Source: Prevotella sp. (GTDB lineage Bacteria; Bacteroidota; Bacteroidia; Bacteroidales; Bacteroidaceae). From it: a stretch of 64,000 nt of DNA. The notes under the pieces were generated by a model that saw only the letters and a program-made list of their open reading frames with translations, had not been told where the DNA came from and searched no databases. Below, in pieces: positions 1 to 64,000 of this stretch. Position 1 is the first letter of the stretch. Each line of letters begins with the position of its first letter. Location of the stretch: the NCBI GenBank assembly GCA_017410365.1, contig JAFQQY010000007.1, positions 1 to 64,000 on the forward strand. The letters run 5' to 3'. The translations under genes and the position numbers were made by a program.

Positions 1-1
1 A

Positions 2-133
2 AATGCAACAATCATGAACAATGGTGACATTTACACAATCAATGGTGTTAAGGTTCGCAATGCCGGTGATTCTCTGAAGGGTCTTGCTAAGGGCTTGTAT
101 ATCATCAATGGTAAGAAGCTTATTGTTAAGTAA
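2..133 (+). CDS. C-terminal end of a secreted protein with T9SS type A sorting domain (5' truncated)
   Basis: Only the last 43 codons are in the window; the reading frame enters from the left edge open and stops with TAA at 131-133. The end of the protein reads GLYIINGKKLIVK. A Gly-aromatic-Ile turn followed by G-K-K-x-x-x-K is the hallmark of the type A C-terminal sorting domain that directs exported proteins through the type IX secretion system of Bacteroidota. This fits with the T9SS-associated genes gldB and the plug-protein gene elsewhere in the window. The catalytic or binding part of the protein lies outside the window, so its activity is unknown. Confidence 0.75.
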   Translation, partial: NATIMNNGDIYTINGVKVRNAGDSLKGLAKGLYIINGKKLIVK

Positions 134-199
134 GGTTTTAAGGTTATGAGGTTTTAAGGTCTTTAGGTTTTTAAGCCTCGTAAAGATAATGTTAATTAA

Positions 200-231
200 G
201 GCGGTGCTCCTTTTGGGGTGCCGCCTTTTTT
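200..231 (+). terminator. Intrinsic terminator after the truncated CDS
   Basis: An 11-bp stem (GGCGGTGCTCC with GGGGTGCCGCC, three G-T wobbles) closes a TTTT loop and is followed by six T. It lies 66 bases past the stop codon. Confidence 0.8.
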
Positions 232-238
232 GGGTAGT

Positions 239-337
239 GGGGCTAATAAGGCTAATGGGTCTAATGGGTCTAATGGGGCTAATGAGGCTCATGAGACTAA
301 TGAGGCTAATGGGACCAATGGGGCCAATGGGTCTAAA
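239..337. repeat. 9-bp tandem repeat, 11 units
   Basis: Eleven consecutive 9-bp units resemble GGGGCTAAT, for example GGGTCTAAT twice in a row and GAGGCTAAT, with the last unit ending in AAA. Units differ at one to three positions, mostly positions 2-6. The array sits just after a terminator and about 120 bases before the rprX promoter. It is most likely non-coding. Confidence 0.85.
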
Positions 338-453
338 GGTGTGTTAAGATTGGATAATTGATTATTTTAAATTAAAAACAGATAATATTGTTAATGCTGT
401 TAAAATTAACGGAATTATTTAACAAGATTAGTATCACGTATTGTTTTTTATCT

Positions 454-461
454 TATCTTTG
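454..461 (+). promoter_or_regulatory. -7 box of the rprX promoter
   Basis: TATCTTTG matches the Bacteroidota TAnnTTTG box. It ends only 5 bases before the ATG at 467, so the transcript should have almost no leader. No clear TTTG -33 box is seen. The rest of 338-453 holds AT-rich sequence with nothing recognised. Confidence 0.6.
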
Positions 462-466
462 CTGCC

Positions 467-2026
467 ATGAAACAGTCAACGATTTGGACAATAGCAGCTA
501 TTATGGGGTTCTCATTCCTCGCATTGCTCTTCTTGCAGCTTTCCTATATCGAGGAAATGGCTAAGATGAAGAAAGAGCAGTTTGATGAATCGGTGAACAG
601 AAGTCTTTATCAGGCAGCAAGAAATCTGGAACTGAACGAGACTATGCGCTATCTGGAGAAAGACGTAAATGCTACAGAGCGTAGAGCTTTCAAGCAAGAT
701 TCGATAATGACCAGTAGCGGCAAGCTGAATGACGTGATACAGCATTCGCATCTGTACTCAGTGACTGGCAACGACGGTGAGGTATATACTTCTTTCCAGT
801 TGAAGGCTATAAAGACAAAGCCGTCGACCATACCAAAGGGCATGATACTGCGCTCAGACAAGAACACTATAAGCGAGGCCTCAAGGTCTATGCAGGAGAT
901 AGTCCGCAATCGCTATATTTATCAGAAGGCATTGCTCGACGAGGTGGTCTATAACATATTGTATACAGCAGGAGACAGGCCTTTGAAGGAACGCGTAAAC
1001 TTTAAGGTACTGGATCAGGACATCCGTGCGGAGTTGTTGAACAACGGTATTAGCATACCATACCATGTAACGGTGTCTACTGCCGATGGCAGAGAAGTGT
1101 TCCGTTGTTCAGACTATACCGATGATGGTAACGACCATATGTATTCGCAGGTGCTTTTCCGCAAGGACCCGTCATCAAAGAAAGGTATTGTCAGAATACA
1201 CTTCCCTGATATAAACAGCTATATCTATTCTAGCGTTAGGTTTATGATACCATCGGTGGTGTTCACAATCATCTTGTTGCTGACGTTCGTATTCACGATA
1301 GTGGTGATATTCCGCCAGAAACGCTATACGGAGATAAAGAATGACTTCATAAACAACATGACGCATGAGCTAAAGACACCGATAGCCAGCTTGTCGCTCG
1401 CAGCACAGATGCTTAACGACGAAAGCGTAAGCAAGAGTCCGTCGATGATGAACCATTTGGGCAAGGTGATTAACGATGAGTCAAAGCGCTTGAGGTTCTT
1501 GGTGGAAAAAGTGCTGCAGATGTCGATGTTTGACAAGAACAAGGTAGTGTTCAAGGAAAAAGAGATTGACCTGAATGAGCTTGTTGAAAATACCGCCACA
1601 TCGTTCTCGCTGCGAGTAGAGCACACAGGCGGTAAGATATATACAGAGATAGAAGCCGTGGATTCTGCAATATACGTAGACGAGATGCATTTCCAGAACG
1701 TGGTGTTCAATCTGATGGACAATGCCGTGAAGTATCGCAACCCTGATGCACCGCTAGATGTGTATATGCGGACTTGGAATGAAGGCGACAGGGTGATGCT
1801 CTCTATACGTGACACGGGTATGGGTATCAAGAGAGAAAACCTTAAGAAGATATTCGACAAGTTCTATAGGGTTCACACTGGCAACAGACATGACGCCAAG
1901 GGATTCGGACTGGGCTTGGCCTACGTTAAGAAGATCGTGAATCTGCATAAGGGCGAAATATACGTAGAGAGCGATTATGGTAAAGGAACGGAGTTCGTTA
2001 TCTCGCTGCCGGTTATTAAGAATTGA
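467..2026 (+). CDS. rprX: Two-component sensor histidine kinase RprX
   Basis: This inner-membrane sensor kinase should phosphorylate the response regulator encoded just downstream. Residues 6-28 form a first membrane segment, about 30-258 a periplasmic sensor region, and 260-282 a second membrane segment. The HisKA motif THELKTP places the phospho-acceptor at His300. The ATPase domain has the N box NLMDNAVKYR (415-424), DTGMGI (449-454) and GFGLGL (479-484), so it looks fully active. The paired regulator is a close match to Bacteroides RprY, which supports the name. The stop codon lies inside an 8-bp tandem repeat (2018-2049). The start has a promoter box only 5 bases upstream and no Shine-Dalgarno sequence. 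Confidence 0.88.
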   Translation: MKQSTIWTIAAIMGFSFLALLFLQLSYIEEMAKMKKEQFDESVNRSLYQAARNLELNETMRYLEKDVNATERRAFKQDSIMTSSGKLNDVIQHSHLYSVTGNDGEVYTSFQLKAIKTKPSTIPKGMILRSDKNTISEASRSMQEIVRNRYIYQKALLDEVVYNILYTAGDRPLKERVNFKVLDQDIRAELLNNGISIPYHVTVSTADGREVFRCSDYTDDGNDHMYSQVLFRKDPSSKKGIVRIHFPDINSYIYSSVRFMIPSVVFTIILLLTFVFTIVVIFRQKRYTEIKNDFINNMTHELKTPIASLSLAAQMLNDESVSKSPSMMNHLGKVINDESKRLRFLVEKVLQMSMFDKNKVVFKEKEIDLNELVENTATSFSLRVEHTGGKIYTEIEAVDSAIYVDEMHFQNVVFNLMDNAVKYRNPDAPLDVYMRTWNEGDRVMLSIRDTGMGIKRENLKKIFDKFYRVHTGNRHDAKGFGLGLAYVKKIVNLHKGEIYVESDYGKGTEFVISLPVIKN

Positions 2027-2049
2027 AGAATTGAAGAATTAAAGAATTG
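2018..2049. repeat. 8-bp tandem repeat across the rprX stop codon
   Basis: Four units read AAGAATTG, AAGAATTG, AAGAATTA, AAGAATTG and cover the rprX stop (TGA at 2024-2026). The unit length is not a multiple of three, so loss or gain of a unit would shift the frame around the stop. The rest of the 78-base gap before rprY is AT-rich with no clear promoter. Confidence 0.85.
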
Positions 2050-2104
2050 AAATTAAAAAAATTCAAGCATTAAATATATTATTAACTTTTAAAATTATTC
2101 GATT

Positions 2105-2803
2105 ATGGATGACAACTTGAAGATTCTTCTTTGTGAAGACGATGAAAACTTGGGTATGCTGCTTCGTGAGTATTTAGCAGCTAAAGGCTACTCAGCTGAA
2201 TTATGTCCTGATGGTGAAGCCGGCTATAAGGCATTCTTGAAGTCGAAGTTTGACATCTGTGTGCTCGATGTAATGATGCCGAAGAAAGATGGTTTCACTC
2301 TGGCTCAGGAGATTCGTACCGCAAATGCGGAAATACCTATTATCTTCCTTACGGCAAAGACTCTGAAAGAGGATATTCTGGAAGGATTTAAGATAGGTGC
2401 AGACGACTATATCACAAAACCATTCTCAATGGAAGAGCTCGTGTTCCGTATTGAGGCGATATTGCGCCGTGTACGTGGCAAGAAGAACAAGGAAAGCTCG
2501 GTTTACAAGATTGGCCGCTTCACCTTTGACACACAGAAGCAGTTGCTCACTATCGATGGTAAGCAGACAAAGTTGACAACAAAGGAAAACGAACTCCTGG
2601 CTCTGCTTTGCAGCCACACCAATGAGATCTTGCAGCGCGACTTCGCTCTGAAGACAATCTGGATTGACGACAACTATTTCAATGCCCGCTCAATGGATGT
2701 CTATATTACCAAGCTGCGTAAGCATTTGAAGGACGACGAACAGATAGAGATAATCAATATCCACGGCAAGGGATATAAGCTTATCGCACCAGAAGAGGAG
2801 TAA
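2105..2803 (+). CDS. rprY: Response regulator RprY, OmpR/PhoB type
   Basis: Cytoplasmic DNA-binding regulator partnered with RprX. The receiver domain (about 5-120) has the acidic pair at 12-13, phospho-acceptor Asp55 in the context CVLDVMMPKKDG, the switch Thr83 in FLTAKT and Lys105 in ITKPFS. A winged-helix domain of the OmpR/PhoB class follows (about 138-228), with the typical ending GKGYKL. Length (232 aa) and sequence match Bacteroides RprY very closely. It follows rprX after 78 bases with no obvious promoter of its own, so the two are probably cotranscribed. A strong terminator follows. Confidence 0.92.
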   Translation: MDDNLKILLCEDDENLGMLLREYLAAKGYSAELCPDGEAGYKAFLKSKFDICVLDVMMPKKDGFTLAQEIRTANAEIPIIFLTAKTLKEDILEGFKIGADDYITKPFSMEELVFRIEAILRRVRGKKNKESSVYKIGRFTFDTQKQLLTIDGKQTKLTTKENELLALLCSHTNEILQRDFALKTIWIDDNYFNARSMDVYITKLRKHLKDDEQIEIINIHGKGYKLIAPEEE

Positions 2804-2826
2804 AAAATTTGTAAAACATAGCAATC

Positions 2827-2861
2827 GGGCATCATTCACAATAAGGGATGATGCCCTTTTT
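2827..2861 (+). terminator. Intrinsic terminator of rprXY
   Basis: A 9-bp perfect stem (GGGCATCAT with ATGATGCCC) with a 12-base loop is followed by TTTTT. Confidence 0.88.
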
Positions 2862-2935
2862 ATTTAAAAAGGTGTTTTTTTTATTGATATTGCTATTTGG
2901 GATAATTAATAAGCGTTATTTTGTTACTTATTTAT

Positions 2936-2943
2936 TATCTTTG
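2936..2943 (+). promoter_or_regulatory. -7 box for the GH28 gene
   Basis: TATCTTTG lies 26 bases upstream of the ATG at 2970. No good -33 box is seen. Confidence 0.6.
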
Positions 2944-2969
2944 CAAAATAAAACCAAAACTATTTACAG

Positions 2970-4301
2970 ATGAAGAAACTAATGCTGTTTGCGCTGCTTG
3001 CGCTTTCTTGCGTAGGAATGTATGCCGTTAAAGCACCTACATTTCCAGACCGCACGTTTAATATCAAGGACTATTATAATGGCACGGATACCATTTATAC
3101 CGCAGCCATCAACAATGCCATAATTGATTGCTCAAAGCAGGGTGGCGGTAAGGTGCTGATACCAAAGGGCGAATATCTGACTGGTCCGATACATCTCAAG
3201 TCGAATGTTAATCTTCACATGGAAGATGGGGTAGTGCTACGTTTCAGCACAGATCCAAGATTGTATGAACCTATTGTGCTTACTCGCATCGAGGGTGCTG
3301 ATTGTTATAACCTGTCGCCGCTGATATATGCATACGGCCAAGAGAATATAGCGATAACAGGAAAGGCGCGTCTTGACGGACAAGCAACATCAGCCAACTG
3401 GCTTGACCCGCATAACATGTATAATCATCTTCAGCCAGACGGACGCATTGCCCGCGACAAGACCCAACTCGTGGAGATGAACAACAATAAGGTGGATGTA
3501 GAGAAGCGCAGATTCGAAGGCAAATGCGGCATGCGCCCTCAGTTCATCAACCTATACAAATGCAAGAACATTCTGCTCGACGGCTTTGAGATTAACCGCT
3601 CTCCATTTTGGCTCGTACATCCTCTGATGTGCGAAAACGTGACTGTTCGCAATCTTATATTGCGCAGCCATGGCAGCAATAACGACGGTTGCGACCCAGA
3701 GTCATGTACAGATGTGCTGATAGAAGGATGCTATTTTGATACCGGTGACGACTGTATAGCCATTAAGTCAGGCAAGGATAATGACGGCAGACGCTGGAAC
3801 CTGCCAAGCAAAGACATTCTTATTCGCAATTGCATCATGCGCGACGGACATGCCGGCGTGGCTATAGGCAGCGAGATTTCAGGTAGCGTTTACAATGTTA
3901 CGGTGCAGGATTGCTATATGGACAGTCCTAATCTTGACCGTGTGCTTCGCATCAAGTCAAACCCTGCGCGTGGAGGTGAAGTGGCAAACATTCGCGTTAA
4001 GAATATCGAAGTGGGTGAATGTAAGCTGGCCATCGTAGGATTGGAGCTTAAATACTGGTATACAGACAAGGGTCCATACATGCCATCGTTCCATGATATA
4101 TATGTAGAGAACGTAAGAAGCAAGAAGAGCCGCTACATGATTCACGTAGACGGATTAGAGGGAAAGGAGCTGGCTAAGGATATTTATCTGAAAGATTGCA
4201 ACATCAACGGTGTTACAGAAAGTGAAATCAATCATCTCGTTGGCGTTGGAAAAATAGAGTTTGATAATGTTTATGTAAACGGAGTCAAACAGACAAAATA
4301 A
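2970..4301 (+). CDS. Secreted GH28 polygalacturonase-type pectinase
   Basis: Predicted to hydrolyse alpha-1,4-galacturonan or rhamnogalacturonan links in pectin, outside the cytoplasm. A signal peptide covers residues 1-20 and the rest is a right-handed parallel beta-helix. The GH28 active-site motifs appear in order: NNDG (237-240), DD (260-261) in GDDCIAIKSG, His294, and RIK (327-329). The His motif reads GHAG where most family members have GHG; the His is kept, so activity is still expected. The length (443 aa) is normal. It stands alone behind its own promoter, and its stop codon is immediately followed by a palindrome array that probably ends transcription. Exo or endo action cannot be told from sequence. 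Confidence 0.88.
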   Translation: MKKLMLFALLALSCVGMYAVKAPTFPDRTFNIKDYYNGTDTIYTAAINNAIIDCSKQGGGKVLIPKGEYLTGPIHLKSNVNLHMEDGVVLRFSTDPRLYEPIVLTRIEGADCYNLSPLIYAYGQENIAITGKARLDGQATSANWLDPHNMYNHLQPDGRIARDKTQLVEMNNNKVDVEKRRFEGKCGMRPQFINLYKCKNILLDGFEINRSPFWLVHPLMCENVTVRNLILRSHGSNNDGCDPESCTDVLIEGCYFDTGDDCIAIKSGKDNDGRRWNLPSKDILIRNCIMRDGHAGVAIGSEISGSVYNVTVQDCYMDSPNLDRVLRIKSNPARGGEVANIRVKNIEVGECKLAIVGLELKYWYTDKGPYMPSFHDIYVENVRSKKSRYMIHVDGLEGKELAKDIYLKDCNINGVTESEINHLVGVGKIEFDNVYVNGVKQTK

Positions 4302-4388
4302 TAAATGCGCCATTTACGAGTGCTAAATGGCCCATTTAGCTATGCTAAACCTATCGTTTACGGTTGCTAAATGGGCCATTTATTTTTT
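4302..4388. repeat. Four-module palindrome array, 22-bp period (array 1)
   Basis: Four 15-bp modules start at 4302, 4324, 4346 and 4368: TAAATGCGCCATTTA, TAAATGGCCCATTTA, TAAACCTATCGTTTA, TAAATGGGCCATTTA. Each is TAAA-N7-TTTA. They are separated by 7-bp spacers (cgagtgc, gctatgc, cggttgc). Modules 2 and 4, with two flanking bases, are a perfect 17-bp inverted repeat (4324-4340 with 4366-4382). A run of six T follows (4383-4388). The array lies between two converging genes and starts at the base after the GH28 stop, so a two-way transcription terminator is the simplest role. Two further arrays of the same design lie at 19854 and 50463. Confidence 0.9.
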
Positions 4389-4563
4389 AGTACCTGCTGT
4401 TCGCTTTTATGCAATAGACATAAGCGATTATTCCAATGACGATAAGCGCAAAACCAATCATCAAAGAACAGTTGCCGGCGCTTGCGACAAATTGTCTGAA
4501 GGATAGTGTTGACGCCCCCAAAATGATGCATGTCAGTGGTATATATCTAGTTGCTTTTTTCAT
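4387..4563 (-). CDS. Small membrane protein of unknown function (58 aa)
   Basis: The frame runs from ATG (complement of 4561-4563) to TAA (complement of 4387-4389). It encodes MKKATRYIPL, then a hydrophobic segment with Cys, a polar turn (SFRQFVASAGNC), a long second hydrophobic segment (about 34-51) and a basic tail ending NSRY. This gives two likely membrane spans with a short loop. It has a promoter matching consensus (TTTG-N20-TATTTTTG) on its own strand and diverges from the rpsF ribosomal operon. Its stop lies only 4 bases from palindrome array 1. I do not recognise the function. The well-placed promoter and hydrophobic pattern argue that it is a real gene. Confidence 0.7.
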   Translation of the reverse strand: MKKATRYIPLTCIILGASTLSFRQFVASAGNCSLMIGFALIVIGIIAYVYCIKANSRY

Positions 4564-4581
4564 TTTGCTGTATTTTTAATG

Positions 4582-4613
4582 CAAAAATACTAATTATATT
4601 TGTGCAGAACAAA
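4582..4613 (-). promoter_or_regulatory. Promoter of the small membrane-protein gene
   Basis: On the minus strand TTTG (complement of 4610-4613), 20 bases, then TATTTTTG (complement of 4582-4589). It physically overlaps the rpsF promoter on the other strand. Confidence 0.65.
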
Positions 4614-4630
4614 AAAAAGTAGTACCTTTG
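4599..4630 (+). promoter_or_regulatory. Promoter of the rpsF-rpsR-rplI operon
   Basis: TTTG (4599-4602), 20 bases, then TACCTTTG (4623-4630): a full match to the Bacteroidota primary sigma promoter. It leaves a leader of roughly 40 bases before rpsF. Confidence 0.85.
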
Positions 4631-4675
4631 CACCGCAATTTTGCAAAATAACATTTTTTATTATTTCAAGTAATT

Positions 4676-5020
4676 ATGAATCAATACGAAACCGTTTTCA
4701 TTTTGACTCCCGTTTTGTCTGATGAACAGATGAAGGAAACGGTCGCTAAGTTCAAGGAAGAACTCACCAAACGTGGTGCAGAGATTCTTAACGAAGAGAC
4801 CTGGGGATTGAAGAAGATGGCTTACGCTATTCAGAAGAAATCTACAGGTTTCTACTGCCTGATAGAGTTCAAGGCTGAGCCATCAGTAATCAAGAAGTTG
4901 GAGACAGCTTATCGTCGTGACGAGAAGGTAATCCGCTTTATGACTGTTAAACTTGACAAGTATGCTGTAGAATACGCTGAGAAGCGTCGCAACAAGCTTG
5001 GTAAAAAAGAGGAGGCTTAA
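4676..5020 (+). CDS. rpsF: 30S ribosomal protein bS6
   Basis: Component of the small ribosomal subunit platform, pairing with bS18 on 16S rRNA. The sequence starts [18 protein letters not shown] and contains the conserved [10 protein letters not shown] stretch and the [10 protein letters not shown] motif. Length (114 aa) is normal. First gene of rpsF-rpsR-rplI; the usual ssb or priB gene between rpsF and rpsR is absent, as is common in Bacteroidota. An AGAGGAGG stretch inside its last codons serves rpsR. Confidence 0.97.
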
Positions 5021-5023
5021 ATT

Positions 5024-5290
5024 ATGGCACAGGAAACAGAAATCCGTTATTTGAATGCTCCTTCTATCGATACAAAGAAGAAGAAGTATTGCCGTTTCAA
5101 GAAGAGCGGTATTAAGTATATCGACTACAAGGATCCAGAATTCTTGAAGAAGTTCCTGAACGAGCAGGGTAAGATTCTTCCACGCCGTATCACAGGTACA
5201 TCTCTTAAGTATCAGCGTCGCGTGGCACAGGCTGTAAAGCGTGCTCGCCAGATCGCTCTGCTGCCTTACGTAACAGACTTGATGAAATAA
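5024..5290 (+). CDS. rpsR: 30S ribosomal protein bS18
   Basis: Small-subunit protein that binds together with bS6. It contains the typical [14 protein letters not shown] and [18 protein letters not shown] stretches and a basic C terminus. The 88-aa length is normal. It begins 3 bases after rpsF, with a Shine-Dalgarno sequence inside the rpsF end. Confidence 0.97.
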
Positions 5291-5308
5291 TTAAGGAGGA
5301 GACAACAG

Positions 5309-5830
5309 ATGGAATTAATACTGAAAGAAGATATTATCGGTCTTGGATTCAAGAACGATATCGTGAGTGTAAAGTCTGGTTATGGCCGTAACTACCTTAT
5401 CCCACAGGGCAAGGCTGTTATTGCTTCAGAGTCAGCAAAGAAAGTATTGGCTGAGAACCTTAAGCAGCAGGCTAACAAACTTGCAGCATTGAAGGCAGCT
5501 GCAGAGAAGAAGGCAGAGGCTATCAATGGTATTGCTCTTACTATTCCAGCAAAGGTAAGCGCAACAGGTGCCCTCTATGGTTCTGTTACTTCTGCTACTG
5601 TTGCTGAGGAACTTGCTAAACTTGGCAAGGAGGTTGATCGCAAGATTATCGTAATGCGTGACATCAAGAACGTTGGCGAATATGTAGCTACTGTAGTATT
5701 CCACAAGGAAGTTTCTGTAGAAATTCCTGTTACTGTGGTTGCAGAAGGCGCTAAGGCTGAAGTTAAGGAAGAGGTTGCTGAAGTTGAAGCTGCTCCTGTT
5801 CAGGAGGAAGAAGCACCAGCAGCTGAATAA
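5309..5830 (+). CDS. rplI: 50S ribosomal protein bL9
   Basis: Large-subunit protein at the base of the L1 stalk. The N-terminal domain shows the signature GYGRNYLIPQGKAV; a long central helix rich in Lys, Ala and Glu follows, then the C-terminal domain to about residue 148. A further 25 residues rich in Glu and Ala (VEAAPVQEEEAPAAE at the end) extend beyond the usual length; such acidic tails are common in this phylum. A strong Shine-Dalgarno sequence (AAGGAGGA, 5293-5300) is present, unlike most genes here. Confidence 0.97.
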   Translation: MELILKEDIIGLGFKNDIVSVKSGYGRNYLIPQGKAVIASESAKKVLAENLKQQANKLAALKAAAEKKAEAINGIALTIPAKVSATGALYGSVTSATVAEELAKLGKEVDRKIIVMRDIKNVGEYVATVVFHKEVSVEIPVTVVAEGAKAEVKEEVAEVEAAPVQEEEAPAAE

Positions 5831-5880
5831 TAAAAGATATTTCGCTGTAAAGCAAACATCAATTTATTTAATACAAATGA

Positions 5881-5916
5881 AGTCCCAGTCTATAAAATGG
5901 CTGGGATTTTTCTTTT
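5881..5916 (+). terminator. Terminator of the rpsF operon
   Basis: Stem AGTCCCAG with CTGGGATT, extended inward by two pairs, and a T-rich tail (TTTTTCTTTT). Confidence 0.8.
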
Positions 5917-6005
5917 GAATTATCCTGCCTGATGATATTTTCTCTGAAAAAGTCTTCAGCAGCATGTTATAAGCGTGCAAGAGCAGAAAATATGTTGGTT
6001 AAAAT

Positions 6006-6036
6006 TTTGCTAATTCGCTGAAATATTGTACCTTTG
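6006..6036 (+). promoter_or_regulatory. Promoter of infC-rpmI-rplT
   Basis: TTTG (6006-6009), 19 bases, TACCTTTG (6029-6036). The leader before infC is about 20 bases. Confidence 0.82.
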
Positions 6037-6061
6037 CATCCGATTTTCATAAAGTAGTTGA

Positions 6062-6751
6062 ATGAAGAATGACAATATAAAGAATCAGTACCGTGTTAAC
6101 GAACAGATACGAGTACGTGAAGTCCGCATCGTAAGTGACAGCGGTTCTGTTGTAGTCCCAACCCGCCAGGCGTTGGATATGGCTCGCGAGCAAGAGGTTG
6201 ACCTTGTAGAAATATCACCAAATGCCAATCCGCCAGTATGTCGTCTCATTGACTATTCAAAGTTCCTCTATCAGCAAAAGAAGCGTGCTAAGGAAATGAA
6301 AGCCAAGCAGGTTAAGGTAGAGGTTAAGGAAATAAGATTCGGTCCGCAGACAGATGAGCATGACTATCAGTTCAAACTGAAACATGCAAAGGAATTCCTT
6401 GAAGACGGCAACAAAGTACGTGCTTATGTCTTCTTCCGCGGACGTTCAATTCTGTTTAAGGAACAAGGTGAAGTTCTGCTTCTGCGTTTCGCCAACGACT
6501 TGGAAGAGTACGGTAAGGTAGAGCACATGCCATCACTGGAAGGAAAAAAGATGTTTATATATCTTGCACCTAAGAAGGCTGGTGTGGCAAAGAAGAGCCA
6601 ACAGGCAATGGACCGTGAGAAGAAAGCTGTAGACAGCAAAAAGAAAGGTGATATTGAGGAAATGGACGAACCTTCACCTGCAAATGGCGGTCTGCTTGCA
6701 AATGCAAAGATAAGTGCAGATGCACTTAAAAAGCTTACAGGCGAAGAATAA
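6062..6751 (+). CDS. infC: Translation initiation factor IF-3
   Basis: Binds the 30S subunit, checks the start codon-initiator tRNA pair and prevents early 50S joining. The N domain (about 8-80) has RVNEQIR and the [18 protein letters not shown] signature; the C domain (about 88-172) has [17 protein letters not shown] and RGRS. About 55 residues of charged tail follow ([14 protein letters not shown] and onward), longer than the enterobacterial protein. It starts with ATG rather than the rare AUU used for autoregulation in enterobacteria. First gene of infC-rpmI-rplT. Confidence 0.96.
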
Positions 6752-6828
6752 AGAAAAAATGTGCGTAACGCCCGGTATATGCGTTGCCACTGTATAATAA
6801 ATAACAATTAATTAAAACATTTAAAAAA

Positions 6829-7026
6829 ATGCCAAAACAAAAGACAAATTCCGGTGCAAAGAAGAGATTTCGTTTCACTGGTACAGGTAAGATTAAGAGA
6901 CATCACGCTTACCACAGACACATTCTGACAAAGAAGTCAACAAAGCAAAAGCGTAATCTTGTTCATCAGACACTTGTTGATAGCAGCGATATTAAGCAAG
7001 TTCGTGAATTGTTGTGTCTCCGTTAA
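6829..7026 (+). CDS. rpmI: 50S ribosomal protein bL35
   Basis: A 65-aa basic protein starting [20 protein letters not shown], which is diagnostic of bL35. It lies 77 bases after infC and 33 before rplT. The infC-rpmI gap contains a weak hairpin (GTAACG with CGTTGC, 6764-6785) that could be part of leader control of this pair, but this is not established. Confidence 0.96.
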
Positions 7027-7059
7027 ACCTATTGTCAAACATTTTAAAGTAAGAAAATT

Positions 7060-7404
7060 ATGCCAAGAAGTGTAAATCATGTAGCTAGTAGAGCTAAGAG
7101 AAAAAGAATTTTGAAGCTTACACGCGGTTACTTTGGTGCCCGCAAGAATGTTTGGACCGTAGCGAAAAATACATACGAGAAGGGTCTTACATACGCATAT
7201 CGTGACCGTCGTAACAAGAAGCGCAACTTCCGTTCATTGTGGATTCAGCGTATCAATGCAGCTGCTCGCCTCGAGGGTATGAGCTATTCAGCTCTGATGG
7301 GTAAGCTTGCTAAGGCTGGTATCGAGATTAACCGTAAGGTTCTCGCTGACCTTGCAATGAACAATCCAGCTGCGTTCAAGGCTATCGTAGAAAAGGTAAA
7401 GTAA
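7060..7404 (+). CDS. rplT: 50S ribosomal protein bL20
   Basis: Binds 23S rRNA early in 50S assembly and in other bacteria represses its own operon. The start [19 protein letters not shown], the [18 protein letters not shown] block and 114-aa length are typical. Last gene of the operon; a strong terminator follows. Confidence 0.97.
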
Positions 7405-7432
7405 GATAATACTTACTGACTAATAAAGATTA

Positions 7433-7467
7433 AAGGTCATATCCCTTGTGGGGTATGGCCTTATTTG
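7433..7467 (+). terminator. Terminator of infC-rpmI-rplT
   Basis: A 13-bp stem (AAGGTCATATCCC with GGGGTATGGCCTT, two wobbles) with a TTGT loop, then TTATTTG. Confidence 0.85.
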
Positions 7468-7557
7468 TTTGTTACATAACCGATATTGCACCAGTAGGAA
7501 TTATAACTTACAACCGTTGTTTGCCTTATGGTTATGTTTTATGAAATTATAGGGCAC

Positions 7558-7588
7558 AAAAAAAACCGCAAGACTTGGTCTGGCGGTT
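7558..7588 (-). terminator. Terminator of the Cys-rich lipoprotein gene
   Basis: On the minus strand, AACCGCC and GTCT/AGAC arms form an interrupted stem followed by a run of eight T (plus-strand A run 7558-7565). It lies 28 bases past the stop codon. Confidence 0.8.
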
Positions 7589-7615
7589 GATTCTCTCTTA
7601 GTTCGTAGTGACTAA

Positions 7616-7804
7616 TTACTTAACGCTGTCGCACTTTACTGAATCCTGGCAGCATTTTGTTGAATCACCACAGCAAGAATCTTCTACAACTTCAACAGCT
7701 GCAACTGTGTCTGAATCAACTGGAGCACCCTGCTGTGTCTTGTTACCACATGATGCGAATGAAATAGCTGCAACAGCTACGAACATAAATACTAATTTCT
7801 TCAT
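7616..7804 (-). CDS. Small Cys-rich lipoprotein of unknown function (62 aa)
   Basis: The N terminus MKKLVFMFVAVAAISFASC is a lipoprotein signal with a lipobox ending at Cys19. The mature part is only about 44 residues: an acidic stretch, then DSCCGDSTKCCQDSVKC, five cysteines as two CC pairs plus a single Cys. The cysteines could bind metal or form disulfides. It has its own TAACTTTG promoter box, a leader of about 45 bases and a terminator, so it is a single-gene unit. An overlapping plus-strand frame has no such signals and is rejected. Function unknown. Confidence 0.8.
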   Translation of the reverse strand: MKKLVFMFVAVAAISFASCGNKTQQGAPVDSDTVAAVEVVEDSCCGDSTKCCQDSVKCDSVK

Positions 7805-7855
7805 TTCTTTGCTTTTTTAAATCTGTAAAACAATCATTTGTTTATTAAAACGATG

Positions 7856-7863
7856 CAAAGTTA
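7856..7863 (-). promoter_or_regulatory. -7 box for the Cys-rich lipoprotein gene
   Basis: TAACTTTG on the minus strand, 51 bases before the ATG. The rest of 7864-8033 is AT-rich with nothing else recognised. Confidence 0.6.
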
Positions 7864-8033
7864 TACATTTTTTTGCTATGTTGTTCTTTTTTTATGAACT
7901 TTTTTTCTTTTATTTTTGCCTCTTTTTCTTAATGGTTTGAATATCAGTAAGATATGAATTGTTAAAAAACATTCACACTTTGCCATTTAACTATCGTTGT
8001 ATAAATAATTACCCATAATTCCAAAATATTGTG

Positions 8034-8041
8034 TAACTTTG
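8034..8041 (+). promoter_or_regulatory. -7 box of the mtaB promoter (decides the start)
   Basis: TAACTTTG ends one base before an ATG at 8043. Transcription should begin several bases downstream of the box, so that ATG would not be in the mRNA; the in-frame ATG at 8070 is the more likely start. Confidence 0.65.
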
Positions 8042-8069
8042 CATGGTTATATACGAAAATAGGTATTTT

Positions 8070-9434
8070 ATGATAGATACTTCTATATTTCAAGGGAAAA
8101 AGGCATCATATTATACATTAGGATGCAAACTGAATTTTTCAGAGACTTCTACTTTCGGTCGTATGTTGCATGATTTAGGTGTGCGAACAACACAGAAGGG
8201 CGAAGTAGCAGACCTTTGTATTATCAATACTTGTTCTGTTACTGATGTGGCAGATCACAAATGCAGACAGATTATAAATCGTTTGGTCAGAAATAATCCA
8301 GGTGCTTTTGTTGTTGTAACTGGTTGTTATGCGCAGTTGGAACCTGAAAGAATAAGTAAAATAAAAGGTGTCGATCTTGTATTAGGTTCTAATGAGAAAG
8401 CCAGTCTTATGCAGTTCTTGTCTGATGCATGGATAGACAAGGAAAGCAAGAAGGCGGAATCTGGTGACGATAATAATTCGCTACACCGTTACTATACAGT
8501 TAAGACAAAGGATATAAAATCATTTGCTCCTAGTTGCTCGCGAGGTAATCGTACAAGATATTTCCTTAAGGTACAAGACGGATGTGATTATTTCTGTACC
8601 TATTGCACGATTCCATACGCCCGTGGTTTCAGTAGAAATCCAAGTATACAGTCATTGGTTGCTCAAGCAGAGCAAGCATATGCGGAGGGAGGAAAAGAGA
8701 TTGTGCTGACTGGTGTTAATATAGGCGATTTTGGCAAGACAACCGGTGAGAAGTTTATTGATTTGGTAAAAGCGCTTGATGCTGTTGAAGGTATAGAGCG
8801 ATACCGAATAAGTAGTCTTGAGCCAGACCTTCTGTCTGACGAACTGATTGATTATTGTGCATGTAGTCGTGCATTCATGCCGCATTTTCATATACCACTA
8901 CAAAGCGGTAGCGACACGGTCCTTAAATTGATGCATCGCCATTACGACTCACAGCTTTTTGCAGACAAGATAAGGAAGATTAAGCAAGTCATGCCCGATG
9001 CTTTTATCGGTGTTGACGTCATGGTGGGTTGTCGAGGCGAAACTCCAGAATGTTTTGAAGAAACATATCGTTTCCTTGAGTCTCTTGATGTTACTCAGCT
9101 GCATGTTTTCCCTTATTCGGAACGTCCTGGCACTTCTGCGCTGAAGATTCCGTATGTTGTAGACGAAAAGTCTAAAAAGGAACGATGCAAACGTCTGATA
9201 GAACTTTCAGATGCTAAGACAAAGGCGTTTTATGAGCAGCATATTAGCAAGGAGATGGAAGTGCTCTTTGAAAAAGCATCACGAGGAAAGGCTATGCATG
9301 GTTTTACAGCAAACTATATAAGGGTGGAACTGCCAGCATCAGCAGCCAAGGAAGAGTATGACAATCAGATAATGCGAGTGAAGTTGGAGGCATTTAATCA
9401 TGATGGTACAGCATTAAAAGCGGAATTAGTATGA
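8070..9434 (+). CDS. mtaB: tRNA t6A37 methylthiotransferase MtaB
   Basis: Radical SAM enzyme that adds a methylthio group to t6A at tRNA position 37, giving ms2t6A. From the start used here (MIDTSIFQGKKASYYTLGC) the UPF0004 domain has Cys19, Cys55 and Cys86 for one 4Fe-4S cluster; the radical SAM motif CDYFCTYC supplies Cys172, 176 and 179 for the second. A TRAM-like region ends the protein. The pattern YTLGCKLN and EKLINTCSVT-like stretch matches MtaB rather than MiaB or RimO. A longer frame from ATG 8043 exists but begins almost inside the promoter box. It overlaps the next gene by 4 bases (ATGA). Confidence 0.9.
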   Translation: MIDTSIFQGKKASYYTLGCKLNFSETSTFGRMLHDLGVRTTQKGEVADLCIINTCSVTDVADHKCRQIINRLVRNNPGAFVVVTGCYAQLEPERISKIKGVDLVLGSNEKASLMQFLSDAWIDKESKKAESGDDNNSLHRYYTVKTKDIKSFAPSCSRGNRTRYFLKVQDGCDYFCTYCTIPYARGFSRNPSIQSLVAQAEQAYAEGGKEIVLTGVNIGDFGKTTGEKFIDLVKALDAVEGIERYRISSLEPDLLSDELIDYCACSRAFMPHFHIPLQSGSDTVLKLMHRHYDSQLFADKIRKIKQVMPDAFIGVDVMVGCRGETPECFEETYRFLESLDVTQLHVFPYSERPGTSALKIPYVVDEKSKKERCKRLIELSDAKTKAFYEQHISKEMEVLFEKASRGKAMHGFTANYIRVELPASAAKEEYDNQIMRVKLEAFNHDGTALKAELV

Positions 9435-10456
9435 AGGATAAGGTTGCGATAGTAATTTTAAATTGGAATGGCGTTGCCATGATGCGCAAGTATCTGCCAA
9501 CGGTTATAAAGTATTCTGAAGGGGCAACTGTCTATATCGCTGATAATGCTTCAACAGACGATTCTGTGGATTTTATAAAATCAGAATACCCGATGTGTCC
9601 GCTTGTCGTTCTGGAAAAGAATTGGGGATTTGCCGAAGGATATAATATGGCGCTCTCTAAGATTGATGCGGAGTATTATCTTTTGCTGAACTCTGATATA
9701 GAAGTGACAGAAGGGTGGTTGAATCCTTTGATAAGCTTTATGGATTCTAATCCTGATGTGGCTGCTTGCCAGCCTAAACTCATGTCAATATACAATCGTA
9801 ATTGTTTTGAATATGCTGGCGCAAGTGGCGGGTACCTTGATAAATATGGTTATCCTTTCTGTCGCGGTAGGATATTTGAAACGGTAGAAGAGGATAGGGG
9901 ACAATATGATAATGTATCGGATGTTCTTTGGGCAACAGGTGCTGCTTTAATGGTGCGTTCTTCCGATTATAAGGCTGTTGGTGGACTTGACGGCAGATTT
10001 TTCGCTCACAACGAGGAGATTGATATGTGTTGGCGTCTTAGAATTATGGGCAGACGTGTTTGCTGTGTTACTGATAGTGTTGTTTATCATGTGGGTGGTG
10101 GAACATTGCCAAAGAGCAACCCGATGAAGACATATCTTAATTTCCGCAACAATCTGACTATGCTTTATAAATGTTTGCCCGACAACGAATTGAAATCAGT
10201 AATGCGTATGCGTTGTCTGCTTGACTATGTTGCAGCTTTGCAGATGCTTATATTGAAACGAAATGTCGGCGAGTTCAAGGCTGTGATACGTGCAAGGAAG
10301 GATTTCAACAAATGGAAGAATGATTTTGATAAAGACCGTGAGCGTATTCAGAAGTTGAAAATAAACGATGTTGTGCCTGAAAGAATGAACCTATTCCTTT
10401 TGTGGCGATATTATGTGAAGGGACAAAAGACTTTTTGCCAGTTGCAAAAGGGATAA
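9431..10456 (+). CDS. Family 2 glycosyltransferase
   Basis: Cytoplasmic GT-A fold transferase of the dTDP-rhamnosyltransferase-like group. It starts VAIVILNWNG, has ADNASTDDSV for nucleotide binding, LLLNSDIEV as the DxD-equivalent metal site, and a later acidic EEIDMCWRL motif typical of the catalytic base region. 341 aa. It overlaps mtaB by 4 bases, so the two are translationally coupled; a functional tie between tRNA modification and glycosylation is not implied. Donor and acceptor sugars are unknown. Confidence 0.85.
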   Translation: MKDKVAIVILNWNGVAMMRKYLPTVIKYSEGATVYIADNASTDDSVDFIKSEYPMCPLVVLEKNWGFAEGYNMALSKIDAEYYLLLNSDIEVTEGWLNPLISFMDSNPDVAACQPKLMSIYNRNCFEYAGASGGYLDKYGYPFCRGRIFETVEEDRGQYDNVSDVLWATGAALMVRSSDYKAVGGLDGRFFAHNEEIDMCWRLRIMGRRVCCVTDSVVYHVGGGTLPKSNPMKTYLNFRNNLTMLYKCLPDNELKSVMRMRCLLDYVAALQMLILKRNVGEFKAVIRARKDFNKWKNDFDKDRERIQKLKINDVVPERMNLFLLWRYYVKGQKTFCQLQKG

Positions 10457-10480
10457 CAATAAGTTTTTTTTGATATGTAA

Positions 10481-10523
10481 AAAAAGCGTGCCAACTATAT
10501 TGCTTGAATTTGGCACGCTTTTT
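10481..10523. terminator. Bidirectional terminator
   Basis: AAAAAGCGTGCCAA pairs with TTGGCACGCTTTTT around a 15-base loop. A and T runs on both sides let it serve the rightward mtaB-GT operon and the leftward lipoprotein gene, which converge here. Confidence 0.9.
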
Positions 10524-10532
10524 AATTCCTGG

Positions 10533-11957
10533 TTATTTGTTCGGGAATGTTATGGTTGTTATTGGGCGAAGATTGTCGCTTTTTGATGGCCCGAAACTTT
10601 GTGTTGTTAAGTCTGCGGCAAATGCAAATGAACTAATTGTATTTTCGTCTTGTTGATATGAATAGCATGTGTATGTACCTGCACTAATAATAAATGCAAT
10701 TTGTTTTCCGCTATCTAAGTAATCATTGTTAATATCAGAGATGTTATTTTTAATATATTCCAATTCTTCGGCATTTATTAATCTCCAGTTACCAATCTCG
10801 TTAACCTTATATGTTAACAAAACATTATCAATTGCTTGTTTTACTGTTGCTTGATCAGTGTCTGAATATGTTACATTTAGTAGTGTTGTAGACAATAATG
10901 TAACTATCGTAGTATTATCAATCTCATTTACATCATGCTTTAACACATAACAATCCTTATAGAACGTTCCAACAGCCGGTATGTCGCTATTAGTAGTTTC
11001 TCCGCCAGTTGTTTCGTCATCGCCAGTTGTTTCATCATCACCTTCTGTTCCTTCATTTGGGTCCGTAACAGTGCTGCCCGAACTAGAGTTTTCATCAAAT
11101 TCAAATGTAATTGTCTTTTCGCCTGCCCATGTTGCACCAGTTATTGTACCAGTTAGAGTTACGCCAACCTTTGCGGTATATTTGCCTTGAATCTTTATCT
11201 TGTAGTTGGCAATAAACTCGTCAGCGCAGGTATATGAATAACTCTTTGTTCCTTCGGCATTAGTCATCTTTACGCTAATCGTAGCATTACCTGAAGCAGG
11301 CAAAAGATAAATGTTCTCGGTGTTGCTCCATGTCTTTGTAGCATCTTCTTTGGTTAGCGTTATGCTCTGCGCACCGTTATCGCCACTGTAATCGCCATTG
11401 ATGCAGATGTCTTTATAAAGCGGGGCGATGTCTACAGATACGGCTGTCGTAGCAGAAGGAACGTTTTCAATCTTTATTTCCTGCAACTGCATTACTTTGC
11501 GCTCAAAAGCTAGTGTAAGATTGTTTTCCTCTCCGTCTACAAGGGTTACAACATTCTTTGCTGTCATGACATCCGAATGGTTCTTGCCAGATGCCAGTTG
11601 TATGACAGAAGTGGCTGTAGCACCCTCCTTTGATGGAAGAGTATAACTGTCAGATGACGTACCAGCTATAGAATATATAGTATATGTGCCTTCTATGAGA
11701 TTAAGAGATAGTACGTCTTCACTTGTCGCTAGCGTCAAATATTCTACGCATTTATCATTTTCGTCAAATACATATACATTCACAGGGTAACTGATGATGG
11801 CGTCGCCATTGGCATCAGTACCCGTGCGTGTATGTATATTCAATATACTGTTTGCCTCTTTAGCAAAACCTGACTCTTCATTCTCTGGTAATATGTCTTT
11901 AGAACATGATGTAAAGACCAGCATCAATGAAGCTATATAAAGCAAATACTTTTTCAT
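10533..11957 (-). CDS. Fimbrillin-like lipoprotein
   Basis: A lipoprotein signal (MKKYLLYIASLMLVFTSC) puts Cys18 at the mature N terminus. Residues about 35-300 resemble the beta-sandwich pairs of Bacteroidales fimbrillin and fimbrial anchor proteins (HTRTGTDANGD, then YPVNVYVFDENDKCVEYL and the GTYTIYSIAG turn). A Thr/Asp/Glu/Gly linker with near repeats of GDDETT follows at about 305-330, then a C-terminal domain with the NEIGNWRLINAEELEYIKN stretch. Likely surface exposed. It follows the DUF4861 gene by 13 bases, so the two form an operon. Structural subunit or anchor cannot be decided; fimbrial function is inferred from sequence style only. Confidence 0.6.
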   Translation of the reverse strand: MKKYLLYIASLMLVFTSCSKDILPENEESGFAKEANSILNIHTRTGTDANGDAIISYPVNVYVFDENDKCVEYLTLATSEDVLSLNLIEGTYTIYSIAGTSSDSYTLPSKEGATATSVIQLASGKNHSDVMTAKNVVTLVDGEENNLTLAFERKVMQLQEIKIENVPSATTAVSVDIAPLYKDICINGDYSGDNGAQSITLTKEDATKTWSNTENIYLLPASGNATISVKMTNAEGTKSYSYTCADEFIANYKIKIQGKYTAKVGVTLTGTITGATWAGEKTITFEFDENSSSGSTVTDPNEGTEGDDETTGDDETTGGETTNSDIPAVGTFYKDCYVLKHDVNEIDNTTIVTLLSTTLLNVTYSDTDQATVKQAIDNVLLTYKVNEIGNWRLINAEELEYIKNNISDINNDYLDSGKQIAFIISAGTYTCYSYQQDENTISSFAFAADLTTQSFGPSKSDNLRPITTITFPNK

Positions 11958-11970
11958 GGTGTCTAAAAAT

Positions 11971-13197
11971 TTATTTTATAACGACAGGCAATTCCAATTC
12001 CTCTTTCCAAGCATCAAGATACTGAAACCATTCTTTTGATGAATGATAGCCGAAAGATTCGTTGTCAGAACAGAATGTTATGTTATAATGCAATTCATCT
12101 GTAGCATTGCCAATTACGTACGGATAGTTATCCTTGTTGGATGGTTGTTCGCTAATAACATATTTTGCAGGGATATAGATGCCAAGACCAACGGTTTCGC
12201 GCTTATGTCCTGCAGAATCCTTTTCAGATACAGGCCAATCGGTACCCCAGCATCCACGAAGTCCCTTCTTGTTTGAATGCTCAACAGAATTCTTCACGTT
12301 GATTAAACCAGTTACGAATTGATATGTAGGAACCGGCTTGTTGAATTTTATGTCTACAAAACAATCACGTCTGCCTGCATATAGTGTGTAACGTGTTGTC
12401 ATGTCAATCTTTTCTTTGCCAGGATTCATTGTGTTCCATCCCTCATCTATTACTTCAACAATAGTACGGAGAGGACCGCGTGAGACAATGCGAAGTGTTC
12501 TGTGGTCAACGTCCTGCAGCATCTGAGGAGATACTCCATTCCATCCACGCAATGTACCTAAACCTAAAGTCTGGCCAACCCATAGCACATCATCACCAAA
12601 TCCTGCAGCTTTCTGCTCGTTGTCTGGATAAAACTGTGTCTGCTTCAGTTCCAGTCCCTTACGATACTTGCCGTAGATGTCTACAGTCTGGCGGTGATCG
12701 AAATAGATTCTGTATCCAACCATATCGTTCTCAAATGCTGGACCGTGGTGATGAAGCATGTTATACGGATTGGTACCGTTGTCAACTGTCAGGCTGCTGA
12801 TATACAAATCCTGCTTGTTGCTGCTTTTTATCTTCTTGTTTGAAAGCAACATCTCGGCATATACCTGTGGCTTATACTCCTTTTGCTTTCCCTGTTCCAA
12901 AAGCTTTACGTTGAAAGATTGAGATTCTTTCTTTCCCATATCAGTAATGAAGCACAGTTCGTCATATCTTCCATCACCATTCAGGTCATCAAGCTGTGAT
13001 GCAATTTCAGAACCTGCAGAATTTGTTACAACCGCAGCCTTTACATTTATTCCGTACTTGTCGAGATTCAAAACGACTGGTGTTGCCTTGCGTTCAGTTT
13101 TTGATGGGTTGTTTACGCTGATGTTAAAGCTCTTTTGTGCCATTGCTGACGAGCATATAGCCACAATAGCCGCAATAGTTATAAGTCTTTTGTTCAT
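11971..13197 (-). CDS. DUF4861 family exported protein
   Basis: Signal peptide MNKRLITIAAIVAICSSAMA, then a 388-residue periplasmic or secreted domain. Recognisable family features are the repeat-like opening (FNISVNNPSKTER), DDLNGDGRYDELCF, the MLHHHGPAFENDMVGYRIYF block and TLYAGRRDCFVDIKF. DUF4861 proteins are often found in carbohydrate-use loci of Bacteroidota, including pectin loci, and are thought to act on or bind carbohydrates, but no reaction is established here. First gene of a two-gene operon with the fimbrillin-like lipoprotein. Confidence 0.82.
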   Translation of the reverse strand: MNKRLITIAAIVAICSSAMAQKSFNISVNNPSKTERKATPVVLNLDKYGINVKAAVVTNSAGSEIASQLDDLNGDGRYDELCFITDMGKKESQSFNVKLLEQGKQKEYKPQVYAEMLLSNKKIKSSNKQDLYISSLTVDNGTNPYNMLHHHGPAFENDMVGYRIYFDHRQTVDIYGKYRKGLELKQTQFYPDNEQKAAGFGDDVLWVGQTLGLGTLRGWNGVSPQMLQDVDHRTLRIVSRGPLRTIVEVIDEGWNTMNPGKEKIDMTTRYTLYAGRRDCFVDIKFNKPVPTYQFVTGLINVKNSVEHSNKKGLRGCWGTDWPVSEKDSAGHKRETVGLGIYIPAKYVISEQPSNKDNYPYVIGNATDELHYNITFCSDNESFGYHSSKEWFQYLDAWKEELELPVVIK

Positions 13198-13235
13198 AAT
13201 ATTTTATAATGTTTTAGTATTCTTGTTTATACATA

Positions 13236-13243
13236 CAAAGTTA
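13236..13243 (-). promoter_or_regulatory. -7 box for the DUF4861 operon
   Basis: TAACTTTG on the minus strand, about 38 bases upstream of the ATG; no clear -33 box. Confidence 0.6.
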
Positions 13244-13334
13244 CAGAATTAATTTGTATTTGTTTGTTTCTTCTTTTAAATTAGTCGTTTATTCAACTTT
13301 TTTATACTCATTTTTAATTATTTTAGGTTAAAAT

Positions 13335-13365
13335 TTTGAATTTAAAATATATTTTAGTATATTTG
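13335..13365 (+). promoter_or_regulatory. Promoter of gldB
   Basis: TTTG (13335-13338), 19 bases, TATATTTG (13358-13365). Confidence 0.72.
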
Positions 13366-13407
13366 CAATGATTTTTAACAATAATCAATAAATAAAAACA
13401 TTTCCTT

Positions 13408-14196
13408 GTGCGTAAGATTTATTACATATTACTTTCTGTAATGTCGCTTTGTGTTGGTTGCGAATGGCACCTAAAGCAACAGTCAGAGTATTCTACTTAT
13501 GCACTTACGGTTGACCGTTATGACCTTTTGGAGGCTCGTTATCTTTCCAGTTGTGATTATTCTGCATTGCAAGAGATGAATATTGATTATCCAGTGCAGA
13601 CGAATATACTGATTGAAGACCTCTTGGCAATAGGTAAGGCCAGCGACCCGGATGTCAATACGCGTCTCTTGCATTTCTTTCAAGATACTACGTTAAAGGC
13701 CATTATTGAAGAAGTTGGCAGGCAGTATGCAAATATGGACGACATAAACAAGGAACTTAGTGAGGCGTTCATGCGTCTTAAAGCTCTATTGCCGTCATTG
13801 AAGATACCTGTTGTCTATTCTCAAATAGGTGCGTTGAACCAGAGTATTATCGTTAGCGATGGCATGATAGGCATTTGTCTGGATAAATATCTTGGTACAG
13901 ATTTCCCTATTTATTCTGATTTCTATTCAGAAACACAGATTCGGACAATGCGCAGGTCAATGATTGTGCCTGATTGTATGGCGTTTTATTTGCTCAGTTG
14001 TTTCCCTAATCCTGCCGAAGACACTTTGCAGTCGAGCATGAATCTTCACAGGGCAAAGATACATTGGACAGTTAATAAGATTGTCAGGAAAAAGGTTTTC
14101 AGTAATGATGGAGTTGCTGCTGTAGATAAGTTTATGAAGGAAAACAAGAATATCAGTCTTGATGAATTATTGACAGATGCAGAGATTGCAAAATGA
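13408..14196 (+). CDS. gldB: GldB-like lipoprotein
   Basis: A lipoprotein (signal to Cys18 in LCVGC) of 262 aa with the pattern of GldB: alternating helices, the stretch EAFMRLKALLPSLKIPVVYS, IIVSDGMIGICLDKYLGTD, and MRRSMIVPDCMAFYLL. GldB is required for gliding in flavobacteria; in non-gliding Prevotella the homologue is kept, probably with an envelope or T9SS-related role. The start codon is GTG at 13408, preceded by a consensus promoter. The gene converges on the next one with only 2 bases between stop codons and no terminator. Confidence 0.75.
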   Translation: MRKIYYILLSVMSLCVGCEWHLKQQSEYSTYALTVDRYDLLEARYLSSCDYSALQEMNIDYPVQTNILIEDLLAIGKASDPDVNTRLLHFFQDTTLKAIIEEVGRQYANMDDINKELSEAFMRLKALLPSLKIPVVYSQIGALNQSIIVSDGMIGICLDKYLGTDFPIYSDFYSETQIRTMRRSMIVPDCMAFYLLSCFPNPAEDTLQSSMNLHRAKIHWTVNKIVRKKVFSNDGVAAVDKFMKENKNISLDELLTDAEIAK

Positions 14197-14198
14197 TT

Positions 14199-15125
14199 CT
14201 ATTGTATATCTTGGCCTTGATATATGTTTTCTTTTCTAAGCTTGTTCATCAATAAGTTCGTAAACTCATAATTCTTGAGTCCCCAATGTGGAGCAATGAG
14301 AAGTTCTTTTGGCGATTGTGAAACAAATCGCTCAATGACAATGTCCTTTCTTATTAGCTTGATGTATTCGGAAATCAGTTCAATATATTCGTTTGCCGAG
14401 TAAACATGGAATGGATTCCCTTCGTATATCTTTGCCAGCTTCGTGTCGCGTATTATCTGCATCTGATGAATCTTCAGGATATTAATGGGCAATGAAGATA
14501 TTATAGGTGCCTGTCGCAGACTTTCCTTTGCATCTTCGCCCGGCAATCCCAATATGATGTGGCCGCCGGTAATGATGCCCTTGGCAACGGTGCGCTCAAC
14601 AGTATTGCGAACACACTCAAAAGAATGCCCTCTGTTTATTCTTTTTAGTGTCTCGTCGTTGGCTGTTTCTATTCCATATTCAACAATAAGAAATGTTTGC
14701 TTGTTCAACTGTTCCAGATAGTCGAGCAGTTCGTCAGACATGCAATCAGGTCGGGTGCCGATAACTATTCCGACAACATCATCAACGCGAAGCGCCTCAT
14801 CGTATAGTTCTTTTAGTCTTTCTACAGATTCGTAAGTGTTTGTGTATGCCTGGAAATAAGCCAGGTATTTCATGTCTGGATATTTTCTGCTGAAAAATCT
14901 CTTGCCTTCTTCCAACTGCCTTGTTATGCTATCGTTGCTATTGCAGTAAGCCGGATTAAACGTTCGGTTGTCGCAATATATGCATCCCCCGTGTCCAATT
15001 CTTCCGTCACGGTTAGGACAAGAGAAACCTGCATTTACGGAAATCTTCTGCACTCTAAATGGGAACTTGGAACGAATCCAAGTTCCATAATCATTATAAT
15101 GCGATATTTCTGTTGCTCTATCCAT
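14199..15125 (-). CDS. YhcC-type radical SAM protein (TIGR01212 family)
   Basis: The N-terminal cysteines 36, 48 and 51 (SCPNRDG, then GGCIYC) form the extended radical SAM 4Fe-4S motif of this family. Other family marks are YFQAYTNTYE, GTRPDCMSDELLDYL, EYGIETANDETL and the HIILGLPGE loop. Family members are widespread but their substrate is not established. 308 aa. Last gene of a leftward operon with the SLC13 transporter (16-base gap). It ends 2 bases from gldB on the other strand. Confidence 0.87.
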   Translation of the reverse strand: MDRATEISHYNDYGTWIRSKFPFRVQKISVNAGFSCPNRDGRIGHGGCIYCDNRTFNPAYCNSNDSITRQLEEGKRFFSRKYPDMKYLAYFQAYTNTYESVERLKELYDEALRVDDVVGIVIGTRPDCMSDELLDYLEQLNKQTFLIVEYGIETANDETLKRINRGHSFECVRNTVERTVAKGIITGGHIILGLPGEDAKESLRQAPIISSLPINILKIHQMQIIRDTKLAKIYEGNPFHVYSANEYIELISEYIKLIRKDIVIERFVSQSPKELLIAPHWGLKNYEFTNLLMNKLRKENIYQGQDIQ

Positions 15126-15141
15126 TGTAATCAGTTATGCT

Positions 15142-16974
15142 TTAAAATGGGAATAATAGTGGCAATACGAAGGTCATGATAATGCCGATTATTATTTGTA
15201 GTGGCAATCCAACCTTTACATAATCGCCAAAGTTGTATTCACCAGCCTTCATCACCAGAGCATTAGGCGGTGTGGCAAATGGTGAGGCAAAGCACATGCT
15301 TGCTCCTAAGGTGACTGCAAACAGGAAAGGGTAGGGGCTTGCGCCTATTTGCAAGGCAGAGGTCATGGCAATGGGGGCCATGAGCACGGCTGTTGCCGTA
15401 TTGCTGATGAACATTGTCAGCAGAGATGTAGTAAAGTATATTCCTGCAAGCAATACCATTGGCCCCATAGAACCAAGTGCTGATACCAACGACTGTGATA
15501 TCATGGCCGATGTTCCAGTCTTGTCGAGAGCCGTTGACATAGGCATCATGGCGGCAATAAGCACGATACTCTCCCAGTTTATGGTCTTGTAGGCAGCCTC
15601 TACATTTCTGAAACATCCCAACAGAACCATCAACAATCCTGCTATTATTACTGCTGTTACTGGGGCAACAGGAATGAAGTCGAATACCATCATGGCAATC
15701 ATGGCAACCATTATAACTGCAGCCAATGGCGCTTTGTAGTTTAGGGTTACTTGTGACGCCTGTTTCTCTGGCTGGCCCAATACAACCCAATCGGTCTCCT
15801 CCTTCTCCAAATCGGCAATGTTGCTCCACTTGCCTTGTACCAACAGCACATCGCCCGATTGCAGTTTGATTGTTGTAAGGTCTTTACGTATGTATTCGTT
15901 GCCTCTTTTTATGCCAAGTACATTGATATAATACCTTTCTCGGAAACCTGCTTCTGTTAGTTTGGTGCCAATAAGACGTGAAGTAGGCATAAGCACAATC
16001 TCAGCAATACCGATGTCATAGAAATCGATACTGTTCTTATCCATCTTCTCAAGTTTGTTTTCACGTGCAAACTTGTTAATCTTTTCAGAGTCTCCGGTGA
16101 TGTAGATGATATCGTCAACAGACAAGATGCTGTCCGGTCCTGCTAAACTTTGACGTACGTTCTTCAATATACCGCTTTTGTCTGCCTTCTCGCTTCTTAT
16201 CTCAACGATTGTAAGTCCGAAGTTGCTTCGCAGGTTCAGTTCCGCTAAAGTCCTGTTTTTAACCAACGACTTTTCTGTAATTCTGTATCTGCGCAGGTCC
16301 TTGTTCAGGTTGTACTCCTCTGCCAGTTCGTCGAGTGTCTTGGTGCTGTTGCCTTTCTTCCCTTTGGCATCTTTCTGCTTATATAAGAACATTCTACTTA
16401 ACGGAATGAGCACGACAATACCAATAGCAATGGCAATAAGACCGACAGGCGTAAACGAGAAGAAACCTAATGGTTCATAACCGTTTGCTGTTAGTGATTC
16501 CTGAATAACAAGGTTTGGCGGTGTACCGATAAGAGTCAGCATGCCTCCCAAACTGCTGGCAAACGCAAGCGGCATAAGCAGGCGACCTGGACGAGTGCCA
16601 CTTTGAGCTGCCATGCTTACTACGATAGGCATCATCAGAGCCACTGTTCCGGTATTGCTGACGAATGCACCGATGAAAGCCGTTACCAATATTACGAGAA
16701 GAAATAGCTTGGTGTCGCTGCCAGAAGCCAGTTTCATAATCTTTTGACTGGCAACCTTGGCAAGACCTGTTTGCAATATTGCTCCGCCAACAACAAACAG
16801 ACCAACCATCATTATCACTACGGTAGAAGAAAAGCCCGAAAGAGCTTCTTCGGGTGTGAGTATGCCACTAAGAATAAGTATTGTCAGCGCAGACAAGGCA
16901 ACAATGTCCGAACGCACTTTGCCTATTACGAACATTACTATTGTCAAGCCTAAGACTATCAGTGTTGTAATCAT
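15142..16974 (-). CDS. SLC13/DASS family carrier with two RCK_C domains
   Basis: Inner-membrane sodium-coupled anion carrier, by family for dicarboxylates, sulfate or phosphate. Membrane spans cover residues 1-190 and about 405-610. The two SNT-type signatures are visible (AFVSNTGTVALMMP near 105 and MFISNTATAVLMAP near 530), with GTPPNLV and ATPPNALV. The 200-residue cytoplasmic middle holds two TrkA_C/RCK_C modules, each starting near NLRSNFGLTIVEIRSEK and YYINVLGIKRGNEYI. 610 aa, normal for this subgroup. Second gene of the three-gene operon. The substrate is unknown. Confidence 0.88.
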   Translation of the reverse strand: MITTLIVLGLTIVMFVIGKVRSDIVALSALTILILSGILTPEEALSGFSSTVVIMMVGLFVVGGAILQTGLAKVASQKIMKLASGSDTKLFLLVILVTAFIGAFVSNTGTVALMMPIVVSMAAQSGTRPGRLLMPLAFASSLGGMLTLIGTPPNLVIQESLTANGYEPLGFFSFTPVGLIAIAIGIVVLIPLSRMFLYKQKDAKGKKGNSTKTLDELAEEYNLNKDLRRYRITEKSLVKNRTLAELNLRSNFGLTIVEIRSEKADKSGILKNVRQSLAGPDSILSVDDIIYITGDSEKINKFARENKLEKMDKNSIDFYDIGIAEIVLMPTSRLIGTKLTEAGFRERYYINVLGIKRGNEYIRKDLTTIKLQSGDVLLVQGKWSNIADLEKEETDWVVLGQPEKQASQVTLNYKAPLAAVIMVAMIAMMVFDFIPVAPVTAVIIAGLLMVLLGCFRNVEAAYKTINWESIVLIAAMMPMSTALDKTGTSAMISQSLVSALGSMGPMVLLAGIYFTTSLLTMFISNTATAVLMAPIAMTSALQIGASPYPFLFAVTLGASMCFASPFATPPNALVMKAGEYNFGDYVKVGLPLQIIIGIIMTFVLPLLFPF

Positions 16975-16980
16975 TTCTCT

Positions 16981-17778
16981 TTATTGGTTTTCGATATAAT
17001 TTTTAGCAGTGGTTGTCATGTAAGGCAATATGTCGCTGTATGATATGGTAAAGTTAGGCATACCAGCTGCATAAGGTGCAATCTCGTATTGCTGATAAAT
17101 GAAAGTCACGCCTTCTTTAGTGAGGTATGGTGCAAACTGCGGCAGAGGAAGGAAGTTAACATCAGCATCTGTTATCAGCATTTCAGCCAAACTCTCGTCG
17201 CTATCGATAACAATATCGAATCCTGCGAAATAACTTATTACGCCTTTCTTTAACAACTGTTTGAACTCAGCCTTGTCTGTGCCCTGAAGCATTTCATAAG
17301 AAAACCTCTTGCCGTCGCTCTTTCTGAACGTGCTGCCATGTTTCGTGCTTATTCCGTGGGCACCACCCATGAATGTGTAAGTATCAGAAATATAGGTTAC
17401 ATATTTATCTGTCTCATAATCAACATCAATGCTCTGCGAATAATCTAATGCAGGCATGCCTTCTGCCCCAATTTCTTTGGCGTCATCTTCAAGGTCTTTG
17501 TAATAGGTGTCACCATAAAAAGCCAACATGGCATCGCCATCGCTCATGTCACCTTCATATGTGCCTCCCATCTCTTCGCTAATGTATTCGGCAAGTGCGT
17601 TGAATAAGGTTCTATTTGTGGTTTGTGGAAATTTTACCTTTATGTTTACGTTTGCTATGTCGCTTTCTTTTTTATAAGTCAATGAATCGGTTGTAAACTC
17701 ATTTCTCTCTTGCTTGTTGTCTGTACAACAGACTAAACACATGGCCATCAGTGTTAATGCTATAAATGCTTTTTTCAT
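16981..17778 (-). CDS. DUF3298 (RsiV-like) lipoprotein
   Basis: Lipoprotein signal with lipobox LVCC at 15-18. The domain that follows has the features of the DUF3298/RsiV C-terminal fold: GGAHGISTKHGSTF in the middle and FTISYSDILPYM near the end, the latter being the typical closing strand-helix. In Bacillus RsiV this fold binds lysozyme; whether this lipoprotein does is unknown. It starts the operon with the SLC13 carrier and has a full consensus promoter. Confidence 0.78.
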   Translation of the reverse strand: MKKAFIALTLMAMCLVCCTDNKQERNEFTTDSLTYKKESDIANVNIKVKFPQTTNRTLFNALAEYISEEMGGTYEGDMSDGDAMLAFYGDTYYKDLEDDAKEIGAEGMPALDYSQSIDVDYETDKYVTYISDTYTFMGGAHGISTKHGSTFRKSDGKRFSYEMLQGTDKAEFKQLLKKGVISYFAGFDIVIDSDESLAEMLITDADVNFLPLPQFAPYLTKEGVTFIYQQYEIAPYAAGMPNFTISYSDILPYMTTTAKNYIENQ

Positions 17779-17800
17779 TCTTATTTAGTTTTTTACATTA

Positions 17801-17832
17801 CAAAGATAGAACTATTATTCTGTATGCCCAAA
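17801..17832 (-). promoter_or_regulatory. Promoter of the DUF3298-SLC13-YhcC operon
   Basis: On the minus strand TTTG (complement of 17829-17832), 20 bases, TATCTTTG (complement of 17801-17808), 22 bases before the ATG. Confidence 0.78.
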
Positions 17833-17920
17833 TTAATTTTGTTTAATTATGAAATAGTTGTAAGGCTTAGCAAACTTTGACAGAGCGTGTGAACCTAATG
17901 CCAATTAACTGCTTTTGTAA

Positions 17921-17954
17921 AATAAAAAAGCGGATGTCTTGAGGCATCCGCTTT
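17921..17954 (-). terminator. Terminator of pgk
   Basis: A 10-bp perfect stem (AAAGCGGATG with CATCCGCTTT) and an 8-base loop; on the minus strand it is followed by TTTTTTATTTT. It begins 22 bases past the pgk stop. Confidence 0.88.
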
Positions 17955-17976
17955 ATATTATGTGAAGTATTTTTAA

Positions 17977-19227
17977 TTACTCACCCTTGATAGCTGCAAC
18001 GCCTGGCAGAACCTTACCCTCGATAGCTTCGAGCAGAGCACCACCGCCAGTTGAGATGTAGCTAACCTTGTCAGCAAGACCGAACTTGTTTACACAAGCA
18101 ACAGAGTCACCACCGCCAATCAGAGAGAAAGCACCCTCAGCTGTAGCCTCGGCAATAGCATTACCGATAGCGCGTGAACCAGCGCAGAAGTTATCAAATT
18201 CGAATACGCCAGCAGGACCGTTCCAAAGGATAGTCTTGCAACCCTTGATAGCTTCAGCAAACTTCTTCTGTGCTTCTGGACCTGCATCAAGACCTTCCCA
18301 ACCTTCTGGGATGTCAGTAGCAGGAGCAACCTTCTGGTTTGCATCGTTAGAGAAGTTGTCAGCGATGATTGCATCTGGAGCCAGAACGAGTTCAACGCCA
18401 TTCTTCTTTGCAAGTTCCTCAACGCCAAGAGCAACGTCAAGCTTGTCGTTCTCGCAGATAGAGTTGCCGACATTACCGCCGTGAGCCTTAGCGAATGTAT
18501 ATGTCATACCACCGCAAAGGATAATCTTGTCAACCTTTCCAAGCAGGTTCTCAATGATACCAATCTTAGAAGAAACCTTTGAACCGCCCATGATAGCGAT
18601 GAATGGACGCTTGATGTTGCCGAGAACTGCATCAACAGCCTCAACCTCTTTCTCCATCAAGTAACCGAGCATCTTGTGGTCTGCATCGAAGTAGTCAGCG
18701 ATAACTGCTGTAGAAGCGTGCTTGCGGTGAGCTGTACCGAATGCATCCATAACGTAGCAGTCAGCATAGCTTGCGAGAGTCTTTGCAAACTCCTTCTGGC
18801 TTGCCTTCATTGCTTTCTTTGCCTCATCGTATGCTGGGTCTTCCTTGTCGATGCCAACAGGCTTGCCTTCTTCCTCTGGATAGAAACGGAGGTTCTCAAG
18901 AAGCAGAACTTCACCGCTCTTCAAGTTGGCAGCAGCTTCCTGTGCCTTAGCGCAGTCTGGTGCAAACTGAACCTTTGCGCCTAACGCTTCGCTAACAGCG
19001 TCAACAATCTGACCGAGTGAGAACTTAGGGTTAACCTTGCCCTTTGGCTTGCCCATGTGTGACATGATGATAAGAGCACCACCGTCTGCAAGAATCTTCT
19101 TGAGAGTAGGAAGAGCACCGCGGATACGTGTGTCGTCAGTTATTTTACCATTTTCATCCAGTGGCACGTTAAAGTCTACGCGCACAATTGCCTTTTTGCC
19201 GGCAAAGTTGAATTCGTTGATTGTCAT
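17977..19227 (-). CDS. pgk: Phosphoglycerate kinase
   Basis: Glycolytic enzyme that transfers phosphate from 1,3-bisphosphoglycerate to ADP. The N domain has [14 protein letters not shown] with the substrate Arg, and MSHMGKPKG; the hinge and C domain carry [27 protein letters not shown] and STGGGALLE, all family signatures. 416 aa, normal. It is transcribed alone, divergently from ridA, and ends at a strong terminator. Its 5' leader holds two 9-bp copies of CATAATAAA just before the ATG. Confidence 0.97.
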
Positions 19228-19282
19228 AGTTGTTTATTATGTTTATTATGAATTAATTATATTCATGCTTGTTTTGCAAACG

Positions 19283-19290
19283 CAAAATTA
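19283..19290 (-). promoter_or_regulatory. -7 box of pgk
   Basis: TAATTTTG on the minus strand, 55 bases upstream of the ATG. Confidence 0.58.
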
Positions 19291-19397
19291 CTATTTTTAA
19301 TTGACAATCTGACACTCAATGCTGATAAATTATTGTTTTTTTGCTCACTATATATAATAATGTAAACTACAGATTGCAAATTGTCGTAATAATTTTT

Positions 19398-19405
19398 TAA
19401 CTTTG
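19398..19405 (+). promoter_or_regulatory. -7 box of ridA
   Basis: TAACTTTG, with ATTG (19373-19376) 21 bases upstream as a weak -33 element. The leader is about 75 bases and carries an 8-bp repeat. Confidence 0.6.
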
Positions 19406-19431
19406 CAAATCATAAGTAGGCAATGAGCCAC

Positions 19432-19479
19432 AAACTCATAAACTTATAAACTCACAAACTTATAAACATACAAACATAT
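19432..19479. repeat. 8-bp tandem repeat in the ridA leader
   Basis: Six contiguous units of AAAC-N-N-A-(T/C): AAACTCAT, AAACTTAT, AAACTCAC, AAACTTAT, AAACATAC, AAACATAT. The array ends 5 bases before the ridA ATG and occupies the place of a ribosome binding site; no Shine-Dalgarno sequence is present. Confidence 0.88.
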
Positions 19480-19484
19480 AAATT

Positions 19485-19856
19485 ATGAAAGCAATAAACA
19501 CAAAGAATGCGCCTGCAGCTATCGGTCCATATAGCCAGGCAATAGAAGTTAACGGTTTTGTATATACATCAGGCCAGTTGCCAATAGACCCTGCAACGGG
19601 TGAGTTTGCAGGTTGCGACATAAAGTCACAGGCAGAGCAGTCGCTGAAGAATGTAAAGGCTATACTTGAAGAGGCTGGACTGACCATGAAGAATGTTGTG
19701 AAGACCACGGTATTCCTTGCCGACATGGCAGACTTTGCTGCAATGAACGAGGTGTATTCCACTTATTTCTCAGAGCCATATCCTGCACGTTCGGCAGTTG
19801 CTGTAAAGACATTGCCTAAAGGCGCTTTGGTTGAGATAGAATGTGTGGCTGTATAA
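19485..19856 (+). CDS. ridA: RidA family enamine/imine deaminase
   Basis: Hydrolyses reactive enamine or imine intermediates (such as 2-aminoacrylate) made by PLP enzymes. The 123-aa protein has all family marks: NAPAAIGPYSQAI, VYTSGQLPIDPATG, the catalytic-site Arg in PARSAVAV and the closing VEIECVAV. It is a single gene behind its own promoter. Its TAA stop is part of the first module of a palindrome array. Confidence 0.95.
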   Translation: MKAINTKNAPAAIGPYSQAIEVNGFVYTSGQLPIDPATGEFAGCDIKSQAEQSLKNVKAILEEAGLTMKNVVKTTVFLADMADFAAMNEVYSTYFSEPYPARSAVAVKTLPKGALVEIECVAV

Positions 19857-19940
19857 CTGTGCCACTTTCAATGCATAACTGCACCATTTACGAGTCGTAA
19901 GTGGTGCAGTTATGAGTTGTAAACGGCACATTTGTTTTTT
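19854..19940. repeat. Four-module palindrome array, 22-bp period (array 2)
   Basis: Modules at 19854, 19876, 19898 and 19920: TAACTGTGCCACTTT, TAACTGCACCATTTA, TAAGTGGTGCAGTTA, TAAACGGCACATTTG, with 7-bp spacers caatgca, cgagtcg, tgagttg. Modules 2 and 3 are complementary at 14 of 15 positions around the 7-base spacer, and the outer pair is partly complementary, so the whole forms one long imperfect hairpin. TTTTTT follows at 19935-19940. It lies between converging ridA and radA, and the ridA stop codon is the first three bases of module 1. Confidence 0.9.
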
Positions 19941-19983
19941 CTAATCGTTTCTTCTGAAAAAGCAACCGTTATGTTAGGAAAAA

Positions 19984-21393
19984 CTAACCGAACAAAGCCC
20001 TTAATGCTTCTTCTACCTTGCGCACTGGAATCAGTTCGATGTTGAACTTTTTCCTGTCCAGTCCTTGCATATTATACTTTGGAACAATCATGTGGGTAAA
20101 GCCGAGTTTCTCTGCTTCGGCTATACGTTGCTCGATGCGTGCTACGGGTCGCACCTCACCACTTAAGCCGACTTCGCCCGCCATACACCAACCTGTTTCT
20201 ATAGGAGTATCGACATTACTTGAAAGAACAGCAGCAATGACGCTAAGGTCCATAGCCAAATCCGTCACTCGCAATCCGCCGGCTATATTTATAAACACGT
20301 CTTTCTGCATCAGTTTGAATCCAACTCTTTTTTCAAGTACAGCCAAAAGCATGTTCAAGCGGCGCTGGTCGAAACCTGTGGCAGAGCGTTGAGGAGTTCC
20401 GTATGCTGCCGTACTTACAAGAGCCTGAGTCTCGACAAGGAATGGGCGAATGCCTTCGACTGCAGAACTGATGGCTATGCCGGAAAGACCTTCATGGTCG
20501 TGGGTGAGCAGTAGTTCTGACGGATTGCTTACTTGTCGCAGACCGTTTTGCTGCATCTCGTAAATGCCAAGTTCGGATGTGCTGCCGAAACGGTTTTTTA
20601 TGGCACGAAGTATTCTGTAAAGATGGTGCTGGTCGCCCTCGAACTGTATAACAGTATCAACTATATGTTCAAGAATCTTAGGACCGGCCAACGTACCTTC
20701 TTTATTTATGTGTCCGATAAGAATCACCGGTATGCTGCTCGACTTGGCAAACCTGAGCAGTGCAGAGGCACACTCTCGAACCTGTGTTATGCTGCCGGGC
20801 GATGAATCCGCATCCTCTGTTGCTATTGTCTGGATAGAGTCAACCACAACGATTTCCGGTTGTACGGTTTTTATGTGTTCGAAGATTGTTTCTAATGACG
20901 TTTCGCACAAGATATAAAGTGAATCAAGTGAAGAATCGTCAGGCAAGGTGCCGTTGCTTGCGCCTGTTTTATATATACGCTCAGCCCTCATCTTTAACTG
21001 GTGGGCACTTTCCTCGCCACTGACATACAGAATCTTGCGGTCGGGCAAGCCAAGTATCGTCTGTAATGTAAGCGTACTCTTGCCAATACCAGGTTCGCCA
21101 CCCAATAGAACAATGCTTCCGGGTACCAGTCCGCCACCCAACACGCGGTTCAGTTCGCTGTCGTTCATGTCAATGCGCGGCTCATCCTTGCCGCTTATCT
21201 CCTTGAGTCTCAAAGGACGCTTGTCGTTCTTGTCCTTCAATATAGGAGACGAAGCTATGCCTTTCGATGAGGCACCGCTAATCTTTATCTCCTTAAACGT
21301 ATTCCACTGGTGACAATTGGGGCATTTGCCAATCCATTTTGCAGACTCCTGTCCGCAATTGTCGCATACGTATGCAGTTTTGTCTTTTGCCAT
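19984..21393 (-). CDS. radA: DNA repair protein RadA
   Basis: RecA-related ATPase that drives branch migration during recombinational repair. It has an N-terminal zinc finger (Cys10, 13, 24, 27), Walker A GGEPGIGKST (98-107), the RadA-specific KNRFGSTSELG motif near 265, and a C-terminal Lon-protease-like domain from about 300 (GVDTPIE-type loop, EVGLSGEVRPV). 469 aa, normal. Its promoter box ends 7 bases before the ATG, suggesting a leaderless transcript. It converges on ridA across palindrome array 2. Confidence 0.96.
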   Translation of the reverse strand: MAKDKTAYVCDNCGQESAKWIGKCPNCHQWNTFKEIKISGASSKGIASSPILKDKNDKRPLRLKEISGKDEPRIDMNDSELNRVLGGGLVPGSIVLLGGEPGIGKSTLTLQTILGLPDRKILYVSGEESAHQLKMRAERIYKTGASNGTLPDDSSLDSLYILCETSLETIFEHIKTVQPEIVVVDSIQTIATEDADSSPGSITQVRECASALLRFAKSSSIPVILIGHINKEGTLAGPKILEHIVDTVIQFEGDQHHLYRILRAIKNRFGSTSELGIYEMQQNGLRQVSNPSELLLTHDHEGLSGIAISSAVEGIRPFLVETQALVSTAAYGTPQRSATGFDQRRLNMLLAVLEKRVGFKLMQKDVFINIAGGLRVTDLAMDLSVIAAVLSSNVDTPIETGWCMAGEVGLSGEVRPVARIEQRIAEAEKLGFTHMIVPKYNMQGLDRKKFNIELIPVRKVEEALRALFG

Positions 21394-21400
21394 AGTGCTA

Positions 21401-21408
21401 CAAAAGTA
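21401..21408 (-). promoter_or_regulatory. -7 box of radA
   Basis: TACTTTTG on the minus strand, ending 7 bases before the ATG. Confidence 0.6.
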
Positions 21409-21440
21409 CTAATAATTTTCGTCATTACGAAATTAATTAT

Positions 21441-21448
21441 TAATTTTG
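21441..21448 (+). promoter_or_regulatory. -7 box of the binding-lipoprotein operon
   Basis: TAATTTTG, ending 6 bases before the ATG at 21455. It excludes an upstream TTG start at 21446, which lies in the box. Confidence 0.62.
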
Positions 21449-21454
21449 CACCTT

Positions 21455-22372
21455 ATGAAACGTAACTATTTTATTATAATATTTAGTGTAATAGTAACAA
21501 TGCTGCTTGCTTCCTGTGGCGATGGAAAGTCTGAAAAAGAGAAGCAGGCTGCAGCAGAGAAGGCGGCAGACTCGCTGGCATTGAAGATTGCTGTATTGCC
21601 AACGTTAGATTGTCTGCCAGTTTATGTGGCAAAAGAACTGTCGCTTTTCGATAAGCAAGATATAGATGTACGCCTAAAGAAGTATAGTGCACACATGGAT
21701 TGTGATACGGCATTAACTACTGGTGCAGTAGATGGCACCTTTACTGATATAGTGCGTGTTGAGAATTTGAAGGCGCGCGGTGTTGATTGTGATGTGCGCA
21801 ATGTGACAAACATATGTTGGCAGTTGGTCACCAACAAGATGGCACGCATAAACAGGCTTAACCAATTGGAAAACAAGATGATTGCCATGACGCGCTTTTC
21901 GGCTACACATTTGTTGGCAGACACAGCAATGCAAAAAGGAAAACTTACGGATGACAAGACATTTCTTGTTCAGATAAATGACGTTAACCTGCGTTTGCTC
22001 ATGCTTAGAAACAATGAGATGGATGCATTGTTGTTGCCAGAACCACAAGCGACACTCGCAAGATTAGAAGGCCACAAGGTGTTGCTGGATAGTAGAAAAC
22101 TAGGAATGCAACTGGGAGCATTGGCTTTCAATAACGTTAAAGACAGTACGAAAAACCAGCAAATAGATAAATTCATAGAAGTTTACGAGCAGGCATGCGA
22201 TACAATAAATAAATATGGATTTAAAAAGTATCGTAAACTTATTTCAGACTTTTGTGGCATTGACGAGTCTTTGGTAGACTCAATTCCTCAAGACATTTCC
22301 TTTGTTAAGGGAAAGAATGTAAGGAAGGAAGATGCGGAACTGGCAACTCAATGGTATAAGAAAAAGCGATAA
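21455..22372 (+). CDS. NMT1/SsuA-like substrate-binding lipoprotein
   Basis: Lipoprotein signal with lipobox LLASC (about residues 16-20). A periplasmic binding fold follows: LKIAVLPTLDCLPVYVA as first strand and helix, IDVRLKKYSAHMDCDTAL, then GAVDGTFTDIVR, which is the pattern of NMT1/THI5-like and taurine or nitrate binding proteins of ABC importers. No permease or ATPase gene is adjacent; the next gene, 8 bases away, encodes a TPR protein. The ligand is unknown. The frame can be read from TTG at 21446, but that codon overlaps the promoter box and the signal peptide begins at MKRNYF. Confidence 0.75.
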   Translation: MKRNYFIIIFSVIVTMLLASCGDGKSEKEKQAAAEKAADSLALKIAVLPTLDCLPVYVAKELSLFDKQDIDVRLKKYSAHMDCDTALTTGAVDGTFTDIVRVENLKARGVDCDVRNVTNICWQLVTNKMARINRLNQLENKMIAMTRFSATHLLADTAMQKGKLTDDKTFLVQINDVNLRLLMLRNNEMDALLLPEPQATLARLEGHKVLLDSRKLGMQLGALAFNNVKDSTKNQQIDKFIEVYEQACDTINKYGFKKYRKLISDFCGIDESLVDSIPQDISFVKGKNVRKEDAELATQWYKKKR

Positions 22373-22380
22373 GCAATAAA

Positions 22381-24624
22381 ATGCAACTACACGACGAACT
22401 TAAAGAGATAATGGGTATTCTTGACAAGGGAAAGTTGGGATATGCCATTGCAAAACTGGAAAATTTTGGTTATAAGTATCCTGAACTTAATTTTACGGCA
22501 ACTATCGAACAAGTTCGTAATGATTATGGTTTGATGGCTGGATATTGGAGTAGGGGATATAAGGACCCGCAATTAGAGAAGCAATACAGCCAGTTGTTGC
22601 GAAGGGTATATGCTTTAGTTTCTGATGTGGCTTTGAGATATTGTATCTACCATTCTGCATATCTGCAACCAGTGAGCAAAAGGGTAAATCAGGCAAAGTC
22701 GTGGACAGTGGCTAATCTTCAGAATGAGTTGGAAAGCTTTGTTGCAGAGTTGGCTATGCTTGATTTGGAAACAAAGGAAGCCAAAAAGCAGAAACAGACG
22801 GCCATTTACAAATCACATCAAGACCTGCTTAGTGAAGTCTTTGATTATATATGGCTTTCCGGACAGTGGAACGATGGCATGACGGATATCTTTCGTCAGA
22901 TCTTGCTTTCACCAACAGTAGATAGTATGGCTCAGCAGTTGATTGTATCGGCTATAACACTCGGCGCAATGAACCTGTTTGATTTCAATAAATTCAGACT
23001 GTTAGTAGATGTTTACCGTGAAAGTTCTGACGAACAGGTAAGGCAACGTGCACTTGTTGGCTGGGTGTTGTCGATAGGTAAAGACAGATATATACTTTAT
23101 CCGGAACAAAAAACTTTGGTTGATGAACTGCTTCAGAGTGATGCTGTTTGCGAGGAACTTGTAGAATTGCAGATGCAATTGGTATATTGTGCAAATGCAG
23201 AGAGCGACAATCATACCATACAACGAGAGATAATGCCGGATATATTGAAGCATAATAACTTTAATGTAACACTAAACGGCATAGAAGAAAAAGAGGAAGA
23301 CCCGATGCAGGACGTCTTTGATCCTGGTGCTGCAGAGCGCAATATGGAAAAGGTAGAAGACGGATTCCGCAAGATGATTGATATGCAAAAGGAAGGACGT
23401 GACATCTATTTCGGAGGTTTCTCGCAGATGAAGCGATATCCTTTCTTTGATAATATCAGCAACTGGTTTGTGCCTTTCTATGACAATCATCCTGCTATCA
23501 GCCATTTGCAAGATAAGATGGCAAATATAAAATTATTATCAGGAATGCTGGCGGGAGGTACATTCTGCAATAGTGACAAGTATTCTTTCCTCTTGGCTTT
23601 TGTGCAAATCGTAGACAGATTGCCAAAGAATGTGACAAGCATGTTGAGCAATGGCGAAATGCCCGGACATGAGGTGCTGACATCTGACGAACTGTTGCAA
23701 CCAACATACATTAGAAGAACATATCTGCAGGACTTGTATCGTTTTTTCAGAATATATCCTTTCAGGACTCATTTTTACAATCCTTTCGACTATAAGAAAA
23801 ACGAGAGTTGGAATGCCGATTACGTGTTCTTTGCCAACAGCCTTTTCGCTGGTTCTCGCTTGGAAATGTATGCATGCAAGGTGGCTGCATTTATGATGAA
23901 GCGCAAGATGTATAATGAAGCGGCAGAAGTGTTAGGCGGTTGCGTGAGATTGAAAGATGATTATAGTTACAATCTGCTTTGTGGAAATGTCCTGTTGCAT
24001 AAAGATGAGATGATATTAAATTGTCATTTAGAGAATCTTACGGCAGCAGAGTTATTTGCAAAGGCATTACAGATTGATGATAAATCAGAAAAGGCTCTGA
24101 TAGGTTTGGCTCGTGCTTTGTTTTATGCTGGCGATTATGCCAAGGCCAGTGAAGCATACGGTAAGTTGCTGGTATTGAAACCAGACAGTAATTCTATAGT
24201 CTTGAACTACTGTATATGTCTTGTAAACCTTTCAGAATATGATGAGGCTTTGGGCAAACTGTATAAGTTGCATTATGAATTGCCAGATAATAATAACGTA
24301 GGAAGGGTGTTGGCTCGCGCTTTGGTAGGGGCATGCAAATATGAACAGGCCCTGTCGTTATATGAAAGATTAGTTGAACACGGAAACAAAGAGGATATTC
24401 TGAACTATGGATATTGCGAGTGGTTCTCAGGGGCTATTGGTTCGGCTGTATCTAGATTTGTAGCATATTTGAAAAAGCAATATCCTTCTTTGACAGCATC
24501 ATACTTAGTTTATGATAAAGCTTTTGAGGATATCGTTAATCCTGAGCGTGAATTTATCAAAGCCCATGATATATCAGATACAGAGATGATGATGATGATT
24601 GACCTTATATGCGAGTCTTTCTGA
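22381..24624 (+). CDS. Large tetratricopeptide-repeat protein, function unknown
   Basis: 747 aa, no signal peptide, mostly alpha-helical. Clear TPR-like pairs occupy about 565-700, for example AELFAKALQIDDKSEKALIG, FYAGDYAKASEAYGKLLVLK and YEQALSLYERLVEHG. The first 500 residues are helical with no recognised domain. It follows the binding lipoprotein by 8 bases and so is in its operon. A scaffold role is typical of TPR proteins but no partner is evident. It converges with the phospholipase D-type gene, 30 bases between stops, without a clear terminator. Confidence 0.7.
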   Translation: MQLHDELKEIMGILDKGKLGYAIAKLENFGYKYPELNFTATIEQVRNDYGLMAGYWSRGYKDPQLEKQYSQLLRRVYALVSDVALRYCIYHSAYLQPVSKRVNQAKSWTVANLQNELESFVAELAMLDLETKEAKKQKQTAIYKSHQDLLSEVFDYIWLSGQWNDGMTDIFRQILLSPTVDSMAQQLIVSAITLGAMNLFDFNKFRLLVDVYRESSDEQVRQRALVGWVLSIGKDRYILYPEQKTLVDELLQSDAVCEELVELQMQLVYCANAESDNHTIQREIMPDILKHNNFNVTLNGIEEKEEDPMQDVFDPGAAERNMEKVEDGFRKMIDMQKEGRDIYFGGFSQMKRYPFFDNISNWFVPFYDNHPAISHLQDKMANIKLLSGMLAGGTFCNSDKYSFLLAFVQIVDRLPKNVTSMLSNGEMPGHEVLTSDELLQPTYIRRTYLQDLYRFFRIYPFRTHFYNPFDYKKNESWNADYVFFANSLFAGSRLEMYACKVAAFMMKRKMYNEAAEVLGGCVRLKDDYSYNLLCGNVLLHKDEMILNCHLENLTAAELFAKALQIDDKSEKALIGLARALFYAGDYAKASEAYGKLLVLKPDSNSIVLNYCICLVNLSEYDEALGKLYKLHYELPDNNNVGRVLARALVGACKYEQALSLYERLVEHGNKEDILNYGYCEWFSGAIGSAVSRFVAYLKKQYPSLTASYLVYDKAFEDIVNPEREFIKAHDISDTEMMMMIDLICESF

Positions 24625-24654
24625 CTTTAGAATCCTTATTGTTCAGAGTTTGGG

Positions 24655-25911
24655 TTAAAGGAATGGGGTTAATAGAGACGCAAACCATCCTACAAACTTT
24701 TTCCATGGCGAGCGAAACTCATCCCATTTCTCTTCTGTAAGATAGAAGCTATTGCTTTTATCGTTGTCAAAAAGTCGTTCAAGTTCATGGGTGGTTGCCT
24801 TATCAACGATAACGGCATTCTCTTCATAGTCCCAACTGAGGCTTCTTGCATTGAGATTTGCACTGCCAACGGTGCAAAAACTTCCATCAACCATTATAAT
24901 CTTCGTGTGGTGAAAGCCAGGTTCGTAAACCCAGATGTGGGCACCTTTCTTCATTAGTTTATGAACGTTGTAGAAAACACAATCGGGTGTTAGTGGTATG
25001 TCGCTTTTAGCTGATACCATTATTTCCAGTTTTACTCCGCGCTTTACTGCCTTTTTGAGTTTTCTCTTTAGCTTATTGTTCATGGTTAAATATGGATTGA
25101 TAAGCTTGATGGAGTCTTTGGCATTATCAATAGCGCCATAATAGAATGTACGGATGATTTCATTTGAGATGCGAGGCTCGCGGTTGATTATGCCAACCAT
25201 CTTATTGCCGCTGGTTGAGGTGGTGTCTGGTTTCAGATTAGTGAAACCAGAATCTTCGCCAGCCCTAAAATACTTATCGCCCTGTATGTTTTGTTTTGAG
25301 GTCTTATTCCATATTTTCAAGAATATCCTTTGCAGTTCGTTGACAGCACCGCCTTCTATTCTGCAATGCATGTCACGCCATTCGCCAACTTGTTCTGTTC
25401 CATGTATATAATAATCAGCCACATTCATGCCGCCGGTATAGGCAACACAACCATCAATAACAACAATTTTACGGTGGTCTCTGCAGAAAACATGGTTGAC
25501 CCACGGAAAACGTACGGGGTCGAATTCATATATCTCAATTCCGCCTGCACGTAGTTGCTTGATATGTTTTTTCTTTAGTGGACGATTGTTTGAGTCATTG
25601 CCAAAACCGTCGAATAAAGCTCTGACCTCAACTCCCTCTGCTGCTTTTGCCTTTAAAATGTCGAAAAGTACAAAAGCAATAGAGTCGTTTCTGAAATTAA
25701 AATACTCTAGATGGATACTGCTTTTGGCTTGACGAATGGCTTCAAACATATCGTCAAACTTTTCCTGCCCACTGGTTAATAGTGTTACTTTATTGTTATG
25801 GGTAAATTCAACCCCGCTTTCTCTTAGTATATTTACTATAAGCGAATCACTGGTTTGAGCCTTAGTTGTGTGGCACCAAACCAGTAATCCTATTATTATT
25901 AAATATCTCAT
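24655..25911 (-). CDS. Phospholipase D superfamily protein, cardiolipin synthase-like
   Basis: Two HKD motifs are complete: H146-R-K148 with Asp153 (DHRKIVVIDG) and H335-T-K337 with Asp342 (HHTKIIMVDG). This is the active-site pair of bacterial cardiolipin synthases and related phosphatidyltransferases. Unlike classical ClsA, it lacks an N-terminal pair of membrane spans; instead it starts with a signal-like segment (residues 1-18, ending TKAQ), so it may be exported. The start is one base after the stop of the upstream hybrid regulator, so the two are translationally coupled. Exact substrate not known. Confidence 0.82.
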   Translation of the reverse strand: MRYLIIIGLLVWCHTTKAQTSDSLIVNILRESGVEFTHNNKVTLLTSGQEKFDDMFEAIRQAKSSIHLEYFNFRNDSIAFVLFDILKAKAAEGVEVRALFDGFGNDSNNRPLKKKHIKQLRAGGIEIYEFDPVRFPWVNHVFCRDHRKIVVIDGCVAYTGGMNVADYYIHGTEQVGEWRDMHCRIEGGAVNELQRIFLKIWNKTSKQNIQGDKYFRAGEDSGFTNLKPDTTSTSGNKMVGIINREPRISNEIIRTFYYGAIDNAKDSIKLINPYLTMNNKLKRKLKKAVKRGVKLEIMVSAKSDIPLTPDCVFYNVHKLMKKGAHIWVYEPGFHHTKIIMVDGSFCTVGSANLNARSLSWDYEENAVIVDKATTHELERLFDNDKSNSFYLTEEKWDEFRSPWKKFVGWFASLLTPFL

Positions 25912-25912
25912 T

Positions 25913-28900
25913 TTATTTGTTGCGATGTGTTAGTCGGTACTCAATGGGCGACATGCCAAATCTGTCTTTGAATATCTTGGTGAAATTCTCGGCAGTCATG
26001 AAACCAACATTTATGGCAAGTTCTGTTAAATTGATATTTGTACGTATAAGTAATGTGCATGCATGTTTAAGCCTTAGCTCTCTGACAAGCTCCGTTGGAG
26101 TCATATTAGTTATGCTCCTGATTTTGTGGAAGAACGGCACTCGACCCATTCCCATTGCCGATGCCATCTCTTCTAAGCTAATCTGTCCACGGCTCATATT
26201 ATGAATGACGTATTGCTCAATGTTTTTAATTAACTGGCGATCTCTGAAATCATTCATGCTATAGTTGCCTAAGACATCTTCGTCAGTGAAGTATTCGATA
26301 CCATGATTATCTTCACTTGCGTTATCGCCCGACAAAGGCTTGTTTATATTTGCAGGCAAGTTGCTGTTATCATCGTATGATGTGGTAACGGTTGTCATAC
26401 TTGCATTCAGACTCTCCAAACGTCTAGTCTCTTTACCTTCGATAACATTTCTGTTTGTGGTGTCTGTAACTATACCGAGCAAGTTGTTTATTCTGATTAT
26501 AGCTTCCTGAATATTAAATGGCTTGGCAAGATAGTCATCGGCAGATAATGTTATGTTCATGCCTTCCATATCTTGTGGAGTAAGTACTGTATCTGTCATA
26601 AGTATGAACTTAATCTTGTCTGTAAACTGGTTTGTCTTCAGACGATTACAGAATTCACTACCGGTCATTTTGGGCATGTCTTGCTTGCATAGTATAACAT
26701 TGGCTTTTAATACATCAATGTCTGCAATAGCGGCATCGATATTGTTATATGCATGAGTGTTGTAGATACCATACAGATGTGCGCTGATAAACTTCAAGAA
26801 TTCATCATTGTCATCTATAATCATGACAACATATTTCATTGTTGCCAAGTCGGTGTTCTTGTTCTTTATCTCTGCTGTCAGTTCTGCTCCTTCGCCGTTT
26901 GGCAGGCAAATAATGCCTTCGTCGTTTAATTGTAATCTGTTGGCAGCAGAGTTGGCTGCCTTAGATTCAGGCTTCTCCAAAGCAATCTGCATTTCAGACA
27001 AACGTGTGATTATCTGAAGCATTTGGAAATGCAAAGAGTTAATCTGTTCCTTGCCCTCGACAGTGTCTTCCTTTTCAGAAAGCGTGCTGATGATAGATGT
27101 CATTCGCGACATAGGTTGGCGAAGGTCATCGCTGGCAGATTTTATTTCTTCTCTTTGAATCTTTAGTTCTGTAAGTACAGCTTTCTTCTTTTTCCATAGA
27201 TATGATATCTTTTGGTAACCGAATCTCCATAGATAAACGGCAACCATAAGTATTATGGCATAGAATAAAAGCATCCACCAAGACAGCCACCAAGGTGGAA
27301 GTATCCTAATCTCTAATGTACGTTCCTGATTGCTGATGGCACCATCTGAACTTACTGCTTTAACGTGAAGCTTGTATGAACCACTACTTAATTCGTTGAA
27401 TGTTACCCCATGGGTTAGGGCATCACCGTTTCTCCAGTCGTTATCCTTGCCTTCCAGCCAATACATGAATAGCAAGCGCTCGCTTTGGTTGTAGTTGCCG
27501 GCACCGAATTTTATTGTGAAGGTGTTTTGATTGTTATTGAGAACAATCTTGCTGCTTTCATTGAGTGCCTGTTGCAATGGCACATTGTCGTCGTATCTAT
27601 GTCCAACCTGAATCTCTTCTTCGTTGATGAACAGCTGAGTAAGCATTACTCTCGGAAGACTTTCGCTTTCTTTCTTTCCTTCTCTATTAATCCAGTTTAC
27701 GCCAAACAAACCACCGAAAACAACGTTGCCGTCTGTCTTGGCAAATATTGCACCGACGTTAAACTCATTGCTCTGCAAACCATCTGATGTGTCATAGTTG
27801 TACAATCCATAGTTGTAAGTTCCCATTTCATGGTCACGTTGTACAACAACGCGGCTAATACCGTTGCTTGTTGATACCCAAATGTTATGATATTTGTCTT
27901 CTGTGATTCCGCAAATGTTGTTGTTGCAAAGACCAACTCTTTCAGTCAGGTGGTCAAGATGGTCATTTGTTGGATTTAATATATTAATTCCTTCTCGTGT
28001 TCCAATCCAAATCAGTCCGCGTGAGTCTTCGTATATCTGGGTAATGTAATTGTTGGTAAATGTCTTTAGGTTTGACTTGTTTCCTGTTAGGAAATATCGT
28101 TCTGTAGACGAGAGGTTCATTATTATCAGTCCTTCACCGGTACCAATGAATATGTTATTGCCTTTACCGAAATGAAGGGCTGTAATATTATTCGTATTTA
28201 ACTTCCTGTTTTCTTTGGTGTATGTAGAGAAACTATTTAGTCGAGGATTGAAAACCTGCAATCCACCGCTAGTGGCAATCCATAGATTTCCTGCCTTATC
28301 GGTACACAAGGCATTAATATGGTCGTTTATTACAGTTCGTAAACTATCCTTTGAGACAGAGTAAATAGTTGCAACACCATCCTTTATTCTTGTTAGACCA
28401 TTGTTTTTTGAACCAACCCAAAGGCTGCCATCTTTAGTTGTTGTGATTGCAGATACTCTTAAACTGGCAAGTGGTCCGTCGTATCCAATAACACCCTTGT
28501 CGCTTGTGCCATACCATAAATTACCTTCGGCATCTTGTGTGACAGCTGTAATGTCACCATTAAGTTCAGATTGGAACTTGTAAATGTTTTTACTCCAAAA
28601 CGCAACTCCGGCTTTTTCTGTACCAACCCATAACAAATCGGTATCGTCAACATATAGGCTTTGTATGCTAATGATATCACGGCGAATGTGCATGTCATTC
28701 ATGTTTCTTGGGTCAATATACTCCATTTCGTATGAATTGACATTTGTCCTGATAAGTCCAGAGCGGTCTGTACCAATCCAGATATTGCCATTTCGGTCAG
28801 CAGCCATGGCATTAACGGCATGGTCAACACTAACATTTGTAAGTCCTATGCTATTGCCAATCGTAGTATTCCATTGGCCGATTTTCTTGTTGTATATCAT

Positions 28901-29629
28901 CAATGTGCCTTTGCCATAAAGCCAGATATTATCCATTTGGTCAGCAAAAACCTTTAATGATGCAGACTTGCGGAGTTTTTGATTGGCGACATCATTTGCA
29001 ACCCATAAAGTCTGTTGTTGGTTGCTAATGCTACAACATGCGATTCGACCATCTTCGTAAACGATAAGTGCACCGTCACGGCATTCGCCGATAGAACAAA
29101 TTTCTCCCTCAGGTATTCCAAGCGCATCATTGGTGTAGCCAAACTCATAAGTAAGTTGCTGTTGCATGTTGTATGCAAAAACACCTTTCTCTGGTATTGC
29201 TAGCCATAGATTCTTATGACTATCGATGAACATTACGCTTGGTTGGTCTTTTATTCCAATCTTGGCAAATACTTGCCTCATATCCCTTTCGAATGTTTCG
29301 TTCTGTGGGTGATAGATACACAACCCTGACGCTGTTAGAATCCACAAGTCACCATTTAGAGACTCATAGATATTATTAATATAGCTGTCGGGTAGTGAGG
29401 CTCCATCTTGAGAATTACTCTGGAAAGCCTTGAATGTATATCCATCGTATCTGTATAAACCTGCAGACGTTCCGAACCACATAAAACCTCTCGAGTCTTT
29501 ATGGATACAATTAATCTGGCTGCTATTTAAACCATTGGTGGAGTTGAGTGTCTTAAATAAGAATTCTGCAGACGCGTCAATTGGCATCAGCAGAATTATG
29601 AAAACTATTATATGCTTTAAAATATTCAT
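25913..29629 (-). CDS. Hybrid two-component-like regulator with decayed kinase and receiver
   Basis: Domain order follows Bacteroidota hybrid two-component systems: signal peptide (1-21), Reg_prop beta-propeller repeats (about 30-640, many WxGT motifs), Y_Y_Y domain (about 700-778), one membrane span (781-802), dimerisation-like helices (about 815-890), receiver (931-1053) and AraC-type HTH (about 1135-1238). Key residues are lost. The His of the HisKA motif is replaced by Asp834 (DDLRQP). No N, G1 or G2 boxes exist between 850 and 930, so the ATPase domain is missing. The receiver phospho-Asp position is Lys982 (CKQDMPKMTG). It probably signals by shape change, not phosphorylation. It is coupled to the downstream phospholipase D-type gene. 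Confidence 0.88.
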   Translation of the reverse strand: MNILKHIIVFIILLMPIDASAEFLFKTLNSTNGLNSSQINCIHKDSRGFMWFGTSAGLYRYDGYTFKAFQSNSQDGASLPDSYINNIYESLNGDLWILTASGLCIYHPQNETFERDMRQVFAKIGIKDQPSVMFIDSHKNLWLAIPEKGVFAYNMQQQLTYEFGYTNDALGIPEGEICSIGECRDGALIVYEDGRIACCSISNQQQTLWVANDVANQKLRKSASLKVFADQMDNIWLYGKGTLMIYNKKIGQWNTTIGNSIGLTNVSVDHAVNAMAADRNGNIWIGTDRSGLIRTNVNSYEMEYIDPRNMNDMHIRRDIISIQSLYVDDTDLLWVGTEKAGVAFWSKNIYKFQSELNGDITAVTQDAEGNLWYGTSDKGVIGYDGPLASLRVSAITTTKDGSLWVGSKNNGLTRIKDGVATIYSVSKDSLRTVINDHINALCTDKAGNLWIATSGGLQVFNPRLNSFSTYTKENRKLNTNNITALHFGKGNNIFIGTGEGLIIMNLSSTERYFLTGNKSNLKTFTNNYITQIYEDSRGLIWIGTREGINILNPTNDHLDHLTERVGLCNNNICGITEDKYHNIWVSTSNGISRVVVQRDHEMGTYNYGLYNYDTSDGLQSNEFNVGAIFAKTDGNVVFGGLFGVNWINREGKKESESLPRVMLTQLFINEEEIQVGHRYDDNVPLQQALNESSKIVLNNNQNTFTIKFGAGNYNQSERLLFMYWLEGKDNDWRNGDALTHGVTFNELSSGSYKLHVKAVSSDGAISNQERTLEIRILPPWWLSWWMLLFYAIILMVAVYLWRFGYQKISYLWKKKKAVLTELKIQREEIKSASDDLRQPMSRMTSIISTLSEKEDTVEGKEQINSLHFQMLQIITRLSEMQIALEKPESKAANSAANRLQLNDEGIICLPNGEGAELTAEIKNKNTDLATMKYVVMIIDDNDEFLKFISAHLYGIYNTHAYNNIDAAIADIDVLKANVILCKQDMPKMTGSEFCNRLKTNQFTDKIKFILMTDTVLTPQDMEGMNITLSADDYLAKPFNIQEAIIRINNLLGIVTDTTNRNVIEGKETRRLESLNASMTTVTTSYDDNSNLPANINKPLSGDNASEDNHGIEYFTDEDVLGNYSMNDFRDRQLIKNIEQYVIHNMSRGQISLEEMASAMGMGRVPFFHKIRSITNMTPTELVRELRLKHACTLLIRTNINLTELAINVGFMTAENFTKIFKDRFGMSPIEYRLTHRNK

Positions 29630-29680
29630 ATATGGTAAATATGCTATCTAAGTCAATACAATATTGTTATAACATCTATG

Positions 29681-29711
29681 CAAAAATAAGAAAAATATGG
29701 CAAACGTCAAA
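29681..29711 (-). promoter_or_regulatory. Promoter of the degenerate hybrid regulator
   Basis: On the minus strand TTTG (complement of 29708-29711), 19 bases, TATTTTTG (complement of 29681-29688); leader about 50 bases. The remaining sequence to hisB (29712-29813) is AT-rich with a weak palindrome around 29723-29740 and no gene. Confidence 0.7.
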
Positions 29712-29813
29712 ACCTATTACCATAAAAATGGTTATTTTTATCATATTGCTTGATGTACTGAACTAAAAATAGTCATCCAATAGGCAATAATGGCCATTTG
29801 AGAACAATTACGA

Positions 29814-30884
29814 CTAAAGCATTCCTTTGGTAGAAGGCAACTCGTAATGGTAAATGTCTCGCTTGATGGCCATTTTAAGACTTCGTGCAAAAGCCTTGAA
29901 AATACCTTCTATTTTATGATGCTCATTATCGCCTTCGGCACGGATGTTTAGATTCATCTTGGAACTGTCGCTTATGCTTTTGAAGAAATGTAAAAACATT
30001 TCCGTAGGCATGTCCCCGATGAATTCTCTTTTGAATGAAGCATCCCACACCAACCAAGGTCTACCACCAAAATCTAATGCGACAGAACATAGGCAATCGT
30101 CCATAGGCAATGAATAGCCATATCTCTCAATTCCTCTTTTGTTTCCTAAAGCACTAAGAATACATTCTCCAAGTGCAATAGCTGTGTCTTCTATTGTATG
30201 ATGCTCGTCCACGTTCAGATCTCCTTTGGTTGTGATAGTCAAATCAATCATTCCGTGTTTGCCTATCTGCTCAAGCATGTGGTCAAAAAAGCCCAAGCCG
30301 GTAGAAATATTGCATTTGCCGTTTCCATCTAGGTTAATGCTCACATAAATGTCTGTCTCTTTGGTTGTTCTTTTTATTTCTGCTTTACGTTCGCCAGCAA
30401 ACAATATTTCAGAAATCTTATCCCATGTCATATTGTCTTTGCCTATGATAAGAGATTTGCAACCGATGTTGTCTGCGAATTGTCTGTCTGTATCACGATC
30501 ACCAATGACGTAACTATTTGCAATGTCGTATTCGGGGTTGTTTATATATTTCTCAACTAAACCGATGTTGGGCTTGCGTGTTGGAGCGTTGTCTTCTGGG
30601 AAATGCTTGTCTATAAGAATATCGCTAAATGTAATGCCTTCACCATCAAGTGTTTTTAAAATGAAATTATGGACGGGCCAGAAGGTATCTTCAGGGAAAG
30701 AATCAGTGCCGAGTCCATCTTGGTTAGATACCATTACGAATTCAAAGTCGAGTTTTGATTTGATAAAACTCAGATTTTTGAACATGCCTTCAGTGAAGGT
30801 CAATTTCTCGAACGAGTCTATTTGTTCATCAGCAGGCTCTTTAATCAAAGTGCCGTCGCGGTCAATGAATAATATGCGTTTCAT
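29814..30884 (-). CDS. hisB: Bifunctional histidinol-phosphatase/imidazoleglycerol-phosphate dehydratase
   Basis: Carries two steps of histidine synthesis. Residues 1-165 are the HAD-type histidinol phosphatase (FIDRDGTL with Asp8 and Asp10, [17 protein letters not shown]). Residues about 170-356 are the dehydratase, with metal-binding [28 protein letters not shown] and [18 protein letters not shown]. 356 aa, as in Escherichia coli HisB. The start codon directly follows the stop of the upstream membrane-protein gene. No other his gene is in the window. Confidence 0.96.
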
Positions 30885-31883
30885 TTAATTTATTCTATAT
30901 AAGTCTTGTTCGTTTTTGAGCTTGTTCTCTAATATTTCTTTTTCTTGTGTCTCTATAGCACCATACATATAATATGTAGGGAATAACATAGTCATTCGAA
31001 TATATGCTTGGATAAATCCGCATACGAAAAATGTGATAATCGTCAATGTGGTAATATAATCAGGCATTCCTAATGGGTCGCCCTGCAATAACCCGATGTT
31101 GGCAATGTAGTTTGCTTCTGAAAGAATGTATGCTGGAAGTGAAGTTATAAAACTAACGATGAATACTATAAACATACAGACAATTGATACTACAAAGATA
31201 TAACCATAGTGACGAAAACCTGTTGGGTAAGCTTGCACTAATATTTTCCAAAAGTTTCCTTTATGAGAAAGCAAATATTTAGTGCAAGAAAAAGTCAATG
31301 GGATTGCTAAGCAAACTATAAGGAGTATAGCTATACCAGTGATGCATAGAGATAAAATGTAGCTGTTTGGATCTGCAAGCATATCTTTAAGGAAGAAAAC
31401 GAAAATCAATCCGAATGGTATTGAAATTATTAAAGCAATGATAAAATAGAAAAAAGCTGCTTTAATTGTGCGCCATACGGAAGACTTATCAAAATAAAAC
31501 CATGTATTTGGAACTGGTATAGATGCATTCTCTTGATGTTGGCGAAGAAGGGATACGCCACTTGAATAGAATGTGATTTCAATAATTCCGCCTATAATGA
31601 TAACAACCAAAAATGAAAGACAAATAGTGATGTACTCTAGATTCTCATATAATGGCATTTCTGAAGATGTGCTGGCCATGGTCATAAGAACAAACCTTGG
31701 CAATTCGATAGATGATAATGTGCCCAGAATGCTGCAAGCTGCCGCATATAATATGGCCCAAAGCCATGATGCCTTTAATATTTTCTTGAAATTATCTGTA
31801 TATAATTTATATCCAGCAGTTAAACTAGAATTGTAACTGCGGTTCTTCATTAGAATTCCTTCTGTTGCTTTTTCCATATCCAA
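30885..31883 (-). CDS. Multi-pass membrane protein of unknown function
   Basis: 332 aa with six or so hydrophobic segments (about 43-65, 85-110, 140-165, 172-195, 225-250, 275-300) and a polar N terminus (TAGYKLYTDNFKKILKAS) of the sort seen in glycerophosphoryl diester phosphodiesterase-type membrane domains and DUF975-like proteins. I do not assign a family. A start at residue 12 (MKNRSYNSS) is also possible. It precedes hisB with no gap, so they are cotranscribed, though no functional link is obvious. Confidence 0.72.
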   Translation of the reverse strand: MDMEKATEGILMKNRSYNSSLTAGYKLYTDNFKKILKASWLWAILYAAACSILGTLSSIELPRFVLMTMASTSSEMPLYENLEYITICLSFLVVIIIGGIIEITFYSSGVSLLRQHQENASIPVPNTWFYFDKSSVWRTIKAAFFYFIIALIISIPFGLIFVFFLKDMLADPNSYILSLCITGIAILLIVCLAIPLTFSCTKYLLSHKGNFWKILVQAYPTGFRHYGYIFVVSIVCMFIVFIVSFITSLPAYILSEANYIANIGLLQGDPLGMPDYITTLTIITFFVCGFIQAYIRMTMLFPTYYMYGAIETQEKEILENKLKNEQDLYRIN

Positions 31884-31933
31884 AACACGCTTGATATTTT
31901 ATGATTTCTCAATGTTGCATATATTATATTATG

Positions 31934-31941
31934 CAAAGGTA
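31934..31941 (-). promoter_or_regulatory. -7 box of the membrane protein-hisB operon
   Basis: TACCTTTG on the minus strand, 50 bases upstream of the start. Confidence 0.62.
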
Positions 31942-32017
31942 GTAATAAAATTATAATTTAAAGATTAAGAATAAAGAAAAAAGCAAGTTGGTGTTGGCGT
32001 TTTTCAATATTTTACAT

Positions 32018-32025
32018 TATCTTTG
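32018..32025 (+). promoter_or_regulatory. -7 box of the oxidoreductase operon
   Basis: TATCTTTG, with a TTG 21 bases upstream; 19 bases before the ATG. Confidence 0.62.
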
Positions 32026-32044
32026 TGGCAAATAAAGAATTATT

Positions 32045-33028
32045 ATGAAAATATTAAAATGGGGATTTATCGGTTGCGGTGAAGTGACGGAGAAAAAGAG
32101 TGGCCCAGCTTTTAATGAAGTTGCGGGTTCCTCTGTCGAAGCTGTTATGAGCCGTAGTGAGCGAAATGCCCGCGGATACGCCGAACGTCATAAGATAAGT
32201 AAATGGTATACAGATGCTCAAGAACTTATTGATGACCCAGACGTTAATGCGATATACATAGCAACTCCTCCTTCTAGCCATGCTACATTTGCTATTATGG
32301 CAATGAAAGCAGGCAAACCAGTGTATGTTGAAAAACCCCTTGCAGCCTCATATGAGGATTGTGTAAGAATAAATAAGGTCAGCGAAGAGACTAAGGTACC
32401 TTGCTTTGTTGCTTATTACAGAAGGTATCTGCCATATTTCCAAAAGGTAAAAAGTATTATTGACAATGGTGTGATAGGCAAGGTGATAAACGTTCATATT
32501 AGATTTGCTGTTCCACCACGTGATCTTGATTATGAAAAGGCTGATAAGTTGCCATGGCGATTACAACCGGATATAGCAGGTGGCGGATATTTTTATGATT
32601 TGGCTCCCCATCAGTTAGACTTATTGCAGCATATTTTTGGGGTAATAGTAGAAGCTAACGGTATATATGCCAATCGTGGCAAAATATATAAGGCAGAAGA
32701 TTCGGTAAGCGCATGCTTTAAGTTTGAAACAGGTATGCCTGGTAGTGGTTCGTGGTGTTTTGTTGCACATGAATCAGCAAAAGAAGACCGCATTGAGATT
32801 ATTGGCGATATGGGATTGGTTAGCTTCTCTGTTTTTAATTACGAACCAATAGTCCTTCATACTAGCGAAGGTACTCAGTCGATAACAGTTCCTAACCCTC
32901 CTTATGTTCAATATCCATTGATTAAGAATGTTATTGAACATCTTCAGGGGCTAGGCGTCTGCACATGTACCAGCGTGTCTGCAACACCTGTAAACTGGGC
33001 TATGGATAGAATATTGGGTAAGTTCTGA
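32045..33028 (+). CDS. Gfo/Idh/MocA family NAD(P)-dependent oxidoreductase
   Basis: N-terminal Rossmann domain with GFIGCGEVT, IYIATPPSSHATFAI and the EKPLA motif holding the catalytic Lys; C-terminal domain with AGGGYFYDLAPHQLDLL. Members oxidise or reduce sugars or sugar derivatives; the substrate cannot be read from sequence. 327 aa. First gene of a probable operon with the DUF4421 and DUF1460 genes (15-base gap). Confidence 0.88.
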   Translation: MKILKWGFIGCGEVTEKKSGPAFNEVAGSSVEAVMSRSERNARGYAERHKISKWYTDAQELIDDPDVNAIYIATPPSSHATFAIMAMKAGKPVYVEKPLAASYEDCVRINKVSEETKVPCFVAYYRRYLPYFQKVKSIIDNGVIGKVINVHIRFAVPPRDLDYEKADKLPWRLQPDIAGGGYFYDLAPHQLDLLQHIFGVIVEANGIYANRGKIYKAEDSVSACFKFETGMPGSGSWCFVAHESAKEDRIEIIGDMGLVSFSVFNYEPIVLHTSEGTQSITVPNPPYVQYPLIKNVIEHLQGLGVCTCTSVSATPVNWAMDRILGKF

Positions 33029-33043
33029 TTGTAATTTGAATAT

Positions 33044-34123
33044 ATGTTGATGCTACGTATAGTTTTGGTTTTCTGCTTGTCCATTTTCTGTTTGCATCTT
33101 AGCTCACAAGAGGTTGCTAAGAAGAAGGAACTAAGCAAATTGAGAAAAACGGTTCGTGGCTTTAGTAAAATAGATACCAACTATATAGAACCTCAGCATT
33201 ATGACTATACGGTTATGTTACAGAGTACAACAACCTATGACATATATAAATTGAGGAGTGAGAATGGCCAGTCGATAACTTTGGCTCCTGATGTTATGAT
33301 GAAATTCGGTCCATATATTGGTTGGCGTTGGTTTTTTCTTGGATATACTTTCGACTTGAAAAATCTTGGTTTCGGAAATAAAGGCAAGAAGCAAGAGCTT
33401 GAGTTCAGTATATATAGTAATCAGATAGGAATAGATTTGTTTTATAGGAGAACAGGTAGTGATTATAAGATAAGAAATGTTGATATGGGTAGAGGCATCG
33501 ATGCTTCTTCTATGGAACATCTGCCCTTTGATGGCATTAATGTAGGAATCACGGGCGTAAATCTTTACTATATATTCAATCACCGTAAGTTCTCTTATCC
33601 TGCTGCTTTTTCGCAAAGTACATGCCAAAAACTGAGCTGTGGTTCTTGGATAGCAGGTGTTGGGTATACTCGTAATAGCTTATCTTTGGATTATGAAAAG
33701 TTACAGAAGGTGGTAGAACAGAATTGCACACCTAGTACGGTCAAGGTGGATAGTGGTTTGTTATTTAATGATATCAAATATTATGATATAAATGTCTCTG
33801 GAGGGTATGCCTACAATTGGGTTTTTGCAAAAAACTGGTTGTTTTGTGCAAGTGCATCTATGGCTTTGGCTTATAAACGCTCTAAAGGAGATGCTACAAA
33901 TGGTAATAAAGAGCATGGCTTTAGCTTCAATAATTTCAATATTGATGGTATAGGACGTTTCGGGTTGGTATATAATAATACCAAGTGGTATGTTGGGTCA
34001 AGTGCGATAGTGCATTCATATAATTATAGACGAAGCCGTTTTGCCGCAAATAATGTATTTGGAAGCCTAAACATTTATGCCGGCATTAACTTCGGTTTGA
34101 AAAATAGGTATAAAAAGAAATGA
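33044..34123 (+). CDS. DUF4421 family outer-membrane-type protein
   Basis: Signal peptide (about 1-21) followed by sequence that alternates short polar turns and amphipathic strands, with a terminal aromatic strand pattern (GSLNIYAGINFGLKNRY) typical of beta-barrels. The opening IDTNYIEPQHYDYTVMLQST and FGPYIGWRWFFLGYTFD mark DUF4421. Probably an outer-membrane protein. Function unknown. It overlaps the next gene by 4 bases (ATGA). Confidence 0.8.
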   Translation: MLMLRIVLVFCLSIFCLHLSSQEVAKKKELSKLRKTVRGFSKIDTNYIEPQHYDYTVMLQSTTTYDIYKLRSENGQSITLAPDVMMKFGPYIGWRWFFLGYTFDLKNLGFGNKGKKQELEFSIYSNQIGIDLFYRRTGSDYKIRNVDMGRGIDASSMEHLPFDGINVGITGVNLYYIFNHRKFSYPAAFSQSTCQKLSCGSWIAGVGYTRNSLSLDYEKLQKVVEQNCTPSTVKVDSGLLFNDIKYYDINVSGGYAYNWVFAKNWLFCASASMALAYKRSKGDATNGNKEHGFSFNNFNIDGIGRFGLVYNNTKWYVGSSAIVHSYNYRRSRFAANNVFGSLNIYAGINFGLKNRYKKK

Positions 34124-34962
34124 AGTATTTATTTATAACGTTTTTATGTTGCTTGTCTTGTTTGCAACTATCACATGCATCAGAATCGGATAGCATAAAA
34201 ATATGTAACCTACTTGAAGAATCCAAAAGATATTCTCAAGCAGATGACGTTGTATCGTATTTTGCCAAAAAGTTTGTGGGCATACCTTATGTGGCGAATA
34301 CATTGGAAGTTAATGATGAAGAGCAACTTGTGGTTAATCTCCGACAGATGGATTGTACGACTTATGTGGAAACGGTAGTTTCTTTAGCATTATGTGTTCA
34401 AAATGGCCAATTCACATATCAAGATTATATTAATGCATTGAGAAATCTACGATATAGGAATGGGGTAATAGATGGATATGGAAGTCGATTACATTATTTT
34501 AGTGACTGGATTGATAATAATGAAAATATGGGATTTGTTAAGGAAGTTCAGTCACCGAATCCTCCATTTTCTGCAATCCAAGTACTAAATTTGGATTTTA
34601 TGAGTAAACATCCTCATTCATATAAGGCATTGAGAATAAGTCCATATCTTGTGGAAGAAATTCGTGAAACAGAAATAAACCTTAATGGCAAGAAAATGAA
34701 CTATATACCAAAGTCTTCTTTGGCTAATACTTCTTTGTTGCGCAAGGTTGTAAGGAATGGCGATATCTTAGCAATAGTAACTAATGTTAAGGGATTGGAT
34801 ATTGCACATCTGGGCATTGCATTATGGCGTAAAGATGGATTGCATATGCTTCATGCCTCGTCTAAGCAAGGCAGAGTGGTAGAGGATAATAATACTTTGA
34901 GAACATATCTTAATGGCAATAAGAGTTTTCTTGGTATTAGAGTGTTGAGATTAACCCATTAG
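34120..34962 (+). CDS. DUF1460 family amidase-like protein
   Basis: Signal peptide (about 1-20), then an NlpC/P60-like papain fold. The candidate catalytic Cys79 is in RQMDCTTYVE and His230 in DIAHLGIAL; the family keeps both. The best known relatives act on N-acetylmuramoyl-L-alanine or muropeptide links, so a role in peptidoglycan turnover in the periplasm is likely. Coupled to the DUF4421 gene. Confidence 0.83.
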   Translation: MKYLFITFLCCLSCLQLSHASESDSIKICNLLEESKRYSQADDVVSYFAKKFVGIPYVANTLEVNDEEQLVVNLRQMDCTTYVETVVSLALCVQNGQFTYQDYINALRNLRYRNGVIDGYGSRLHYFSDWIDNNENMGFVKEVQSPNPPFSAIQVLNLDFMSKHPHSYKALRISPYLVEEIRETEINLNGKKMNYIPKSSLANTSLLRKVVRNGDILAIVTNVKGLDIAHLGIALWRKDGLHMLHASSKQGRVVEDNNTLRTYLNGNKSFLGIRVLRLTH

Positions 34963-34988
34963 AAACAATATTAAAATATAAATAGCGT

Positions 34989-35378
34989 ATGGAGTTACCT
35001 GATTTTATGAGTTATGCCAATAAGTTTTCGGCTAACGATTTTATGGAAAAAGTATCAAGCATAGCAAAACGTGCTGGTTCTAAGCTTGTTTATGCGGCAT
35101 TGATTCTTTATTATACATTGCAGAGTGACAATGTCTCTAAGGCTGACAAGGCGATTATTATTGGTGCTTTGGGATATATGATAAGTCCTCTGGATGTTAT
35201 GCCAGATGCAATACCGATAGTCGGGCTTTCAGACGATTTGGCTGTGCTGCTTTATGTCTTAAAGAAGGTTTGGATTAATGTCGATTCTGATATAAAGGCC
35301 AGGGCTAAGGAGAAACTTGATAAGTGGTTTGATTCAGATGAAATAGAAGAAACTAATGACCTGTTTAAGGATGAATGA
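34989..35378 (+). CDS. YkvA family (DUF1232) membrane protein
   Basis: 129 aa. The DUF1232 core is plain: ADKAIIIGALGYMISPLDVMPDAIPIVGLSDDLAVLLYVLK, read here as residues about 55-95, with the ISPLDVMPD hallmark. Function of the family is unknown. It follows the DUF1460 gene by 26 bases and ends at a two-way terminator. Confidence 0.88.
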   Translation: MELPDFMSYANKFSANDFMEKVSSIAKRAGSKLVYAALILYYTLQSDNVSKADKAIIIGALGYMISPLDVMPDAIPIVGLSDDLAVLLYVLKKVWINVDSDIKARAKEKLDKWFDSDEIEETNDLFKDE

Positions 35379-35383
35379 AAAAG

Positions 35384-35418
35384 AAAAGAACTGATTGGAT
35401 TTCCAATCAGTTCTTTTT
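35384..35418. terminator. Bidirectional terminator
   Basis: A 15-bp perfect stem (AAAAGAACTGATTGG with its complement) and a 4-base loop with A and T runs outside; it lies between the converging ykvA-like gene and tRNA-Cys. Confidence 0.92.
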
Positions 35419-35421
35419 GTG

Positions 35422-35493
35422 AGGTGCCTGGCGGATTCGAACCGCCGTAGACGGTTTTGCAGACCGTAGACTAAGCCACTCATCCAAGGCACC
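35422..35493 (-). tRNA. tRNA-Cys (GCA)
   Basis: Acceptor GGTGCCT/AGGCACC, anticodon stem ACGGT/ACCGT with loop CTGCAAA (anticodon GCA), T arm GGCGG-TTCGAAT-CCGCC, and discriminator U as expected for Cys. CCA is not encoded. Confidence 0.95.
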
Positions 35494-35512
35494 GTTCCTT
35501 ATTTTGCGGTTG

Positions 35513-35520
35513 CAAAGGTA
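35513..35520 (-). promoter_or_regulatory. -7 box of tRNA-Cys
   Basis: TACCTTTG on the minus strand, 19 bases before the tRNA. Confidence 0.65.
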
Positions 35521-35550
35521 ATACTATTTTTTTATTCCTCCAAATTTTTT

Positions 35551-35739
35551 CTATTGTTTTTTAGTGAAGCATTTGGGTTTGGCTCGTTTGTTCTTGCTTT
35601 TCTTAAGCATTTGTTTCTTTAATTCGCATCCTTGACATCCATAACAAGGACTATTTCGCTCTGCTAAAGAACTGTACACCTTGTATACGGCATAGGTAAC
35701 GGCTATCGCTAGAATAATATATACAATTATTTCTTGCAT
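35551..35739 (-). CDS. FeoB-associated Cys-rich membrane protein-like peptide (62 aa)
   Basis: One N-terminal membrane span (about 3-24), then CYGCQGC with Cys32, 35 and 38, then a Lys-rich tail with Cys57. This pattern of a span followed by closely spaced cysteines is that of the FeoB-associated Cys-rich membrane proteins, but no feoB gene is near. The gene overlaps the end of the NUDIX gene by 13 bases and is the last of a leftward operon. Function unknown; metal binding is plausible. Confidence 0.72.
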   Translation of the reverse strand: MQEIIVYIILAIAVTYAVYKVYSSLAERNSPCYGCQGCELKKQMLKKSKNKRAKPKCFTKKQ

Positions 35740-36245
35740 CCGAAGAACTTTTTATATTCAGATTCGAAATTTGGTGTAAATACATTTTTGCCATAACAGT
35801 TGACAATCTCATCTGGTGTCCAGAATCTTCCTGTTTCCAATTCTTTAGTGTTTGCATTTATCAAACCGTCAAAGGTTGTTTTGTATGCATATACCAATTC
35901 CTTTTCTCTGTCACTTTCAAAAACATATATACCAATATTCTCTGCTTCAAAATCACAGATGCCCAGTTCCTCTTTTGCTTCTCGCTTCAATGCCATCTCG
36001 GTATTCTCCCCAAAGTTTACATGCCCACCTACCGCCGTGTCCCATTTATTAGGTTGGATGTCTTTCCATTCAGGGCGTTTTTGCAAATATAGTTCTCCTT
36101 TGCTATTGAATACATGTAGATGCACAACCGGGTGGAGCTTTTTGGAACCATTGTGCGCCTCGCCTCTTGATATCACTCCGAGAATGTTCCCGTTTTCGTC
36201 AACCATAGGGAATTGCTCGTTGTTATTGTCTGCCTTGATTTCCAT
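35727..36245 (-). CDS. NUDIX hydrolase
   Basis: 172 aa with a complete NUDIX box: GHVNFGE then seven residues then REAKEELGI (about 74-96), the Mg-binding helix that cleaves nucleoside-diphosphate-X substrates. The QKRPEWKDIQPNKWDTAVGGH context is like the YfcD/isopentenyl-diphosphate isomerase-related subgroup. Substrate not known. It overlaps the lipid kinase gene upstream by 23 bases and the Cys-rich gene downstream by 13. Confidence 0.87.
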   Translation of the reverse strand: MEIKADNNNEQFPMVDENGNILGVISRGEAHNGSKKLHPVVHLHVFNSKGELYLQKRPEWKDIQPNKWDTAVGGHVNFGENTEMALKREAKEELGICDFEAENIGIYVFESDREKELVYAYKTTFDGLINANTKELETGRFWTPDEIVNCYGKNVFTPNFESEYKKFFGCKK

Positions 36246-37278
36246 TCTTTGTTAATTTCCTTAATAGCACTTTGTTGATAGTTTGAATTCTCCTGCCTCT
36301 TTTCTCGATGTCTGCGCGTACATTATTTATATTATTAAAGAAGTCTGAGAATGCATTGAGCAAAAAGTTGGATTGCTCTTCATGGTTTTCGGCATTTATG
36401 TTGGTTACTATCTTTATTCCGCGGTTCTCTATTCTCACATCAATGTCTTCACCGGTCATAATCGGGTCTCCGTCGAAATGTATCGCGCCAGGGCCATTGC
36501 GATGTATTCTTATGCTTTTGGTCTTGAATGTCTTTATTTTTGAATTCTTGTCCAAAGTCTTGTTGAACATATCGAAACTGATTTGTGGAGCATCGAAAGC
36601 GGTAAACGGTTCCATGATAATAACATCCAGCAATCCGTCAGACATAGAGGCATGAGGGGCAATATAGGCATTATTTCCGTATTGCGACGCATTGGCGCAT
36701 GCAATTAGGAAAGCGTTGTATTTTTTTGCTCCGGTTTCGTCTATTACTTCATAGGTCTCCGGTTTGTACTTCAATCCCTCTTTGAGAACATTTTCAACGT
36801 ATGTTATGGGACCTCGTTTTCCAGATTCTGCGAATTTCAAGCTGATAAATGCGTCAAATCCCATTCCGCACGTGCAGAAGAAGGGCAAATCGTTAATGAT
36901 GCCATAATCAAGTTCTTCTATATTGCACTGATTAATGATGTCAATTGATTTTTTTATATCGATGGGTATACATAAATGCCTTGCAAGTCCATTTCCAGAA
37001 CCGCATGGTATTATGGCAAGTGCCGTATTTGTATGGGTAAGTGAACGCGCAACTTCATTGACGGTACCGTCTCCGCCAACAGCCACAACAATATCTATAT
37101 TGTCTTTTGCGCATTGTTTGGCAATGTCGGCTGCATGTCCTGCATACTCAGTAAGCTTAACCTGATAATCGAATTTATCTTTATCAAGCCTGCTTGCAAT
37201 CATTTGCGGTATAACAACCTTGTTATGAGTGCCAGATATAGGATTTAGTATGAATACAATCTTTTTTTTCTTATCCAT
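36223..37278 (-). CDS. Diacylglycerol kinase-family lipid kinase
   Basis: Phosphorylates a lipid hydroxyl with ATP. The catalytic domain shows the nucleotide loop GGDGT (68-72), PCGSGNGLAR and the later DGLLDVIIMEPF and FDGDP motifs of the DAG/sphingosine kinase family. The start chosen, MDKKKKIVFILNPISG, lies 8 bases after a TATCTTTG box; the frame extends 63 codons further but through that promoter. 351 aa including an extra C-terminal basic tail of about 55 residues. It diverges from serine palmitoyltransferase, so a sphingoid or ceramide substrate is possible, but this is inference. Confidence 0.86.
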   Translation of the reverse strand: MDKKKKIVFILNPISGTHNKVVIPQMIASRLDKDKFDYQVKLTEYAGHAADIAKQCAKDNIDIVVAVGGDGTVNEVARSLTHTNTALAIIPCGSGNGLARHLCIPIDIKKSIDIINQCNIEELDYGIINDLPFFCTCGMGFDAFISLKFAESGKRGPITYVENVLKEGLKYKPETYEVIDETGAKKYNAFLIACANASQYGNNAYIAPHASMSDGLLDVIIMEPFTAFDAPQISFDMFNKTLDKNSKIKTFKTKSIRIHRNGPGAIHFDGDPIMTGEDIDVRIENRGIKIVTNINAENHEEQSNFLLNAFSDFFNNINNVRADIEKRGRRIQTINKVLLRKLTKNGNQGRQ

Positions 37279-37286
37279 AGTTGTTA

Positions 37287-37294
37287 CAAAGATA
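37287..37294 (-). promoter_or_regulatory. -7 box of the lipid kinase operon (decides the start)
   Basis: TATCTTTG on the minus strand, ending 8 bases before the ATG at 37278. Confidence 0.65.
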
Positions 37295-37389
37295 CTAAAA
37301 ACTTCTGTAATAATAGCTCCTTGAATATCTAAATTACCTAAAAACTTACATTTATTATAATTTTTATTCATGATTTCATAAAAAATGTG

Positions 37390-37397
37390 TAACTTTG
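37390..37397 (+). promoter_or_regulatory. -7 box of spt
   Basis: TAACTTTG, 44 bases before the ATG; no clear -33 box. Confidence 0.6.
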
Positions 37398-37441
37398 CAT
37401 TCTGTAAATAAAAAATAAATTGGAATTTACACCTATTTGGA

Positions 37442-38629
37442 ATGGGACAATTACAAGAAAGATACAAGAATTATCGCGAGCCTCAGAAGTTTATGGAGGC
37501 AGGCGTTTACCCATATTTCCGTGCTATTACCAGTAAGCAAGGTACAGAAGTGGAGATGGAAGGCCATAAGGTTCTGATGTTTGGCTCTAATGCCTATACA
37601 GGCCTTACTGGTGATCAAAGAGTAATAGATGCGGCTAAGAATGCACTTGATAAGTATGGTTCAGGATGTGCAGGCAGCCGTTTCCTGAATGGAACACTTG
37701 ATTTGCATGTTCAATTGGAGAAGGAACTTGCAGAGTTTGTTGGTAAAGACGATTGCCTTTGCTTCTCGACAGGTTTTACTGTAAATTCTGGTGTATTGGC
37801 TATGGTAGTTGGTCGCGGTGATTATATAATATGTGACGATCGTGACCATGCAAGTATAATTGACGGACGTCGTCTTTCCTTTGCTCGTCAGCTTCATTAT
37901 AAGCATAACGACATGGAAGATCTAGAGAATATACTTAAGGGACTTCCAGAAGATGCCGTTAAGTTGATAGTTGTAGATGGAGTGTTCTCAATGGAAGGTG
38001 ACTTGTGTAAGTTGCCTGAGATAGTTGAATTAAAGAAGAAGTACAATTGCTCTATTATGGTTGATGAGGCTCACGGAGTTGGTGTGTTTGGTCATCAGGG
38101 TAGGGGAGTCTGCGAATATTTTGGCTTGACAAATGAGGTGGACTTGATAATGGGTACATTCTCTAAGTCTCTTGCAAGTATCGGTGGTTTTATTGCTGGT
38201 GACTTTGACACAATTAATTATCTTCGTCATTCATGTCGTACATATATATTTAGTGCGTCTAATACTCCTGCGGCAACAGCGGCTGCAAAAGAAGCTCTTA
38301 GAATCCTAAAGACAGAACCGGAAATTCTTGAGAATCTTTGGAAGGTGACGAAGTATGCCTTAAAGCGTTTCCGTGAAGAGGGTTTTGAAATTGGCGATAC
38401 TGAAAGTCCGATTATTCCGCTTTATGTGCGTGATACAGAAAAAACCTTCTTGGTTACTAAGTTGGCATTCGATGCAGGTGTGTTTATTAACTCAGTTATA
38501 CCACCGGCATGTGCTCCACAAGACACGCTGGTTCGTTTTGCTTTGATGTCAAATCATACAGAAGAACAGGTTGAAAGAGGTGTTCAAATACTCGCAAAAA
38601 TATTCAAAGACCAAAAAATTATAAAATAA
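37442..38629 (+). CDS. spt: Serine palmitoyltransferase
   Basis: PLP enzyme of the alpha-oxoamine synthase family that joins serine and an acyl-CoA to give 3-ketosphinganine, the first step of sphingolipid synthesis. PLP-site residues are visible: His136 (DDRDHASI), Asp208 and His211 (VDEAHGVG) and Lys242 (GTFSKSLASIGG). The N-terminal YPYFRAITSKQGTEVEM, the 395-aa length and overall sequence match the Bacteroides enzyme better than BioF or 2-amino-3-ketobutyrate ligase, which share the fold. The tRNA-Pro promoter starts just after its stop. Confidence 0.87.
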   Translation: MGQLQERYKNYREPQKFMEAGVYPYFRAITSKQGTEVEMEGHKVLMFGSNAYTGLTGDQRVIDAAKNALDKYGSGCAGSRFLNGTLDLHVQLEKELAEFVGKDDCLCFSTGFTVNSGVLAMVVGRGDYIICDDRDHASIIDGRRLSFARQLHYKHNDMEDLENILKGLPEDAVKLIVVDGVFSMEGDLCKLPEIVELKKKYNCSIMVDEAHGVGVFGHQGRGVCEYFGLTNEVDLIMGTFSKSLASIGGFIAGDFDTINYLRHSCRTYIFSASNTPAATAAAKEALRILKTEPEILENLWKVTKYALKRFREEGFEIGDTESPIIPLYVRDTEKTFLVTKLAFDAGVFINSVIPPACAPQDTLVRFALMSNHTEEQVERGVQILAKIFKDQKIIK

Positions 38630-38640
38630 TTGCAGAAAAA

Positions 38641-38672
38641 TTTGCACAACTCGGAAAAAGTTATTACCTTTG
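38641..38672 (+). promoter_or_regulatory. Promoter of tRNA-Pro
   Basis: TTTG (38641-38644), 20 bases, TACCTTTG (38665-38672): full consensus, 38 bases before the mature tRNA. Confidence 0.85.
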
Positions 38673-38710
38673 CAACCGCAAAACAAAAGGGATAACCTCT
38701 GAGTGAGCAA

Positions 38711-38783
38711 CGAGGTGTAGCGCAGTTGGTAGCGTTCCTGGTTTGGGACCAGGCTGTCGCAGGTTCGAGTCCTGTCACCTCGA
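38711..38783 (+). tRNA. tRNA-Pro (UGG)
   Basis: Acceptor CGAGGTG/CACCTCG, D arm with AGTTGGTAG, anticodon stem CCTGG/CCAGG with loop TTTGGGA (anticodon TGG), T arm with GGTTCGAGTCC and discriminator A. CCA is not encoded. Confidence 0.95.
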
Positions 38784-38785
38784 CA

Positions 38786-38817
38786 AAGAAGAGTCTTCAA
38801 TGAAGGCTCTTCTTTTT
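38786..38817 (+). terminator. Terminator of tRNA-Pro
   Basis: A 13-bp stem (AAGAAGAGTCTTC with GAAGGCTCTTCTT) with a 3-base loop, then TTT. Confidence 0.85.
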
Positions 38818-38880
38818 GTTATATAAACTTTCTTCTTTTTAGGGTTTCTAATCACATTTCGTTTATTTGTGAGCAAAATA

Positions 38881-38912
38881 TTTGGAAATACTATACATTT
38901 TATTTAACTTTG
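38881..38912 (+). promoter_or_regulatory. Promoter of the membrane-bound AraC regulator
   Basis: TTTG (38881-38884), 20 bases, TAACTTTG (38905-38912). A small CCGTT/AACGG hairpin lies between the box and the ATG at 38933. Confidence 0.78.
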
Positions 38913-38932
38913 CCGTTGATAAACTTTAACGG

Positions 38933-41371
38933 ATGAAAAGTATATATCGTTTACTAACTATTCTATGTCTTTTGCTATTCGTCAACATTAGTGGCAATGC
39001 AATAGATTCCAAGCGAACATTTAAGGTGATCAACGCCTCAGATGGTTTGGCTGATAATAGTGCACAAACGATTTTAAGTTTGCCTGATGGTCGAATGGTT
39101 ATGACAACCATTGGTTATATCAACATTTATGATGGTATAAAGTTTACTCATATTAATACTGATAAAGGAGATTTCTATACATTGCCAAACTATACTGGTA
39201 ACTATCATTTGTATTATGATAGTTCTCAGCGTTTATGGCTTAAGAATAAGCAAACCGTTACTTGCGTAGATTTGCTGACGGAGCAATGTATCAATGATAT
39301 AGAAGGTATTTTCCGCTCTGAAGGTGTTAAATCAACGGTCGTTGACTTGTTTGTCGATTCAGAAGGTAACCTATGGATGATGTCTGAAGGACGGTTATAT
39401 AGTAATGGCAAGCCAAATCCAGTACCTGTAATAGATGCAATGCAGCTTCAGGATATGGATGTGCTTGGAGATAGCATATTCTTATTTTATTCATCAGGTG
39501 AAGTTGTTTGTCATGAGATTTCTTCTGGACGTGAGATTTATCGTATACCATCTTATTCTGCAGATGTGGCTAATAACTACTCACGTACGTCAGTAATAAG
39601 AAGATGTGGAAGAGATATTATTCAGATCAGAAATGGTATTGTAGGAGCTGTACTTCAGCGTTTGGATACCCGTACCAGAAAGTGGCATACTATAATGCAA
39701 TTAAACCGAAAACTGAATAATTTGGCAGAGCTTAATGGAATTCTTTATATCCCTTCTGCGTATGGCTATTGGACGTATGATTTGAAAACAGAAGAGACAA
39801 TACATTATGACCGCTTGTCTATGTTTGGTGGAGCGAAGTTAGAAACCGATATAAATGTAATGGCTTTCGACCATCAGGGTGGAATGTGGTTAGGTACGGA
39901 AACGTATGGTCTTTTATATTCACAACCCTTAAACTCACCATTTAATGCTGTTTCTTGGAGCGATGAATCAAAATTGGCACATCATTATGCATCAATGATG
40001 GATACAGTAAAGTTGCCAGACCTGACCGCTTTTGCGAAGAATACCAACTGCGTATATACAGATAGTCGTCAATGGACATGGATTGGTTCTCAAACAGGTG
40101 TTGAATTGCGTCGTACAGAGAATGAAGATCCAATTTACTTAAGTAGAAAGGATGGATTGATGAACGAGGTTGTGCATTCTATCATAGAAGACAATAATCA
40201 TCACATGTGGGTCAGTACCAGCCATGGTATAGCTTGTATTGTTGTTGCTAATGATACAATCAAGCATATTTATAGTTATACAGAAGGCGATAATATTCCT
40301 TCAGAGACATTTCGTAATGGTCGGGCAGTAATTGATGAAAATGGCATAATAGGAATGCAAGCCATAGAATATGTGGTTGTATTTAATCCTAACCAGTTTA
40401 CAACTCTTGATACCATTAGTATTAAGACCCGTCCTACTCTGATTGACGTAGCTGTTAATGGTCGTGAATTGGAAATAGGTACAATGCTTGATGATAAGGT
40501 TGTACTTGATAAAGCAGCAGCCCATACAAGATACATAAAGCTTGACCATGATAAGAATACAATAGTTCTTACCTTCTCTGCGCTCAACTATTTCCGTCCC
40601 CTACAGACCTATTACCGTCTTAGAATACTAGGAATAATGGATGAATGGCAAACGCTGTCATATTGCAACTCAGATGAAATGGTTAGTGCAAATGGTGTTT
40701 TACGCTTGCCGTTGGTAGGTCTTCAATCTGGTATATATAAGGTAGAGTTACAATCATCAATGTCGCCACATTCGTGGAATGAAGAGCCTTTGGTAGTTAC
40801 TATAGAAATTGATGAACCTTGGTGGAAGACCGGAGGACTTTATATCTTGTTTATTCTGTTCCTGGTAGTACTGGTTATAGCCAACCTTGTGTATTACAAT
40901 CGTAACTATCGCATATCGATGAAGCGCAATTCAGAGGAATGGGATGTTTTGAAGCGTTTGCGTAGTTATCTGACGCGATGTGAGTCTTATGGAGGTGAAA
41001 TCCTTGCACCACGTCCAGACGACGTGCGCGGCCTAAGTACAGAAGGAAAAATAGACCTTGACGAGAGTTTTGTAGAGATGATGCTTGTCATGGCTCCAAT
41101 GCTTGCAAAGGATAATGTCAAGGTGAGAGAGCTTTGTGAAAAATCAGGCGTAGGCATTAAAGATTTCTATAGTATGGTAAATACTAATATCTATAAAAAT
41201 CCGAGAATGCTGGCACGCGCTATAAGTTTAGAGCAGGCTTGCAAGTTGCTGAAAGAAACAGACATGTCTATTGAAGACGTCGCTTCTGAATGCCGATTCG
41301 TTTCAGCCAACTATTTCATAGCAAGTTTCTACGGTCGTTACCGTATTACTCCTAAGGAATTTAGAGAGTAG
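38933..41371 (+). CDS. Membrane-bound AraC-type regulator with Reg_prop/Y_Y_Y sensor
   Basis: Signal peptide (1-23), propeller-like Reg_prop blades (about 30-495, with SLPDGRM, DSEGNLWMMSEG, GGMWLGTETYG and HHMWVSTSHG), a Y_Y_Y-type domain (about 540-628), one membrane span (635-655), a 55-residue linker and an AraC HTH (about 712-811). There is no histidine kinase or receiver at all. Binding of a ligand outside would therefore be passed straight to a DNA-binding domain on the inner face of the membrane. Related in sensor design to the regulator at 25913-29629. Its target genes are unknown; no SusC/SusD pair is in the window. Confidence 0.83.
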   Translation: MKSIYRLLTILCLLLFVNISGNAIDSKRTFKVINASDGLADNSAQTILSLPDGRMVMTTIGYINIYDGIKFTHINTDKGDFYTLPNYTGNYHLYYDSSQRLWLKNKQTVTCVDLLTEQCINDIEGIFRSEGVKSTVVDLFVDSEGNLWMMSEGRLYSNGKPNPVPVIDAMQLQDMDVLGDSIFLFYSSGEVVCHEISSGREIYRIPSYSADVANNYSRTSVIRRCGRDIIQIRNGIVGAVLQRLDTRTRKWHTIMQLNRKLNNLAELNGILYIPSAYGYWTYDLKTEETIHYDRLSMFGGAKLETDINVMAFDHQGGMWLGTETYGLLYSQPLNSPFNAVSWSDESKLAHHYASMMDTVKLPDLTAFAKNTNCVYTDSRQWTWIGSQTGVELRRTENEDPIYLSRKDGLMNEVVHSIIEDNNHHMWVSTSHGIACIVVANDTIKHIYSYTEGDNIPSETFRNGRAVIDENGIIGMQAIEYVVVFNPNQFTTLDTISIKTRPTLIDVAVNGRELEIGTMLDDKVVLDKAAAHTRYIKLDHDKNTIVLTFSALNYFRPLQTYYRLRILGIMDEWQTLSYCNSDEMVSANGVLRLPLVGLQSGIYKVELQSSMSPHSWNEEPLVVTIEIDEPWWKTGGLYILFILFLVVLVIANLVYYNRNYRISMKRNSEEWDVLKRLRSYLTRCESYGGEILAPRPDDVRGLSTEGKIDLDESFVEMMLVMAPMLAKDNVKVRELCEKSGVGIKDFYSMVNTNIYKNPRMLARAISLEQACKLLKETDMSIEDVASECRFVSANYFIASFYGRYRITPKEFRE

Positions 41372-41372
41372 C

Positions 41373-42611
41373 TTATTCCGTTTGTATTTGTCTGTAAGCA
41401 ACAAGTCTCCATGTGCGTGCACCTGTAGGCTTGTAGTAGACGTAGGCTTGATATCTATTCTCCGTTTGGTAGAAATTGCCCTCAGTTGGCGGTGTCATAA
41501 AATGACCGTCAGCTGTTTTCATTATATACTGAAATGAATAGTAGCCTTGTTTTTGCAAAATCGTGGCATTATAAGTTCCGTCATTCTCGTCGTAATGCAT
41601 CTTGTAGTTTGCCTTGTTCTCTGCCGTTGTCCACTCACCATCTACATATAACTCAGCATCTGGAATATATGGAGATTTCAGTTTGTAGTGAACATAGACA
41701 TAATCGCAAGTGAAATCGTTATCGAAATTGTCGCTGTTCCTTATGTAGAAAGCGCCGTTGGCATCCTCATCAGTGAGATAGTTTTTTCTTGGTTCGCAGA
41801 CGAAAGGGTAGGCGTGGTAGTTGTGTCCGTCCCAACGCATGTAGTCAATGCCCATGGTTGCATGGCTAAGTGCCAGCACTTCAAACTTCCTGTACTCGTT
41901 TCCGGCATTGAATATCAGTTGCCTATTGTGTCTCCATTCCAAGCCTCTTCCGTTAATCAGAGTTGTTGGAATATTAATCTTTGCGTTGTGTGTTTGGTTA
42001 TTTTGGGTTATTAAAGTGAATATTTCTTCCTGATGATTGATTACCTTTTGCTGTCCGTAGTTTAGTTTCATTCCTAATTGTTGGTGGCTATTATTGATGT
42101 CTATGTCGGTGTTAGTGGTCATGGTCAAGTCGATGCTCATCAGTTGTTCTGCAACCCTAAACCTCACTTCTGCCACTTCTTCGTTATCATTGTCCTCGTC
42201 AATTATTGTCAGCTTATAGTTGCCGCTCATTTTCAGCCGGCATCTCTCATTTGGAATCTCCAATTTGTAGTGCGTATAAAGAACCGTTGTGTTCAGCGAG
42301 TTCTGATAGTCTTCTATCGGAATATTATTGAATCCTTCCAGCCAGTCGCTCTCAAAAATATCCTGAGAAACTGACCAATCTGCCTCGCAATGCTCTATGC
42401 GATAGACAAATCTGTGGTATTCGTGTGATAACTCGTCGAAACTTATTCTGAGCACGTCGTCGCTACCCATGGTCATTACCGCTGGCGAAAGCCAATCTTG
42501 GTTTACCACTGCCTGCAGGCTTTTTATTCTCGGCTTGTATATGATATTATCTGCAGCCATTGCTATTGTCATAGCACAGAGAGCCATAAGGGTAACGAAT
42601 AATCTTCTCAT
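41373..42611 (-). CDS. Type IX secretion system plug protein (DUF5103)
   Basis: Signal peptide MRRLFVTLMALCAMTIAMA, then a mostly beta protein with the N-terminal pattern IKSLQAVVNQDWLSPAVM and LRISFDELSHEYHRFVYRIEHCEADW, and C-terminal GYYSFQYIMKTADG and ENRYQAYVYYKP strands. DUF5103 proteins plug the periplasmic face of the SprA translocon of the T9SS. The frame could begin 13 codons earlier, but the signal peptide begins at 42611. It ends one base from the stop of the converging AraC-type regulator. A stem-loop lies in its upstream region and no clear promoter was found. Confidence 0.82.
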   Translation of the reverse strand: MRRLFVTLMALCAMTIAMAADNIIYKPRIKSLQAVVNQDWLSPAVMTMGSDDVLRISFDELSHEYHRFVYRIEHCEADWSVSQDIFESDWLEGFNNIPIEDYQNSLNTTVLYTHYKLEIPNERCRLKMSGNYKLTIIDEDNDNEEVAEVRFRVAEQLMSIDLTMTTNTDIDINNSHQQLGMKLNYGQQKVINHQEEIFTLITQNNQTHNAKINIPTTLINGRGLEWRHNRQLIFNAGNEYRKFEVLALSHATMGIDYMRWDGHNYHAYPFVCEPRKNYLTDEDANGAFYIRNSDNFDNDFTCDYVYVHYKLKSPYIPDAELYVDGEWTTAENKANYKMHYDENDGTYNATILQKQGYYSFQYIMKTADGHFMTPPTEGNFYQTENRYQAYVYYKPTGARTWRLVAYRQIQTE

Positions 42612-42640
42612 GCTTGTACTTATGTTATATAGAAACAAAG

Positions 42641-42686
42641 CGACCGACAATCAGGCACGTGTTTAAGCATGCTTTCATGTCGGTCG
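42641..42686 (-). terminator. Stem-loop after the GGGtGRT gene
   Basis: CGACCGACA pairs with TGTCGGTCG around a 28-base loop. On the minus strand it is followed by a modest T-rich run (CTTTGTTTC). Probably ends the GGGtGRT/NifU-like operon before the plug gene. Confidence 0.65.
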
Positions 42687-42709
42687 TAAAACTTATGTGT
42701 AAAATACTC

Positions 42710-43720
42710 TTACTTGTTAAGAGCCAAAGAAACTTCTACGGCGATAGCTACGGTAGCACCAACCATTGGGTTGTTACCGATACCGAGGAATCCCATCATC
42801 TCAACGTGAGCAGGTACAGAAGAAGAACCTGCGAACTGAGCGTCAGAGTGCATACGTCCCAGAGTGTCAGTCATACCGTAAGAAGCAGGACCTGCAGCCA
42901 TGTTGTCTGGGTGAAGTGTACGACCTGTACCACCACCAGAAGCTACAGAGAAGTATGGCTTGCCAGCCAATACGCGCTCCTTCTTGTATGTACCTGCTAC
43001 TGGATGCTGGAAACGTGTTGGGTTAGTTGAGTTACCTGTGATTGAAACGTCAACGTTTTCCTTCCACAGAATAGCAACACCCTCACGAACGTCATCAGCA
43101 CCATAGCACTTAACCTTCGCACGAGGACCATCAGAGTATGGAGTTTCCTTGATGACGTTAACCTCGCCAGTGAAGTAGTCGAACTGTGTCTGTACGTATG
43201 TGAAACCGTTGATACGGCTGATAATCATAGCTGCATCCTTGCCAAGACCGTTAAGGATAACGCGGAGAGGCTCCTTGCGCACCTTGTTAGCCTTTTCTGC
43301 AATCTTGATAGCACCCTCAGCGGCAGCGAAGCTCTCGTGACCAGCCAAGAAAGCGAAGCACTCTGTCTCGTCGCGGAGCAGACGTGCTGCAAGATTACCG
43401 TGGCCAATACCTACCTTACGGTCATCAGCTACAGAACCAGGAATACAGAAGCTCTGCAAGCCGATACCGATAGCCTCGGCAGCTTCAGCAGCGTTCTTTA
43501 CACCCTTCTTGATTGCAATAGCAGCACCGCAAACGTATGCCCACTTAGCGTTCTCGAAGCAGATGTTCTGAGTCTCCTCGCACATCTTATATGGGTCAAC
43601 ACCTGCATTCTCGCAGATTTCGTTAGCCTCTTCGATGCTCTCGATACCGTTCTCCTTAAGAGCAGCCAGCACCTGGTTGATGCGGCGGTCGTAACTCTCG
43701 AAACTTACTTTTCTTATCAT
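42710..43720 (-). CDS. GGGtGRT protein, function unknown
   Basis: Recognised by the motif that names the family, SGGGTGRT (residues 261-268), followed by LHPDNMAAGPASYGMTDTLG. 336 aa, no signal peptide, with Cys at 36, 47, 54, 64, 92, 121 and 205, and Gly-rich loops (NGLGKDAAM, CIPGSVADDRKVGIGHGNLA). It follows the NifU-like gene by 14 bases with a rare strong Shine-Dalgarno sequence (AAGGAGGA), so high and balanced expression of the pair is likely. The family is conserved next to NifU-like scaffolds, but its reaction is unknown to me. Confidence 0.88.
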   Translation of the reverse strand: MIRKVSFESYDRRINQVLAALKENGIESIEEANEICENAGVDPYKMCEETQNICFENAKWAYVCGAAIAIKKGVKNAAEAAEAIGIGLQSFCIPGSVADDRKVGIGHGNLAARLLRDETECFAFLAGHESFAAAEGAIKIAEKANKVRKEPLRVILNGLGKDAAMIISRINGFTYVQTQFDYFTGEVNVIKETPYSDGPRAKVKCYGADDVREGVAILWKENVDVSITGNSTNPTRFQHPVAGTYKKERVLAGKPYFSVASGGGTGRTLHPDNMAAGPASYGMTDTLGRMHSDAQFAGSSSVPAHVEMMGFLGIGNNPMVGATVAIAVEVSLALNK

Positions 43721-43734
43721 AATCTTCTTCCTCC

Positions 43735-44436
43735 TTATTCTTTACGTGGGTCAATAGCTTTAACGATTCCCTGCTCGGCTGTTGTACGTCCGTAAGAGCC
43801 TGTGAACTTCTTCACTGCCTCGTTAGCGTCCATACCGTTCTTGATGGCTTCCATCATCTTGCCAAGGTGTACATACTCGTAACCGCAAATCTGGTTGTCC
43901 TTATCCAGGAACTGCTTTGTGATGTAGCCTTCTGTCAACTCGAGATAACGAGGACCCTTTGCTACAGTACCATACAGAGTACCTGTCTGTGAACGCAATC
44001 CCTTACCGAGGTCTTCAAGTCCTGCACCGATTACGAGACCGCCCTCAGAGAATGCACTCTGTGTACGTCCGTAAACCACCTGAAGGAACAATTCACGCAT
44101 AGCTGTATTGATAGCATCGCAAACGAGGTCGGTGTTCAGAGCCTCAAGAATAGTCTTGCCTGGCAGAATCTCTGATGCCATAGCTGCTGAGTGAGTCATA
44201 CCAGTACATCCGATTGTTTCAACGAGAGCCTCCTGGATAACGCCCTCCTTGATGTTGAGAGAGAGCTTACAAGCACCCTGCTGTGGTGCACACCAACCCA
44301 CACCGTGGGTAAAACCAGAGATGTCTTTAATCTCCTTAGCTTGAATCCACTTTCCTTCTTCAGGAATTGGCGCTGGTCCGTGGTTAGGACCCTTAGCAAC
44401 AACACACATGTTGCTTACTTCATGTGAATACTGCAT
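43735..44436 (-). CDS. NifU-like iron-sulfur scaffold protein paired with GGGtGRT
   Basis: 233 aa, soluble. The stretch TIGCTGMTHSAAMASEI (about 74-90) resembles the second Cys region of IscU/NifU scaffolds; other cysteines are at 11, 49, 56 and 106. The first 45 residues and last 90 residues extend well beyond the scaffold core. No cysteine desulfurase, ferredoxin or chaperone gene is near. It heads a two-gene operon with a full promoter (TTTG-N20-TAATTTTG). Cluster assembly for a dedicated partner is a reasonable inference; it is not shown. Confidence 0.78.
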   Translation of the reverse strand: MQYSHEVSNMCVVAKGPNHGPAPIPEEGKWIQAKEIKDISGFTHGVGWCAPQQGACKLSLNIKEGVIQEALVETIGCTGMTHSAAMASEILPGKTILEALNTDLVCDAINTAMRELFLQVVYGRTQSAFSEGGLVIGAGLEDLGKGLRSQTGTLYGTVAKGPRYLELTEGYITKQFLDKDNQICGYEYVHLGKMMEAIKNGMDANEAVKKFTGSYGRTTAEQGIVKAIDPRKE

Positions 44437-44487
44437 GTTCTTTATTGTTTAATTAAATATGATTATATAATCTCTTTTTACAATTTG

Positions 44488-44519
44488 CAAAATTACTAAA
44501 AAATGGGGGGAGTGCCAAA
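44488..44519 (-). promoter_or_regulatory. Promoter of the NifU-like/GGGtGRT operon
   Basis: On the minus strand TTTG (complement of 44516-44519), 20 bases, TAATTTTG (complement of 44488-44495); leader about 45 bases. Confidence 0.75.
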
Positions 44520-44604
44520 TTATTTAAGATTATTTTTAATGAGTTCGCGTTCCGATTGCTTATGTTTACTCTTGCTTTTATGTTGCTTTGGGTATGATTG
44601 TTTT

Positions 44605-44669
44605 CAGTAAGTGGCGTTCTGACTGACAGTTTGTAGGCCAAAAACTGCCAGTCAGAACGCCACTTACTG
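44605..44669. repeat. Long inverted repeat with three 15-bp modules, 22-bp period
   Basis: Perfect 21-bp arms (44605-44625 and 44649-44669) enclose a further 6-bp pairing after one mismatch. The inside reads as 15-bp blocks at 44608 (TAAGTGGCGTTCTGA), 44630 (TTTGTAGGCCAAAAA) and 44652 (TCAGAACGCCACTTA) with 7-bp spacers ctgacag and ctgccag, the same 15+7 spacing as the arrays at 4302, 19854 and 50463. Unlike those it lies between divergent promoters. The rest of 44437-44881 is AT-rich leader and promoter sequence. Confidence 0.88.
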
Positions 44670-44828
44670 AAATTTATAGTTAATATCTCTATAATCAACG
44701 ACAACATTGCAACTACATCAAACGCATATTTAATAGATTATGAATGCGTATAGTGGATTGGTAAAGTGGCAAATTCAGTGTTAATTGCATTTTTGATGTT
44801 CTTTTTCTTCGCTTTGAATATAATTTGC

Positions 44829-44836
44829 TATATTTG
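44829..44836 (+). promoter_or_regulatory. -7 box of the GH2 gene
   Basis: TATATTTG, 45 bases before the ATG at 44882. Confidence 0.58.
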
Positions 44837-44881
44837 CAAAGTATTATATTGTTCCGAATTTACCAACTTAATTTAAACAAC

Positions 44882-47269
44882 ATGAAACAACTATTGTCTT
44901 TGGCAATTATAATGCTGTTTACAATGTCAGCAAACGCACAGGTCTCTTTTGGTAAAGCATTTCAATTTAATGATGGGTGGCTATTTTCACAAGGTGATGA
45001 GCCGCAGCGGGTAGAAGAGAAATTCGATGACAGCAAATGGAGGCGATTGACGTTGCCTCACGACTGGTCGATAGAAGGCCTGATGTCGCCGTCGCTTGCC
45101 AGTTGTACAGGCTATCTGCCTGCAGGAGTAGCATGGTATAGAAAACATTTCGATGTTGATGATATAAGTAAACGCCGTTACATATACTTTGAAGGTGCCT
45201 ATAATCGTAGTGAGGTATATCTTAATGGTCATCTTTTGGGTAAACGACCTAACGGCTACATATCTTTCATGTATGATATGACACCTTATCTCAAACAAAA
45301 GGACAACGTGCTTGCTGTACGTATCGACCACAGTAGGCATGCAGATTCGAGATGGTACACAGGTTCTGGCATCTATCGCGATGTGTGGATGATAGAAGCG
45401 GGCGACGTGCATTTCGACCTTTGGGGAGTAGGGTGGTCCACACCGGAGGTAAGCGATAAGAAGGCACTTCTTAGTGTTGATGCTAAGATAGTAAATCACG
45501 CATCTTCAAAAGGCCAGTACATCCTCTCTGCCACGCTTTATGATAATGATGGTACAAAGGTGGCAAATACGGTCAAGGATGTCAGCAAGGAAGTTGCAGG
45601 TGCTACCGTTTCAAAACTTCTGATGAAGGTGAACAAACCCAAGCTTTGGCATTTGGATTCTCCATATCTTTATACCCTCGAGTGTGAGCTGTTGACCAAT
45701 GGCAAGACGATAGACAAGAAAAAGACACACGTTGGTTTCAGATGGTTTGACTTCGACTCGAATAAAGGTTTAAAGATGAATGGCAATAATCTGAAAGTCA
45801 AAGGAGTATGTCTACATCATGATGCTGGTGTTTTGGGCGCGGTCGTACCTGAAGATGTATGGCGCCGCCGATTGATAAACCTCAAGGAAATGGGTGCCAA
45901 TGCCATACGTATGAGTCATAATCCGCAAGCACCGGTTGTCTATGACTTATGTGATGAATTGGGACTTCTTGTTATGGATGAGGCTAGCGACGAGTGGGAG
46001 TTCCCTAAGCGTAAGTGGGTTGAAGGTTGGAATGTTGGAAAACCATCATACGATGGCACATTCGATTTCTTTGAAGAGTGGATAGAGCGCGATGTAACCG
46101 ATATGGTGCGCCGCGACCGCAACCATCCATCTGTATTCCTTTGGAGCATAGGCAATGAAGTTGACTATCCCAACGACCCATATTCGCATCCGGTTCTGGA
46201 CGGCACCACCATCAATCAACCCATGTTTGGTGGCTATAAACCAGACGCTCCCGATGCCATGCGCATAGGTAAGATAGCCAAAAGGTTGGCGGCATGTGTA
46301 AGAAGCGTTGACACGTCGCGCCCCGTTACAGGTGCCTTGGCAGGAGTGGTCATGTCTAATCAGACGGAATATCCCGAGGCAATAGATGTTGTTGGCTATA
46401 ACTATACAGAAAACCGCTACGATGAAGACCACAAGCTATACCCCAACCGTATAATCTACGGTAGCGAGACGCACACCAGTCTTGCGGCATGGAAGGCCGT
46501 TCGCGACCGTGAACACATTTTCGGCCAGTTCGTATGGACAGGTACCGATTATCTGGGCGAGTCAGGCAGATGGCCTTCAAGAGGATTGCACACCGGTTTG
46601 CTCGACTTTGGAAGCTACAAGAAACCGCGCGGATGGTTCAGAGCTTCGCTGTGGAGCGACAAACCTGTTACATATATAGGCACTTACCGACAGATGCGAC
46701 GCCGCAATGCTCTTTCTCCTGAAGCTCCCGATGTGTGGAACTATGATGAAGGTCAGAACGTTAGGGTGGTGTGCTATACAAACTCAAAGAAGGCTCGACT
46801 GATGCTTAACGGCAAGCAGATAGGCGAGGTCAAGGAATATGACGACGAAACCGGTATAATCCATTGGGATGTTGACTACGTGCCGGGCACGCTCACGGCA
46901 GAGGGCCTTGATGCCAATGGCAACGTAGAGTCAAGCTATACCATTCAGACTTCAGGGCGCCCATACGCCATCAAGGCGATGATTGAAGACAAAGGAGAAC
47001 AGGTGGCTCATGTAAGGATTGAAGTGGTAGATGAAGACGGCGTGCTTGTGAAGTTGGCCGACAATGAAATAACATGTTGGGTTACGGGCGGCAAACTATT
47101 AGGGCTTGAAAATTCAGACAACGCAGATATGACCGACCACCGCGACAACCGTCAGCGCGTCTATAGAGGCAAACTGCTGGCATACGTGCGTTTGCCTGAA
47201 GATGGAAGCCAGGCGGTATTGCGATTCTCGTCGCCATTGCTTAAAGGCGCCCAGCTCGAGATAAAATAA
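44882..47269 (+). CDS. GH2 family beta-galactosidase-type hydrolase
   Basis: Signal peptide from MKQLLSLAIIMLFTMSANA. Order of domains: jelly-roll sugar-binding domain (about 25-190, with LPHDWSIEG), immunoglobulin-like domain (about 200-310), TIM barrel (about 315-600) with acid/base Glu426 in WSIGNE and nucleophile Glu529 in YGSETHTS, then C-terminal DUF4982-like and Ig-like domains. 795 aa. Exported, probably to the periplasm, to cleave beta-galactosides or related beta-linked sugars of plant polysaccharides. The frame could start at 44825, but that region holds the promoter box and the signal peptide starts at 44882. Confidence 0.9.
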   Translation: MKQLLSLAIIMLFTMSANAQVSFGKAFQFNDGWLFSQGDEPQRVEEKFDDSKWRRLTLPHDWSIEGLMSPSLASCTGYLPAGVAWYRKHFDVDDISKRRYIYFEGAYNRSEVYLNGHLLGKRPNGYISFMYDMTPYLKQKDNVLAVRIDHSRHADSRWYTGSGIYRDVWMIEAGDVHFDLWGVGWSTPEVSDKKALLSVDAKIVNHASSKGQYILSATLYDNDGTKVANTVKDVSKEVAGATVSKLLMKVNKPKLWHLDSPYLYTLECELLTNGKTIDKKKTHVGFRWFDFDSNKGLKMNGNNLKVKGVCLHHDAGVLGAVVPEDVWRRRLINLKEMGANAIRMSHNPQAPVVYDLCDELGLLVMDEASDEWEFPKRKWVEGWNVGKPSYDGTFDFFEEWIERDVTDMVRRDRNHPSVFLWSIGNEVDYPNDPYSHPVLDGTTINQPMFGGYKPDAPDAMRIGKIAKRLAACVRSVDTSRPVTGALAGVVMSNQTEYPEAIDVVGYNYTENRYDEDHKLYPNRIIYGSETHTSLAAWKAVRDREHIFGQFVWTGTDYLGESGRWPSRGLHTGLLDFGSYKKPRGWFRASLWSDKPVTYIGTYRQMRRRNALSPEAPDVWNYDEGQNVRVVCYTNSKKARLMLNGKQIGEVKEYDDETGIIHWDVDYVPGTLTAEGLDANGNVESSYTIQTSGRPYAIKAMIEDKGEQVAHVRIEVVDEDGVLVKLADNEITCWVTGGKLLGLENSDNADMTDHRDNRQRVYRGKLLAYVRLPEDGSQAVLRFSSPLLKGAQLEIK

Positions 47270-47282
47270 TTTTGACATAAGT

Positions 47283-47313
47283 TTTGCATTTCGCCCTAAT
47301 TGATGTAACTTTG
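47283..47313 (+). promoter_or_regulatory. Promoter of the DMP19-smpB operon
   Basis: TTTG (47283-47286), 19 bases, TAACTTTG (47306-47313), ending 8 bases before the ATG at 47322. Confidence 0.8.
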
Positions 47314-47321
47314 CATTTAAT

Positions 47322-47825
47322 ATGAAAAATGTGATTGTTAAGGATGCTGACCTGATGCAGGCTGCTCAGCAGGGAATGGATGAATTCCTTCAGGTGTTTG
47401 TCAAGGGCATTTACGATGCCATCGACGGGCAACTGACGGCCGAGAACATGGCAGAACTGAATGCCGACCAGATTACCTTGCTTGCATGGAACGTGCTCCA
47501 TGAAGAAGTAATGGACGGAGGATTTGTGCAACTGATTCATAACGGCTATGGCCCGTTCATATTCAAGAATCCTTTTGCCAAGGCTGTGAAATTGTGGGGA
47601 TTGCGCGACTTGTCAAAGCTTGTCTACAACGCCCACACTCTATACTTGAAGTATCGCGAGGAAATAGAAGTGGAATGTGATGAGGATGAGTTTATGGCCA
47701 TGTTCGAGCGCTATCCGGAATTTGACGACATGGACGATGAGTTCGTTGAAAATGAGGAACAATGGACGGAACAGATTGCCCAATACGTAGACGATAATCT
47801 GCAGAAGTTTGCAGAAATAGTGTAG
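47322..47825 (+). CDS. DMP19/DUF4375-like protein
   Basis: 167-aa acidic protein with the family core NVLHEEVMDGGFVQLIHNGYG (about 62-82) and a very acidic second half (DDMDDEFVENEEQW). DMP19-type proteins resemble DNA-mimic proteins described in Neisseria, but DUF4375 members are diverse and this one is not shown to mimic DNA. It heads a likely operon with smpB (15-base gap), the HAD gene (9 bases) and the GHL10 gene (3 bases). Confidence 0.75.
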   Translation: MKNVIVKDADLMQAAQQGMDEFLQVFVKGIYDAIDGQLTAENMAELNADQITLLAWNVLHEEVMDGGFVQLIHNGYGPFIFKNPFAKAVKLWGLRDLSKLVYNAHTLYLKYREEIEVECDEDEFMAMFERYPEFDDMDDEFVENEEQWTEQIAQYVDDNLQKFAEIV

Positions 47826-47840
47826 TGGTACAATAACAAA

Positions 47841-48320
47841 ATGAACAAGGAAGAAGAACTGATAAGGAAGAAAAGTCCTGTAAACATACGCAACAAGAAG
47901 GCTTCGTTTGAATACTTCTTTGTTGAGACTTATACCGCAGGCATTGTGCTTACGGGTACGGAAATTAAGTCTATACGCAACGGTAAGGCAAGTCTTGTAG
48001 ACACCTATTGCTATATCATAAACGGCGAACTATGGGTCAAGGGCATGAGCGTAAGCCCTTATTTCTATGGCTCGTACAATAACCATGAGATGAAGCGCGA
48101 GCGTAAGCTTCTGCTCAAGCGCAAGGAAATTCAAAGGCTGCATTCTGCCACCAAGCAGACGGGCTATACTATTGTGCCCCTGCTGGTGTTTATCGACCAG
48201 AACGGAAGGGCAAAGATGGATATAGCCTTGTGTAAGGGTAAGAAAGAGTTTGACAAGCGCCAGACACTCAAGGAGAAAGAAGACCGCCGAGAGATGGACA
48301 GAGCATTTAAGAGATTCTAA
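47841..48320 (+). CDS. smpB: SsrA-binding protein SmpB
   Basis: Partner of tmRNA in ribosome rescue. It shows [40 protein letters not shown] and the basic C-terminal tail with [14 protein letters not shown] that enters the mRNA channel. 159 aa, normal. No tmRNA gene is in the window. Confidence 0.97.
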
Positions 48321-48329
48321 GAACCGGCT

Positions 48330-48965
48330 ATGGAAAACAGAAAGATAAAGACGCTGTTGTTCGATTTAGGAGGCGTGATAATAACGCTCGACCAACAAGA
48401 AGCCATCAGGCGATTTCAGGAACTTGGGCTTGAAGATGCGGCACAACGACTTGATGCTTATACTCAGTCGGGAATCTTCGGCGATTTGGAGCGCGGAGTG
48501 ATAACGGCAGATGATTTCCGTCGCGAATTGAGCCTCTTGGCAGGCAAGCCGCTAACCCACGACGATTGTCTGAACGCATGGCTCGGCTATCGCAAGGAAC
48601 TGCCTCTAAGAAACCTCGATGCTCTGAAGAAACTCAAGGCCATGGGGTATAGGATAGTATTGGTGTCAAACACAAATCCGTTTATGATGAGTTGGGCGCT
48701 GAGTGCAGATTTCGACGGCAACGGAAACTCGCTCGAACACTATGTCGACGCGCTCTATATGAGTTATAAGATAGGTGCCATGAAGCCCGACGAGGCTTTC
48801 TTCGACCATGTGATAAAAGCAGAAGGCGCCAATCCTGAAGAAGGACTTTTTATAGACGACGGCCAACGTAACGTAGAAATGGCTGCCAGAAAGGGATTCT
48901 TGACGTTTTGTCCAGAAAACGGCGCCGATTGGACAGACGAATTGTTTAACATTCTGAATCACTAA
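48330..48965 (+). CDS. HAD-superfamily hydrolase (YihX-like)
   Basis: 211 aa with motif I FDLGGVIITL (the second Asp of DxD replaced by Gly, as in the YihX branch where DLGGV is common), motif II VLVSNTNPF, Lys motif GAMKPDEAFF and motif III FIDDGQRN. The usual activity is phosphatase on sugar or nucleotide phosphates. It sits between smpB and the GHL10 gene with gaps of 9 and 3 bases. Confidence 0.86.
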   Translation: MENRKIKTLLFDLGGVIITLDQQEAIRRFQELGLEDAAQRLDAYTQSGIFGDLERGVITADDFRRELSLLAGKPLTHDDCLNAWLGYRKELPLRNLDALKKLKAMGYRIVLVSNTNPFMMSWALSADFDGNGNSLEHYVDALYMSYKIGAMKPDEAFFDHVIKAEGANPEEGLFIDDGQRNVEMAARKGFLTFCPENGADWTDELFNILNH

Positions 48966-48968
48966 GTT

Positions 48969-50453
48969 ATGAAAAAGATATTTTTATTATTGTTTGCTTT
49001 ACTGATGGTTATGACCGCAGGAGCACAAAAGAAGAGAGAGTTTAGAGGCGCATGGATACAATGCGTAAACGGGCAGTTCGTGGGCATGTCCAACGAAAAA
49101 ATGAAGCAGACGCTGATATATCAGTTGGATGAATTGCAGAAGACAGGTGTCAATGCCATATTCTTTCAAGTCAGGGCAGAGTGCGATGCCTTGTATCATA
49201 GCGACCTCGAACCGTGGAGCCGATTCCTGTCTGGCTATCAAGGTACACCGCCACAACCATATTGGGACCCCCTGCAATGGATGGTGGACGAGTGCCACAA
49301 GAGAGGCATGGAGCTGCATGCATGGATAAATCCGTTCAGAGCCAAGACCAAGAATACCAAGGAACTGGCTGTGAGCCATATTGCTGTAAGAAAGCCGGGC
49401 AGCGTGTTCAGATATGACGGGCAGATGATTCTGAATCCGGCAATACAGGAAAACCGCGACTATATATGCAAGGTGGCAGAGGATATCGTAAAAAGATACG
49501 ATGTCGACGGTCTTCATATAGACGATTATTTTTATCCATATCCGGCTGCCGGCCATACCATCGAAGACGATGAGCAATATACAGCCAACACTCATGGCAT
49601 AAAGGATAGGGGCGACTGGCGCAGGCACAATGTAAATCTGTTTGTAAAGCAATTGCATGAAACCGTTCATAAGACCAAGCCATGGGTCAAGTTTGGTGTG
49701 TCGCCATTCGGAATCTATCGCAACAAGAAGACATCATACATCGGTAGCGAAACAAACGGCTTGCAGAACTATGATGACCTTTATGCCGACGTGCTTCTAT
49801 GGATAAACAACGGCTGGATTGACTATTGCGTGCCTCAGCTCTATTGGCAGATAGGGCACAAGGCTGCCGATTATGAGACTCTGATAAAGTGGTGGAACCA
49901 GTATGCCGGTGGACGCCCCTTGTATATTGGCGAGGATGTTGAGCGTACCGTGAAATTTCCCGATCCGAAAGACAAGAACAGTCATCAGCAGCCGGCAAAA
50001 TATGAGTTGCACAAGCAGATGAAGAACGTCAGCGGAGTATCGCTATGGTATGCAAAGGCAGCTGTTGACAACATAGGCAACTATTCTACTATTCTTAGAA
50101 ACAAATACTGGCGCTATCCAGCCCTTCAGCCCATTATGCCTTTCATAGACGGAAAGGCTCCAAAGAAGGTGCGCAAGGTAAAGCCTGTGTGGACAGAAGA
50201 CGGCTATATACTTTTCTGGACGGCTCCGAAGGGCAAGGGATGGAAAAACGAAGCCGTAAAGTATGTGGTCTATAAGTTTGACAAAGGCGAGAAGGTAGGC
50301 ATCAGTGACCCGTCGAAGATTGTTACCATAACAACCAACACATTCCTGAAGTTGAATTACATCAACGGAACCAAGAAGTATACTTATGTCGTAACGGCTC
50401 TTGATAAGATGCAAAATGAAAGTAAGCCGAAGAAAAAGAGTGTGAAACTGTAA
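48969..50453 (+). CDS. GHL10 (DUF187) family glycoside hydrolase-like protein
   Basis: Signal peptide (about 1-19), then a TIM-barrel domain (about 22-340) with FRGAWIQCVNGQF, GVNAIFFQVRAECDALY, HAWINPFRA, DGLHIDDYFYP and WYAKAAV; acidic residues in DDYFYP and in the WINNGWIDYCVPQLYWQ strand fit the GHL10 family. A fibronectin-III-like domain (about 385-490) follows. Related proteins act on cell-wall or mucin-type glycans. It ends 9 bases before palindrome array 3. Confidence 0.85.
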   Translation: MKKIFLLLFALLMVMTAGAQKKREFRGAWIQCVNGQFVGMSNEKMKQTLIYQLDELQKTGVNAIFFQVRAECDALYHSDLEPWSRFLSGYQGTPPQPYWDPLQWMVDECHKRGMELHAWINPFRAKTKNTKELAVSHIAVRKPGSVFRYDGQMILNPAIQENRDYICKVAEDIVKRYDVDGLHIDDYFYPYPAAGHTIEDDEQYTANTHGIKDRGDWRRHNVNLFVKQLHETVHKTKPWVKFGVSPFGIYRNKKTSYIGSETNGLQNYDDLYADVLLWINNGWIDYCVPQLYWQIGHKAADYETLIKWWNQYAGGRPLYIGEDVERTVKFPDPKDKNSHQQPAKYELHKQMKNVSGVSLWYAKAAVDNIGNYSTILRNKYWRYPALQPIMPFIDGKAPKKVRKVKPVWTEDGYILFWTAPKGKGWKNEAVKYVVYKFDKGEKVGISDPSKIVTITTNTFLKLNYINGTKKYTYVVTALDKMQNESKPKKKSVKL

Positions 50454-50462
50454 ACCACATAA

Positions 50463-50543
50463 AAACAGGGCCATTTAGTAATAGCAAATGGGCAACTTTT
50501 GATGTCTAAACGGCCTATTTAGCCAGTCTAAATGGGCCGTTTA
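50463..50543. repeat. Four-module palindrome array, 22-bp period (array 3)
   Basis: Modules at 50463, 50485, 50507 and 50529: AAACAGGGCCATTTA, CAAATGGGCAACTTT, TAAACGGCCTATTTA, TAAATGGGCCGTTTA, with 7-bp spacers gtaatag, tgatgtc, gccagtc. Modules 3 and 4 are complementary at 14 of 15 positions. The array fills the gap between the converging GHL10 gene (stop at 50453) and the exopolysaccharide locus (last stop at 50550), so it probably ends transcription from both sides. Confidence 0.86.
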
Positions 50544-50549
50544 GATTTG

Positions 50550-51386
50550 TTACCAGTCGAATATCTCTTTGCCGTTCTCAAAGTGGAAGAAGTCGACAAT
50601 CTTTGAGAAACTATCGTCTGTGAACTCTTGGTCCTTGCTTTCAAGGAAACAAAGCGGCACTTCGCCAATGAACGAGGCCCAACGCGAATAGCTGCTGAAT
50701 GGTCCTATAATCATGTCGCAGACAGATAGCGTATAAAGGTCAAGTATAGCACCAGACGGTTCCTTGCCGAAACGTCGGCATTCGCAATCGGTAAATTGTT
50801 CAAGTTCAAAGCTCTCGTTGCTGCTGATGAAGAAACTCACTCGCTTATCCTTATGCAACGCTTTTATGCGGAGCATGAATTGGTGATAGTCGTCAAGGGA
50901 ATAGAAGAAACGCCCGTCGTTCCATGTGGCATAGTCACCTCGGCGTATATGCACTCCTACGACGATATCAGAAGTTTTTCGCATGTCGTTTATCAACTGC
51001 TCAGCCTTGTCGGTAATGTCCTTCTTGGGTCTGTATATGTGTTGCAGTTCACTTTTTGCCTCGGCTATGTAGCGCGTGTCGTTTCTAGTGCTCCATCCCT
51101 TTGTGCACCCGAAGAACTTGAACACCTTGTCCATTCTTTTGCTATGTGTAGCTTTCCATGTCAACCCCTTGTAGTTGTTCCATCCGTTGCCTCTTTCCAG
51201 ATACCATTTATGCCATAGTGGGAAATGGATGAAAGGGCAATTTAGCAGGTTTGGAAAATCTTCTATTGTCCAGTCGTAGAACAATATTACCATGTGCTTG
51301 CGCTTGACCACGCATTCGCTAATAGCAGCAACATAAGTCCACAACCTGTTGCACGTCTGTCCGGGGGCATCACATATTATTTTCAT
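50550..51386 (-). CDS. Glycosyltransferase, probable alpha-1,2-fucosyltransferase-like
   Basis: 278 aa. VGVHIRRGDY (143-152) is the donor-binding motif shared by GT11 alpha-1,2- and alpha-1,6-fucosyltransferases; DMIIGPFSSYSRWASFIG near 225-242 fits their second motif. The N-terminal loop reads GQTCNRLW instead of the usual G-x-G-N-Q. It therefore seems a distant member; fucosyl transfer is likely but not certain. Last gene of the exopolysaccharide locus, 2 bases after the acyltransferase gene. Confidence 0.68.
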   Translation of the reverse strand: MKIICDAPGQTCNRLWTYVAAISECVVKRKHMVILFYDWTIEDFPNLLNCPFIHFPLWHKWYLERGNGWNNYKGLTWKATHSKRMDKVFKFFGCTKGWSTRNDTRYIAEAKSELQHIYRPKKDITDKAEQLINDMRKTSDIVVGVHIRRGDYATWNDGRFFYSLDDYHQFMLRIKALHKDKRVSFFISSNESFELEQFTDCECRRFGKEPSGAILDLYTLSVCDMIIGPFSSYSRWASFIGEVPLCFLESKDQEFTDDSFSKIVDFFHFENGKEIFDW

Positions 51387-51388
51387 AG

Positions 51389-52438
51389 TTATATAATCTT
51401 GTCTATTAATGATGATGTCTTATCGTCTATTGCTTTCCCGATTAATTTTATTGGATTGCTAAAAATCATGTTCCTGATATATTCAATGATTATGCTTATG
51501 CCTATTATTTCACATTGAACGATAAGATAGTACAGTAAAAAAGCATTGTCAGCTCTTAAGCCGATGTATTGAAACTCAAGCAGATCAATCAAGAATATGT
51601 TGAGAATATAAATGGGGAAGGCATATGATGCTGCTTTGATAATCAATCCATTTGCTCCTGTTGATAGTTTTTGTAATTTACTAAAGATACTGAAAATGCA
51701 TAATGCACCAATTATGATAAATAAATTATGGTCTTTTGCCATAAACAAAGGGTCGAATATAAAATAGTTTACACAAAATATCAATGAAATACAGCTTAAA
51801 AATATCATTAAAGAATGTCTTTTTATTATTGATGGCATGCCATAAATGTAAATATATCTACCTATTAAATAAGCAAGAATCATGTTTTCTGTGCATTTTC
51901 CATTTGGAGTGTCCGAAAGGCTATGCATTAGAAACGTGGGTGAGGCTGAATAGAAAAATAATAAAACGACTAAAAGGTATTTAAATTGGTGTCTCGTTAT
52001 ATGCTCAGTGGCTTTGTTTAATAGCGGAGAAAGCATAAACAGGATAGTATACGAAGTTATGAACCACCATGTAGCAGAAGTGATAGGTGTAAGTGCTGTA
52101 TATAGGTTTTTGATGAACTCCTTGTCTAATATGCTTGTAGGTGGTAAGTTAAGCGTATTATATGTAAATATGGCAAGCGAATAGAAAAGAACAATAGCCC
52201 ATAGGGTGAATAGTTTTGATAATCGGAATCTTATGCCGAAATAGCCAGATATTAATATGAATATTGTAACGCCCATATTACCTATGGCATTTATGGCTAC
52301 GAATGAAACGGAATTAAGAATGTTAGGACTTCCATAAGCACTTCTGATGCCATGCATTAAAGAAATTAGCAGAATGGCAATAATCCTTAACAATTCATAG
52401 TTGGTTTGGCGCTGTATGGTTTTATTGGATTCTGGCAT
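51389..52438 (-). CDS. Acyltransferase 3 family membrane protein
   Basis: 349 aa with about ten membrane spans and the opening NYELLRIIAILLISLMHGIRSAYG, where the His in the first span corresponds to the catalytic His of this family; GVTIFILISGYFGIRF follows. Members O-acetylate or succinylate surface sugars. Within this locus it likely decorates the repeat unit. It lies 2 bases from both neighbours. Confidence 0.82.
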   Translation of the reverse strand: MPESNKTIQRQTNYELLRIIAILLISLMHGIRSAYGSPNILNSVSFVAINAIGNMGVTIFILISGYFGIRFRLSKLFTLWAIVLFYSLAIFTYNTLNLPPTSILDKEFIKNLYTALTPITSATWWFITSYTILFMLSPLLNKATEHITRHQFKYLLVVLLFFYSASPTFLMHSLSDTPNGKCTENMILAYLIGRYIYIYGMPSIIKRHSLMIFLSCISLIFCVNYFIFDPLFMAKDHNLFIIIGALCIFSIFSKLQKLSTGANGLIIKAASYAFPIYILNIFLIDLLEFQYIGLRADNAFLLYYLIVQCEIIGISIIIEYIRNMIFSNPIKLIGKAIDDKTSSLIDKII

Positions 52439-52440
52439 AT

Positions 52441-53988
52441 TTATTTTCTCAATTTTAGTTTATTATATATCGCAGGTTTTCTAGCTATGAAATATTTCAT
52501 GCCATCAGTAAAATAGAACATACAAAGGAAATATAGCAATACCAGCGGGGCATATATTATAAGGCCATAAATGACTAAAGACAGGAAACTGTCGACAGAA
52601 GGCATTATGACAAGTTCTTTTAATAACAAAGATATGCCAAGGAAAACAATGAAAATGGCATAATAGCGTGTCATGCCTTTCCAATAGCCCTTGACACTTT
52701 GCTTCAATCCCTTGGAAAACAAGAAATACGGCTTCCAGAACATGGCTATAAAAAATACACTTACTATCTTGCCAATCAAAATACCGGATATGCCCAGGTG
52801 GGGGGCCAAGGCAAGAGTAACACCAAGATTAAGAAAGAGTTCTGTCCACGTGGCCCATACATCAGAAAACAATCCTGATGCTCCGATATACATTTCTACA
52901 ACGCCTCTGGAAAGCATGATGAAAAGATTGAACAAAAGCAAGTAGACAATGAAATCGGAAAGCAGATACTCGTTGCCAAGCCAGCATATCATGAAAGGTT
53001 GTATGAACATAAGCAAGGAATATATGACTATGCCGACAATGATGAATCGTATGGCCGTCAACTCCCAAAAGACTTTCATCGTGTTCTTCTCATTGCCTTC
53101 TGCTATCAGATTTCCAATGCCAGCATTCATGCCGTTAGACAAGATATTTACGAGATAGTTGATTTTGTTTATGATAATCATGTAGCTGTCGTAATATGCA
53201 ACCATCTTGAGCGAAACGAATGCGAATATCAAAATCTGGTCGCTACGGTAAAGTACAAAATCCTTTACTTTCTGTATGAATATCTGGCGTGTCTTTCTTA
53301 GTACCTCAGGGTATTCCTTAAGCAGTTTCTTGCCCTGCTTGAGGTCTATTTTCAACCATGGATATACTTTCGCTATACGCCAGTTGAAAACAACGCATCC
53401 GATAACGGTAAATATCAATCCGACCAGAACCCACAAATACAGATTCTGGTAATACCATGCAAGCAATATCTGAACGATGCTTTGCACGATGGCTATCGTT
53501 TGGAAATAGGCATTAACAACGTATTGTTTCTGATTGGCAGATACAAGCAGCTGACGGTAGTTGATGACGTAGCCGGCAACGGAAGAGGCCAAGAACGAAT
53601 AGAATGCGAAATAGACAATGAAAAGTCCCATCGACGACTCGTTGAACATGAGCGGGAAGAAGAGGCTTACGACTATTCCTCCAACGCCAATCAGTATACC
53701 TATCTGACGATATAGATAGGCGAGCATGGACATTATTTCGTTAATCTTCTGGTGATTATCCTCTTGAAGGGGTTTGTATAGGAAATAGGTGATGCTGGTA
53801 CCTATACCTAGTTCTGCAACATTCAGGAAACTGAGTATATTGCTTAGAGCTCCCGTAAGTCCTATAAATTCAGCACCAAGACAATCTAAGAATATCTTTC
53901 GTGAATAGAAGGCGAGAAACAGAGATATGAAGTAGAAAAACATTCCTACTTTGATATTCATAATGCTTCTATGTACTCTGTTGCTCAT
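52441..53988 (-). CDS. Polysaccharide flippase (Wzx-like, MOP superfamily)
   Basis: 515 aa, 12-14 membrane segments, starting RSIMNIKVGMFFYFISLFLAF, with SRKIFLDCLGAEFIGLTGALSNILSFLNVAELGIG typical of the lipopolysaccharide flippase group in Bacteroidota (residues about 29-63). It should move lipid-linked repeat units across the inner membrane. Its ATG overlaps the stop of the GT4 gene by one base. Confidence 0.88.
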   Translation of the reverse strand: MSNRVHRSIMNIKVGMFFYFISLFLAFYSRKIFLDCLGAEFIGLTGALSNILSFLNVAELGIGTSITYFLYKPLQEDNHQKINEIMSMLAYLYRQIGILIGVGGIVVSLFFPLMFNESSMGLFIVYFAFYSFLASSVAGYVINYRQLLVSANQKQYVVNAYFQTIAIVQSIVQILLAWYYQNLYLWVLVGLIFTVIGCVVFNWRIAKVYPWLKIDLKQGKKLLKEYPEVLRKTRQIFIQKVKDFVLYRSDQILIFAFVSLKMVAYYDSYMIIINKINYLVNILSNGMNAGIGNLIAEGNEKNTMKVFWELTAIRFIIVGIVIYSLLMFIQPFMICWLGNEYLLSDFIVYLLLFNLFIMLSRGVVEMYIGASGLFSDVWATWTELFLNLGVTLALAPHLGISGILIGKIVSVFFIAMFWKPYFLFSKGLKQSVKGYWKGMTRYYAIFIVFLGISLLLKELVIMPSVDSFLSLVIYGLIIYAPLVLLYFLCMFYFTDGMKYFIARKPAIYNKLKLRK

Positions 53989-55160
53989 TATTCTAGTGCT
54001 TTGAAGAAGTTCTTTGCATATTCAAACTTGTCAAATCTACTGACACTTGCTCTTGCCGCAATGCTCATTTCGTTTCTAAGCGTAGCGTCGTTGTACAATT
54101 CCAAAATGGATGCGGCAAGTGATTGTGCACAATTGTCGTCTACGTCAATTGTTCTGGCATAATCGCTGCTGATGATTTCAGGAATACCGCCCTTGTTTGT
54201 CGTTATAAGCGGAAGTCCGGCAGCAAGTGCCTCAATGCACGTCAAACCAAAGGGTTCATCCCATATAGAGGGAACTACGGCAATGTCGGCAATGTGCAGA
54301 TACGACGGAACAATGTCGTAGTTAACATATCCGGTGAATATTATGTTTTGTTCTATCGGTTTGGCTAATTCATTGAGCAAATCAAGGAATTTGCTTTTGC
54401 CGGTATTGTTTCCGAGGAAAGAAGAACCAACTACTAACAGCTTTATATTTTTGTTGTCTTTCAACTTAAGCATAGCCTCAATGAGTTGTTTGATTCCCTT
54501 TTCTGGTACTAAACGACCACTGAAGATGACAATAAAATCGTTTTCAGAAAGGCCTATCGTTGCTCTGTTGATCTTTATGTCACGTGATTGGAAGCGTTTT
54601 GTATCTATACCGTTATAAACGGTAAGAGCCTTGTTCACTCCAGGGGTTATAGCGTTTGTCCTGTTGCTGATATAATCAGAAACACATATAATACGTTCTG
54701 CTGCATCGTATAGTTCATTGCTCAGTCGGCTGGTCGTGTTTAGATGATCGTTATGCAGATGGTAAACGATTCTTTGTCTTTCTTTAAAATGGAGCGCAAA
54801 AGCAGGGCGGTTCTCCATTATTATCAAGTCAAATTTCTCTTTTCTTATTAACTTGGCCGCCTTTTTTATGAAATATTCTATATGCTGGTCGTAATATCCT
54901 TTGTTTGTGAGGAAAAACTCAGCCAACTTTTTAATGACCTTTGTAAAAAAGCTGTCTGAATTTATATAAACATAATGATTAACATCAGAACCGAGGGCTG
55001 GGTGCTTTCTCGCTTTGGCGTTGTCAATGCTATAGACGGTTATATCGTGTAGCTTGTATTTGTTGTTGTATTCCAGATAGAAGTCAATAAGATTCTCAAC
55101 GGCTCCTCCTTGAACAGCCGGAACTGGTAGTATGCCAGAAGTGAGAATCGCAATTTTCAT
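53988..55160 (-). CDS. Family 4 glycosyltransferase
   Basis: 390 aa, GT-B fold. N-terminal GILPVPAVQGGAVENLI, middle VIFSGRLVPEKGIKQLIEA and C-terminal VPSIWDEPFGLTCIEALAAGLPLI, which contains the E-x7-E donor-binding motif. A retaining enzyme by family. Coupled to the neighbours by overlaps of 4 bases upstream and 1 base downstream. Sugar unknown. Confidence 0.9.
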   Translation of the reverse strand: MKIAILTSGILPVPAVQGGAVENLIDFYLEYNNKYKLHDITVYSIDNAKARKHPALGSDVNHYVYINSDSFFTKVIKKLAEFFLTNKGYYDQHIEYFIKKAAKLIRKEKFDLIIMENRPAFALHFKERQRIVYHLHNDHLNTTSRLSNELYDAAERIICVSDYISNRTNAITPGVNKALTVYNGIDTKRFQSRDIKINRATIGLSENDFIVIFSGRLVPEKGIKQLIEAMLKLKDNKNIKLLVVGSSFLGNNTGKSKFLDLLNELAKPIEQNIIFTGYVNYDIVPSYLHIADIAVVPSIWDEPFGLTCIEALAAGLPLITTNKGGIPEIISSDYARTIDVDDNCAQSLAASILELYNDATLRNEMSIAARASVSRFDKFEYAKNFFKALE

Positions 55161-56335
55161 TTGTCGTGAGTAGTATGTATGAAATCTTTATTGCTTGTAT
55201 CTATGCGGAGTATATTGCAGCACATTTTCCATATAAGTCTTGGAAGGAACTTGATACTTTTAACTATGCTCTTTGTCCTAAGCTTCGATGGCGTGGCTAT
55301 AAGAATGGCAATGCTAATGCTAAAGAACAAACACCACCATTTTATACTCGCAACAGGATTGATTATCAGCGTAATGACAGACAGCAGTAGGGTTAAGGCT
55401 ATAAGAATAGAACGTGGTATCAGGGCTTGCTGTATGGTCTTGTCTATATAATCAACGTTGTGTTTCCTGATAGCTTTTGGAATGTATGGCAACATGCTGG
55501 AAAGGCTTTGCAACTGGGCGGTCATCCAACGTAGGCGCTGACGCTGGAAATTGTCTTGGTTGCTGACCTTTTCATCATATACGTATATAAATTCTTCGTA
55601 TTTGATATATTTTCCTTGTCTTAGAAGCAATGCTTCTAGTTCACGGTCTTCGCCAGCTGTTGTCAATAGGTTGACATTGTCGGCAAACCAATTATATTTT
55701 ATGCACATGCCTGAACCGATTAATGCTGAAGACAAACCGATGGCATTATGTGCCTTTCTGAATATTGAGTTGTTTATCTCTTCGCTTACACCATCTAATA
55801 CGGCTATTTCATTATCTTTGTTCTTGGCGCATCTATGGCATTGTATCGCAGTATATTTTTTTTCTGATAACTTATTGTTCAGTTGAGTAAGGAAATTGTT
55901 TTCAACAACGTTGTCAGCATCAAGAATTACAACATAATCATAGTCAGAACCAATGTTTGCTATTGCATATTGCAATGCTTTGGCTTTTGAACTCTTGTCA
56001 AAGTGCGGAACGAGCACTTTTATAGGCAAATCCCTGAGAACCGCGATGGTATCGTCTTGCATGTGGTCGGCAATAACGGCTACGTCATAGCAATCTCTTG
56101 GGTAGTCTTGCTCTACAAATTTGTTTAATGAATTGATGATGATGCGGTCTTCTTTATATGCTGGAAATAAAACAAGAAATCTTGTACGTCTTGATTCTTT
56201 ATTAATATTTTTGCTTGAACTTTTTGTGGGAAATAAGGATATTATGGCAAATAAACTAACATAAAAAACAGAACCTGCTACAAATAACCATAGCAGAAAA
56301 TCTATCAAATGTATTATAGTTAGTAATATATCCAT
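55157..56335 (-). CDS. Membrane-bound family 2 glycosyltransferase (copy A)
   Basis: 392 aa. One N-terminal span (about 8-32), a GT-A domain with LFPAYKED, VVILDADNVVE (DxD), TTAGEDRELE (the TED-like catalytic base) and QRQRLRW (the QxxRW motif), then three or so C-terminal spans. This is the layout of processive synthases (cellulose or hyaluronan type) though such enzymes can also add single sugars. It resembles the next gene throughout, so the two arose by duplication. Confidence 0.87.
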   Translation of the reverse strand: MDILLTIIHLIDFLLWLFVAGSVFYVSLFAIISLFPTKSSSKNINKESRRTRFLVLFPAYKEDRIIINSLNKFVEQDYPRDCYDVAVIADHMQDDTIAVLRDLPIKVLVPHFDKSSKAKALQYAIANIGSDYDYVVILDADNVVENNFLTQLNNKLSEKKYTAIQCHRCAKNKDNEIAVLDGVSEEINNSIFRKAHNAIGLSSALIGSGMCIKYNWFADNVNLLTTAGEDRELEALLLRQGKYIKYEEFIYVYDEKVSNQDNFQRQRLRWMTAQLQSLSSMLPYIPKAIRKHNVDYIDKTIQQALIPRSILIALTLLLSVITLIINPVASIKWWCLFFSISIAILIATPSKLRTKSIVKSIKFLPRLIWKMCCNILRIDTSNKDFIHTTHDK

Positions 56336-56356
56336 ATATGTTTGTTCTATTATGCC

Positions 56357-57499
56357 TTATTTTGATTTTTTTGTCAATCTGCTGATGATAGATGAGAATA
56401 CTACTTTCGGTATGCTATAAAATGTCTTATTCCAGTTCTTGTCTACCAGATAATCAGGTGTGGCCATTGCAAATACAAATAATATAAATGCAAACAGCAA
56501 CCACCACTTTATGGCAATGCTTAGGTAGATAAAGGGCAGTATGATACTCATAAATGCGATAATGCACACCATGATTGTTCGTGGAACAAGCATCCATTGC
56601 AATATCTTATCCACAAAGTCGTATCTCTTGCTTAATATAGCTGCAGGCAGATACTTGATGTTTGACAAGATGGATTTTAATTGTGTTGCAACCCAACGGC
56701 TACGCTGCTCTTTGAACTCCTGGCTGCCTCTGGTCTTTTCGTCATAGACGAATATATTGTCAAAATAATCTATAAATATTCTTTGACGCATCAAAAGTGA
56801 CTCTATCTCCTTATCCTCTCCGGCCGTCTTGACTTTAGTGATATTATTTGCAAACCATTTATAATCGTATGCGACACCAGAACCGGATATGGCGGCTGAT
56901 ATTCCTAATGTAATATGGCCACGTCTAAATACAGAGTTGTTTATTTCCTCAAATATAGCGTCAAGATGTGCTATTGCGGTATCGCGGTTCTTTGATAGGC
57001 GATGTGCCTGAATTGCCTTTGTGCCTGCTATTTCAAATGCATCGTTCATCTGTTGTAGAAACTCTGGTTCTACCAAACTTCCCGCATCTAATATTATGAC
57101 AACGTCATATATCTTAAATTGCGGCAGATTGTTTATAGCTAATTGCAGTGAACGGGCTTTAGAACTATTCTTAAAATTTGGTGTGAGAAGGGTTATCGGG
57201 TATTGAGCTAACTTGAAATTGGTAATTTCTTTCTGATGATCTGAAATGACGGTAATATCAAACAGACGTTTTGGGTATGTCTGTCCTAAAATACTCTTTA
57301 CTGTCTCGATAATATTATCATCTTTCTTGTAAGATGGTATTAATATTATGAAACGGTTGAATCGCTTGGCTGATGGAACGGTTTTATGTTGACTGAATAA
57401 TGAGGCAAATGAAAACACCGTGAAATATAAAACCGTAATACTGACTATAATGAATAGTAGTATGTCAATAGTATATAGTATGGTCCATCCGATTTCCAT
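56357..57499 (-). CDS. Membrane-bound family 2 glycosyltransferase (copy B)
   Basis: 380 aa with the same plan as its neighbour: N-terminal span, LIPSYKKDD, VVIILDAGSLVE, KTAGEDKEIE, QRSRW, and C-terminal spans. The DxD position reads DAG instead of DAD, so the metal-binding acidic pair is altered in this copy. Its ATG directly follows the stop of the GT2 gene upstream. The 21-base gap to copy A contains no terminator. Confidence 0.86.
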   Translation of the reverse strand: MEIGWTILYTIDILLFIIVSITVLYFTVFSFASLFSQHKTVPSAKRFNRFIILIPSYKKDDNIIETVKSILGQTYPKRLFDITVISDHQKEITNFKLAQYPITLLTPNFKNSSKARSLQLAINNLPQFKIYDVVIILDAGSLVEPEFLQQMNDAFEIAGTKAIQAHRLSKNRDTAIAHLDAIFEEINNSVFRRGHITLGISAAISGSGVAYDYKWFANNITKVKTAGEDKEIESLLMRQRIFIDYFDNIFVYDEKTRGSQEFKEQRSRWVATQLKSILSNIKYLPAAILSKRYDFVDKILQWMLVPRTIMVCIIAFMSIILPFIYLSIAIKWWLLFAFILFVFAMATPDYLVDKNWNKTFYSIPKVVFSSIISRLTKKSK

Positions 57500-58375
57500 T
57501 TATTTCATCTTTAAAAAGTTAATAATTCCTTTTGTTGTAGCAGCCGCTAGTTTGAAATTACCACTTATTGAATATTTTAATATGTCTCTAAGTGCAACGA
57601 TACCTATTAAATAGCAGTATATAATATATTTAATGTATGTTTTCTCATTACGTCTGGCTAACAAAAGTCTGTTTCTTGTAATATAATATGTCTTTAAAGG
57701 ACTATTTTGACCTGTTGACTTACTTTCTTTATGGTATATAGTGAAAAGGGGCTCATACCATATCTCATAACCGGCACGCCTAAACATGATCGACCAGTCG
57801 TATTCTTCATAATATAGGAAATAGCATTCTGGCATCTTGCCGACTTTTTCAAGAGCTTCTCTTTTTACCAGCATCGCAGCACCATGTGCATATGGAGTAG
57901 GGTGGGGAGTATTATGCTGCCCCATATCCTTTTCTCCAAAACCAATGGATTTATTCCTTAATGTGATTCTCGACAGTTCTGTATAACCGGCAAACTGAAT
58001 AGGATTATCTTCCCAGGCAAATCGTATTTTCGGGCATACCATTCCTATTTTGCTCGATGATTCAAGTCGATTAATCAATACATTGATATTGAAGTCTTTA
58101 ATGATTGTATCATTATTTATGAAAAACAAGTACTTGCCAGTTGCTGCATTAATTCCTAGATTATTGCCACCGGCGAAGCCTAGATTGGTATTGGAGCGAA
58201 TGGCTTTTACATTAGGATATCTTGCTTCTATAAGCAACGCTTCGTTTTTCTCTGATGCATTATCTATAACTATTACCTCTAATGAATCGTCATTTAGTGG
58301 TAACGTATCAATCAATTCACAGGTGTCATTAAAACCATTATAATTGACTGTTATTATAGATATCAATTTGCTCAA
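57500..58375 (-). CDS. Family 2 glycosyltransferase (rhamnosyltransferase-like)
   Basis: 291 aa, soluble GT-A enzyme. ISIITVNYNGFNDT, VIDNASEKNE, NTNLGFAGGNNLGINAATG and FFINNDTII are the usual motifs of the WbbL-like group; YYEEYDWSIMFRRAGYEIWY is the catalytic-base region. The C terminus is mildly hydrophobic. It lies 11 bases after the polymerase gene. Confidence 0.88.
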   Translation of the reverse strand: MSKLISIITVNYNGFNDTCELIDTLPLNDDSLEVIVIDNASEKNEALLIEARYPNVKAIRSNTNLGFAGGNNLGINAATGKYLFFINNDTIIKDFNINVLINRLESSSKIGMVCPKIRFAWEDNPIQFAGYTELSRITLRNKSIGFGEKDMGQHNTPHPTPYAHGAAMLVKREALEKVGKMPECYFLYYEEYDWSIMFRRAGYEIWYEPLFTIYHKESKSTGQNSPLKTYYITRNRLLLARRNEKTYIKYIIYCYLIGIVALRDILKYSISGNFKLAAATTKGIINFLKMK

Positions 58376-58386
58376 GCTTATTTCTC

Positions 58387-59904
58387 CTATGCCTTTTGCT
58401 TTTTCTTATCTTTTAATAGCTTCTTTTGTTCTTGTTCATGAAGTTTTTCTTCTTCATATTTGTCATACTCCTTTTCTATCAATGGTAAAGTGTAAACTAC
58501 GGCGAGTGAACCATAGAATAACAACACATTAGGGAATTGCATCAATATCTGGTTTGCATAACCACCTACTTGAATGGCGGCAAATGCTCCACAGATGCCT
58601 CCTCCAATACCTATCAATGCTTTGTTTTTCAACCTAAACATAACTATCCAGCAGGCGCCAAACAGCATGACAACGGTTGTTATTACAAATATTGTAATGC
58701 CTATAGGGCCAGTGTGTACCCATATAAATACATACTCAGAGTCAGGCGGTATTGTTGATAGTTTTCTGTACTTGTTGTTTGCAGGAACATTTTCATATCC
58801 CATACCGACACCTATACCCCATGGGGCATCCTGAATGTATTTGCTTATCGCCTCTTTATTTATGTCGCGTACATTTAGCGATGCATCGTTCCTATTGAAT
58901 CCCGAACGCATGCGTCTAATCATACTGTTGCCGTTTCCTATATTAGTAAAAGCAAGCAATACTATGAAAACAGCAAAAAGACTTCCAACTGAAAACAGTA
59001 TCTTTACTGACTTGGACAGGACAAGATACACCATCATGCCTCCAATGAAGCAAAATATGGCAGTTCGGGTTCCGGAGGCAAATAGTGCCCAAGTACAACA
59101 TAATGCTGCTATAAGATAAAAAATCCTTTCACGTCGTATCTTGTTTGTCAGCGCTGTTACGTAGAACACAATAGCACTACCAGCCATGTTACAACCAAAA
59201 TTTGCAGCATCACTGAATACTGAGAAATAGCGGATAATACCATTTACTATGTGAGTTCTTCCTGCATATACCAGCCATGATTTCTCTATGTCAGTAAAGC
59301 CTATGTTTTGCTGTTTCCATGCCCAAAAAGCAGCAAATATTGATAATATGGCCCACATCCTGAGAAATGCATTAATTCTTTTTGGATCTGCTATGTAGAT
59401 AGAACAAACAATAAACGCATACATCAGCTGAAAAGCCATGAGTCTTGCCCCTGTGTACCATGCTCCGATATTAAAACCTAATCCGCATGTGTCGTTAAAC
59501 ATTTCAATCGTACAGAATCCGCACCATGCAATAAGTGCAATGAACATGGCATTCGTAAATCGAGACAAACTAAGCTCTTTAATGTCGATAATTGCTATTG
59601 CTATGAGGATTATTTCTAATAACTCATTTGGCAGTGAAGAGGGTATAGGCATATATTGATACCTGTTCAAGAACATTACAAAATAGTTTACAATGAATAA
59701 TGTCCAGAAAGTAAACATTTTGTACTTGAGTGCAATTACAACATAAAGAAGAACTATAGGTATCGCACATACCATGGCTAACCCCGTTATTCCCGTTGTG
59801 GTTAGTTGGTAGATGGCAAGTAAAAACAAGAGAAAGAGTAACAATACTCTTCCTCTGTTTTCATGAGTATATACTTTGAATTTTTCAGTTCCTAATACGC
59901 TCAT
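58387..59904 (-). CDS. O-antigen ligase/polymerase family protein (Wzy-like)
   Basis: 505 aa, about 11-12 membrane segments, a large periplasmic loop around 330-400 that contains DAPWGIGVGMGYENVP and HTGPIG, typical of the Wzy_C/WaaL family, and a highly charged cytoplasmic tail (EKEYDKYEEEKLHEQEQKK and a Lys-rich end). In this setting it most likely polymerises the repeat unit. It shares one base with the Wzc-like gene. Confidence 0.85.
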   Translation of the reverse strand: MSVLGTEKFKVYTHENRGRVLLLFLLFLLAIYQLTTTGITGLAMVCAIPIVLLYVVIALKYKMFTFWTLFIVNYFVMFLNRYQYMPIPSSLPNELLEIILIAIAIIDIKELSLSRFTNAMFIALIAWCGFCTIEMFNDTCGLGFNIGAWYTGARLMAFQLMYAFIVCSIYIADPKRINAFLRMWAILSIFAAFWAWKQQNIGFTDIEKSWLVYAGRTHIVNGIIRYFSVFSDAANFGCNMAGSAIVFYVTALTNKIRRERIFYLIAALCCTWALFASGTRTAIFCFIGGMMVYLVLSKSVKILFSVGSLFAVFIVLLAFTNIGNGNSMIRRMRSGFNRNDASLNVRDINKEAISKYIQDAPWGIGVGMGYENVPANNKYRKLSTIPPDSEYVFIWVHTGPIGITIFVITTVVMLFGACWIVMFRLKNKALIGIGGGICGAFAAIQVGGYANQILMQFPNVLLFYGSLAVVYTLPLIEKEYDKYEEEKLHEQEQKKLLKDKKKQKA

Positions 59905-62081
59905 TATACCGCTCGGCTATTTTCTGTTGCTGTTAGTCCTAATTGAGAAATTCTATATACAAAATTCTTAAATTTGGTATATGGCGGTAACTGACCTACG
60001 AATTCCTCTACTGCATATCTGCTGGATTCTGTCAAGTACATGAATAAAGAGTCCTTGTTGTCAAGTTGTCCTTGTAGTTCTTTAAGGGCTTTCTGGTCAA
60101 CATCTTTCCATGTTCTATTTGCACGGGTTACCAATAGATTGACAGTTCCAAGATTTAGCAACGCAGGAGTAATAGAATGGTCGTTTAAGTTCGGATATTC
60201 TATTATCGCAATTTCGTTTGGTTGTATGTCTGGACAAATGTCTTTTATATCTTTCGCCATTATATACCTGCTGTCTTCTGCTAAGAAGTCTTCATCGTAT
60301 GTTAGTCTTCTTACTTGAAGTCCTATAGATATCCAGTAGTTCTCCAACTCTTGTGCCAGATAACTCTTGCCATTTGCTGCATCTGTTGACAGTAAATTCA
60401 GAACATTTTGTTGACCAGTTTTGAAATGTGGCAACAAAGTCTTGCTTAGTTGTCTTAATGACATATCGGCTATGGTCTTATTGTATCTGCGATAACGCAA
60501 ATTGCTGTCTTTGGGGAAACAACCCATTACAGGTATCTTGGTTATACGTTCAGAACGCATTCTGTCACGCAATGTTCTGTCAAGCAACTCGATAATCAAG
60601 AAGTATAATGCTGTTAGCATAAATGTCAGCATAAATGCACCTAAAAGAATCATCAGACGATTGGTCGGTTGTGCATTTAATGGGAACATAGGTGGATTTA
60701 GCACACGTAGAGTTGCTGTTGTCATTTGCAAATTACGTTGACGCAAACGTGCGGTATTTAATGCACGCAACATTTCCATATAGTTTCCTTCGATAAAACC
60801 GATATGTCTGTCTTTTCGATCAAGAGTAGCACCGATAGGAGAGTAATATAGAATTTGCTTGTCAAGTCTTGCTCGCATGATGTCTTGTGCTTGCATTTGA
60901 GCTTTTGTCTTTTCGTGTAAAAGAACTTGCTCCAGCCAACTGCCGATCATAGATGAGGCTTTTACTCCTGTTTCAGTGCTGTACATGCTTGCCTCTATAT
61001 CTTTTGTAAGTTGTTTGATGCTGTTTGTAACATCTTGCAACTCTTTTTGTGCCTTTGCAAGCTCAAGTTGTGATTCAATATCATTGCCAGAACCCTCGCT
61101 GCTCATTAATTGCAGGTTGGAAATTCTGGAATTGAGGCGTGATACATCTCTTACCTTATTTGTGAAATCTCTATTTGATCTGATTACTTGTGCTCTATTA
61201 CCAAGTTGTCTCTCAAGATAATCCATTAATGCCTTTGTCGTCGTGTAGTTCATTAATTGTTCGTTGTCAGACATCTGATGTTGTGCATCGAGCACTGTAA
61301 GCTGTTTTGTCTGCTCACCATAATTAATGATTCTTTTTGATATATTATAGTTAATCAAGTCATTCTCTGCATTTGTCAAGATGCGGTATAATCTTGCTAC
61401 TTCACGCTCAAAGAATTTAATTACATTATTGGTTTCTCCAAATCTGATTTGCTGATATTGTCTTGCAAATACATCGTTAAGGATATCTAGTGTGTTATAT
61501 GCAATACCGGCATCATTTGCAGAATAGCCAATGTCAATAATGTCACTATTGTTTAGCTGCAGTACCTTGATTCTGGCGGTAATGTTGTCTATTCCAAAAT
61601 AAGGGTGGTGATTTAATATACCAAATATATAGTTGTCTGGTGTTGGCTTCTCGTAAGCTTTTAAATTAGAGTACGTAGCCGATTCATTATTGTGGTTGAT
61701 TAAAGCTTTAACAGATGCTGGTACAGACTTGTTCAATTCTCTGAAATGTTCAGCTGAAATGTAGTTGTTATCCTTTTCTGGGTTACCATACATCATACAT
61801 CTTGCAAACAATCTCAGTGCAACTTCATGGATAGTATTATCGGTTGTAATAATAAGCATTAAGTTGTTGATGTTCGTTTGAGAGTTTCCACCGGCAATAC
61901 CGCTACCACCTTCAAGGTTGTAGCCAGTTATCATACCAGTATATATAGTAGTATTTGTATTATAAATACGATCCATGTTTCTTGTTAAGAACCATGCAAC
62001 GATTAATGCTATTAATGGTAATATTACAAGATACCATCGTATTCTATATAGAAATCTAACTAAATATCTAAATGTATCCAT
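59904..62081 (-). CDS. Wzc-like polysaccharide co-polymerase with decayed kinase domain
   Basis: 725 aa. Span 1 at 14-33, a long periplasmic region with coiled coils (about 215-460), a Pro-rich segment (LNPPMFPLNAQPTNR) and span 2 at 474-497, then a cytoplasmic ATPase-like domain. That domain has GKS at 571-573 but Thr566 where Walker A has Gly or Ala, TYDEDF where Walker A-prime should be, and IIEYP in place of the Walker B DxxP. There is no C-terminal Tyr cluster. It therefore probably controls chain length and export but may not be an active tyrosine kinase. Confidence 0.84.
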   Translation of the reverse strand: MDTFRYLVRFLYRIRWYLVILPLIALIVAWFLTRNMDRIYNTNTTIYTGMITGYNLEGGSGIAGGNSQTNINNLMLIITTDNTIHEVALRLFARCMMYGNPEKDNNYISAEHFRELNKSVPASVKALINHNNESATYSNLKAYEKPTPDNYIFGILNHHPYFGIDNITARIKVLQLNNSDIIDIGYSANDAGIAYNTLDILNDVFARQYQQIRFGETNNVIKFFEREVARLYRILTNAENDLINYNISKRIINYGEQTKQLTVLDAQHQMSDNEQLMNYTTTKALMDYLERQLGNRAQVIRSNRDFTNKVRDVSRLNSRISNLQLMSSEGSGNDIESQLELAKAQKELQDVTNSIKQLTKDIEASMYSTETGVKASSMIGSWLEQVLLHEKTKAQMQAQDIMRARLDKQILYYSPIGATLDRKDRHIGFIEGNYMEMLRALNTARLRQRNLQMTTATLRVLNPPMFPLNAQPTNRLMILLGAFMLTFMLTALYFLIIELLDRTLRDRMRSERITKIPVMGCFPKDSNLRYRRYNKTIADMSLRQLSKTLLPHFKTGQQNVLNLLSTDAANGKSYLAQELENYWISIGLQVRRLTYDEDFLAEDSRYIMAKDIKDICPDIQPNEIAIIEYPNLNDHSITPALLNLGTVNLLVTRANRTWKDVDQKALKELQGQLDNKDSLFMYLTESSRYAVEEFVGQLPPYTKFKNFVYRISQLGLTATENSRAV

Positions 62082-62105
62082 ATAATAATCTAATTTGGTT
62101 TGTTA

Positions 62106-63029
62106 TTAATTCTTTTTTGCTTTTTTCTCTGCTTTTTCGAACTCCTCGTATTCTTTTATTTCTTTTTCTGCTTCTTTCTTTATCTTTTTCTGGAGTTCTT
62201 TGTTTTCTTCAGCAATTTCTTTTTCTGTTTTTTGAACAGTGCTATCTAATGTTATATCTGTAGTAGTATTAGTAATAATAGGTGTATGGGTTAAGATTTC
62301 TAGTGTTATAATATCTGTTGTAATCTGTGTTTGCAGTTCCTGATATCTTCTTACAGCTGTTTCCTCTCTAAGTTTTGTATATGCAAAATCACCAATTTCC
62401 ATATTGCCTTGGTGGAAATCTTCTTGGTTAAGAGCTCCTGCTCCTTGGTATATGGCTGCATTTTCACTTGCTGTTTTTAGAGCTACAAGTGCATTGGTTA
62501 TCTTAATGTATAAAGAAGCAATTTGTAATTTTAGTTGGTCATATGCCAAATCTTTTCTAATTTGGGCTTGTTCCACTAATAGTCTTTTGCGTTTTACTGA
62601 TGCCCCTAAATCTAAAATGTCTTCTAGAGGTACGCTAAGATTAACGCCGACATTCCAATAATTCTGTTCACTACCTTGGAACTGGTAAATCATTTGATTG
62701 TAGGTTGACGAGTTGTTTCCCCACATGTCTGTTTTACCATAGCTATAGCTGGCATGTCCACGGACATAAGAAAAGATATGTCTTTTCTGTTTTGCAACCT
62801 CTGCCTGTGCAATTTCCTGAGCCTTGCCTAGTTCAAGTATTTGAGGATTTGATTTTGCATTCTCAAAAAGCACAGCTAATGGAGGCAAGTGAAATTTTGA
62901 AAAGTTTATAGTGCTAGTTTCGCTTGAATCAAAAAAACCGGCACTAATACCGCTATCAATGTATTGAGCAAAAATCGAATTGCTTATACAAATCAGAGTT
63001 GATAATAATAGTAACTTAATTCTATTCAT
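62106..63029 (-). CDS. Short TolC-family outer-membrane protein with charged tail
   Basis: 307 aa, about half the usual TolC length. Signal peptide (1-21), then one outer-membrane efflux protein repeat: LPPLAVLFENAKSNPQI (48-64), a strand pair around 85-140 (SYVRGHASYSYGK, VGVNLSVPLEDIL), and helices 145-245. The last 40 residues (267-307) are almost only Lys, Glu, Ala, Ile and Gln. A full pore would need an oligomer of more subunits than TolC or a second partner. It sits where an OPX (Wza) gene would be expected in an export locus. Confidence 0.8.
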   Translation of the reverse strand: MNRIKLLLLSTLICISNSIFAQYIDSGISAGFFDSSETSTINFSKFHLPPLAVLFENAKSNPQILELGKAQEIAQAEVAKQKRHIFSYVRGHASYSYGKTDMWGNNSSTYNQMIYQFQGSEQNYWNVGVNLSVPLEDILDLGASVKRKRLLVEQAQIRKDLAYDQLKLQIASLYIKITNALVALKTASENAAIYQGAGALNQEDFHQGNMEIGDFAYTKLREETAVRRYQELQTQITTDIITLEILTHTPIITNTTTDITLDSTVQKTEKEIAEENKELQKKIKKEAEKEIKEYEEFEKAEKKAKKN

Positions 63030-63054
63030 TATATTGATTTTTAATGGTTTGGTT

Positions 63055-64000
63055 TTATACGTCTTCTTTCTGAATAAAGGCAGTAAATGTCTTTAATATT
63101 ATTTTCATGTCCAAAATGAAATTATATGTCTGGCCGTACTTGATATCAAGTTGCTTGCGCTCTTCAGCAGACATGGTGCCACCTTTACCTCTGCCTTCAA
63201 CCTGCCAAAGGCCTGTAAGGCCAGCAGGAGCCATAAATCGGTCAATACAGTCATCGTTTGTCAATTTCTCGGCTTCATATAAAGGTAATGGACGATTGCC
63301 GACAATAGACATGTCTCCCTTCAGAATGTTAAATAACTGAGGAAGTTCATCAATACTGTATTTCCTAATGAAACGTCCTACTTTTGTTATTCGCGGGTCA
63401 TTTTCAATTTTTACAAATGCATTATTGATTTCTTCTGTCTTCTGTTTGTTAAAATCACTTTCAGCAACAACAAAGTCATCTCCAACCAACATGACTTCAT
63501 CGTCGCTTATCATCATTTCTGATTCTATGCCACTGGCAATCATTTGCTGCTCAGCATCATCACCTAATGGTGACATTTTGACGCTAGCTTGTTTTTTGTC
63601 GTTGTTTTCGGAATATTGATTGTGTGATTTGCTTAATTCTTTTAGACGCTTATCAGCATCAGTGAACATACTCCTAAATTTGAGGAAGTCGAATATTGTA
63701 TAATTCGTTCCTACACGTTTAGATTTAAACAATATAGGTCCCTTACTCTCTAACCTAATAGCAATTATTGTTAAAATAAAAATAGGTGAAAGTATGATAA
63801 TTGATATGAGTGAGAATATTATATCAAATGACCTTTTCCAAATAGGTATTTTAAATCTTAATATCTTATGCTTGGGCTCTTCTGAGTTAAATAAGATGTT
63901 TTCTCTTTCAGATATGAATAGAATCTTTTTGTTTAACTCAGTAACAGATGCTTCTTTTTCTAATGTGTCGTTAATTCCACATTCATTATATGCCTTTCTG
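63055..64000 (-). CDS. Initiating sugar transferase (5' end outside window)
   Basis: Read leftward, the frame is open from the window edge; the first visible residues are RKAYNECGINDTL. A membrane hairpin (FDIIFSLISIIILSPIFIL) and LESKGPILFKSKRVG-like entry, the KFRSM motif, then NDPRITKVGRFIRKYSIDELPQLFNILKGDMSIVG (family core, given in part: SIDELPQL, GDMSIVGNRP) and PAGLTGLWQVEGRG identify a WcaJ/WbaP-type enzyme that loads the first sugar phosphate on undecaprenyl phosphate. About 75 residues rich in Asp, Glu and Met are inserted between KFRSM and the NDPRIT block. First visible gene of the locus, 25 bases from the TolC-like gene. Confidence 0.9.
   Translation of the reverse strand, partial: RKAYNECGINDTLEKEASVTELNKKILFISERENILFNSEEPKHKILRFKIPIWKRSFDIIFSLISIIILSPIFILTIIAIRLESKGPILFKSKRVGTNYTIFDFLKFRSMFTDADKRLKELSKSHNQYSENNDKKQASVKMSPLGDDAEQQMIASGIESEMMISDDEVMLVGDDFVVAESDFNKQKTEEINNAFVKIENDPRITKVGRFIRKYSIDELPQLFNILKGDMSIVGNRPLPLYEAEKLTNDDCIDRFMAPAGLTGLWQVEGRGKGGTMSAEERKQLDIKYGQTYNFILDMKIILKTFTAFIQKEDV

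Follow-up and report, generated by a model that had tools for sequence, protein, structure and literature searches.

The stretch of Prevotella sp. DNA analysed here, 64,000 nucleotides long and referred to below as the window, contains a glycosyl hydrolase family 28 (GH28) gene whose stop codon is followed immediately by a row of four palindromic modules of the form TAAA-N7-TTTA, beginning at 4302, 4324, 4346 and 4368 and separated by 7-bp spacers. This anatomy, proposed in a sequence-only reading by a model, proved exact on re-examination; the perfect 17-bp inverted repeat that the same reading had seen in modules 2 and 4 was also recovered, as a stem of 4324-4340 paired with 4366-4382, together with the T run behind it, six T at 4383-4388. 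The features of this locus and of two sister arrays are as follows.

2970..4301, plus strand: GH28 gene, upstream of the array; ORF with a match to Pfam PF00295 (E 6.4e-31)
4302..4316, no strand assigned: module 1, TAAATGCGCCATTTA, starting at the base next to the stop codon 4299-4301
4324..4338, no strand assigned: module 2, TAAATGGCCCATTTA, best pair 15/15, perfect with module 4
4346..4360, no strand assigned: module 3, TAAACCTATCGTTTA, inner hairpin
4368..4382, no strand assigned: module 4, TAAATGGGCCATTTA, perfect partner of module 2
4383..4388, plus strand: six-T run after module 4, putative terminator tail, overlapping the minus-strand stop codon 4387-4389
4387..4563, minus strand: small hydrophobic ORF of 58 aa, convergent with the array, upstream of rpsF
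19854..19934, no strand assigned: second array, four modules, period 22; a plus-strand gene has its stop codon in the TAA of module 1
50463..50543, no strand assigned: third array, four modules, period 22; between stop codons 50451-50453 (plus) and 50550-50552 (minus)

The array does stand directly after the GH28 gene, as had been claimed, but the claim overlooked the convergent minus-strand ORF at 4387-4563, which has no match in Pfam. Since only 4 bp separate the array end (4382) from the stop codon of this ORF (4387-4389), the array fills a convergent gap between two stop codons, a setting that resembles that of the array at 50463. Two other converging gene ends in the window had been said to carry the same 15+7 plan, and they do, with four modules each at an exact 22 bp: the array at 19854-19934 is flanked by convergent genes for an L-PSP endoribonuclease and an AAA/Lon-domain protein, and the one at 50463-50543 by convergent genes for a GHL10 and a glycosyltransferase-11 protein. 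A stricter palindrome scan of the window missed the second array and returned the last two modules only of the third.

Besides the window, the sample of this genome comprised 60 stretches; those in C7, C4, C11, C23, C26, C29, C31, C38 and C42 include places with earlier array matches, and those in C11, C23, C26, C29, C31, C38 and C42 were placed deliberately at such matches. Many stretches of the relatives G012, G017 and G022 were picked on contigs with pattern hits, and G010 alone is represented by one contiguous 400-kb run. With stretches chosen in this manner array densities are biased, but the distances from module to module should not be. The arrays mostly consist of 3-5 modules.

In 757 kb of this genome, a search with a module consensus for chains scoring at least 9 returned 19 at period 22, one at period 21, and none at any other period from 16 to 33. 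A period scan of 1.16 Mb found 26 arrays at 22, 11 at 21 (part of which may be slipped modules of the same arrays), 2 at 23 and one each at 18 and 26, the four remaining periods being empty. Single modules located with genome-specific weight matrices are 22 bp apart in 43 cases in this genome, 56 in G010, 77 in G017 and 112 in G012, so that the 22-bp spacing is indeed commoner than others; distance 23 occurs once in each of the first three and never in G012, and distance 21 occurs 11 times in this genome and 0 times in each of the others. A detector that uses no species consensus, applied at its strictest setting to the rpsF loci of 80 relatives, gave 12 arrays at 22, in 8 of the 80 loci, one at 23, a second detection of the same array with its register shifted, and none at 18-21 or 24-26; at the loosest setting the counts were 27 at 22, 11 at 21, 8 at 20 and 6 at 23. 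The output of a looser palindrome detector was mostly noise. For all this, 22 bp is not a universal constant: the G022 stretches yielded 42 module pairs with a distance of 21, and distances of 20 and 22 did not occur, so that the step, like the letters, is a genome trait.

The letters themselves differ from genome to genome while the A-rich and T-rich arms and the step stay. The module consensus is TAAATGGNCCATTTA in this genome, AAAAGC-N3-GCTTTT in G012, AAAAGRTNAYCTTTT in G010 and GAAAGATGTGCTTTC in G028, and G017 uses several words; the suggestion of a family of arrays in which spacing is kept while sequence varies is supported. Across 60 genomes of the genus, this one among them, a strict four-module pattern with at most 2 mismatches reaches 5 or more hits at step 22 in 26, at step 21 in 3 and at step 23 in 2; hits are windows, not arrays, and reach hundreds per genome in array-rich species. 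By the same pattern, the step-21 genomes G022 and G040 have, respectively, 75 and 16 hits at 21 against 1 each at 22. The word GCTATGC/GCATAGC is common to arrays of G040 (step 21; G040:C9:31840-31978) and of G012 (step 22). The reversed pattern cannot serve as a clean null, since it shares the 22-bp period and in some genomes exceeds the forward count: TTT-N7-AAA was seen 62 times against 5 in G003, 40 against 0 in G008, 41 against 7 in G026 and 28 against 1 in G046, which are possibly dialects with a different module size. Another variant, in this genome, is an array of TAC...GTA-type palindromes at ~22 bp (L025, 18858-18938), with arms unlike the main consensus.

Beyond the genus, 23 of 151 family genomes match with one mismatch allowed, and clear lattices are visible by eye in eight genomes of other genera (G131, G190, G248, G157, G140, G225, G213 and G202). 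The consensus-free arrays at rpsF loci include those of Xylanibacter caecicola, Segatella maculosa and Leyella lascolaii. In a collection of viral contigs, stretches at step 22 (19) show no enrichment over those at steps 23 (13) and 21 (26); six of the 19 contain G017-type modules. The contigs listed as viral that carry a G017-type array are L245, L247, L248, L249, L254 and L258, and these arrays probably arrive via the bacterial flanks of predicted prophages.

All three window arrays are predicted to form strong hairpins, with fold z on the two strands of -6.0/-5.5, -7.5/-7.1 and -5.3/-3.5. One might therefore see in the arrays a fold-back device, an extended hairpin or a cruciform formed by RNA or by single-stranded DNA, whose equal spacing lets the arms pair about any centre. 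Perfect pairing of module cores exceeds permutation in G010 (6/13 vs 1.9) and G017 (12/21 vs 6.0), which speaks for a folded strand in those two genomes, and 15 of 21 copies in G017 have a module 1 that pairs perfectly with either module 2 or module 3, where permutation gives 9.2; the corresponding values are 9/21 vs 8.7 in G012 and 1/10 vs 1.3 in this genome. However, real arrays fold no better than arrays of re-assorted modules (mean z -0.26, -0.39, 0.04 and 0.22), altered spacer lengths cost just ~1-2.5 kcal/mol, and a simple scan of 21 G017-type copies for covariation gave scattered pairs only, with no run of covarying pairs, so that RNA covariation was rejected for these 186-bp elements (see below). 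As re-assorted arrays fold equally well, folding appears to be a by-product of palindromic modules, not the cause of the step, and we consider the fold-back reading quite improbable. The same comparison rules out termination as the reason for the spacing, in agreement with the sequence-only reading, which had held that a plain terminator leaves the regular period unexplained. A search of seven sources (the window, L036 and array loci of relatives) against Rfam 15 gave only tRNA and rRNA above the gathering score.

The array at 4302 has the anatomy of an intrinsic terminator, a GC-containing 17-bp stem with six T immediately behind it at a gene end, and judging by its letters it probably ends the transcripts of both converging genes. 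Anatomy and folding suggest that a transcript of the GH28 gene would fold modules 2 and 4 into the 17-bp hairpin with six U behind it, and that a transcript of the minus-strand small ORF would have the same hairpin and, after it, another hairpin and a stretch rich in U. A consensus terminator scan listed a smaller minus-strand stem but not the long stem of the plus strand. Two classes of array can be told apart in this genome: in the 7 arrays within 60 bp past a stop codon the best module pair is 13.4/15 and the fold z -1.47, against 10.3/15 (p 3e-4) and +0.38 (p 5e-5) in 18 others, which include edge arrays and one array inside an ORF. Other genomes have a best pair of 14.0 in 9 near-stop arrays against 12.5 in 80 others (p 0.015), a contrast whose loosest ('rel') arrays include likely false ones (L032, L067 14443). 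The contrast is absent in G022 (3 near-stop arrays 13.3, 6 others 13.7), and G017 has no near-stop array with at least three modules. A role as two-way terminator, which had been offered for the whole family, is thus likely for the 4302 copy and the gene-end copies, in view of the stem and the near-stop contrast, but most arrays lie away from gene ends. In our reading, the gene-end copies have been adapted to termination, and the lattice as such would have a role at the level of DNA.

Placement relative to genes was assessed with gene calls from an in-house ORF scorer, not a published caller. Among 104 arrays in four genomes, one overlaps a called ORF and 12 lie at sequence edges. Convergent gaps hold 29 of the 95 arrays with both neighbours known, a set that uses an enlarged sample of this genome, against 17.0 expected from random intergenic placement (p 0.0019), and divergent gaps hold 15 against 19.1 expected. 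Position within 60 bp past a stop codon (16/95 vs 14.9 expected) is without overall enrichment across the four genomes; for this genome alone the count is 7 of 20 against 4.0 (p 0.084). The supposed enrichment of arrays at gene ends is therefore real as regards convergent gaps and fails as regards closeness to stop codons.

One place, upstream of rpsF and adjoining the small ORF, is shared by arrays in L031, L035 and L038: the four modules of L035 and L038 are in register despite many different letters, and L031 has three modules, the alignment gap being equal to one unit. A simple rule, which missed the L035 ORF, recognised the small ORF before rpsF in 20 of 75 sequences, of which 4 have a period-22 lattice behind the ORF, the window being included in both counts.

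Certain arrays are parts of larger dispersed elements. Twelve copies of an element of ~400 bp with a 5-module core can be aligned over the whole length in G012, and in G017 and some contigs of the viral collection the array core lies inside an element with imperfect inverted ends, TGTAAAGATAATTC and GAAAAATATTTACA, 186 bp apart. Terminal inverted repeats and sharp ends are a hallmark of MITEs, and G017 elements have them; BLAST matches in G017 reach ~300 bp, and some conservation and matches pass the right end. Of the occurrences of the motif TGTAAAGATNATTC, 22 of 25 in G017 and 14 of 15 in G012 have an array within 400 bp; the figure is 1 of 4 in this genome, and G010 is without any occurrence. 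All this would suit arrays that are cores of non-autonomous mobile elements, with a step that looks exact since each genome amplified one founder, and no present reader. Several observations speak against such an origin. The right end is recognisable in 20 of 21 G017-type copies and stands at exactly 186 bp in all 20 (164-230 allowed), while ungapped identity over the 21 copies has a mean of 0.79 and a minimum of 0.66; zero length change in 20 copies that are 66-91% identical is unexpected under unconstrained decay. The stand-alone arrays of this genome have a common step and consensus but unlike flanks, and the register kept at the rpsF site argues in the same direction. On balance we regard a purely mobile origin as unlikely. 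By eye, the flanks of G017-type elements show no clear target-site duplication, and relatives are too distant for orthologous empty sites.

In this genome, some arrays sit in mosaic intergenic repeats (L122 13950-14420, L116 10308, L118 13689, L011 17231), which the window arrays do not; the L122 array lies between inverted CATACATCCTACATTTTTG-like ends. Neighbouring module cores are generally no more alike than permuted ones (z -1.3 to 1.8), and so recent tandem duplication is unsupported as the general source of the step, though single arrays (G202, L074) look duplicated. Unit duplication does occur, as is evident from an excess of identical cores in modules 2 and 4 of G012 (z 3.0) and from near-identical tandem units in G202.

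A-rich and T-rich arms ~11 bp apart could also bend DNA, and bending might itself be the function. Curvature predicted from wedge parameters and compared with shuffles gives a mean z of -4.4 in G017, -3.1 in G012 and a weak -1.1 in G010, but the arrays of this genome show none (mean z +0.5). Curvature as a universal property is thereby ruled out, and we think it highly improbable that bending explains the arrays.

The account that we prefer, with a confidence just short of even, is that the arrays are a dispersed intergenic repeat with a rigid DNA lattice, probably read by a dimeric protein, and that the gene-end copies act as two-way terminators. The array at 4302 would be a stand-alone copy of this repeat, whose core comprises 4-5 self-complementary modules of ~15 bp with A-rich and T-rich arms at a genome-specific step, 22 bp here. 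What keeps the step would be a DNA-binding dimer that contacts successive modules in register, at intervals of two helical turns; candidates are a mobiliser and a protein that organises the chromosome. The observations establish that the step is exact, that the letters are specific to each genome, that many species have such arrays and that those of this genome fall into two classes. Dimer binding, which the sequence-only reading had already considered, is compatible with all that was observed, and palindromes spaced by two turns would be read most simply by a dimer. Still further goes the idea of a family-wide chromosomal code, in which the many intergenic lattices of array-rich species have as their in-register ligand a dimeric protein that evolves fast, and word and step (21/22 bp) change together in each species. 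We doubt that this extension is correct; if it were, bacteria would have a counterpart of the coevolving proteins of centromeres or hotspots.

Several known systems resemble the arrays in part. Iterons of plasmid origins, about 17-22 bp in length, present several protein sites two helical turns apart, as the modules may do; the arrays differ in being dispersed on the chromosome and in having palindromic modules. A bidirectional intrinsic terminator consists of a hairpin and a T run between convergent genes, which is common to the 4302 array, whereas the 22-bp lattice and the occurrence far from gene ends are not part of that design. REP/BIME elements are many-copy intergenic palindromic units with short linkers and genome-specific sequence, some of them terminators. 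The arrays are likewise intergenic palindromes with short linkers, many copies, genome-specific letters and some terminator-like members, but have in addition a rigid 21/22-bp lattice. The Y1 transposase (PF01797, TnpA-REP) has no match in this genome or in the array-rich G012, G017, G039, G047 and G058, and 1-2 matches in each of G006, G010 and G053; its absence rules out REP/RAYT identity for this genome. For REP elements with RAYT transposases (PMC3733652, PMC6006769), a GTAG or CGTC tag at the palindrome foot is reported (PMC3733652).

A literature search, which left most subscription papers and all preprints outside its range, found no description of such arrays in Prevotella. The nearest description found (PMC4596501; see also PMC5771137) is that of BrickBuilt of Porphyromonas gingivalis, a MITE with a minisatellite whose 23-nt unit is present 1 to 22.8 times, indels reaching 6%. 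BrickBuilt is similar in having short-period units in larger dispersed intergenic elements, in the same bacterial order, and predicted stem-loops with no Rfam match (PMC4596501); it differs in its 23-bp period, as opposed to 22 in four genomes and 21 in G022. Its 23-nt consensus, AGAYCATARTATCCTCTCRTRTG, which also differs, has 0 matches in the window at up to 3 mismatches and 0 exact matches in 317 loci.

Sequence is the usual criterion by which intergenic palindromic repeats are defined; in these arrays the letters vary between species and the geometry is fixed to the base pair, and a family of this kind would escape repeat finders, Rfam-type searches and other methods that rely on shared sequence. 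The host family comprises abundant gut bacteria, and two questions become testable in it: what reads the spacing, and how gene-end copies become terminators. Apart from the 22-bp lattice, the window also contains, at 44602-44672 in a long intergenic stretch, an inverted repeat with 31-nt arms that are 97% complementary and a 9-nt loop.
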